The position numbers were made by a program, and so were the translations under genes. Of a DNA stretch of 30,355 bases, positions 1 through 30,355 are shown piece by piece (positions within the stretch are counted from its first letter, which is position 1; every line of letters begins with the position of its first letter). Source of the DNA: a virus; the IMG/VR virus record IMGVR_UViG_3300042555_001917, positions 1 through 30,355 of that record; one strand, given 5' to 3'. The notes beneath the pieces are model-generated. The model did not search any database and had not been told where the DNA came from. It was given only the letters and a program-made list of their open reading frames with translations.

Positions 1-90
1 GTTAGAAAATACATCATGCCCTAAATCTGTTAAAAGCTGCACTTCGTCATACTCAAGAATTGAATGACAACTTATATAATGTATTTTCAT
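1..90 (-). CDS. Glycosyltransferase-like protein, N-terminal fragment (partial)
   Basis: An ATG at 88-90 opens a frame of 30 codons that runs off the left edge without a stop. It overlaps the stop of the preceding gene in an ATGA junction (87-90), the kind of coupling seen elsewhere in this window. The visible peptide starts MKIHYISCHSILEYDEV, followed by a segment reading LLTDLGHDVFS. A short hydrophobic strand, then a helix, then LGHDV is the pattern of the first beta-alpha unit of GT-B glycosyltransferases. With a GT4-type glycosyltransferase just upstream, a second sugar transferase is the best guess. Too little is visible to name a donor or target. The real end lies outside the window. 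Confidence 0.55.
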   Translation of the reverse strand, partial: MKIHYISCHSILEYDEVQLLTDLGHDVFSN

Positions 91-1148
91 AGACTTCCCG
101 TTTCCTTTAGAACTTCCCAGCATCTAGCAATATATTTTTGAGAAACTTTCTCCCAAGTCATGTTCTGATTAATAAATTCAGCACTCTGATATGTTTTATT
201 AGAAACTTCTTCGTAATTATTTGCTACATACAGCATCTTATCACATAGATCATCAAAGTCTGGCTCACCCCACTGTCCAGCATTAGCGTATCTTCCGGTC
301 ATATTTTTAGTCCCCCATGTGAAATCAAGAGGTACAGACATATGAGCAAAATCAGAACATGCTAAAACATTTGTGCAAATTGTAGGGATTCCTTTTGCAA
401 TCCCTTGGAACGGAATATTTCCCCAACCCTCACCACTAGTAGGAAATAACAAACAATCTGCTTTATCATAAATTGCACCCAATTCTTCGTGAGATACTTC
501 ATCATCAATCACTTGAATTTGCGGATGTTGAACTGGACCAATCATGCCGCTTGTCCAAATCCTGGCATCTGGAGGACCATTGGATTTATAAATAAGTCTA
601 TAATTATGATTACCTTCAAACACTTTTAAAAACGCATCTACGGATAACTGCGAGTTCTTACGAGTTGCTGGTGAGCCAACAGAAAGAAAGGTGAATTGAT
701 CGTGCGGAGTTCTCTTTTTTGGAAAATATATTTTAGGGTCAACCCCCAATTTAAATTCATAAACTGGTTTAGTAATACCGGAATTTATAAAGACATCCCT
801 CATGGCATGAGTAGTTGTCCAAACCTCATCCATCTCATTACATCTCTCAACCCAGTCATTTGGTAGCTTATTTGTTTCCCAAAAAGTATAACCAATTGTG
901 TATAACTTGGATTTAACAAACATATCCGGCACTGAATGGTTGATAACAATTTCATCCGCAAAATGCCCTCTTTGAAAATAGCCAATTCCTGGAACATTTG
1001 CTTGCAATCTGCCAATTTCTTCTGGCATAGATGGTTTATTTCGTCTAATTGGTAAACCGCTTGAGCCGATATATTCCCATAGGCAATCTGGTGTATAGCC
1101 GTAACCTTCACTAAATTTTGGGATTTGATTATCAGACCATACAAGCAT
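87..1148 (-). CDS. GT4-type glycosyltransferase
   Basis: This 353-residue protein has the size and C-terminal signature of a family 4 retaining GT-B glycosyltransferase. A strand FTFLSVGSPATRKN begins the C-terminal Rossmann domain, and the donor-site segment LLFPTSGEGWGNIPFQGIAKG follows near residue 240. In most GT4 enzymes this segment has two glutamates seven residues apart (E-x7-E). Here the second is glutamine (GEGWGNIPFQ), so activity or donor choice may differ. The N-terminus begins with a short strand (MLVWSD), so the start looks complete. The ATG at 1148 lies 17 bases after the polymerase stop, with no clear Shine-Dalgarno sequence. The next gene starts inside its stop codon. The target could be virion protein, host glycan or phage DNA; nothing in the sequence decides. 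Confidence 0.8.
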   Translation of the reverse strand: MLVWSDNQIPKFSEGYGYTPDCLWEYIGSSGLPIRRNKPSMPEEIGRLQANVPGIGYFQRGHFADEIVINHSVPDMFVKSKLYTIGYTFWETNKLPNDWVERCNEMDEVWTTTHAMRDVFINSGITKPVYEFKLGVDPKIYFPKKRTPHDQFTFLSVGSPATRKNSQLSVDAFLKVFEGNHNYRLIYKSNGPPDARIWTSGMIGPVQHPQIQVIDDEVSHEELGAIYDKADCLLFPTSGEGWGNIPFQGIAKGIPTICTNVLACSDFAHMSVPLDFTWGTKNMTGRYANAGQWGEPDFDDLCDKMLYVANNYEEVSNKTYQSAEFINQNMTWEKVSQKYIARCWEVLKETGSL

Positions 1149-1165
1149 AAGTTTTCTGTTAAATA

Positions 1166-4100
1166 TTATACAATATTTTTGACTAAGTTTTTGCGCTCTA
1201 TGTAATTTTCTATTGCGATAATTGAAGAATCAGACTCCACCTTGTAAGAGTCAATTCTTGTAATCGTTTGCTTCTCTTCAATCTTAGATAATTTAGCAGC
1301 AAACCATTTACCCTGTTTCAAAACATTTTTTAGCTTCACATAAGGTCGTGGAAAGATTACAACCTTAAATACATTTTGCCCATCCCAGCAGTAAACATTT
1401 GCCATAGTTTTGCCTTTAGATGTAATGAAAACTCTGGAATGCATGATATACATCAGTGTCTTTTCATCTGAAGCAGACCCCAGCCCTGTTTCGTACAGCC
1501 AGGAGTACTCATGGTCTTTGCCTTTTCTCCATAAATTAATAACATCATGCAACCCAGTCCCAACAAAATTATAAACATCACAAAACGAATGCATTGTTCT
1601 ATCGCCAATCAAGGCATAAAGATGGTCTCTGGTAGCGATTTCTGTATTCCTATCGGCAAACACGGTAGCTGAACCGGAATGATCTTCAAATTCAATACGC
1701 AGGTATTGTGGAGTTTTTTTGGTTGAACGAACAACAGCTTTAACCAAAGTCAACGGAGAATTAATTTCGTGGAAATCAGCCAACTGACCAACAAACTCAT
1801 CCATCTCGTTTTTATCTTCGTCTTTAATAGAAAAACCAAGAATCGGCAGATAGTACCGTTTATGGTCATACTGAGAAACATGACCCATGGATTCAAACGC
1901 CCCAACTTTGTCCAGATTCTCACGCAACGGAGCTTTAACAGCAGATTTTGTGCATTTGTTATTGAACTCATCAAAACAAGTAAAAGGTCGTTTGGTCATA
2001 ATCTCTTTGATAGCCGACTTACCGCAAGACAACACATTAGCCAAACCAAAACGAATGCAATCAACCCCAGTGGAATTATCTGTTATAAAGTATTCTTCCG
2101 AGATGTTTACATCCGGAGGCAGAATTGGCACACCAAGTCTTTGAGCTTCCATCAAATAAGCAGTAATCTTTTCGGTTGAATTTTCGTTAAACAACAGTGA
2201 CCAAATAAATTCAAGTGGGTAATTAACTTTCAACCACATAGTTTGATACGACAACATTGAATAAGCAACAGCATGAGACTTGTTGAACATATACAAAGCC
2301 GACATTTCAAACTCAGCCCACATCTTCTTGGCTTCGTTTTTAGAAATAATAGAATTATTAACAAACTTATCCTTGTACAAATCAAACTCGTTAGCATCGC
2401 GTTTCTTACCAATAATTTTGCGCAACTTATCAGCCTCAGCCCAAGTAAAACCCGACAACTTAACCGACATCAACATCAACTGCTCTTGAAAAATAACAGT
2501 ACCGAAAGTCTCGCTCAGAATTTCTCGCACTGACTCATCAGGATAATGTGGCGATACATAACCCTTCTTACAATCAATATATTTTTGCCCCTGCGACAAC
2601 AACGCACCAGGTCGCACAAGCGCATTAGAAACCACCAAATCATTGAAATTATCAATACCCATCCGCTCAATCAAATTCCGGTAGGCAGCAGCATCAGTCT
2701 GAAACACCCCAACCGTGTTACCTTTATTAAAGTTCTCAAACACCGCTACATCATCCAAAGCCAGCGACTGCCCCTTCACATCCAGCCCTGTACGCTCCCT
2801 AATCTTGTTTAAGCAATCTTTAATCACAGATACGGTCTTTAGACCCAAAATGTCAATTTTAATAAGCCCGACAGCCTCAGCATCCTCCATATCAAAAGCA
2901 GTAACGAGCGCCCTACCTTCCCCGTCAGTATCTTTACGAGTCTCAATCGGACACACATCAGTCAAAGGCAACGAAGAAACAACCATACCAGCAGCATGCA
3001 CCCCTGAATTTCGTATACGCCCTTCTAGTCGTTTTGCCACTTTCGCCACATCTGGGTATTTAGAACAAAAGACCCGGCCTTTAGTTGAGCCTTCTAACTC
3101 CTCAATTGTTTCAAAGAATGGAGTAATACCATTTACTTCTTCAAATGGGACTTGGTAGACCCTAGCAACATCTTTAATAGCAGACTTAGGTTTGAATTCA
3201 CCGAATGTAGTAATTGCTGCCACATGATCTTCGCCCCATCTTTGTCGCAAATAAGATTGGACTTCTTTTCTTCTTTTATCTTCAAAGTCAAGGTCAATGT
3301 CAGGGTAGTCATTGCGCTCTTGGTTGATAAATCGTGCAAATAGCAGATTGTATTTGATGGCATCAACAGATGTGATATCTAGTAAGTAAGCCAAAATACT
3401 TCCACCGACAGAACCACGACCTGTGCCTCTACCGATGCTGTTGTTATCTGCCCATTTAATCAAATCCCATACAATCAAGAAGTAATCAGAAAAGCCAAGT
3501 TTTTCAATTACACTTAATTCCTCATCAAGTCTTTGTTGATACTCTGGACCGAGCTTTAAAGATTTCATCTTTAGCTCCGCAATTTCTTTAAGATACTTAT
3601 TGGAATCAAACATCTTTGAATACTTAGGCAACAAGTTTCTTTTCTTAGTAATCTCGGCATCGCATTTGCCAGCAACTTCTAAAGTGTTTTCTAAAATATC
3701 AGTACGATCATAACCAACTTCTTTAAACCATTGATGAATCTCATCAGCCTTAGCAACATACGGGTTGATATCATCAAATCGCAGATACCTTTCGGGGTAC
3801 ATATGATTAATTTTGCCAACAATGTCTTTGCCGAAATCGTCTAGTGTCTTTGACTTTTCCACCGCATATCTAATATCAGATGGCGATAAGCCAGTGTGTT
3901 GTGAAATCATCAAAAGAATTTCTTCGCAGCCTTTATCTTCTCTCTGAGGGAAATGGCAATCTGCTGTTGCAACAACCTTTCTTCCCATAGCGTTCGCTAG
4001 TGAGAGAACACCGTCATTAATAACTTGAGGGTTCCAAGCCTGCATCTCAAAATAGAAATCATCCTTGAATATCTTTACAAATCTTTCCGACAATTCTTCG

Positions 4101-4561
4101 GCTCTGGCGTAATCGCCAGCCTCTAACGCTTTTGATATCGCACTACCTCTGCATCCGGAAAGAGCAATAATGTCATTATCAACAATATCTTCAAGTAGTG
4201 AAAATTCAATTCTTGGCTTGTAATAAAAATTGTTTTGCCAAGAAATTTTAGAAAGTTTAAATAGTTTCTCAAGCCCCGTATTATTTTTGGCAAGAAGAAT
4301 TAAGTGAAATCTTTCAGCCTTGCTGTCCGAATCATCTTGAATTGATGGAACAAAATAAGACTCAACACCAAACAGTGGTTTAACATTGTGCTTCTTACAA
4401 GCATCTTGAAACTTTAAAACCCCAGCCATTGAGCCGTGATCAGTTATAGCGCATGCAGTTTGACCATTGGTGCTTGTAATCTGAGCAATCTCTGATGGCG
4501 TTGACATACCATCAAGTAACGAGTATTCAGAATGGCAATGAAGGTGAACGAAATCTGTCAT
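1166..4561 (-). CDS. dnaE: DNA polymerase III alpha subunit (C-family, DnaE-like)
   Basis: This 1131-residue replicative polymerase is close to the usual DnaE length. It opens with a PHP domain (HLHCHSEYSLLDG at residues 6-18, ITDHGSMAG at 39-47, FGVESYF at 64-70). The metal ligands expected from actinobacterial DnaE1 seem to be present: H8, H10, D17, H42, E67, H86, C137, D201 and H203. This suggests built-in 3'-5' proofreading. The palm domain shows GRGTGRGSVGGS (378-388) and the catalytic PDIDLDF, with D421 and D423, plus D570 in LIKIDILGLKT. The fingers segment NKSHAVAYSML and a C-terminal OB-like region follow. The ATG at 4561 directly abuts the stop of the nucleotidase gene. With the phage helicase and primase it would form a self-supplied replisome. 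Codon choice in the middle of the gene differs from the ends (see findings). Confidence 0.97.
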   Translation of the reverse strand: MTDFVHLHCHSEYSLLDGMSTPSEIAQITSTNGQTACAITDHGSMAGVLKFQDACKKHNVKPLFGVESYFVPSIQDDSDSKAERFHLILLAKNNTGLEKLFKLSKISWQNNFYYKPRIEFSLLEDIVDNDIIALSGCRGSAISKALEAGDYARAEELSERFVKIFKDDFYFEMQAWNPQVINDGVLSLANAMGRKVVATADCHFPQREDKGCEEILLMISQHTGLSPSDIRYAVEKSKTLDDFGKDIVGKINHMYPERYLRFDDINPYVAKADEIHQWFKEVGYDRTDILENTLEVAGKCDAEITKKRNLLPKYSKMFDSNKYLKEIAELKMKSLKLGPEYQQRLDEELSVIEKLGFSDYFLIVWDLIKWADNNSIGRGTGRGSVGGSILAYLLDITSVDAIKYNLLFARFINQERNDYPDIDLDFEDKRRKEVQSYLRQRWGEDHVAAITTFGEFKPKSAIKDVARVYQVPFEEVNGITPFFETIEELEGSTKGRVFCSKYPDVAKVAKRLEGRIRNSGVHAAGMVVSSLPLTDVCPIETRKDTDGEGRALVTAFDMEDAEAVGLIKIDILGLKTVSVIKDCLNKIRERTGLDVKGQSLALDDVAVFENFNKGNTVGVFQTDAAAYRNLIERMGIDNFNDLVVSNALVRPGALLSQGQKYIDCKKGYVSPHYPDESVREILSETFGTVIFQEQLMLMSVKLSGFTWAEADKLRKIIGKKRDANEFDLYKDKFVNNSIISKNEAKKMWAEFEMSALYMFNKSHAVAYSMLSYQTMWLKVNYPLEFIWSLLFNENSTEKITAYLMEAQRLGVPILPPDVNISEEYFITDNSTGVDCIRFGLANVLSCGKSAIKEIMTKRPFTCFDEFNNKCTKSAVKAPLRENLDKVGAFESMGHVSQYDHKRYYLPILGFSIKDEDKNEMDEFVGQLADFHEINSPLTLVKAVVRSTKKTPQYLRIEFEDHSGSATVFADRNTEIATRDHLYALIGDRTMHSFCDVYNFVGTGLHDVINLWRKGKDHEYSWLYETGLGSASDEKTLMYIMHSRVFITSKGKTMANVYCWDGQNVFKVVIFPRPYVKLKNVLKQGKWFAAKLSKIEEKQTITRIDSYKVESDSSIIAIENYIERKNLVKNIV

Positions 4562-5080
4562 TTATAAATCAATATCATACAAGTTGTCAATGGTTGGCAA
4601 CTCTTCCCAATACGATTTGTTATACCATGCTTTCCTAAGAAAACAATTTACACCGTGTTCTAATAATATTTTAACTTCAGATGGATTATCCTCAACCATA
4701 TAGACCGGATTAATCTCTTGAGCAATTTTGTATTTTTCATTGAATGCACTAAATTGTGGAGTCATAGTGTTAATCTTCCAATCATCAAGCCAGGCGGCAG
4801 TTGCGTTCACAGAAGCCTCGCTTCTTCTTGCCGTAAGAATATGCACATCAAACCCTCTACCAAACCAGTAATTAACTTGATACCAAGCATCTTCAAATGG
4901 TTTTAGATTTTTCCAAAATACAGGATTAGAAAATAATTTTAGAGCTTCTGGGTCTTTTGTATCTGTTGTTAACCAAGAGCTGTAGTCTTCAGAAACACCA
5001 TAAGATTCTAGTGTTTCATCAATTAAAGAGTCTATGTCTGTTATTACGCCATCAAGATCAAGAATTATTTTATTATTCAC
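4562..5080 (-). CDS. 5'(3')-deoxyribonucleotidase, HAD superfamily
   Basis: This 172-residue protein has the HAD phosphatase motifs of the NT5C-type deoxyribonucleotidases. Motif I is LDLDGVITD (nucleophile D8, general acid D10), motif II is the threonine in HILTARR, and motif IV is MVEDNP. Such enzymes remove phosphate from dNMPs, and phages use them to adjust nucleotide pools. The start is GTG at 5078-5080, supported by an AAAGG Shine-Dalgarno sequence five bases upstream; no better ATG exists. A strong stem-loop lies just upstream in the gap after the ssDNA-binding-like gene. The stop abuts the polymerase start with no gap, so the two are probably co-translated. Substrate preference cannot be read from the sequence. 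Confidence 0.85.
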   Translation of the reverse strand: MNNKIILDLDGVITDIDSLIDETLESYGVSEDYSSWLTTDTKDPEALKLFSNPVFWKNLKPFEDAWYQVNYWFGRGFDVHILTARRSEASVNATAAWLDDWKINTMTPQFSAFNEKYKIAQEINPVYMVEDNPSEVKILLEHGVNCFLRKAWYNKSYWEELPTIDNLYDIDL

Positions 5081-5097
5081 AAATGCCTTTCTGTAAT

Positions 5098-5121
5098 GCT
5101 GAGGGTATTTCTACCCCCAGC
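5098..5121 (-). other. Strong stem-loop between the ssDNA-binding-like gene and the nucleotidase gene
   Basis: A 10-bp stem (minus strand GCTGGGGGTA paired with TACCCTCAGC, one G-T pair) closes a GAAA loop, a stable GNRA-type tetraloop. No U-tract follows on the transcribed minus strand, so a classical intrinsic terminator is unlikely in that direction. Read on the plus strand, a T-rich stretch follows about ten bases later. Possible roles are mRNA processing or stability between two genes, or a terminator for antisense transcription. Confidence 0.6.
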
Positions 5122-5134
5122 CTTACAAAATTTT

Positions 5135-5767
5135 TTACCAATTATCCTTACCCAACTCACCAGTAGTTAGATAGATTTGTTGTTTTTCATATGGCAATGT
5201 CATATACACAGATGTTAAATCGTGCATTGGCAAATCATTAATTGATTTTGGAGTTTCAGATGTGTCTAATGGAATAAGACTATAATTTGTATCTGAAGCA
5301 CCAGAGCCAGTCCTGGAGTACTTGTAATAACGGTCCGTAATTGTTCCAAATTCTCTTGCGTATTCAATCAATACAAGACCGACATGGCGTTGATTAAAAG
5401 TGGTATCAAGGATTCTTGGCTCCCAAACACCTGGCTCTGTCTCAACTGCAATGTTAATTAGCATGTGAGGCTTTGGCCTCCATCCTTTATCTGCTACTGA
5501 TTGCTCTGTAGCCCAGCAACGGTAATTGAATTTCTCAATATTTGATGTGGAAGCAACTCTCCACTTCCAGTTAACTGGTGATGTTACAACCGGAACATTA
5601 ATACCTGTCCCAATTTTTTCATCAAAATACTTAGCATCTTCTGTCAATTCTTGTCTGAATCTAATCTTGAAGGAATCGCCATTTTGAAGTGTAAAAAATT
5701 TCTTTACACCCTTGGCTCCGCCTTCGGGTTTTACTACTGCCTTTTCAAGGTCTTTTAATGTTTTCAT
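5135..5767 (-). CDS. Putative ssDNA-binding protein
   Basis: This 210-residue protein lies between the primase and polymerase genes, where phage replication modules often carry their ssDNA-binding protein. It has a basic, lysine-rich N-terminus (residues 1-24), then FFTLQNGDSFKIRFRQEL and a tryptophan- and aromatic-rich body (WKWRV, FNYRCW, YYKYSRTG). A body of this kind fits an OB-fold that stacks on single-stranded DNA. The C-terminus ends GELGKDNW, only mildly acidic. I recognise no diagnostic motif, so the role rests on position and composition. The ATG at 5765-5767 has a clear AGGAG Shine-Dalgarno sequence five bases upstream. Another nucleic-acid-binding replication accessory protein is possible. 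Confidence 0.5.
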   Translation of the reverse strand: MKTLKDLEKAVVKPEGGAKGVKKFFTLQNGDSFKIRFRQELTEDAKYFDEKIGTGINVPVVTSPVNWKWRVASTSNIEKFNYRCWATEQSVADKGWRPKPHMLINIAVETEPGVWEPRILDTTFNQRHVGLVLIEYAREFGTITDRYYKYSRTGSGASDTNYSLIPLDTSETPKSINDLPMHDLTSVYMTLPYEKQQIYLTTGELGKDNW

Positions 5768-5775
5768 TTGTTCTC

Positions 5776-6678
5776 CTATATGTTATGTGTTTTGCTGTTT
5801 ATACTATCAACTATCTCTTGCACTTGCATTTCTGCTGGATCTTTCAACCCATCAGAAATTTTAGCCGTGTAAATTTCTTTACCGCGGCATAAATCTATTA
5901 TAGCATCCCTCATTGCATTTCCAGCATCATCGTTGTCAGAAAAAATAATTATTTTATCAAAATATTTTTTCATCAATGTAATCTGATTTTTTGAAACCTG
6001 AGCGCCAAGTGTAGCGACCACATTCGGGAAGCCTGCTTCGTGAACCTTCATAGCATCCACGCTTCCTTCAACAACAATAACTTCTGAATAGTTTTTAGCA
6101 TTTTGTATGTTAAACAAGACATCTGCTCTCTTAAACCCTTTGTTGTAAAGATACCTAGGCTCTTGCGATGACTCTATTGCTCTGCCAATTAACCCAACAA
6201 CTTTATATTGTTGATTTCTAACCGGAATAACTATTCTGCTTTTAGTTTTTGAAAACCCAATTTCAAATCTCATCAATGTATCGTATGACAAACCTCTTTC
6301 GTGCAATGGCATAAGATAAGATTTTTGTTCATCGTCATCATAGTCAATTTGAATTGTATCAAGAACAATATCATCATCTTTATCTCTGTATGAGAGACTT
6401 CTTTCTAATTGATTCTTTAATGATACCGCATCAATCCTAGAGTTTGTTGCAAGCGCCTTACCAGTAATTTGGCGATAGAGCTGCCTGAAGTTACCTTTCT
6501 TGCCGCAAGACGGGTTGAAGCATTGCCATAACCCAGTCTTATAGTTTATATAAAATGATGGTGTATGAAGATTTTTATGGAATAAACAATAGATCGTAAA
6601 TTCTTGGCCGGTAGACGCTTGAACCTGGATATTGTATTTATCAAAGAGGTCTTCAATTTGTTTTTCAAGATTTATCAT
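5776..6678 (-). CDS. dnaG: DnaG-type primase (short form)
   Basis: This protein makes RNA primers for the phage polymerase. An N-terminal CHC2 zinc finger reads C-x2-H (YCLFH, about residues 31-34) and C-x4-C (CFNPSC, about 53-58). A TOPRIM domain follows, with the catalytic glutamate in VVEGSVDAMK (about 204) and the acidic pair in FSDNDDAGNAM (about 248-250). At 300 residues it is roughly half of bacterial DnaG and lacks the C-terminal helicase-binding domain, so contact with the helicase must occur another way. An in-frame TTG sits one codon upstream of the ATG at 6678; the ATG is preferred. The start overlaps the end of the small 59-residue gene by 14 bases. Confidence 0.93.
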   Translation of the reverse strand: MINLEKQIEDLFDKYNIQVQASTGQEFTIYCLFHKNLHTPSFYINYKTGLWQCFNPSCGKKGNFRQLYRQITGKALATNSRIDAVSLKNQLERSLSYRDKDDDIVLDTIQIDYDDDEQKSYLMPLHERGLSYDTLMRFEIGFSKTKSRIVIPVRNQQYKVVGLIGRAIESSQEPRYLYNKGFKRADVLFNIQNAKNYSEVIVVEGSVDAMKVHEAGFPNVVATLGAQVSKNQITLMKKYFDKIIIFSDNDDAGNAMRDAIIDLCRGKEIYTAKISDGLKDPAEMQVQEIVDSINSKTHNI

Positions 6679-6844
6679 CAAAAATTATCTCAAAAGAAAA
6701 AATTTGCAACTTATCATCATAAGATGTTACTAATTTAGTATTTCCAGTATATTTATATTTCTGCCTAGCCTCATCCTCAAGCCATGGTCGTAATTTGATA
6801 ATAGTCTCAATATCTTTGGCTGTGCCTTTGAGCGCAGTTTCCAT
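6665..6844 (-). CDS. Small hypothetical protein between helicase and primase
   Basis: This 59-residue reading frame fills what otherwise looks like a 160-base hole in a gapless operon. The ATG at 6842-6844 lies one base after the helicase stop, and the TGA at 6665-6667 lies inside the primase start region. The product begins METALKGTAKDIE and ends FEIIFDDKS. It is mixed and charged, with no transmembrane segment or cysteine cluster. Exact fit into the gap, operon strand and ordinary amino-acid composition support a real gene. Its place suggests a replication accessory role, perhaps linking helicase to a primase that lacks its helicase-binding domain, but that is inference. I recognise no family. 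Confidence 0.65.
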   Translation of the reverse strand: METALKGTAKDIETIIKLRPWLEDEARQKYKYTGNTKLVTSYDDKLQIFSFEIIFDDKS

Positions 6845-6845
6845 A

Positions 6846-8063
6846 TTACAAATCCCACTCTTCTACCCATTTACCAGTATCTAAATTCCATCTTAGATAG
6901 AATCCAAAATGAGAAGCTCTTCTTACTTTTCTAGAAACAATTTGGAACATATCGGAACCGGCATCTCTATGGATTGCCAAAACCAAGTCAGCATCATAAG
7001 CTAATTGCTTACTCCAGGCAACCTCTTCAAGTTCTGGTGGGCGCTCTGAGTGCCCTTCTGCCATTGTTACCGCAGCAACATCAATAATTGGCACAGCATT
7101 TTTAACAGCCATTCTTTTAAAAGCTTTAGAAAGATTTTTAGCTTTTTCAGTTTCTGTTTTAGCCCCACTTGAGTCATCAAACAAACCGTGATAATCCAAA
7201 ATAACCATATCTGGATGGTACTGGTCTATCTTGGCTTGAACCATTTGCTGGTCTGCTGTCTCAAGACCCTCTGATGTAACCAAGTAAATAGGCTGTTTAC
7301 CAGCAAAAGTTTTTTCAGCCCATTTTTCGTATTGATCAACAATTGCAGGGTTGGCTTTTACCAAATCAGTATTTGTAAAATTACCTTCGCCATTATTCAA
7401 TAAAGTATCTAGTCGCTGTGATTCTTGTTGCTTGTTCATCTCCAGAGAAATAATTAGTGGTCTATACCCAGCCCTCCAAGCATTCGCAGCAAACAATCTT
7501 GCAATAAAAGATTTACCAACGCCTGTCCAGCCAAGAAGAACAACGAAATCTCCTTTTTGCCAACCACCGAAAGTTTTATCAATGACAGAAATTCCAGATG
7601 GAATACCAATCATTTCACGATTGTCTGTTAGCGACCTTGCTCTTAAATCATCAGCACGGTCTTTCCATTCACCAGATAAGTCAGTATCTTTTAAACTGCT
7701 AGAGAACTTATACAACTTACTTGTTTCATCCATCAAATAAGATAGAGACTCTTTCGGACCAAGTTCGTTTAAAACATTGTTGGCCTTAGATACAATTACT
7801 CTTGTCTGATAAGCAAGAGACTCCCTCTTGGCTTCGTCTAAATAATACCTTGTTGGCTCCGGAGTTGCAACAAAATCAAAATCCGCATAATGATGCTTAA
7901 CTGTGTCTTTTGATGGAGTCTTTTTAAATTCATCATGATGTTTGGATATGAAATTCCAAATATCACGGTATTCCATGAATACATTTTCTGCACCGCCATT
8001 GACAGCCTCAGTATAAGAATTGTTATCAATAATTGAATTCAATAATCTTATTTCGTAATTCAC
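6846..8063 (-). CDS. dnaB: DnaB-type replicative DNA helicase
   Basis: This 405-residue protein has the RecA-like core of the DnaB/gp4 helicases. The Walker A motif is GWTGVGKS (residues 178-185), the motif 1a region is LIISLEMN, and Walker B is PDMVILDYHGLF with D290. Later comes the DnaB-like segment SKQLAYDADLVLAIHRD with the C-terminal arginine-rich SRKVRRA. The N-terminal 130 residues are shorter than in bacterial DnaB and only loosely like its helical domain. It would unwind the fork ahead of the phage polymerase. The ATG at 8063 overlaps the previous stop in an ATGA junction, so translation is coupled. The small 59-residue gene follows after one base. Confidence 0.93.
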   Translation of the reverse strand: MNYEIRLLNSIIDNNSYTEAVNGGAENVFMEYRDIWNFISKHHDEFKKTPSKDTVKHHYADFDFVATPEPTRYYLDEAKRESLAYQTRVIVSKANNVLNELGPKESLSYLMDETSKLYKFSSSLKDTDLSGEWKDRADDLRARSLTDNREMIGIPSGISVIDKTFGGWQKGDFVVLLGWTGVGKSFIARLFAANAWRAGYRPLIISLEMNKQQESQRLDTLLNNGEGNFTNTDLVKANPAIVDQYEKWAEKTFAGKQPIYLVTSEGLETADQQMVQAKIDQYHPDMVILDYHGLFDDSSGAKTETEKAKNLSKAFKRMAVKNAVPIIDVAAVTMAEGHSERPPELEEVAWSKQLAYDADLVLAIHRDAGSDMFQIVSRKVRRASHFGFYLRWNLDTGKWVEEWDL

Positions 8064-8365
8064 TCGGTCTCCATTCTTTTTTTGGTTTGATTGACTATTT
8101 CTTTAAATTTATTAACAGACTTGCTCTCAAATTTAACCCTGTCAGTATACACTTTTGACTGAACAGCAAAATCAAATACCAAAAACGGTCCTGGGTTAGA
8201 CTTCACAAAAAGCTCTATTGCTGTAAACAAAAGTTCTTTATCATAAAAAGATAACAAAGATTCAGCAACCGCTTCTTGCCGTGGTGAATCTGGTATGAAT
8301 AATTTATGATATTTTTTGCAGCAATTTTTTAATTGACTTATCGGATCTATCTCTTGTTGTTCCAT
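8060..8365 (-). CDS. Hypothetical protein upstream of the helicase (possible loader or accessory)
   Basis: This 101-residue protein starts MEQQEIDPISQLKNCCKK and ends in a lysine-rich helix (KEIVNQTKKRMETE). A central segment, SNPGPFLVFDFAVQSKVY, looks like a compact structured core. I recognise no family. Its stop overlaps the helicase ATG by four bases (ATGA), so the two are made together. Small proteins directly upstream of phage helicases are often loaders, and that is the leading guess here. The ATG at 8365 lies 62 bases inside the end of the WhiB-like gene, an unusually long overlap. No later in-frame ATG would remove it without deleting most of the protein. Confidence 0.6.
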   Translation of the reverse strand: MEQQEIDPISQLKNCCKKYHKLFIPDSPRQEAVAESLLSFYDKELLFTAIELFVKSNPGPFLVFDFAVQSKVYTDRVKFESKSVNKFKEIVNQTKKRMETE

Positions 8366-8606
8366 TGTTTTTAGTTGCCTTTTTCCATGTTGACATTAAA
8401 AAATCATATTCTGAAATACCGGCATTAACACCGACAAATTCATCATTTTGTATTGCCGATAAAAAACACGGGGTTTTGACTGTGCATCTCGCACAACCCT
8501 CTTTAGCGTATAACACTTCAGAGTGCTTATATGACAGCCAATACCCAGAGTTTTTATCACTTAAACATACGGCTTCAAGCCGCCAGTTATTTGGTTTTCT
8601 CTGCAT
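8304..8606 (-). CDS. whiB-like: WhiB-like transcriptional regulator
   Basis: This 100-residue protein has the four-cysteine iron-sulfur pattern of the WhiB family: C14, then C38-x2-C41-x5-C47 (GCARCTVKTPCFLSA). It also has the preceding tryptophan and the acidic N-terminal helix layout. WhiB proteins bind [4Fe-4S] clusters and usually act with the main sigma factor to tune promoters in Actinobacteria. The turn normally read as G(V/I)WGG is GVNAG here, followed by ISEYDF. The contact surface for sigma or DNA may therefore have diverged. A basic tail (TTRDRSDKSIKK) could bind DNA. The ATG at 8606 overlaps the previous gene by 20 bases. This gene is the best host marker in the window. Confidence 0.85.
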   Translation of the reverse strand: MQRKPNNWRLEAVCLSDKNSGYWLSYKHSEVLYAKEGCARCTVKTPCFLSAIQNDEFVGVNAGISEYDFLMSTWKKATKNNGTTRDRSDKSIKKLLQKIS

Positions 8607-8799
8607 CTAGTTCTTGAAGTTTTGCTTCAATTTGTGAATCAACAACATCCCACAAGCTTTTCCAAGCCTCTTCGCTCTCTAGCGAGGTGCATGAGGTGCG
8701 AGCACCAGCGTCAAGTCTCAATGATTCGTAGTTACCTAAATTCTTGGTAATACCAATTGATGCCCAAATTTCTGTTTCCGGTTTTGTTTTGTCTGCCAT
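8587..8799 (-). CDS. Small hypothetical protein
   Basis: This is a 70-residue acidic protein with no membrane segment. The N-terminal half (KPETEIWASIGITKNLGNY, then ESLRLDAGA) looks like short strands, and the C-terminal half is a helix rich in E, K and W (EEAWKSLWDVVDSQIEAKLQ). The reading frame is credible because an AGGAG Shine-Dalgarno sequence sits about five bases before the ATG at 8799, and it fits between two regulators with tiny gaps or overlaps. I recognise no named family. Regulation or control of host metabolism is conceivable from position only. Confidence 0.75.
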   Translation of the reverse strand: MADKTKPETEIWASIGITKNLGNYESLRLDAGARTSCTSLESEEAWKSLWDVVDSQIEAKLQELDAEKTK

Positions 8800-8807
8800 A
8801 ATTTCTC

Positions 8808-9236
8808 CTATTTGTGTAGTTTTACTTTTTGATTAATTTCTTTTATTTTATTAACTACTGTTTTATTAGTAGCCGGTCTTCCGCTTTTACGAGTATTAAA
8901 AAATTCTACCATACCGTAAATGTCTGCTTCGTCATAATAGCGCCAATTTTTATAATTTCCACAATCTTCGTCAAATTTTTTTGAAAGAACAATTAAATTT
9001 TTCTTTTCATATTTACGAAGCGTGTTTGGCTCTCTGCCTACGATCTTAGCAACTTCACCAACTGTGTAAATTCTTTTAAGCAAGATATCACTCCCAACTA
9101 TTGGAATGTTAATCTCTTCATTATTTTTAATGTTTACACATACAATAGTGTTATTGTATTTTGTTATTTTTTTAATTTTTACAAAAGTGTCAGAATATTT
9201 GTAAAATTTATTTGGCAGTATTTTGTTTTGAAACAT
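8808..9236 (-). CDS. MerR-type helix-turn-helix protein
   Basis: This 142-residue protein holds a MerR-like DNA-binding domain in its second half: YTVGEVAKIVGREPNTLRKYE, then the wing segment WRYYDEADIYGMVEFF. The first ~55 residues are lysine- and asparagine-rich strands of unknown role. No effector-binding domain follows, only a basic tail (GRPATNKTVVNKIKEINQ). It is therefore more like a small phage regulator or excisionase-type DNA binder than a full MerR. An upstream ATG at 9281 exists, but the ATG at 9236 is preferred because GAGG lies six bases before it and the overlap with the upstream gene shrinks to 29 bases. It may regulate the replication genes downstream. Confidence 0.75.
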   Translation of the reverse strand: MFQNKILPNKFYKYSDTFVKIKKITKYNNTIVCVNIKNNEEINIPIVGSDILLKRIYTVGEVAKIVGREPNTLRKYEKKNLIVLSKKFDEDCGNYKNWRYYDEADIYGMVEFFNTRKSGRPATNKTVVNKIKEINQKVKLHK

Positions 9237-9432
9237 GGAATTCCTCAATTTGTTTAAACCCAAGTTTACGCAAAAGGACATTTAATTTCTTTACTTCAAT
9301 ATCTTTTGAATCAGAACAGTTAACGCAAGTAACATCTATCCAATTTCTTTGCATAGCGTAATATTGCGATCCAACCATTTTCAATCCACCACATTTAGAG
9401 CATCTAAAATTTTTTAAAAGTCTAACTTTCAT
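9208..9432 (-). CDS. Small zinc-ribbon protein
   Basis: This 74-residue protein has two CxxC knuckles: FRCSKCGG near the N-terminus and VTCVNCSD about 25 residues later. That is the layout of a zinc ribbon. The rest is basic (KKLNVLLRKLGFKQ). Such proteins may bind nucleic acid or a partner protein; the sequence does not say which. The ATG at 9430-9432 forms an ATGA overlap with the metallophosphoesterase stop. An upstream in-frame non-ATG extension is less likely. An AAGGAG element lies 11 bases before the ATG, a little far but usable. Confidence 0.72.
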   Translation of the reverse strand: MKVRLLKNFRCSKCGGLKMVGSQYYAMQRNWIDVTCVNCSDSKDIEVKKLNVLLRKLGFKQIEEFHVSKQNTAK

Positions 9433-10499
9433 TTTGCAAAATACTCCTTGTCTTTGTAGATTGCCCATCCGTTATATATTGGCGTAACCTCATAAAAGAA
9501 TTTATGCTGTCCTGTTGTTTCGTATGTAACGATACCAACACCTTGTTGCCAATTCTCGTATCTAACAAGCGGTCTACCATCAAGGTCAACACCGCCTTTA
9601 ACTGAAGGCACTGCGCCATCAATTCTTGCCAAGCACCCAGGAGACGCTGCCATAGTTGTGCGAGAGCCATCAAAGTCCTCACGAGTTTTAAATGCGGTTT
9701 CAATACGATGAATGTGTCCGTAGATCACACTAGTCTTTTCGCTATTTAAATAAATATGAGCTGTTGAGCCTGAAGATTTAACTCTATCTCCGTGAATAAT
9801 TCTTAATTTTTCATTAATCCAAAAATCAGAAGCCGGATAACCTGGTCTGTACTCCACGCCAAAATCATCCATGCGAGCAAGGTATGGAACAGTTAATACC
9901 GGCCAAGAATCGGGGGTATTTCCTTTGCGAATTCCATATGCTGCAACAGCATTCACTAACAAATATTTCGGCATTCGCTCTTCGTGATTACCAGCAAGCC
10001 AAACTATTTTTGCTGATGGGGCAGCCTCTCTTAGTTGAGCACAGAATGTTGTTGCCCGATCAATTGAAGCCTGCATAGTCTGTTGATACGCAGGTGTTGT
10101 TATGTATTTTCCTAAAGTTGGAAAATCCAAGTTATCACCAACGCAAACTACCGAATCCGGCTTTACATCACGAACGATTGCAAGCATAATCTCAATTGCT
10201 TTTTCATCATGAGTCGGCTCTAGCTTTCCATCACGACCTCTGTAATAACCAATTTGAGCATCTGGGACAACTACGCATTTTTTATATTTTGCAGTTTTCT
10301 TTGCAACAGTTCTTGGTTTTGGCAATCTAATAGCAGGACCTTGCTTAACCACAGGCCATTGAGGACCACGGCTTTCTCTTCTCACTCTGCATATACCATC
10401 TTTGTCTAGCGTCTTGCGACAACTGTTATCGGCATATCTTTGATTTGCTGTTTTTGGCTCAAACTTATAAGTACAATCAGTACCTTCGCATTGTTTCAT
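9429..10499 (-). CDS. Calcineurin-like metallophosphoesterase with N-terminal cysteine motif
   Basis: The 356-residue protein has the metallophosphoesterase metal-binding motifs in order: VVPDAQIGYY (D80, with glutamine in place of the usual histidine), GDNLD (121-125), GNHE (170-173), HGD near 234, and GHIH near 260. The D-x-Q variant is seen in several phage enzymes of this superfamily. The first 40 residues carry cysteines C4, C9, C27 and C37, which resemble a small zinc-binding module; this could bring the enzyme to nucleic acid. The likely role is a nuclease or phosphatase in DNA metabolism, but the substrate is unknown. The ATG at 10499 has AGGAG four bases upstream. A 60-base gap with promoter-like elements precedes it. 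Confidence 0.88.
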   Translation of the reverse strand: MKQCEGTDCTYKFEPKTANQRYADNSCRKTLDKDGICRVRRESRGPQWPVVKQGPAIRLPKPRTVAKKTAKYKKCVVVPDAQIGYYRGRDGKLEPTHDEKAIEIMLAIVRDVKPDSVVCVGDNLDFPTLGKYITTPAYQQTMQASIDRATTFCAQLREAAPSAKIVWLAGNHEERMPKYLLVNAVAAYGIRKGNTPDSWPVLTVPYLARMDDFGVEYRPGYPASDFWINEKLRIIHGDRVKSSGSTAHIYLNSEKTSVIYGHIHRIETAFKTREDFDGSRTTMAASPGCLARIDGAVPSVKGGVDLDGRPLVRYENWQQGVGIVTYETTGQHKFFYEVTPIYNGWAIYKDKEYFAK

Positions 10500-10523
10500 G
10501 TATCTCCTATAGGGTAGGAATAC

Positions 10524-10551
10524 ATATTATCATATGGAAAAGGCATTCCAA
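10524..10551 (-). promoter_or_regulatory. Candidate promoter before the metallophosphoesterase and regulator genes
   Basis: The 60-base gap at 10500-10559 is the longest in this half of the window. On the minus strand it holds TTGGAA, a 16-base spacer and TAATAT, each matching four of six consensus bases. A small inverted repeat (CATAT/ATATG) surrounds the -10 region, and GGAAT/ATTCC lies outside it. It is a plausible entry point for transcription of the regulator and replication genes, but the matches are weak. Confidence 0.3.
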
Positions 10552-10559
10552 CGCTTTTA

Positions 10560-10973
10560 TTATCTAAAATTAATATTTTTTGCGTAATTCTTTTTCTTAG
10601 TATGAGGCTTATTATTATAAGCTGTTTGTCTCATTTTTTCACGATGTTCCATTGACATTACAGTTCCTTCTTTATGCAAAGCGCTATGTTCTTTATGAGA
10701 ACACAAAAATAAATTATCCAGCCTATTATCTTGCTTTACTTCGTTTATATGGTGTACAGTCTCCCATGCCTGAAGAAATCTACCAAGGTATTTTTCAACA
10801 ACCAGCCTATGCTCATAAGCATAGCCCCGAATGTTTTTTGGGTGTTCTGGGCGTAAGACTCTCACATAGCCTTTATCGTCAATATACTTACCGCCAGTAA
10901 AATTTGGACTATCTTCTCCAGAAGCAGCTTTGGATGACCAACTTATATCTTTTCTTTGAGAAGCAAGAGCCAT
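10560..10973 (-). CDS. HNH endonuclease
   Basis: This 137-residue protein has a classic HNH nuclease core: YEHRLVVEKYLGRFL, then WETVHHINEVKQDNRLDNL with the histidine pair H74/H75 and asparagines, and CSHKEHSALH. An N-terminal motif, DDKGYVRVLRPEHP, is the strand often seen before the core in phage HNH_3 proteins. The C-terminal third is basic (SMEHREKMRQTAYNNKPHTK) and resembles a NUMOD-type DNA-binding tail. Such proteins are often free-standing homing endonucleases, and some act in DNA packaging. Its position among tail and accessory genes, far from terminase, favours a mobile homing type. The ATG at 10973 lies 10 bases after the upstream stop. Confidence 0.9.
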   Translation of the reverse strand: MALASQRKDISWSSKAASGEDSPNFTGGKYIDDKGYVRVLRPEHPKNIRGYAYEHRLVVEKYLGRFLQAWETVHHINEVKQDNRLDNLFLCSHKEHSALHKEGTVMSMEHREKMRQTAYNNKPHTKKKNYAKNINFR

Positions 10974-10983
10974 TTAATTTGCG

Positions 10984-11667
10984 TTAAGCAATGCCTCCAA
11001 TATCTTCAACATATAGTTGTAAAAGCTTTACGCTGGAGCTAGCAGGAACATAGTAGTTAGGCGCATTAGCTGAGCTAGCGCCTTGTTCTCTCTTAACTGC
11101 TGCAAAAAAAGATTGGTTAGTTAAGCCAGAAGAAGATGTTGATAGAACAATTGATAATGTAGAAGCACCGAATTTACTATCATATGCATCATTTCTTAAT
11201 GCAATGTTGGCAATAGTCGCAGACCCGCCAAGAGATGCTGTGTTAATAAAAGCAAAAATTGGAGGAGTGAAATCAGCAGTCAAAATTTGTGATGCCGCTC
11301 CGATGGATGCAAACAACCCGTTATAAACGGCTACTGAATATGTCGCATCTTCAGCACCTTTGGCTTCAACAACAAAGCCAGTAAAATTTAAAGTTACTCG
11401 GTAATAACGAGAAGCCCCAAGGCTTACTCTGTTATCAGTACCGCCAGTACCGGTATCGTCTTTAAGAGAGATAATTTCATTATAAGTTGCAAAGTTTGAG
11501 AAAGCACTACTCGCAGAAGCAACTGATTTAATTTTCTTTACGCCTTGTGGGGCATCATCAGTAGCTTCTTTTACTTGCTGAGTATTGGTTGACATCTGTT
11601 GCAATCTGTCACCAGTGATCGGGGTTCCGTCTGTCCAGGAGACCTGGGAGTAGTTCTCATATGCCAT
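10984..11667 (-). CDS. Putative minor structural protein
   Basis: This 227-residue protein starts with a short motif, SWTDGTPITGDRLQQMSTN, of the kind found at the N-terminus of phage tail-associated proteins. There it precedes a helical or strand-rich appendage domain. The remainder is rich in S, A, T and G with alternating hydrophobic strands (YRVTLNFTGFVVEAKG, IFAFINTASLGGSATIANI) and has no cysteine or membrane segment. A fibre-like or decoration domain would fit. It lies downstream of the AT-rich modification cassette but looks compositionally like the tail genes. A TATAAT sits exactly six bases before the ATG at 11667, which could give a leaderless transcript. GAGG at 12 bases is a weak alternative ribosome site. 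Confidence 0.6.
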   Translation of the reverse strand: MAYENYSQVSWTDGTPITGDRLQQMSTNTQQVKEATDDAPQGVKKIKSVASASSAFSNFATYNEIISLKDDTGTGGTDNRVSLGASRYYRVTLNFTGFVVEAKGAEDATYSVAVYNGLFASIGAASQILTADFTPPIFAFINTASLGGSATIANIALRNDAYDSKFGASTLSIVLSTSSSGLTNQSFFAAVKREQGASSANAPNYYVPASSSVKLLQLYVEDIGGIA

Positions 11668-11673
11668 TTATCT

Positions 11674-11679
11674 ATTATA
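11674..11679 (-). promoter_or_regulatory. Candidate -10 element for a leaderless transcript
   Basis: In the 17-base gap before the structural gene starting at 11667, the minus strand reads TATAAT, then six bases, then ATG. Transcription would begin at or next to the start codon. Leaderless mRNAs of this kind are common in Actinobacteria. There is no convincing -35 hexamer, so chance in AT-rich DNA cannot be excluded. Confidence 0.3.
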
Positions 11680-11684
11680 CCTCA

Positions 11685-12239
11685 TTATTTCTTTGCTCTA
11701 ATAACTCTATCCAAATAAGATGGACCTTTTGTAAAATACCAATGGTCTGGTTCACAAAAGAAATAAAACACATATGAAGTCAAGTTATTTTCTGGCGATG
11801 GGAAATCTTCCCTCCAATGCTCCTGATCGCATCCATACATAAAAAGGGCTTGGTTTTCATTTAAAGAATATGGTTTATTTTCAACCCATAGATCCCATGG
11901 TGTTTTTTGAAATAAACAATAATCAATAGTGTATGTACAAGCATTATCGTCTTTATGTTTCCATAATTTTGCTTTTTCTGTTTGATAAGTAACTAGTAAA
12001 TTCCATGATGGTTTTAGTGTATTACTTTTAAATTTTTCTTTAGCCATAGGCAAAAGCAACTCTGAACCTTCATTTAAAATTTCAGTATTAGCCCATTGAT
12101 ATCTTCCAAACCCCTCAGAAAAAGCTGACCCATCATCATTAGCCCAAAGGTCCATTGCATATTTTTGTAGTGCATTAAAGTAAATATTATCAAATATATT
12201 TGAAATTACAAAAGGGTCTTGTAAAACCATATTTACCAT
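11685..12239 (-). CDS. 2-oxoglutarate/Fe(II) oxygenase-like protein
   Basis: This 184-residue protein shows the iron-binding triad pattern of 2OG/Fe(II) oxygenases: H95-x-D97 in LWKHKDD and a distal H141 in CDQEHWRED. Between them lies a strand-turn typical of the jelly-roll core (YSLNENQALFMYG). R143 or a later basic residue could hold 2-oxoglutarate. The C-terminal VFYFFCEPDHW closes the barrel. Family members hydroxylate proline, lysine, asparagine or small molecules; the substrate here is not visible. It shares an AT-rich cassette with an O-fucosyltransferase-like gene and a zinc-ribbon gene, next to a Pro/Thr-rich fibre, so a virion protein is a candidate target. The start is ATG 12239 (7-base overlap with the upstream stop) or ATG 12230. 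Confidence 0.6.
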   Translation of the reverse strand: MVNMVLQDPFVISNIFDNIYFNALQKYAMDLWANDDGSAFSEGFGRYQWANTEILNEGSELLLPMAKEKFKSNTLKPSWNLLVTYQTEKAKLWKHKDDNACTYTIDYCLFQKTPWDLWVENKPYSLNENQALFMYGCDQEHWREDFPSPENNLTSYVFYFFCEPDHWYFTKGPSYLDRVIRAKK

Positions 12240-12460
12240 TTATTAAGTGGACATGTTGCATTTTGTAATTTAGTTTTAGCTAGCATAATACAACCACATT
12301 CTTTACATTGTTTTGTTAATTTAATTAACCTATCACAAGATAAACAAATATCGTATCTTCTATTGGCTTCTTCTGCGCTAGCTTTTTGTGTACTTGAATC
12401 CAGCAAATGCCAAGGTCTTGATTCTCCTATTTTCTTTTTATATTCAGACCAAGCTGACAT
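12233..12460 (-). CDS. Small cysteine-rich zinc-ribbon protein
   Basis: This 75-residue protein has CLSC, then CKECGC about 17 residues later, then a final cysteine in ATCPLNKW. A zinc ribbon or short rubredoxin-like knuckle would explain the spacing. I have the impression that similar short proteins accompany oxygenase and glycosyltransferase genes in aquatic phages, but I cannot check this here. The ATG at 12460 is preferred over the GTG at 12463 because GGGAGG lies five bases before the ATG. The start overlaps the end of the fucosyltransferase-like gene by 17 bases, and the end overlaps the oxygenase start by seven. The three are likely one translational unit. Confidence 0.75.
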   Translation of the reverse strand: MSAWSEYKKKIGESRPWHLLDSSTQKASAEEANRRYDICLSCDRLIKLTKQCKECGCIMLAKTKLQNATCPLNKW

Positions 12461-13481
12461 CACAGCCTCCCATATAACTTTCCTTCCATTCTCGCCACCA
12501 TAATTTTTTACCTATTGATATTGTATCATAAGAATTCCAAGAAAATGGCAAACTATTCACTGAACTACTATCACCCATGTTTTTCCAATGATGAATATTA
12601 TTATTTTTTTGATTTATTGCTCTATGTATTAAACCAGAATAAGTGCTACCTATTGTTCCAATAAAATCTTTTGCATTACACATTACTAGCATACAAATTA
12701 AATCAAAAGATATTTTACTTGTTATTGATAGTTGTTTAAATTCATTTAAAAAATTATCTTTAATTAAATTGTCTATATATAAAACACGACCATCATCAAT
12801 AGCAATTGATGATTTAAGATTATCAGTGCATGTAATAATTAAACTGTTGTTTATTTTTAAAAAATTAATTGCATCATTATATTCTTGTTCTGTAACTGAA
12901 TAAATTGTTTGTGCAAAATCGGTCTGTCTTAAATGTATACCAGAAAATTCACCTATTGAAGATGAAATTGTATTTGCCAAATCAATATATTCTTGTTTAA
13001 ATTTTAACTTTTTTAAATATTCATCAAAAGAACTTGTTCTGTTATAAAACATAATAGAATAATATGATAAATTATTATTAAAATAATAAAATTTATCTTT
13101 ATCAATTATCAGTTTATCTCGACCTTCAGCAAATTCTTGTATTTTCTCATCTCCGTCAGAAACCGGGATAAAAGCGTTCATTAAGTTTTTTATATGGTAT
13201 TGCTTACTTGATGGATGTTCAATAATTTTTTTTGAAAAAAATATGTTATCAAAAGACGATGTATCTATAAAATCTGTAATGTAATTAATTTTATTTTCAA
13301 AAGATTCTGACAGGCTCGGTAGCTTTCTCATGTCATGTATATATATTGGAGTTTTGAGAAAATATGATATACCAATCGCTATTTCTAAAGTTATTAATTG
13401 ATTAAATAATCCACCATTCCATAAACGAAATGCATTGTGAGAATTTAAATTTATATTATGTTCTCTCCAAGGAGAATTCAT
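12444..13481 (-). CDS. O-fucosyltransferase-like glycosyltransferase
   Basis: This 345-residue protein shows the conserved pieces of the fucosyltransferase superfamily (GT11/GT23/GT65-68 type). An N-terminal NGGLFNQLITLEIA resembles the GGLGNQ donor loop. GIHLRQTDF (about 181-189) matches the H-x-R-x-T-D motif. TCTDN (218-221) and FIGTIGSTYSGLIHR (about 273-287) match the final GDP-sugar motif. The donor is probably GDP-fucose or a related GDP-sugar; the acceptor is unknown. The DNA is clearly more AT-rich than the tail genes, a sign of transfer. The ATG at 13481 forms an ATGA overlap with the preceding 66-residue gene; an upstream TTG would give ten more residues and is less likely. Confidence 0.72.
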   Translation of the reverse strand: MNSPWREHNINLNSHNAFRLWNGGLFNQLITLEIAIGISYFLKTPIYIHDMRKLPSLSESFENKINYITDFIDTSSFDNIFFSKKIIEHPSSKQYHIKNLMNAFIPVSDGDEKIQEFAEGRDKLIIDKDKFYYFNNNLSYYSIMFYNRTSSFDEYLKKLKFKQEYIDLANTISSSIGEFSGIHLRQTDFAQTIYSVTEQEYNDAINFLKINNSLIITCTDNLKSSIAIDDGRVLYIDNLIKDNFLNEFKQLSITSKISFDLICMLVMCNAKDFIGTIGSTYSGLIHRAINQKNNNIHHWKNMGDSSSVNSLPFSWNSYDTISIGKKLWWREWKESYMGGCDVSLV

Positions 13482-13678
13482 TGTGGTGGTGTAAAAGAAT
13501 CCCCATTCCAAGCCCAGCCAGGGACAACATTTGGTTGATCCGTTACTTCAATCACCGTAGGATTGCTCGCTAAACCAGCAGCCCACGCAGCAGCGCTGGG
13601 CGAAGAAATTTCATCATCAAATTGAACTTGCATAAACACATCACCTTCTGCAATTAAAACAAATCTTCTAGTAGCCAT
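13478..13678 (-). CDS. Small hypothetical protein after the tail fibre
   Basis: This 66-residue protein ends in PGWAWNGDSFTPPQ, a W-x-W-x-G-x-x-F-x-P-P motif I associate with small phage proteins and with C-termini of tail-fibre-linked proteins. The N-terminal half (RRFVLIAEGDVFMQVQFDD) forms two predicted strands. It has no cysteine or membrane segment. An AAGGAG Shine-Dalgarno sequence lies five bases before the ATG at 13678, so translation should be strong. The position directly after the fibre gene suggests a fibre chaperone or virion component, but the function is unknown. Confidence 0.72.
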   Translation of the reverse strand: MATRRFVLIAEGDVFMQVQFDDEISSPSAAAWAAGLASNPTVIEVTDQPNVVPGWAWNGDSFTPPQ

Positions 13679-13703
13679 ATTTCTCCTTTATTAAAGTATA
13701 CCA

Positions 13704-14960
13704 TTAACCAATGCAGAATCCATCTACGCAAATAAAGTCTTGTGGACATGGGGGAGAGCAGCCTGGTACAAATACCGGTGTTGGGGCTACCGGTGTTGGG
13801 GCTACCGGAACTGGAGTTGGTGCAACAGGTGTTGGCTCTGATACTGGCGTTGGCCCAGGTCCAGGGCCACCGTAAGGAACTGGAGTTGGAGCTGTTGGAG
13901 TCGGAGCTACCGGAGTCGGAGCTACCGGAGTCGGAGCTACCGGAGTCGGAGCTACCGGAGTTGGAGTGGGAGCTGTTGGAGTCGGAGTAGGTGTTGGGGT
14001 AGGGCTTGCGCCACATTTCTGTATGCAATACTGATATCCATCTATATATGCGTAAAGCTGATCGTCATTTGCATCGTAATAAAATTCAAAATACTCAGGT
14101 CCGTACCTGTATGCCGACCCAGCATAAGTATAAGAAGTCGTAATTGTATTTGATTGATCTTTCAAGGATAAATCTAATCCCCCGCCAACTAATATTGTTT
14201 CACCATAAAGACTTCCAAAGGCTGCACCCTCAATAAAAACACCGGCTGCTCCGTTTGTTTGCGTAAACTCACCTAATTGCATTGAGCCAGAAAAATTACC
14301 ACCAGTCTCAAGATTGTCGCCAACAATTTGCCATCCAGCAATTTGACCGGCTGTTGCAGTCACTGTTCCGGTTAATTCCAGATTTGTGCCGTTATAAAAC
14401 ATGACATTATTAGCAGAGCCAACAGAAAATGTTCCATTAGAATTCCAATAATTAAGAGCATTGATATATATAGAATCAGCTACAACCGTGCCTCTAATTA
14501 CAGCAAAATCAAATTCAGCACTTCCATCACTATTAATAACCCAACCAGAAACACCAGGGACATAGTTATTACTACTAATTACATTATTGACTAAAACAAT
14601 GTTTGCCGCTAATAAATTAGCAGTAATTGTTCCAGCTGCAATTTCATTTGCTGTAAGTGTACCTGCCACAATAGATTGAGCTTCAATTGATCTTGATATA
14701 ATATGCGCTGAACCATTAATCATTCCTTGTTGAAATACAATTCCTGACGGAGCAATAATAGATTGATTTACAGTGTCAATGATTAATTGTTTAAAGCTGT
14801 CTAAATTTCGTATTTGGTCAGCTGTTCTACTTGGATCTCCTATAATTTGAACAGGAAAGTCGTATACAGAATAAACAGATGTATTAATTAAAGTAGAGTT
14901 CTCACCGTCATGGTTATGACCACCACCTGGATAAAAAGACACCCCGCTTTCATTTATCAT
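13704..14960 (-). CDS. Tail fibre with Pro/Thr repeat linker and cysteine-rich tip
   Basis: This 418-residue protein begins MINESGVSFYPGGGHNHDGENS, a tail-fibre N-terminus. It continues with the LTANEIAAGTITANLL heptad-like region and a GWVINSDGSAEFDFAVIRGTV segment found in the C-terminal parts of phage tip and fibre proteins. After YQYCIQKCGA comes a Pro/Thr linker of PTPTPTP and APTPV units, roughly 75 residues long. The C-terminal tip has cysteines spaced C-x3-C-x5-C-x4-C (CSPPCPQDFICVDGFC), likely two disulfides. The start is ATG 14960, which forms TAATG with the hub stop. A TTG-initiated extension to 15032 would overlap the hub gene by 73 bases and is rejected. This is a likely receptor-binding protein; the tip or linker may be glycosylated. 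Confidence 0.82.
   Translation of the reverse strand: MINESGVSFYPGGGHNHDGENSTLINTSVYSVYDFPVQIIGDPSRTADQIRNLDSFKQLIIDTVNQSIIAPSGIVFQQGMINGSAHIISRSIEAQSIVAGTLTANEIAAGTITANLLAANIVLVNNVISSNNYVPGVSGWVINSDGSAEFDFAVIRGTVVADSIYINALNYWNSNGTFSVGSANNVMFYNGTNLELTGTVTATAGQIAGWQIVGDNLETGGNFSGSMQLGEFTQTNGAAGVFIEGAAFGSLYGETILVGGGLDLSLKDQSNTITTSYTYAGSAYRYGPEYFEFYYDANDDQLYAYIDGYQYCIQKCGASPTPTPTPTPTAPTPTPVAPTPVAPTPVAPTPVAPTPTAPTPVPYGGPGPGPTPVSEPTPVAPTPVPVAPTPVAPTPVFVPGCSPPCPQDFICVDGFCIG
13898..13957. repeat. Tandem 15-bp repeat encoding APTPV units
   Basis: Four perfect head-to-tail copies of a 15-base unit (plus strand GAGTCGGAGCTACCG) encode APTPV. Degenerate copies extend the repeat on both sides, from about 13770 to 14010. 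In-frame repeat length can change by slippage without breaking the gene, so linker length could vary between phages of one population. Confidence 0.92.
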
Positions 14961-17900
14961 TAACTGACCTGCCTTAGCACCATAGTTTGAGTTACAGTAC
15001 TGCCTACACTCAATTGATGCGAAATTACCCAATAATCAGTATTAGATATACCTAAAGCTGTCACATTGGATATTCTAATTCTATCACCCAATTGAACCTT
15101 TGGCATTGCTATAGTGTTTATATTTAAAATAGGAACAGGTATTTGTGTTTTTGAAATAATTAATTCTGCTAATCTTTGAGCATGAACAGTGTCATTAATA
15201 AATGGGCTAGAAATATCAATATCTTTTAACCCATATTTTTTTATGCTTTCACTATTTACAGAAGATTGTTCTTTAATTTGACCATTTTTTTCTGATATCT
15301 CAACAACAACACCGGCAAGGGATGTTGAGTTTTGATATTTAGTTTTAGGATTTTCACCCTCAAGAACAACAACTTCGCCTGCTGGCACTGTGTTTGCAGT
15401 AGCTAATATCAATTCAGCCCCATAAGCATGATGAAGGAATCTTACAATTTCAGCTTGTGGTGGATCATCTATGTCTATTGATGTTATAAAAGGCTTTCTG
15501 ATATTAAAAGCCGGAGAATTATCGTATTTGATATTATAATATCTAGCTTCTCTGACTTTAGAATTATTACCGTCATTAATAATATGAGCCGCTGCTGTAG
15601 TTTGAAATTGACCTCTCTTTAATCCAGTAAAAGAAGTTTTTGTTTTTGAAGTGTATTCAATAATCTCATCTTGAATTTTGATATACCCAGACTTCAAAAA
15701 ATCAGGACTAATTGTTGATGTAACAAACACGACATTTGCTGTTGAGGTTAAATTTGCTGTTAGCGTTGTTGAAATTAAGCTTGAATTTGCTTCAGCATGC
15801 CAAAGAGGTTGCACCTTAGAGGCATTTTTTTGCAATGAAGAGATTGCAATTGTAACCTTGTTGCATTGTAATTGGACAGCATAATCTGCTGAAATAATAT
15901 GGCTACTGTCTGAAATATTTGCTTGAATATTTGCATGTTGAGGAATTGAGGATTCAAAGAATCTGTAGAAGTGTTCGTATCTTGCCTTACCCTCTTCATC
16001 AACATATGTTCTACCTAAATCCGCAAATGTAATGTCATTTATAATTTCTTGAATAGAATTATCATTGCCGTAAAGATATCCAAAAGTAGTCAATGGCTGT
16101 ATTGAAGCCTCAGAGTATCTTTCCTGAACATCAATTAGTGGAAGATACTGATTATAGATAGCAAATTCATCAATAATAAAACTTCTAATAGTGGAGGGGG
16201 CGACTTCCCCAGTCCCAGCAGTATAAGAAGCCCCTCTTCCTCCAATAGTAATATTTGTATTAGCCCAAGAAATAGGAGTACCGACAAGAGTAGTGTTTGC
16301 TTTTAATACTCCATTTACATAATAGTACATTGTTGTACCATCAAAAGTTGTAATGATATGAGAAAAATCACTTGTTGATAAAGCTGTGTTTGATGATACC
16401 GTTTCTGTAGTTACGACAGAATTAGAAAGCGTTCTTATCTTAAATCCATTTGAAGATGAATTGTTAAAAAATTCAAATCCTGTTGTTGGAGATGCATTAG
16501 CCCAATTACTAATGTATTCTCCATTGCTAGAAAAAACTCCATTATTAAACTTAGCAAAAAATTCAATTGACCATTTACCCGTATACAACGGAGATGATGA
16601 GTTTGTTAAATTAATTGATGTATGCAAAGCTGTTCTGATATATGCATTTGATTCAAGCAAAACCGCTTTATTGTTAGGGTCTGAAACAAGACCTGTCGCT
16701 TGACTTAGTTTTGGAGAAGCAATATACACACCAGAACTTCTATGGTTTACCGCATCATTATCAGTAATAACCCCTGAAGGATTTCTTGAACCAATAGAGT
16801 CAATAGCCGCAATAGTGCAGCATTCAGATGCAGGGACTAAAACATCCGCCGCTCCATTTACTGATTTATACAAATATATTTTAAAACTTGGAGTTCCGGC
16901 TGTATTGTTCCAGTTATGGAAGAATTCAATACGAATTTTTCTAGGAACACCAGCAATAAGATTAAGTGTGCTTGATTCATAGCGAGTAAAAGAAGCACTG
17001 GTTTTCCACTGATTTAAAATTAAATGGTCATCCAAGAAAACCCTTACACCACCACTTCTTACATACACAACAATTGTTTGAGAACCATTATCTTTTGGAA
17101 TATAAAATCCATCAAAAACTCCATTGTAATAATCGGTATACACAGTTGAATTCAAACCGGTAAAAGAGTAATCATCTAGTTGAACTGCGTATGCTGAGTT
17201 GGATGAAATATCTTTTGATAAAGCAATATAAGATGGAGATACAAAAGCTAGTTCGCCAAGAGCTTTATCTAACTCAGTAAGCTCTTTATCAATTGCATCC
17301 GCTTTGATATCTTTTACAGAGATATCTCTTTGATTTTCTGGCATTCCCCAGAATCTTGCTCGTAACCCAGAAGATGACACAATATCATTACCGCTACGAT
17401 CAACTGTATCTTCATTAAAAGAATACATTGCAATGGCGTTACGAGATATTGCCCCCTTTCTGTATGGACTAAGTTTTTTAATATCTTTCTTAGGGAAGTT
17501 AGCCCTCATCAATAAATTTTCAACTGCTTCTCCAACAGTAATATTTTGAATAAAGAAACCATAGCTGACAGTTCTTTCAGCAAGATATTTTGACCAATCT
17601 TGTAAACTAGCTGACACAGACATATCCCCAGATTTTGAATTCCACTCATCAACATAGAAAGTTCCATTTTTAACATATTCATAAATATCAAATTTAACAA
17701 CTGCATTTATGGAATGCGATTTGGCAACAGACCCGCCATATCCTCTAGAAACAATATTAAGCGTGGAACTACCAGATGTGCCGGAGCACAATACATACTC
17801 TTCATTTTGAGTATTTTCATCAATAACAACAACAAAATAATTCCCAGCACCGCCAGAAGAAAACACGCTAACATCATTCACTGTAGCTGTAGTTGTAGTT

Positions 17901-18895
17901 GTGTTCATATTGGCTTTTAAGAAAGTTTCAAGATATTGGCTATTGATATAATCAGTAGTTGGTTTTTTAATTCTCCAACCTGTATATATTTCTACTTTTA
18001 AATCTTTTTGTATATATTTGCCAAAATCAGAAGTGGAATCAAATACATTAAACTTCTTACCTGTGTTATCAAAACTAATATCAGCAGATGCAATTTCCGA
18101 TCCGCCAATAGGCATACTGGTGGAATGAACATCTCTTGCTCTAGCGATTGAGTAATCTTGCACATAGTCGCTCATATCAAGCTGGTACAGAGGAACAATT
18201 TCTTGAATCCTTGCGTAATCAGTTGGGTTTTTTGTGCTATGCACAGTAACTTTAATTTTAGTTATATTCTGTGTAGATAAAGCAGTCGAGATAAAATGGT
18301 CTTGATAATACGAGCCATTTGCAATCCGGCCAGTTTCTGAAAGGACAAGGGTATTGGCATTGTAAGCCTCTAGGGTATAATCAGATATCTGGCCATACAA
18401 CTCCGAAGTAATGATTCTAACTTTGTTAACTTTTCTTTCATCAAAAACCGCTTGAACATAAGGGGCTGTAGTGAATGTATAACCAGAGTATGTATTGGAA
18501 GTATTGGCTGTGCTTGCAGTGTTTGACCACCACCCGAACTCCAAAGAGCTTCCGATATGAGTATTTGATAGATCGCTGGTTGTTAAAGAAGGCATAGCAT
18601 AATAGCTACCATCTGCTCTTATAACATCGCCATCCTCATCCTTAGCCCCAGCTACACCCCATGTAAAAGACTGTCTCTCTATGCCATTAAAAGCTTCTGA
18701 CTTACTAAAATAAAACCCGCGATTGGGGTAAGATGTGTTAGAATAATCATCGTTAGTAGTTACTACTAAATTACTTAAGTGTCTACTGTCAAGCCAATTT
18801 ACAATAATTTTTGGTTTAACTTTCTGACCCTTTGCAACAATAGAATTGTTAAAGTCAGATGAAATAGTATTACCGTAATATCCTGTTGTTAACAT
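14960..18895 (-). CDS. Tail-tip hub protein with F5/8-, PA14- and LamG-like domains
   Basis: This 1311-residue protein is encoded after the tape measure and two tip proteins, where the central hub (Tal) sits. The N-terminal third has a discoidin-like jelly roll (about 115-240) and a strand motif ending IVSRGYGGSVAKSHS (about 322-404). That motif recurs as YIKIQDEIIEY...FTGLKRGQF near 1050-1110. A PA14-like domain spans about 555-680 (GVRVFLDDHLILNQWK). A LamG/concanavalin-like domain spans about 745-930 (WSIEFFAKF, HIITTFDGTTMYYYVNG, IIDEFAIYN). The C-terminal hub core includes PKVQLGDRIRISN. PA14 and LamG folds bind carbohydrates, suggesting receptor attachment. No hydrolase motif was seen. 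The ATG at 18895 overlaps the previous stop by one base (TAATG). Confidence 0.82.
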   Translation of the reverse strand: MLTTGYYGNTISSDFNNSIVAKGQKVKPKIIVNWLDSRHLSNLVVTTNDDYSNTSYPNRGFYFSKSEAFNGIERQSFTWGVAGAKDEDGDVIRADGSYYAMPSLTTSDLSNTHIGSSLEFGWWSNTASTANTSNTYSGYTFTTAPYVQAVFDERKVNKVRIITSELYGQISDYTLEAYNANTLVLSETGRIANGSYYQDHFISTALSTQNITKIKVTVHSTKNPTDYARIQEIVPLYQLDMSDYVQDYSIARARDVHSTSMPIGGSEIASADISFDNTGKKFNVFDSTSDFGKYIQKDLKVEIYTGWRIKKPTTDYINSQYLETFLKANMNTTTTTATVNDVSVFSSGGAGNYFVVVIDENTQNEEYVLCSGTSGSSTLNIVSRGYGGSVAKSHSINAVVKFDIYEYVKNGTFYVDEWNSKSGDMSVSASLQDWSKYLAERTVSYGFFIQNITVGEAVENLLMRANFPKKDIKKLSPYRKGAISRNAIAMYSFNEDTVDRSGNDIVSSSGLRARFWGMPENQRDISVKDIKADAIDKELTELDKALGELAFVSPSYIALSKDISSNSAYAVQLDDYSFTGLNSTVYTDYYNGVFDGFYIPKDNGSQTIVVYVRSGGVRVFLDDHLILNQWKTSASFTRYESSTLNLIAGVPRKIRIEFFHNWNNTAGTPSFKIYLYKSVNGAADVLVPASECCTIAAIDSIGSRNPSGVITDNDAVNHRSSGVYIASPKLSQATGLVSDPNNKAVLLESNAYIRTALHTSINLTNSSSPLYTGKWSIEFFAKFNNGVFSSNGEYISNWANASPTTGFEFFNNSSSNGFKIRTLSNSVVTTETVSSNTALSTSDFSHIITTFDGTTMYYYVNGVLKANTTLVGTPISWANTNITIGGRGASYTAGTGEVAPSTIRSFIIDEFAIYNQYLPLIDVQERYSEASIQPLTTFGYLYGNDNSIQEIINDITFADLGRTYVDEEGKARYEHFYRFFESSIPQHANIQANISDSSHIISADYAVQLQCNKVTIAISSLQKNASKVQPLWHAEANSSLISTTLTANLTSTANVVFVTSTISPDFLKSGYIKIQDEIIEYTSKTKTSFTGLKRGQFQTTAAAHIINDGNNSKVREARYYNIKYDNSPAFNIRKPFITSIDIDDPPQAEIVRFLHHAYGAELILATANTVPAGEVVVLEGENPKTKYQNSTSLAGVVVEISEKNGQIKEQSSVNSESIKKYGLKDIDISSPFINDTVHAQRLAELIISKTQIPVPILNINTIAMPKVQLGDRIRISNVTALGISNTDYWVISHQLSVGSTVTQTMVLRQVS

Positions 18896-20220
18896 TAAGC
18901 TTCCTCTAATACCATATTACACGAAAAATAGTATGATTCGCTTGATAAATCTCTTCTAATTAAAGTTTCACTATAACTTGTTATAAAAACATCAATATCA
19001 TCTTCTGTATATGGAGTAACGCCATTAACATCTTGATTGATGATTGTCAAACTATGCACATCTGAATCCTGGGCAATTTGTTTTAAGAAATTTCTAGATT
19101 CTCTTAAATCAACTGTAAAACTTGCTTCGTTGGGGATAAAAGACCAATCAAGATTAAATGTTCTTTTTGCACCTTTTGATGCAGATGTATTTTTGTAGTA
19201 TCGGGATACATTGCCCTGCCAGTTTTCATTTTCAATAAATTTAGGTGTTGCGTTAATAGCAAAAGTTCTTGTTTGATTAGTCAATGACTTATTATCAAGT
19301 AATAATAGATTTCTTATAATAGTGTTATCGGAAACAACATTGGCGCTAAATCTAATTGGCTTAACTACAATATTAGTGTTGTTTAGAACATTAATTCTAA
19401 TTGTAGCTAAGAATATTCTTCCAGCAGTTGTAAGGTTTACTGTTCCAGATAGCGCTGCGTTCAGGAATGAAATCTTGCCAATTGTACTTACAGCATTAGA
19501 TTGAACCGACAAAGCAGACACTGCACGAGCTTGTTTTATAATTGATGTATTAGCTAGAGTCACATCGCCACTAACAGTGGAGTTAGAGATAGCAATTTTT
19601 GTAACATTAATAGTGATATCTGATGCTGCAGCTCCAGCGGTTTCATCAAGTTCACCAAATGCAATTTTTTGCATTTCAACAGTAACGCTAACATTACTAG
19701 AAATAGCTACAGTTCCATCTTGTCTTTCAAAGACAGCTAATAATTCAACATCTAGCAATCCAGAAATATTCACAACGGCTTGTGCTGTTTTGACAATACT
19801 TGTTGTTACATTAACTGAGCTATCGTTTATCGCAGAAACGCTAAACGCAATTTTTTCTGAATCAAATGACGCTACAACATCACCACTTTGAACAGATGAA
19901 GCTAGGGCTATCTTCTCTATATCTGTGGACACAACCGTAGAGCCGGCAATATTACTTGCAGAGCGTGCAAATTTTGTTATTGAGACAACAACATCAGAAG
20001 AAATATTAATATTTGACAACGCATCTTGTCTTTCAAAGACTGCATTAAGTGTTGTATCAAGAGCGCCAGAAATGCTAATTTGAGCAAAAGCTGTTTTAAT
20101 AAAAATGGCACTTACATTGCTAGTGATATCTATGGATGCATCAATGATGACATAATCATCTGCTCTATAAAAATCTATACCAGAATTAAGTGGTTCAGAA
20201 AAACTAAAATAGCTTTCCAT
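18895..20220 (-). CDS. Tail-tip protein with ~20-residue tandem repeats and a shared C-terminal domain
   Basis: The 441-residue product has two parts. Residues ~27-297 hold about a dozen degenerate repeats of 19-24 residues. The consensus is roughly ISGxVxVxxxxxKIAxxxx; AVFERQD occurs twice, and KIA, KTA or KIS many times. Alternating hydrophobics suggest a beta-strand stack or solenoid. Residues ~300-441 form a domain shared with the 138-residue protein encoded just upstream: both end in a near-identical SYSETLIRRDL segment, followed by aromatic strands. The gene therefore looks like a duplicate of its neighbour into which a repeat array was inserted. The likely role is a distal tail (Dit-like) ring or tip component; no sequence family is certain. 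The ATG at 20220 directly follows the upstream stop. Confidence 0.75.
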   Translation of the reverse strand: MESYFSFSEPLNSGIDFYRADDYVIIDASIDITSNVSAIFIKTAFAQISISGALDTTLNAVFERQDALSNINISSDVVVSITKFARSASNIAGSTVVSTDIEKIALASSVQSGDVVASFDSEKIAFSVSAINDSSVNVTTSIVKTAQAVVNISGLLDVELLAVFERQDGTVAISSNVSVTVEMQKIAFGELDETAGAAASDITINVTKIAISNSTVSGDVTLANTSIIKQARAVSALSVQSNAVSTIGKISFLNAALSGTVNLTTAGRIFLATIRINVLNNTNIVVKPIRFSANVVSDNTIIRNLLLLDNKSLTNQTRTFAINATPKFIENENWQGNVSRYYKNTSASKGAKRTFNLDWSFIPNEASFTVDLRESRNFLKQIAQDSDVHSLTIINQDVNGVTPYTEDDIDVFITSYSETLIRRDLSSESYYFSCNMVLEEA

Positions 20221-20637
20221 TTAAGCCTCTTTAAAACTTATAGTCACATCATAATAAGAACACTGAGATGTTAAATCCCTTCTTATCAGAGTTTCGCTAT
20301 AAGACTCCACATATACTGTAGTTGTATAAAAATTTTCTTCCGGATCAAGTTTGATTGATAACGAAACACTTGCTGGGGTCATAGCGATAGAATATAAATA
20401 ATCACGCCCTCTTCTGCCATCTACGGTATGTGTCTGTAAAGATGGAAGATATGTAAAATTAAAATTATATAAATTTTTATTATTCCTGATATACCTTTTT
20501 TTATCCCCGTTGATTAATTCAATATCATTAGCACTAATAGCTGTACCGCCATCAAATTTTCTATTATGCTCTGTAATCTCAAACCCGTTTAATTTTACAA
20601 GATGAGTTATTGTGGTTTGTTGATTTTGAATACTCAT
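20221..20637 (-). CDS. Distal tail-like protein (short paralog)
   Basis: This 138-residue protein directly follows the tape measure gene, where many siphoviruses encode the distal tail protein. It is a compact beta-strand protein: THLVKLNGFEITEH, FNFTYLPSLQTHTVDGRRG, and VYVESYSETLIRRDLTS near the C-terminus. The last ~85 residues align with the C-terminus of the next protein, so the two are paralogs. It has no repeat array. The ATG at 20635-20637 overlaps the tape measure stop as TAATG, indicating coupling. A tail-tip structural role is likely; whether it forms the Dit ring itself is inference. Confidence 0.68.
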   Translation of the reverse strand: MSIQNQQTTITHLVKLNGFEITEHNRKFDGGTAISANDIELINGDKKRYIRNNKNLYNFNFTYLPSLQTHTVDGRRGRDYLYSIAMTPASVSLSIKLDPEENFYTTTVYVESYSETLIRRDLTSQCSYYDVTISFKEA

Positions 20638-23600
20638 TACATTCCCTGGTTGATTCCGTTATATGTGGTAAATGATCTTGTTTCATTTCCAGCATTTTTT
20701 TGCATGCGAGGAAGGATGTTGATGTTATAGTCTTTCATCATTCCCTTAAACCATTCTTCTTCTCCAATAAATGTATCAACATTAATATTGACAGTTGAAA
20801 CGCTAGATGTTTGACCAGAACCAGAATACGATGGGGAGCCAGATGGAGCAGTAAATTTTGCATTATTAATATTTCGGATTGCGCTAATACCACCATTAAA
20901 AATTAATGGAACAGGCATTGAATTCATTTTTGGAACATACCCGCCTTTTTTAAATGATGGAGTGTTATTTACACTTCCTTTTTCAGAAACATATCCACCT
21001 TTTTTAAATTTAGGCATCATGTTGTTATTGATTTTTTCCAAAGCAAAAACGCCTATCCTCTTAACAGCTTTAGCGTTAAGGACATATTCTCCGCCATGCA
21101 GTAACGCAGGCACTCCTTGAGTTTCTGGAGCTGGAATGTATCCACCTTCTTTAAAACCTGGTTTTACCTGAGTAGCTTTAGGTATAAAGATACTATAATT
21201 AGGTTGATTTAAATTATATTTATTTTCTGGAACACGACCACGATCTAAATTTTGAGCAATTAATTTTTGACCAGCGTTTACAATTGGTGTAATTTGTTTT
21301 TGTAATGCCAGATTTGCTAAATATGAATCCGCTGTTTTACTACCCATCGGGTTAACCATATTTTTAACATTTCCTGTATACCCAGCAGCAGCACCGCCTC
21401 CACCGCCACCCGCAGCGGCATCATTTGCAGCATCAATAGCGGCTTTAAGCTGTATGTATTTTAAAATTGCTGGATCAAGATTCGCAGCCATTTTGTCCAT
21501 CAATGCTTTATTCAATTCAAGAGTATTTTCAAAATCCCTTAACATAGCAAGGTTGCCATCTTTGATTGCTTGATTGAACACTGCCGTTGGGTCAGCTTCA
21601 TCAAATGCTTTCTTAAATGGAGCTAAGAATGCTTCTTGAACATCTACTAAAATTGCATCTTTTGCCGTTGTGAAATTACCATGCAAATCAGTTGTGATTG
21701 CACCAAACGCTTCCACAACAGCCGGACCACCCTCACCCATCTTGTCGCCAATGCTTGTGAGCATTCCAAGAGTAACGCCAATAATAGTATTCTCTGATGG
21801 ATCAGAACCAAGACCATATTTGGATTGCGCTTCAGCTACCAATAGATCAAGACTTGTAGAGAATGCCCCAACAACCTTGTTCGGCATTTTATCACCAATT
21901 GTTGTAACAAAATTTTCAAACATGGTTCCAAAATCTTCATTCATTTTTGTTGAAGAAGTATTCGCAAGAGTCTCTAACTCTTTTTGCATTACAGTATATT
22001 GCTCAATTGTTACTGGACCAATCTTGATTATGTCAGCAGCAGCTTTCTGGAATGCTTCAATTTGAAGGTCAAAAAGCTCTCCAGCTTTTTCCTTAGCCTC
22101 AGCAATTGCTTCTCTAAGCGCAGCAAGATTTTCTGCTGCTAAATCTTTTCTTCGGCTATCAACAAGAGAAACTTCATCCGCAACAGAGCTTTTCTCTGTT
22201 CCTTGTTGCTCAAGGTCAAGCATACGAGCATCATCAACACGACCTTCGTAGATAGCAAGAGCACGGTTACGAATGTAATTAGCACGATTTAAATCTCTGT
22301 CATCAAGAATCTTTCTTAGATTCTGTTGATATTCTTTTGTCTTTGTTAATGACTCTTCTGCTTTTTCTAACTTCTCAAGAGTCTTAAGTTGAACATCAAA
22401 TACTTTAAGACCAGCTTCTTTTTGTTTTTTCATTGCCGCAACAGTTGCGTCAATCATCTTGTCTAATGCCGATTTAAATGCATCACGAACATAATCTTGC
22501 AACTTTTGAGCAGCTTCTTTTATGCCATCTTTAATTGCTTTACCGGCTTTGTCACCAGCTTCTCCAGCAGCATCACCCATAGCGTTAGCAATCGCTTCTC
22601 CACCGGCTTCGCCTACTTCTTTACCAGCATCTACGATATTATCCTTAGCGCCAAAAATTGCTCCGGTACTTGACTTCATTCCTTTAGATGTACCTTTTTC
22701 TAATCCACTCTTAAGAGTTGTTCCTATTTTAGTTACAGCTTTCTTAGCAAAATCACCAGCAGCGTCAATACCCCCAATAATTCCACCTTGAATAGCCTTA
22801 CTAGCGCCTTTAACAGAACTGCTTATAGAAGAAACACCGCTTCTTATTTTTTTAGCAAGACCGTCAAGACCGACTTTATCAAGAAGATTTGCAGCGCCGT
22901 TAGCAAGTGAAGTTATGGCACTTAGATACATGTCAATTACTTTATTTAACATAAGGAAAAATATGTTTACAACAGCTTTTGCCATACCAGTAATAATAGA
23001 AATACTTGCATTAGCGACCATCATCCAAACATTAACAAACATCTTCCCAATATTCGCTAAAGCCGCAACTAAGAACCCAAACGCAGCTTTCCATTTTCCT
23101 TGAAATATACTAACCACAGCCATAACAGCATTTGCAATTGCCTGGAATATTGGGCGAACAACATTGTAGAGTAAATCTGATATCAGGTCTCCCAAGAATG
23201 TTATAACAGGTGCTAGTTTTGCAAATATTGAACCAATACCATTTGCGGCACTTTCGCCAGCATCTTCGCCTTTGCCGAACATTCCAAACAAATCAAGAAT
23301 AGGCCTAATCACTTCACCTATTGCATATTTAATTTTTCCAAAAGCAGTAGATATTGCATCAAGCGCAGGTTTTGCTCCGGCTTTAAATTTGTCCATATTT
23401 TTCATTACAGCCATAACAGCCACTGCAATTACTAGAAGTATTGCCCCAATACCAGACGCAATCATTGTCATTCTTAAAATCTTCATTGCAGTATTTGCAA
23501 ATTTAATTCCTTTTACAAATCCCATTACTGCAACACGAGCTTTGGCAAATCCACCTTGCGCGGCTAAAGGGTATAATTTATTTTGGGCATCAAGAGCTGC

Positions 23601-26489
23601 CATAGATACCCTTGCCCCATTAATTGCTGATCTATATTGCTTTACTGGGTTTACTGCATCAACAAAACCTTTTCCTAGATTTTTTCCTTTAACACCAACA
23701 TCCTTAATGCCTGACATAGCTGCATCTTTAGCAAGACCAACACGACCACGGAGTTGACCTGTTGCAAGCTGCCCAGCTCGTTTTTCGCTAATTGCTGTGC
23801 CGCCTCCCGAAAAGAATTGAGTTCCTAAACGATCAGTGGTAACTCCAGCTTTAGCAAAACCCGGAGCTTGTTTAAAAATTTTTCTTTGTCTTTTTGCGTC
23901 TGCAATTCTTGGAGCCGCTGCCGTTTGACCTTCTGCCAAAATTGAAGGCATTGACTGTACAGCGGCACTATGAGCTTGAAAAGCCGCAAGAGGTTTATTA
24001 AATTGTAAATCCGAAAGATACAATGCATCTTTTTTAGAAAGTTTTGCGCCCGTTGCCGCGGCATCAGCAAATCTTTGTGTTCTTTTAAACTCACGAGCAG
24101 GAAGTCCTGTTCGTTTTTTAAATGCGCTTAATTGCTCTTCAGCAATCATTGCCTTGTTGGTCATTTTTGGTTTTGAGATTGGGTCATAAACACCCTTAAA
24201 CAACCCTCTTTGTTTTGCTGTTATTTGATCTATCGCAACTTGCGGTTTCCGAACATCCGCTTTACCAAGCAATTTATTTTTAATTGCACCTAAAAATGTT
24301 TTATTTTGAACAGCGTTATGCGCAGCTAATGAAGCAGTTGCCCCTTGAATAGCTCTTCCTAATCCAATAAACGCTCCTGTTTCAGTCCTCAGTTTAGGAA
24401 TGAATACAGCAACCGCTCTACCTAAAACTCCGGTAACAGCCTGCATGGTTCCGATAGCAAGAACTACAGGACCAAGCGCTGCAAGGAAGGCTACGATAAT
24501 TGTAATTACTTTAGAAACCCGATCTCTAAATTCTTGAGTAGAGTTATTCCATTTATCCATCAACTCTTGAACTTTGTCACTTAATTTTTGCAAGGTAGGC
24601 ACTACTGCTCTCATAATGTCAGCAGCAAAAAGTTTAAAATTATTTTTTAGTCTTTCTGTAACAACCGACAATGCCTTAAGAGATTCTCCTAATTCAGCAT
24701 TTGCAACTTCCGCAGCGTTAGACGCACCAGCAAGCTCAACGATCATTGCTCGACCTGTTTCTGTTTTTACTTCAGAAACAACATCTCTTCCTTTAGATTG
24801 TTTTTCTAATAGAATTCTGTCAGCAACGGCTTTTCTTGCTTCTTTAGCTGTTTTAATTTGAGCAGTATTAACTTTTCCAAAACCTTCAACCATCTGCCCA
24901 CTATGAGCAGTTGCGATTCTTGCAATGATACCAATATCTTTAAAGTTATTAACAGTTTCTGGCAAAGCTGTTTTATTTAAAATATTAAATTGTCTTAATG
25001 CGTTTTCAGCAACACCGGCTAGTAAACCCTCAGCAGTTTGCGATCCCCTAGTCGCTATATTTAATTCTTTGTTAAATAGAGAAAGTTGTTCAATAGCAAG
25101 AAACATACGCGGCCCCTGTCGTTTCTCAAACAAGTTTGACATCAACTTCATTGCTCCTTCCATGCCTGCCTCAGAAGCCATAACCTTGTCAAAAATTTCA
25201 GTGATAGATTGCAGACCTGTTAAACCAGTTTTATTTGCAGTCGCAAATGCGCTTGAAGCATTACCAGCTTCTCCAAAAGATTCAGCAAGCCCTTGTAAAA
25301 TTTTTATATTTTTAGTAGTAGGGCTTAATGCTCTCTGCAAAGATACTTTAATTGAGTTAGCTGATGCTCCAACATCTAAACCAGCGGCTTTCATCGGAGC
25401 AAGCAAAGCGGCTGCTTCTGTCATAGACAAACCAAATGAGACAGCCATTGATGCAACTTCTGGGAATGCCTGACCTAAATCTTTTAGCGTTAATGCTGTT
25501 ACGTTTTCAATGGCGTTAAACAATTGCATTTGAGTAGTAGCGGCTTTAACAGCGAGAGCCTCTCTATCAATTGCACTCGTCATGCCTTTGAAAGCACCGG
25601 TATTTTCATAAGCTCTAACTGATTGGAAATATAATGCTTGAGTTAAATCTTGAGCTCCACTGATATCCATTGCACCAAGTTTTTCAATTTGAGCAGTCAA
25701 TTCGGTTAAAGCCAAAATGCTTTCATGACCAGTAATACCCAATTCTGCAAAATCTGATGCAAGACCAACAACAAGTTGTTTTGACACACCATAGTTGGAA
25801 CTAATTTTTGTTAATTCAATATTTAAATTATTAAAAGCATTAGTTAAACCTTGAACTTGTTTAGGAGTAGCACCTGGACCAAGTTTTCTATTAGCTTGCT
25901 CAGCAGAGAGTGCAACGTTGTCAAGAACTTTAGTTAAACGAACAAGTTCTTTATCAACAGCAATAAGTTGTTGGAACCCAGCTCTTGCAAACAGCGTTAA
26001 AGGAGCTGTTAAGTTAATCATTAAGCTTCTACCTACAAACTGTGCATCTTTACCAATTTTTTGAATTCTGGTAGATGTTGCTCGCAGGTCTGAACCGAAT
26101 GCTCTAATTCGCATTCCTCGCAATGCTCTATCCATTGCCTTAAGTTCGGTTACTGATCTACGGGCAGAATCTGCAAAAGATTTGTTGCTTGACCCAGCAA
26201 AACCAATTGCTGCGCGATATGCTCCAATTTCTGTTCTTATTCTTCTAGTTTCAGCACCAAGAGCTTTTTGATTAGTGATTAACCCTTTAAGTGTTTTAGC
26301 GTGATCGTTGGCGCTTCTTGCGCCCATACCCAAAGCTTTAGCTACAGCTTGGCTGTGAGCATCTAATTTCTTAAGCGGTATATTTAAGTCAACTAAACCT
26401 TTGTTTAATGAACGCAAAGAAGCGCTTAAATCAGTGATTGATTTTGCGCCCTGCGTTGCAACATTAATTATAATATCTACATCAGACAT
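20637..26489 (-). CDS. Tape measure protein
   Basis: At 1950 residues this is the longest gene. It sets tail length and is threaded through the tail tube. Evidence is the length, the position after the frameshifted chaperones, and long helical, Ala/Lys-rich stretches. There are hydrophobic segments near residues 660-700, 1005-1030 and 1130-1180, the pattern seen in tape measures that enter the membrane. The C-terminal hallmark GGYIPAPETQG, then LLHGGEYVLNAKAV, lies near residues 1780-1810. The motif FK(E/K)GGY(I/V) occurs three times near the end. A glycine run (GGGGGG) near 1690 could be a flexible joint. No lysozyme or peptidase domain was recognised. At 1.5 angstroms per residue the tail would be roughly 290 nm. 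The ATG at 26489 lacks a visible Shine-Dalgarno sequence. Confidence 0.95.
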   Translation of the reverse strand: MSDVDIIINVATQGAKSITDLSASLRSLNKGLVDLNIPLKKLDAHSQAVAKALGMGARSANDHAKTLKGLITNQKALGAETRRIRTEIGAYRAAIGFAGSSNKSFADSARRSVTELKAMDRALRGMRIRAFGSDLRATSTRIQKIGKDAQFVGRSLMINLTAPLTLFARAGFQQLIAVDKELVRLTKVLDNVALSAEQANRKLGPGATPKQVQGLTNAFNNLNIELTKISSNYGVSKQLVVGLASDFAELGITGHESILALTELTAQIEKLGAMDISGAQDLTQALYFQSVRAYENTGAFKGMTSAIDREALAVKAATTQMQLFNAIENVTALTLKDLGQAFPEVASMAVSFGLSMTEAAALLAPMKAAGLDVGASANSIKVSLQRALSPTTKNIKILQGLAESFGEAGNASSAFATANKTGLTGLQSITEIFDKVMASEAGMEGAMKLMSNLFEKRQGPRMFLAIEQLSLFNKELNIATRGSQTAEGLLAGVAENALRQFNILNKTALPETVNNFKDIGIIARIATAHSGQMVEGFGKVNTAQIKTAKEARKAVADRILLEKQSKGRDVVSEVKTETGRAMIVELAGASNAAEVANAELGESLKALSVVTERLKNNFKLFAADIMRAVVPTLQKLSDKVQELMDKWNNSTQEFRDRVSKVITIIVAFLAALGPVVLAIGTMQAVTGVLGRAVAVFIPKLRTETGAFIGLGRAIQGATASLAAHNAVQNKTFLGAIKNKLLGKADVRKPQVAIDQITAKQRGLFKGVYDPISKPKMTNKAMIAEEQLSAFKKRTGLPAREFKRTQRFADAAATGAKLSKKDALYLSDLQFNKPLAAFQAHSAAVQSMPSILAEGQTAAAPRIADAKRQRKIFKQAPGFAKAGVTTDRLGTQFFSGGGTAISEKRAGQLATGQLRGRVGLAKDAAMSGIKDVGVKGKNLGKGFVDAVNPVKQYRSAINGARVSMAALDAQNKLYPLAAQGGFAKARVAVMGFVKGIKFANTAMKILRMTMIASGIGAILLVIAVAVMAVMKNMDKFKAGAKPALDAISTAFGKIKYAIGEVIRPILDLFGMFGKGEDAGESAANGIGSIFAKLAPVITFLGDLISDLLYNVVRPIFQAIANAVMAVVSIFQGKWKAAFGFLVAALANIGKMFVNVWMMVANASISIITGMAKAVVNIFFLMLNKVIDMYLSAITSLANGAANLLDKVGLDGLAKKIRSGVSSISSSVKGASKAIQGGIIGGIDAAGDFAKKAVTKIGTTLKSGLEKGTSKGMKSSTGAIFGAKDNIVDAGKEVGEAGGEAIANAMGDAAGEAGDKAGKAIKDGIKEAAQKLQDYVRDAFKSALDKMIDATVAAMKKQKEAGLKVFDVQLKTLEKLEKAEESLTKTKEYQQNLRKILDDRDLNRANYIRNRALAIYEGRVDDARMLDLEQQGTEKSSVADEVSLVDSRRKDLAAENLAALREAIAEAKEKAGELFDLQIEAFQKAAADIIKIGPVTIEQYTVMQKELETLANTSSTKMNEDFGTMFENFVTTIGDKMPNKVVGAFSTSLDLLVAEAQSKYGLGSDPSENTIIGVTLGMLTSIGDKMGEGGPAVVEAFGAITTDLHGNFTTAKDAILVDVQEAFLAPFKKAFDEADPTAVFNQAIKDGNLAMLRDFENTLELNKALMDKMAANLDPAILKYIQLKAAIDAANDAAAGGGGGGAAAGYTGNVKNMVNPMGSKTADSYLANLALQKQITPIVNAGQKLIAQNLDRGRVPENKYNLNQPNYSIFIPKATQVKPGFKEGGYIPAPETQGVPALLHGGEYVLNAKAVKRIGVFALEKINNNMMPKFKKGGYVSEKGSVNNTPSFKKGGYVPKMNSMPVPLIFNGGISAIRNINNAKFTAPSGSPSYSGSGQTSSVSTVNINVDTFIGEEEWFKGMMKDYNINILPRMQKNAGNETRSFTTYNGINQGM

Positions 26490-26537
26490 AGTTGTACCAA
26501 TGTAAATTATCGCATTTTATTGACAAAAAAGCAATTG

Positions 26538-27181
26538 TCATTCTGTGCTATAACCCAAGCCAAACCCTTGTGGGAGCATTCTTACTTCAGTTTGAGTAAT
26601 AGCATGATCTCTTATATTATCCGATTGATCGTACCAATCATCTTCAAAGTCAACATCGGCCCCTTGAGAGGCAGCAAGAGCTTTCATGTTTTTACTAAAC
26701 TCGTTAGTGCATGCACGATAAAGCAAAAACATCTCATGCAAAATTAATGACTCTTCTAATTGCTCAAGACTATGCCAAGCACCTGTCTGAACAAATATTT
26801 CTGATTCGTATTTTACTAAGGGTATATCTTCCCAAACAAGGGGTGAATTATCTCCACCCCCAACCCTATTTACTGGTTTGGGTCTGATCCCATTGCGGCA
26901 GCCATTACTTCACCGAATGTTCTAAGGTCAAGAACATCTTCAAGCAATTCTCTATCTGCAGCTAAAACTGGGTCTGCTTTACGCAAGGCAATTGATGCTG
27001 CGGAAATCATTTTATCAATGTCCTCGTCAGTCATGCCTGCTTCATCATTGGTTTTCATTTCATTTGCAACTTTCATAAATTCACGCAAATGTTTAATCGT
27101 AAGAGGCTTAACAACACGCTTAACCCCATCCGCAAAAGTAATTTCAGTACCTTTAAAAAGGTCTACATTCTTATCACTCAT
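26538..27181 (-). CDS. Tail assembly chaperone, long -1 frameshift product (GT-type)
   Basis: This is the fused product made when ribosomes slip one base back at 26876-26882 near the end of the short chaperone. The first 102 residues equal the short form (ending SDPN); a further 112 residues come from the -1 frame. That frame reads PVNRVGGGDN just after the slip, then PLVWEDIPLVKYESEIF, and is open without a stop to the TGA at 26538-26540. Total length is 214 residues. The -1 frame lacks a convincing start of its own (only an internal TTG), which supports frameshifting. The short and long forms usually load the tape measure and recruit tail tube subunits. The tape measure gene follows after 48 bases, as expected. 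Confidence 0.88.
26840..26882 (-). promoter_or_regulatory. Programmed -1 frameshift site: CCCAAAC slippery heptamer and downstream hairpin
   Basis: On the minus strand the zero-frame codons read GAC CCA AAC CAG TAA, so C-CCA-AAC is a perfect X-XXY-YYZ heptamer at 26876-26882, two codons before the stop. About 15 bases downstream, GGGGTG and CACCCC (26855-26860 and 26840-26845) can form a six-pair GC-rich hairpin with a nine-base loop. The spacer is longer than the usual 5-9 bases, so the stimulator may be a different fold. Confidence 0.85.
26870..27181 (-). CDS. Tail assembly chaperone, short form (G-type)
   Basis: This 103-residue acidic protein lies between the major tail protein and the tape measure, the fixed place of the G-type chaperone. 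It opens with strands around FKGTEITFADGVKRVVKPLT, then helices (LREFMKVANEM, DKMISAASIALR), and ends FGEVMAAAMGSDPNQ. The slippery heptamer sits in the last codons, so a fraction of ribosomes make the longer GT form. The ATG at 27181 has AAGGA about ten bases upstream. A 109-base gap with a long inverted repeat separates it from the major tail gene and may lower its expression relative to the tube protein. Confidence 0.88.
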   Translation of the reverse strand: MSDKNVDLFKGTEITFADGVKRVVKPLTIKHLREFMKVANEMKTNDEAGMTDEDIDKMISAASIALRKADPVLAADRELLEDVLDLRTFGEVMAAAMGSDPNQ

Positions 27182-27208
27182 TTACATACCATCCTTGTTG
27201 ATAATAGG

Positions 27209-27254
27209 GAAAATCCCTTGGACAAAGTATAGCATACCTGCCCAAGGGATTTTC
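27209..27254 (-). terminator. 13-bp inverted repeat between major tail protein and chaperone genes (attenuating terminator or promoter-operator)
   Basis: The arms GAAAATCCCTTGG (27209-27221) and CCAAGGGATTTTC (27242-27254) are perfectly complementary, with a 20-base loop. On the minus strand the 3' arm carries TTTT near its base, as in a leaky intrinsic terminator; partial termination after the abundant tube protein would make sense. The loop also contains an extended -10 motif on the minus strand (TGCTATACT; TATACT at 27226-27231) 44 bases before the chaperone ATG. An embedded promoter is therefore an alternative. Confidence 0.6.
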
Positions 27255-27290
27255 TCAATTTGGTACAAATTGTATATCTAATTAAAGATA

Positions 27291-27869
27291 TTAGATTTGG
27301 TCAATGATTTTGCCGTATTCGTATCCGGTATCATCAGTTACTGGAAGTACTCTAAACGATACTTCAAACACTGTAGCTTCTGAACGCTTCATTGAAATCA
27401 TTGAAGATGCAAAAGACACTGCTCGTTTTGTATTAAACTTACGTGTCTTAGTTACCGAAGCTGTTGAGCCCGGTGCGTTTCCAACAATTTGCAAAGCATA
27501 TTCAAAAGGATATACTCCTTGCGAACCAAACATAAGTGTTTTAGTGTTTGCTCCATCTTGGTTTGCTTTAATATCTGCTCCACCAGTAGAGTTGTCATAA
27601 CTCCATGCTGTTGCAAGGTTATTTAATGTACCCTCAGCGAGAGTTGTCTTAACCATTACCTTAACTTTTGATTGAATTACTTTTGCGGCATCTCCGTATT
27701 GATCAATCTCAATGTCAACCATATCTGGTTCCCATGAAATTTCAACACCACCTGTTGTTGCGCCTACGCTTGTAAGTGCATCAAAGCCTGCAAGATTCAT
27801 TGCTACGTTTGATTCTCCGGTTTTTACCTCGGCTTCTCCAACAACAATATTTGAAACTGTTACTGCCAT
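27291..27869 (-). CDS. Major tail tube protein
   Basis: This 192-residue protein has the position (before the chaperones and tape measure), size and beta-rich make-up of a siphovirus major tail protein. Typical features are the N-terminal strand AVTVSNIVVGEAEVKTGE, then GGVEISWEPDMVDIEIDQYGD, where a strand pairs with neighbouring subunits, and a central VKVMVKTTLAEGT. The C-terminal segment ends FEVSFRVLPVTDDTGYEYG. It would stack in hexameric rings along the tail. A near-consensus GGAGGA Shine-Dalgarno sequence six bases before the ATG at 27869 fits very high expression. The stop is followed by the inverted repeat. No C-terminal Ig-like extension is present. Confidence 0.88.
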   Translation of the reverse strand: MAVTVSNIVVGEAEVKTGESNVAMNLAGFDALTSVGATTGGVEISWEPDMVDIEIDQYGDAAKVIQSKVKVMVKTTLAEGTLNNLATAWSYDNSTGGADIKANQDGANTKTLMFGSQGVYPFEYALQIVGNAPGSTASVTKTRKFNTKRAVSFASSMISMKRSEATVFEVSFRVLPVTDDTGYEYGKIIDQI

Positions 27870-27887
27870 TTTATTCCTCCATAAAAT

Positions 27888-28082
27888 TTATTCAAGGATA
27901 AATATTTTTTTACCCTTGCGGTCCCGCCAGGAAGATATCTTCTTAGCGTGATCTGGGTTTATCTCATCCGAACGGGTTCCGACACCAACGCCTTTCTGCC
28001 ATTCAAAATCATAAACCTTAGAACCTAATTTAACGACAAACCCTGGGGTCTTGCCGATATATGTAATTACATTATACTTCAT
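27888..28082 (-). CDS. Small hypothetical protein between tail terminator and major tail genes
   Basis: This 64-residue basic protein has an N-terminal strand-rich half (YNVITYIGKTPGFVVKLG, then VYDFEWQKGVGV) and a charged C-terminal half (DHAKKISSWRDRKGKKIFIL). The layout suggests a tiny SH3- or KOW-like barrel with a helix. No family is recognised. The ATG at 28082 lacks a Shine-Dalgarno sequence; the gap to the upstream stop is 25 bases. Its place inside the tail operon suggests a minor structural or assembly part. Frame and composition support a real gene. Confidence 0.65.
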   Translation of the reverse strand: MKYNVITYIGKTPGFVVKLGSKVYDFEWQKGVGVGTRSDEINPDHAKKISSWRDRKGKKIFILE

Positions 28083-28107
28083 ATATATTTATTCTACCAC
28101 AAATCCA

Positions 28108-28518
28108 TCAAAGGCTTACTGATATTAAGTAAAAATCCATATCCATTAAATACCAACCCTCTTTTTCTATAGGCTCGGTTAGATTTGTAGAATATAAAAA
28201 TGAATTTAAAATCCTGACATTAGAACTAGGGATTGTACCTTGAACCTCATCTGATTGCCCAAGCAGCGCAATAAATCTTTCAGATATACTGAACAAGCGA
28301 GCGACATCCGAATCATAAATTGAATACCTAACAGCATCTCTTCTTATCCAATAAGATTCAATTGAAGGAGTACCTGGCTCGTAGTAATATACCACAAACG
28401 GAGCGGCTTCTGAACCATAACCAACTACTGGGAAAAAGTTCATCACTTTCCCAGCAATGCTTGTTAATGTAGCATCGGCTCTTAAAAATGTATTTACATC
28501 GTAGACACTTATTGGCAT
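28108..28518 (-). CDS. Tail terminator / completion protein
   Basis: This 136-residue protein lies just upstream of the tube protein region, the usual place for the tail terminator. It starts ISVYDVNTFLRADATLTSIAG, a pattern common in DUF3168-like tail proteins, with YYYEPGTPSIESYWIRRDAVRYSIYD in the middle and a strand-rich end (GWYLMDMDFYLISVSL). It would cap the tail tube and join it to the head connector. The ATG at 28518 has GAGGG about six bases upstream, and the gap to the previous gene is two bases. The family name rests on position and general pattern. Confidence 0.7.
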   Translation of the reverse strand: MPISVYDVNTFLRADATLTSIAGKVMNFFPVVGYGSEAAPFVVYYYEPGTPSIESYWIRRDAVRYSIYDSDVARLFSISERFIALLGQSDEVQGTIPSSNVRILNSFLYSTNLTEPIEKEGWYLMDMDFYLISVSL

Positions 28519-28520
28519 GA

Positions 28521-29063
28521 TTACCCTCTTGGGATATCAGTAGATGGTCTTGAAACCCCACCTCTCTTCCCGAATCCTTCTTTTGTCAGTGATTGACTAA
28601 TTAAATCAACAACTACTTGTCTAGCAAGTTCTCTAACCTCTGGTCTCTTACTTTTAATTCTAGCTTTCTTAACACGCTTATAGAATTGGCCATAACCTTC
28701 AGCGATACTTTCTGAACGTAATTTCATAGCATCTTTTTTCTTAGGATAAATATATCCGCCGCCTTTTTTGCCGGTTAAAACTATTGATGAAGCAATCTGA
28801 ACATTTCTTCCATTCCTCCCTGATTTAGAACTCTTAGCTGGAGAGATCACCAGTTTTGCTCCAACAGGTCCAAACTGCATAGCTTTTACTTCTAAATACC
28901 TAGCCGCTCTTGATATTTCAGGAAGTCTATTTTTTAACTTCTCTTCAGCAGCATTTATCGCTCTCATCTGAGCAGCTTGTAATCTTAATGGTAAAATTTG
29001 TGTATTAAGAGCGGCGTATTCCATTTGAGCACTTGCTGTTTTATTAATTGAAATTTTAAGCAT
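28521..29063 (-). CDS. HK97 gp10-like tail/neck component
   Basis: This 180-residue basic protein is helix-rich at the N-terminus (QAAQMRAINAAEEKLKNRLPE). It then has GPVGAKLVISPAKSSKSG and a segment IYPKKKDAMKLR, a layout resembling the HK97 gp10 family, in which a helix precedes short strands and a basic loop. The C-terminus (KRGGVSRPSTDIPRG) is disordered. Members take part in neck or tail completion between connector and tube. The ATG at 29063 overlaps the previous gene by eight bases. Position between joining protein and terminator supports the call. Confidence 0.68.
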   Translation of the reverse strand: MLKISINKTASAQMEYAALNTQILPLRLQAAQMRAINAAEEKLKNRLPEISRAARYLEVKAMQFGPVGAKLVISPAKSSKSGRNGRNVQIASSIVLTGKKGGGYIYPKKKDAMKLRSESIAEGYGQFYKRVKKARIKSKRPEVRELARQVVVDLISQSLTKEGFGKRGGVSRPSTDIPRG

Positions 29064-29430
29064 TCTCTACAACCTTCCTGCAAGTCAAAAGGACTTGTCT
29101 GACTTTACCATTAAATCCAATTTGTTTATGGATATTTACAATCTCCACAGGTCCAACTTCAATAACATTGCCATACTTATCAACCACATTTCTGATGCGA
29201 TTGCTATACGAAGCATAAGCTGCATCTTTGTAAGAAATATAAAATTCTATTTCATCAATATTGTCCGTATATGGGTATGTTCTTCTTTCCGAAGACATCG
29301 CCTGATATAAGGCTTTAATTGTCCCAGCTAAAGCGTATGTTGTCGCCCTTTGCCCTGCTGCATTTACAGTTGTTGTTTTTGTATAAACATCAATCTCATG
29401 CGGAAGTTTTAAAAAAGTTCCGTTAGACAT
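29056..29430 (-). CDS. Head-tail joining (head closure) protein
   Basis: This 124-residue protein fits the phage head-tail joining family (SPP1 gp16-like stopper). It opens LKLPHEIDVYTKTTTVNAAGQ, the typical strand-turn with a short GQ loop. Then come TYALAGTIKALYQAMSSERR and the FYISYKDAAYASYSNRIRNVV segment, where R-I-R precedes a strand. It closes with KQIGFNGKVRQVLLTCRKV. Its length is close to family average. The ATG at 29430 directly abuts the adaptor stop at 29431, so the two are coupled. It would plug the connector after packaging. Confidence 0.76.
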   Translation of the reverse strand: MSNGTFLKLPHEIDVYTKTTTVNAAGQRATTYALAGTIKALYQAMSSERRTYPYTDNIDEIEFYISYKDAAYASYSNRIRNVVDKYGNVIEVGPVEIVNIHKQIGFNGKVRQVLLTCRKVVENA

Positions 29431-30355
29431 TTAAACCACATAGTCCATTACAAACAATGTATAGTCCATCAATAAAACATCGGCATCAATATTTCCGGTG
29501 GATTCGTAGAATGACACATCTTTCTTAGTTTCGTATTCAATAGTGTCCATGTCAACACGATAAATTCCATGCCTTCTGTATTCAGAATCATCGTTCATCA
29601 TATCTTCTAAAAGTAGGTCAGCGGCTTGCTCAATATTATTTGGAACAAATTGCCAGCCAAAATCACCTTCAATTTTATAATCATCTTCAGCATCAAACTT
29701 GGCAGTTGCAATAAGAGTCTGGATACTATCTAATAATGATTTCTTATATTGTAGATAATATGTGCTACCAAAATTATGAGGCTCTTTAGTTTTTTCAATA
29801 TTATTTAAAGTTGCATCAGTGTAATCATGTACAACAGCCTGGTCTGAATCCCCAACATTGACTGTTACTTTTCTCAAAGTAGAAATTGGAATAGGGAGGT
29901 GAATTACTTTTTTACCAGAGCCTTGAATTTCTATATATTTATTTGGAAAATAATCAAAAGATTGACCACAAAAAGTATTAATAATATTTCTTACTTTCTT
30001 TTCCATTTTATCAAATTTATCCGACCAATCTGTTTCTAGTTCTGGGTGGTCTTCAAAAAATGTATCACTATTAATATACGGAGTGTAAACATTTATGTAT
30101 TGAGATTGCGCATATGATGTTCCACTTACAGTGTAGGTAAAATCGGCTCTATACTTCCCCGCTGAATTTAAAATATAAATACCAGAAGCTTGCTGACCAT
30201 ATGTGATCGTATAAATGCCAGTCCCTGTTCTTGTCGCATTAGTTGGCCCACTTACCAATGAACCAAATTCATGATAAAGACTTACAGATACAATATTAGA
30301 TGTAGGGTCGGTCGGTAAAGTAAGAGTTAATGTCTTACTTGTGTTTATTTTTACA
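29431..30355 (-). CDS. Head-tail adaptor-like protein with N-terminal beta domain (partial, 5' end outside window)
   Basis: The frame stays open upstream of a TTG at 30256-30258 all the way to the right edge, adding residues such as TLTLTLPTDPTSNIVSVSLY. The true start is therefore outside the window. About 307 codons are visible. The first ~110 visible residues form a beta-sandwich-like domain rich in T, S, G and Y, which may be an Ig-like or decoration domain. The rest (DTFFEDHPELETDWSDKF, VRNIINTFCGQSF, then helical NIEQAADLLLEDMMND) resembles a gp6/gp15-type connector adaptor. Position ahead of the head-closure gene supports that. The fusion of a beta domain to an adaptor is unusual. Confidence 0.7.
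   Translation of the reverse strand, partial: VKINTSKTLTLTLPTDPTSNIVSVSLYHEFGSLVSGPTNATRTGTGIYTITYGQQASGIYILNSAGKYRADFTYTVSGTSYAQSQYINVYTPYINSDTFFEDHPELETDWSDKFDKMEKKVRNIINTFCGQSFDYFPNKYIEIQGSGKKVIHLPIPISTLRKVTVNVGDSDQAVVHDYTDATLNNIEKTKEPHNFGSTYYLQYKKSLLDSIQTLIATAKFDAEDDYKIEGDFGWQFVPNNIEQAADLLLEDMMNDDSEYRRHGIYRVDMDTIEYETKKDVSFYESTGNIDADVLLMDYTLFVMDYVV

Follow-up and report, generated by a model that had tools for sequence, protein, structure and literature searches.

What is the function of the enzyme-like genes that directly follow a Pro/Thr-rich tail fibre in an uncultivated virus? We examined this locus in the window, that is, the whole 30,355-nt stretch of IMG/VR record IMGVR_UViG_3300042555_001917. 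The first-pass annotation had described a fibre with an APTPV/PTPTP linker and a Cys tip, followed by fucosyltransferase-, zinc-ribbon- and oxygenase-like genes, and had proposed that these enzymes jointly hydroxylate and glycosylate the fibre. All four genes are confirmed on the minus strand, and co-occurrence and intact motifs support the joint cassette, with the activities predicted from fold and family.

Locus layout and the fibre linker

The genes run in the order Pro/Thr-linker fibre, 66-aa gene, FUT, ZNR and OGO, and overlap or almost abut one another (Table 1). The 66-aa gene had been overlooked in the first-pass annotation; short genes recur at its position in relatives. Both ZNR and OGO are present in 83/83 loci first compared, adjacent in nearly all, and FUT in 46/83, so the grouping is more than chance. 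The cassette slot of relatives additionally holds epimerases, a sulfotransferase and an SGNH-like gene, while the 227-aa gene that comes next in the window probably lies outside the cassette.

Table 1 Coordinates of the fibre locus in the window
Feature	Position	Strand	Basis
Fibre, tail-tip/fibre protein, candidate substrate	13704..14960	-	ORF list, Pfam, phrog
Linker of fibre	13761..14009	-	direct reading
Cys-rich tip CSPPCPQDFICVDGFCIG, C-terminal part of fibre	13707..13760	-	direct reading
66-aa gene, fibre-FUT interval	13478..13678	-	without Pfam match
FUT, POFUT-like GT-B glycosyltransferase (predicted)	12444..13481	-	profile, fold, motif; ORF opens at 13511
ZNR, DUF6171-type zinc ribbon	12233..12463	-	family match of aligned members
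OGO, 2OG/Fe(II) oxygenase-fold protein (predicted)	11685..12239	-	AF2 model, fold search, HxD...H
Next gene, 227 aa, probable virion protein	10984..11667	-	kept in nearest relatives only

The N-terminal part of the fibre resembles Phage_Tail_Tip (Pfam, E 3.5e-4) and central tail fibre J (phrog_31, 4.5e-6). Its start is the ATG at nt 14960 (M25), conserved in relatives; the ORF itself opens at TTG 15032. The linker, ASPTPTPTPTPTAPTPTPVAPTPVAPTPV..., is of the (APTPV/PTPTP)n type and spans ~83 residues, with Pro at every second or third residue, preceded nearly always by T, A or V. Across 98 loci, the residue preceding Pro is T in 57%, A in 24%, V in 6.5% and S in 2.4% of cases, unlike non-fibre proteins, where N, L, G and D lead. 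The fibres themselves differ among cassette loci, since a homologue of the window fibre occurs in just 8 of 83.

Predicted enzymes of the cassette

The AF2 model of OGO (pLDDT 89.7) forms a double-stranded beta-helix that 554 PDB chains match at E <= 0.001; Z for the nearest folds is ~15-16. Its nearest folds are prolyl hydroxylases (Foldseek E 1e-7; VIA Z ~15), with which the top VIA match, the carbohydrate epimerase SnoN (Z 16.6), is tied. Degraded active sites had been named in advance as grounds against the proposal; instead, the iron triad H95, D97 and H141 is invariant in 36 aligned proteins, the HxD...H motif occurs in 90/93 distinct OGO proteins, and HxRx[TSA]D is kept in 38/38 distinct FUT proteins. 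No Arg or Lys lies 9-12 residues past H141, the usual place, and the 2OG-carboxylate candidates are R143, which is invariant, and K112, from the alignment only. In Pfam, the window OGO has no match, and 17 of 36 relatives match 2OG-FeII_Oxy_2 weakly. Profile search of the PDB with OGO finds no P4H, and hhalign against the P4H set A5 gives a probability of 0.3; without a sequence-profile match to P4H families, OGO is better said to work like, rather than to be, a prolyl 4-hydroxylase. Its modelled fold and iron triad place it within the 2OG/Fe(II)-dependent oxygenase superfamily with a predicted activity, likely that of a proline hydroxylase. The phrog_2954 label "ferrochelatase" was dropped, as fold and motifs are those of a 2OG oxygenase. 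An AlkB-type nucleic-acid demethylase was considered (17 weak Pfam matches; AlkB ranks somewhat lower in Foldseek) and is not favoured. A search for OGO homologues across 84,980 genomes of bacteria and archaea gave none, and when named phages were compared with the window by megablast and tblastn, neither FUT nor the window OGO had a match.

Many relatives carry in the same slot a second, P4H-type oxygenase, absent from the window, which accompanies or replaces OGO. It scores 67 bits against 2OG-FeII_Oxy_3 (cut-off 27), and its profile matches a bacterial P4H in the PDB at E 8e-10.

FUT likely starts at the ATG at 13481, which is the invariant M11 of the alignment. Against Pfam O-FucT, the window protein reaches 17.4 bits, under the cut-off of 31.5; 13/19 relatives match weakly (best E 2.3e-5), and the FUT profile finds POFUT2 at E 3e-5. 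The AF2 model (pLDDT 75.8) matches POFUT1/2 in Foldseek, and its VIA Z scores are 16.3 for POFUT2, 14.4 for POFUT1, 12-13 for NodZ/FUT8 and 8.9 for GT9. As modelled, FUT is thus a POFUT-like GT-B fucosyltransferase fold with an HxRxxD motif, whose donor and acceptor are predicted. In relatives, FUT co-occurs with a GDP-mannose 3,5-epimerase in 29/32 loci and with GT60 in 0/32; the epimerase matches the plant enzyme at E 3e-92, and this partnership suggests GDP-L-galactose as the donor. In the 59.5-kb relative of the window, no GDP-mannose dehydratase/epimerase was found, and the donor sugar of the window is therefore probably host-derived.

Other loci use a different glycosyltransferase: 10/10 relatives' proteins match PF11397 (GT60), up to 3e-46, the first with 73.6 bits against a cut-off of 21. 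We take this to be the family of the Skp1 hydroxyproline GlcNAc-transferase (CAZy). No recognised glycosyltransferase is present in 21 of 84 loci, some of which have other HLRR-type proteins.

ZNR has the motif CxxC...CxxCGC...CPxxKW with invariant Cys. The window protein scores 22.8 bits against DUF6171, under the cut-off of 27, and 32/32 aligned members match this family at E <= 0.01 (best 3.5e-11). At locus L162, ZNR is fused to GT60, and the fusion passes the DUF6171 cut-off. Judged by these profile scores, homology to DUF6171 is clear and formal membership borderline.

Association of the cassette with proline-rich linkers

Where the flank is long enough, almost every OGO locus has a Pro/Thr-rich ORF directly upstream. 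For the reverse test, we took loci found only by the APTPV DNA repeat, of which 72 extend 3 kb or more on the downstream side. The repeat is followed by OGO or a P4H-type oxygenase in 70/72, by ZNR in 68/72 and by a glycosyltransferase in 70/72, as against an oxygenase in 0/50 upstream controls; the 2 loci without oxygenase are not fibres of the APTPV-linker kind. Occurrence mostly in phages lacking Pro/Thr fibres had been put forward as evidence against the cassette, and the opposite was found in both search directions. The search for the same set beside Pro/Thr fibres in related phages, suggested by the first-pass annotation, recovered it with such stalks in dozens. Among 98 non-redundant loci, a set anchored on the cassette, OGO and/or P4H occurs in 88 of the 89 whose linker has at least 25% Pro. 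Generic (PT)6 linkers of other phages do not need the cassette, since its oxygenase is present in only 5/68 such loci and absent from 63/68.

A further set, matched by lineage, was built around another gene, A4, and covers 80 of at least 554 A4-family loci. Here, the oxygenase is present with 36/36 Pro-rich linkers and 1/4 Pro-poor ones (Fisher p 4e-4). The Pro-poor loci L330, L307 and L363 have the same fibre gene, a TTTTTAAP-type linker, ZNR and GT60, and neither oxygenase. L162, with a PT linker and the fusion described above, has no oxygenase found; counting it gives p = 9e-4. These loci bear on the alternative that the glycosyltransferase acts, mucin-like, on linker threonines only and the oxygenase on a sugar, a glycan or another fibre residue. 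POFUTs are known to modify Ser/Thr, GT60 is retained beside Thr-rich, Pro-poor linkers, and the SnoN match of OGO would fit a sugar substrate. However, where Pro is scarce the oxygenase is lost and the glycosyltransferase kept, and many loci have a clearly P4H-type second enzyme in the slot; we regard this alternative as unlikely.

That oxygenase presence changes with linker proline within a single lineage also argues against a target elsewhere, such as a host surface glycan (exclusion, serotype change) or DNA, with the tail module merely collecting cargo genes. Phage glycosyltransferases do commonly modify DNA or the host surface (reviewed in PMC12619734), and epimerases, the sulfotransferase and the SGNH-like gene share the slot. 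In both search directions, however, the tight link is with the type of repeat and not with fibres at large, which makes such a target distinctly improbable.

The DNA polymerases of the window phage and of its relatives on large contigs are homologous, at 38-42% identity, so the compared loci are not independent. This would fit plain co-inheritance of functionally unlinked fibre and cassette in one phage clade, but the pairing persists while fibre backbones, linker types, oxygenase sets, glycosyltransferases and gene order vary widely, and oxygenase losses follow linker composition; common descent alone is very improbable. A window-lineage control based on gene 18895-20220 covers 4 loci only, and searching the Thr-rich TTTT(A/S)AP pattern for more Pro-poor loci yielded mostly unrelated phages. 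A T4-like label for the relatives was dropped, as the search for a sheath family in them gave no match. Linker type may also go with oxygenase type as a code (e.g. VTPAV with P4H+JmjC only), a suggestive pattern in these sequences that is phylogenetically confounded.

Proposed pathway and comparison with known systems

Gene order, conservation, fold matches, conserved motifs and two-way co-occurrence form the observed base of the cassette reading, together with oxygenase loss at Pro-lacking linkers and the matching of the glycosyltransferase with a donor-making gene. From these we infer the substrate, modified residue, step order, sugar, zinc-ribbon role and benefit. Specifically, OGO, joined or replaced by P4H in relatives, would hydroxylate prolines in the (A/T/V)-Pro repeats of the adjoining fibre, and the glycosyltransferase would then add sugar to hydroxyproline and/or threonine. 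The POFUT-like FUT of the window may use GDP-L-fucose or GDP-L-galactose, and GT60 at other loci a UDP-sugar. The DUF6171 zinc ribbon would be an accessory, perhaps an adaptor joining linker and glycosyltransferase. Such modification would turn the linker into a mucin/extensin-like stalk, extended and resistant to proteases, that carries the Cys-rich tip. It may thereby stiffen or protect the fibre or alter receptor contact, as the first-pass annotation suggested. We give this fibre-linker modification cassette, with hydroxylation of linker Pro followed by glycosylation, a probability of roughly two in three. We judge the locus to be a real fibre-linker modification system, in which proline hydroxylation is likely. 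On a broader proposal our judgement is evenly balanced: that phages make hydroxyproline-linked glycoproteins by a transferable operon of a zinc-ribbon adaptor, one or two 2OG prolyl hydroxylases and a swappable glycosyltransferase with its donor-sugar gene, the enzymes fitting the linker repeat.

We found no earlier description of phage proline hydroxylation or of a system of this kind in the open-access literature searched. If the reading is true, the fibre linker becomes a testable substrate for a large number of unassigned aquatic-phage proteins, among them 2OG oxygenases, DUF6171 ribbons and glycosyltransferases, and protease resistance or glycan display by receptor-binding stalks would be explained. 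Linkers of differing proline content with matching enzyme sets offer a natural experiment, in which enzyme specificity may be readable from sequence.

In plant and algal extensins and arabinogalactan proteins, Ala/Thr/Val/Ser-Pro repeats are the type that is hydroxylated and glycosylated, and the phage linkers share such repeats. Hyp-linked glycans are the main O-glycan class (PMC8724618). The plant and algal enzymes, however, are of the secretory pathway and of other families, and no arabinosyl- or Hyp-galactosyltransferase was recognised at the phage loci. The Skp1 pathway of Dictyostelium and other protists employs a soluble 2OG prolyl hydroxylase, then a hydroxyproline GlcNAc-transferase and more glycosyltransferases, including a fucosyltransferase (PMC8724618). 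Similarly, a P4H-type enzyme and GT60, both with predicted activities, come from one operon in relatives of the window; the window itself has the POFUT-like enzyme, not GT60, and the candidate substrate is long repeats on a virion fibre instead of a single site on a regulatory protein.

Among phages, T4-like cyanophages (e.g. S-SM1, Sf-FS3) encode a homologue of OGO under the annotation ferrochelatase, as well as a DUF6171-P4H-Fe2OG-epimerase-glycosyltransferase block, which, unlike the cassette of the window, is not beside a Pro/Thr fibre in the cyanophage records examined. Sf-FS3, a cultured Synechococcus phage (strain WH8102), does have a CCNACN (Pro-Thr) repeat in the gene for its structural protein SfFS3_168. 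Mycobacteriophage virions are glycosylated, with phage glycosyltransferases implicated (Freeman et al. 2023, as cited in PMC12619734); there too the glycans sit on virion proteins, but on the capsid and tail-tube C-termini, and the excerpt of the citing paper makes no mention of a hydroxylation step. Mimivirus L230, a bifunctional lysyl hydroxylase-glucosyltransferase, acts on collagen-like virion proteins (PMC9614988). It resembles the system suggested by the phage genes in that a virus hydroxylates and glycosylates its own repeat protein, and differs in modifying lysine of collagen Gly-X-Y repeats, with one enzyme, in a giant virus of amoebae. If our reading is true, hydroxylated, glycosylated repeat proteins would be made by phages as well as by plants, algae, protists and giant viruses.

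Gene order and predicted enzymes of the cassette

The window, a virus record of 30,355 bases, has a G+C content of 33-41% over most of its length and carries its main genes on the minus strand throughout. All items named in the first-pass annotation were found where it had placed them, while the 66-aa gene had been overlooked. The C-terminus of the fibre consists of PTPTP/APTPV repeats over ~83 residues, followed by the tip CSPPCPQDFICVDGFCIG. A second glycosyltransferase at 87-1148 (minus strand; phrog_2170, E 2e-34; GT4-type Pfam matches) lies beyond the DNA polymerase, well away from the fibre, and may serve the same pathway or some other target.

Genes around the fibre and the cassette, in order of transcription
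Feature	Position	Strand
Tail protein, 1311 aa, PA14 and LamG domains	14960-18895	-
Fibre with Pro/Thr linker	13704-14960	-
66-aa gene, between fibre and FUT		-
FUT, POFUT-like glycosyltransferase	12444-13481	-
ZNR, zinc ribbon	12233-12463	-
OGO, 2OG/Fe(II) oxygenase fold	11685-12239	-
227-aa gene, after OGO		-

The putative activities of the cassette enzymes are assigned from fold and family. A profile search matched FUT to POFUT2 at 3e-5, and its model, of moderate confidence (pLDDT 75.8), is closest to POFUT2 (Z 16.3), next to POFUT1, NodZ, FUT8 and plant FUT1, and then, after a gap, to GT9. ZNR is DUF6171-like; in locus L162 it is fused with the glycosyltransferase GT60 (PF11397) in one protein, each domain scoring above its Pfam cut-off, a fusion that connects the zinc ribbon with glycosylation and not with hydroxylation.

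The OGO protein of the window gave zero Pfam matches. Its model, built with 36 relatives, adopts a double-stranded beta-helix (pLDDT 89.7), and residues H95, D97 and H141 are invariant. The best Foldseek matches are prolyl hydroxylases, namely proline hydroxylase H11, Dictyostelium PHD, PHD2, PBCV-1 collagen prolyl hydroxylase and Pseudomonas P4H. By VIA-align, the sugar epimerase SnoN scores Z 16.6, an oxygenase from Burkholderia 16.0, a Trichoplax prolyl hydroxylase 15.6 and PHD2 15.5; with only ~1 Z between them, the substrate cannot be read from the fold by itself. By sequence, OGO falls outside the prolyl 4-hydroxylase (P4H) family. Synechococcus phage S-SM1 ADO97289 (GU071094.1 39219-39749, locus L301; PHROG 2954) is labelled ferrochelatase, a label found in PHROGs and UniProt as well; it is actually an OGO homologue with the 2OG oxygenase fold.

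Association of the cassette with Pro/Thr linkers

The OGO search gave 122 relatives, 80 of which were retrieved, and 83 loci were compared; gene presence was set by HMM thresholds, and locus counts include related contigs unless termed non-redundant. ZNR and OGO occur in 83/83 loci, FUT in 46/83 and the fibre type of the window in only 8/83. A Pro/Thr-rich ORF lies directly upstream in almost all OGO loci having sufficient flank. For the reverse search, we used the DNA encoding APTPVAPTPVAPT and none of the enzymes, obtaining 96 loci. Among the 72 whose downstream flank reached 3 kb or more, OGO or P4H is present in 70, ZNR in 68 and a glycosyltransferase in 70, against 0/50 in the upstream control; the exceptions, L242 and L287, carry the repeats within a 1956-aa protein of a different phage. 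A plain (PT)6 DNA query reached a cassette oxygenase in 5/68 loci versus 70/72, so Pro/Thr linkers occur without the cassette, whereas the cassette hardly occurs without such linkers. Occurrence of the cassette mostly in phages lacking Pro/Thr fibres, which would have counted against the earlier proposal, was not seen; the two search directions both gave the opposite.

Locus L167 (2-5548) has a PT-rich fibre, then GT60 and a large second enzyme, with ZNR and a recognised oxygenase absent; it looks like a member of another phage group. Many relatives carry, upstream of the Pro/Thr fibre, a collagen-like (GXY)14 gene of constant length (242-245 aa; e.g. L043 198-926), whose product could be a second hydroxylase substrate. 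In L372 and L320, intein/hint-like sequence follows the linker at the fibre C-terminus (e.g. CVEENTLIDTPSG...VSGILIHNK), which suggests, from sequence, stalk self-processing.

Of 98 loci, 50 carry OGO without a P4H-type enzyme in the oxygenase slot, 25 carry both and 19 have P4H only; the P4H type is 2OG-FeII_Oxy_3 and matches bacterial P4H structures at 8e-10. The glycosyltransferases of relatives are FUT, GT60 (up to 3e-46) or others, and 21/84 loci have none recognised by the profiles used, some having HLRR-type proteins that carry no label and match no Pfam family. Relatives also carry a GDP-mannose 3,5-epimerase (3e-92 to the plant enzyme), absent from the window's own lineage, and occasionally a JmjC/cupin protein, sulfotransferase or nucleotidyltransferase. 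FUT and the epimerase occur together in 29/32 loci, and FUT with GT60 in 0/32, indicating that enzyme and donor gene form matched sets. GDP-L-galactose, which the epimerase produces, differs from GDP-L-fucose solely at C6, and we infer that it would suit a fucosyltransferase-like enzyme as donor.

Eight loci, among them L079 (1215-2006), have a sulfotransferase-like gene between fibre and ZNR, a hint of sulfated fibre glycans. In Synechococcus phages S-SRM01 (L298) and S-SCSM2R (L300), DUF6171 genes adjoin long tail fibre/adhesin tip genes, and in S-SRM01 a flavin-dependent halogenase is annotated between fibre genes.

Linker proline and the oxygenase within one lineage

For a lineage control, we anchored 40 non-redundant loci on a separate downstream structural gene, A4. 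The oxygenase is present in 36/36 loci with a Pro-rich linker versus 1/4 with a Pro-poor one (Fisher p 4e-4; p 9e-4 in a larger A4-bearing set counting the exception L162), these p-values being rough because the 22% cut was chosen after the data were seen and the loci are related, with few of them in the Pro-poor class. Specifically, in L330, L307 and L363 the same fibre gene carries a TTTTTAAP-like linker, and ZNR and GT60 are retained with OGO and P4H both absent. A radical SAM/SPASM protein, possibly another peptide-modifying enzyme, is encoded beside the cassette in L330 (5569-6570), L363 and L150; in 2/3 Pro-poor loci its gene immediately follows ZNR, in the oxygenase slot.

The residue before linker proline is T, A, V or S in ~90% of cases, while other proteins of the same loci are N/L/G/D-led. 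Plant prolyl hydroxylases favour proline in such a T/A/V/S context.

Proposed fibre modification and known systems

Together, gene neighbourhoods and predicted structures suggest, with a probability of roughly two in three, that the cassette is a fibre-linker modification system. Its most likely form, at about even odds or slightly better, has proline as the hydroxylated residue. OGO or P4H would hydroxylate the fibre repeat, and GT60 or FUT would then glycosylate it, by analogy with the order in the Skp1 pathway.

Glycosylation of phage virions is already known, according to Freeman et al. 2023 as cited in PMC12619734, and mimivirus L230 hydroxylates and glucosylates a collagen-like virion protein (PMC9614988). 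No report of a phage fibre with both proline hydroxylation and glycosylation was found in the open-access literature searched; if the chemistry is shown, this combination would be categorically new for phages. In the Dictyostelium Skp1 pathway, a soluble prolyl hydroxylase is followed by a hydroxyproline GlcNAc-transferase and the addition of more sugars, including fucose (PMC8724618). Phage operons with P4H, OGO and GT60, or with OGO and FUT, seem to follow this logic but would apply it to a repeat.
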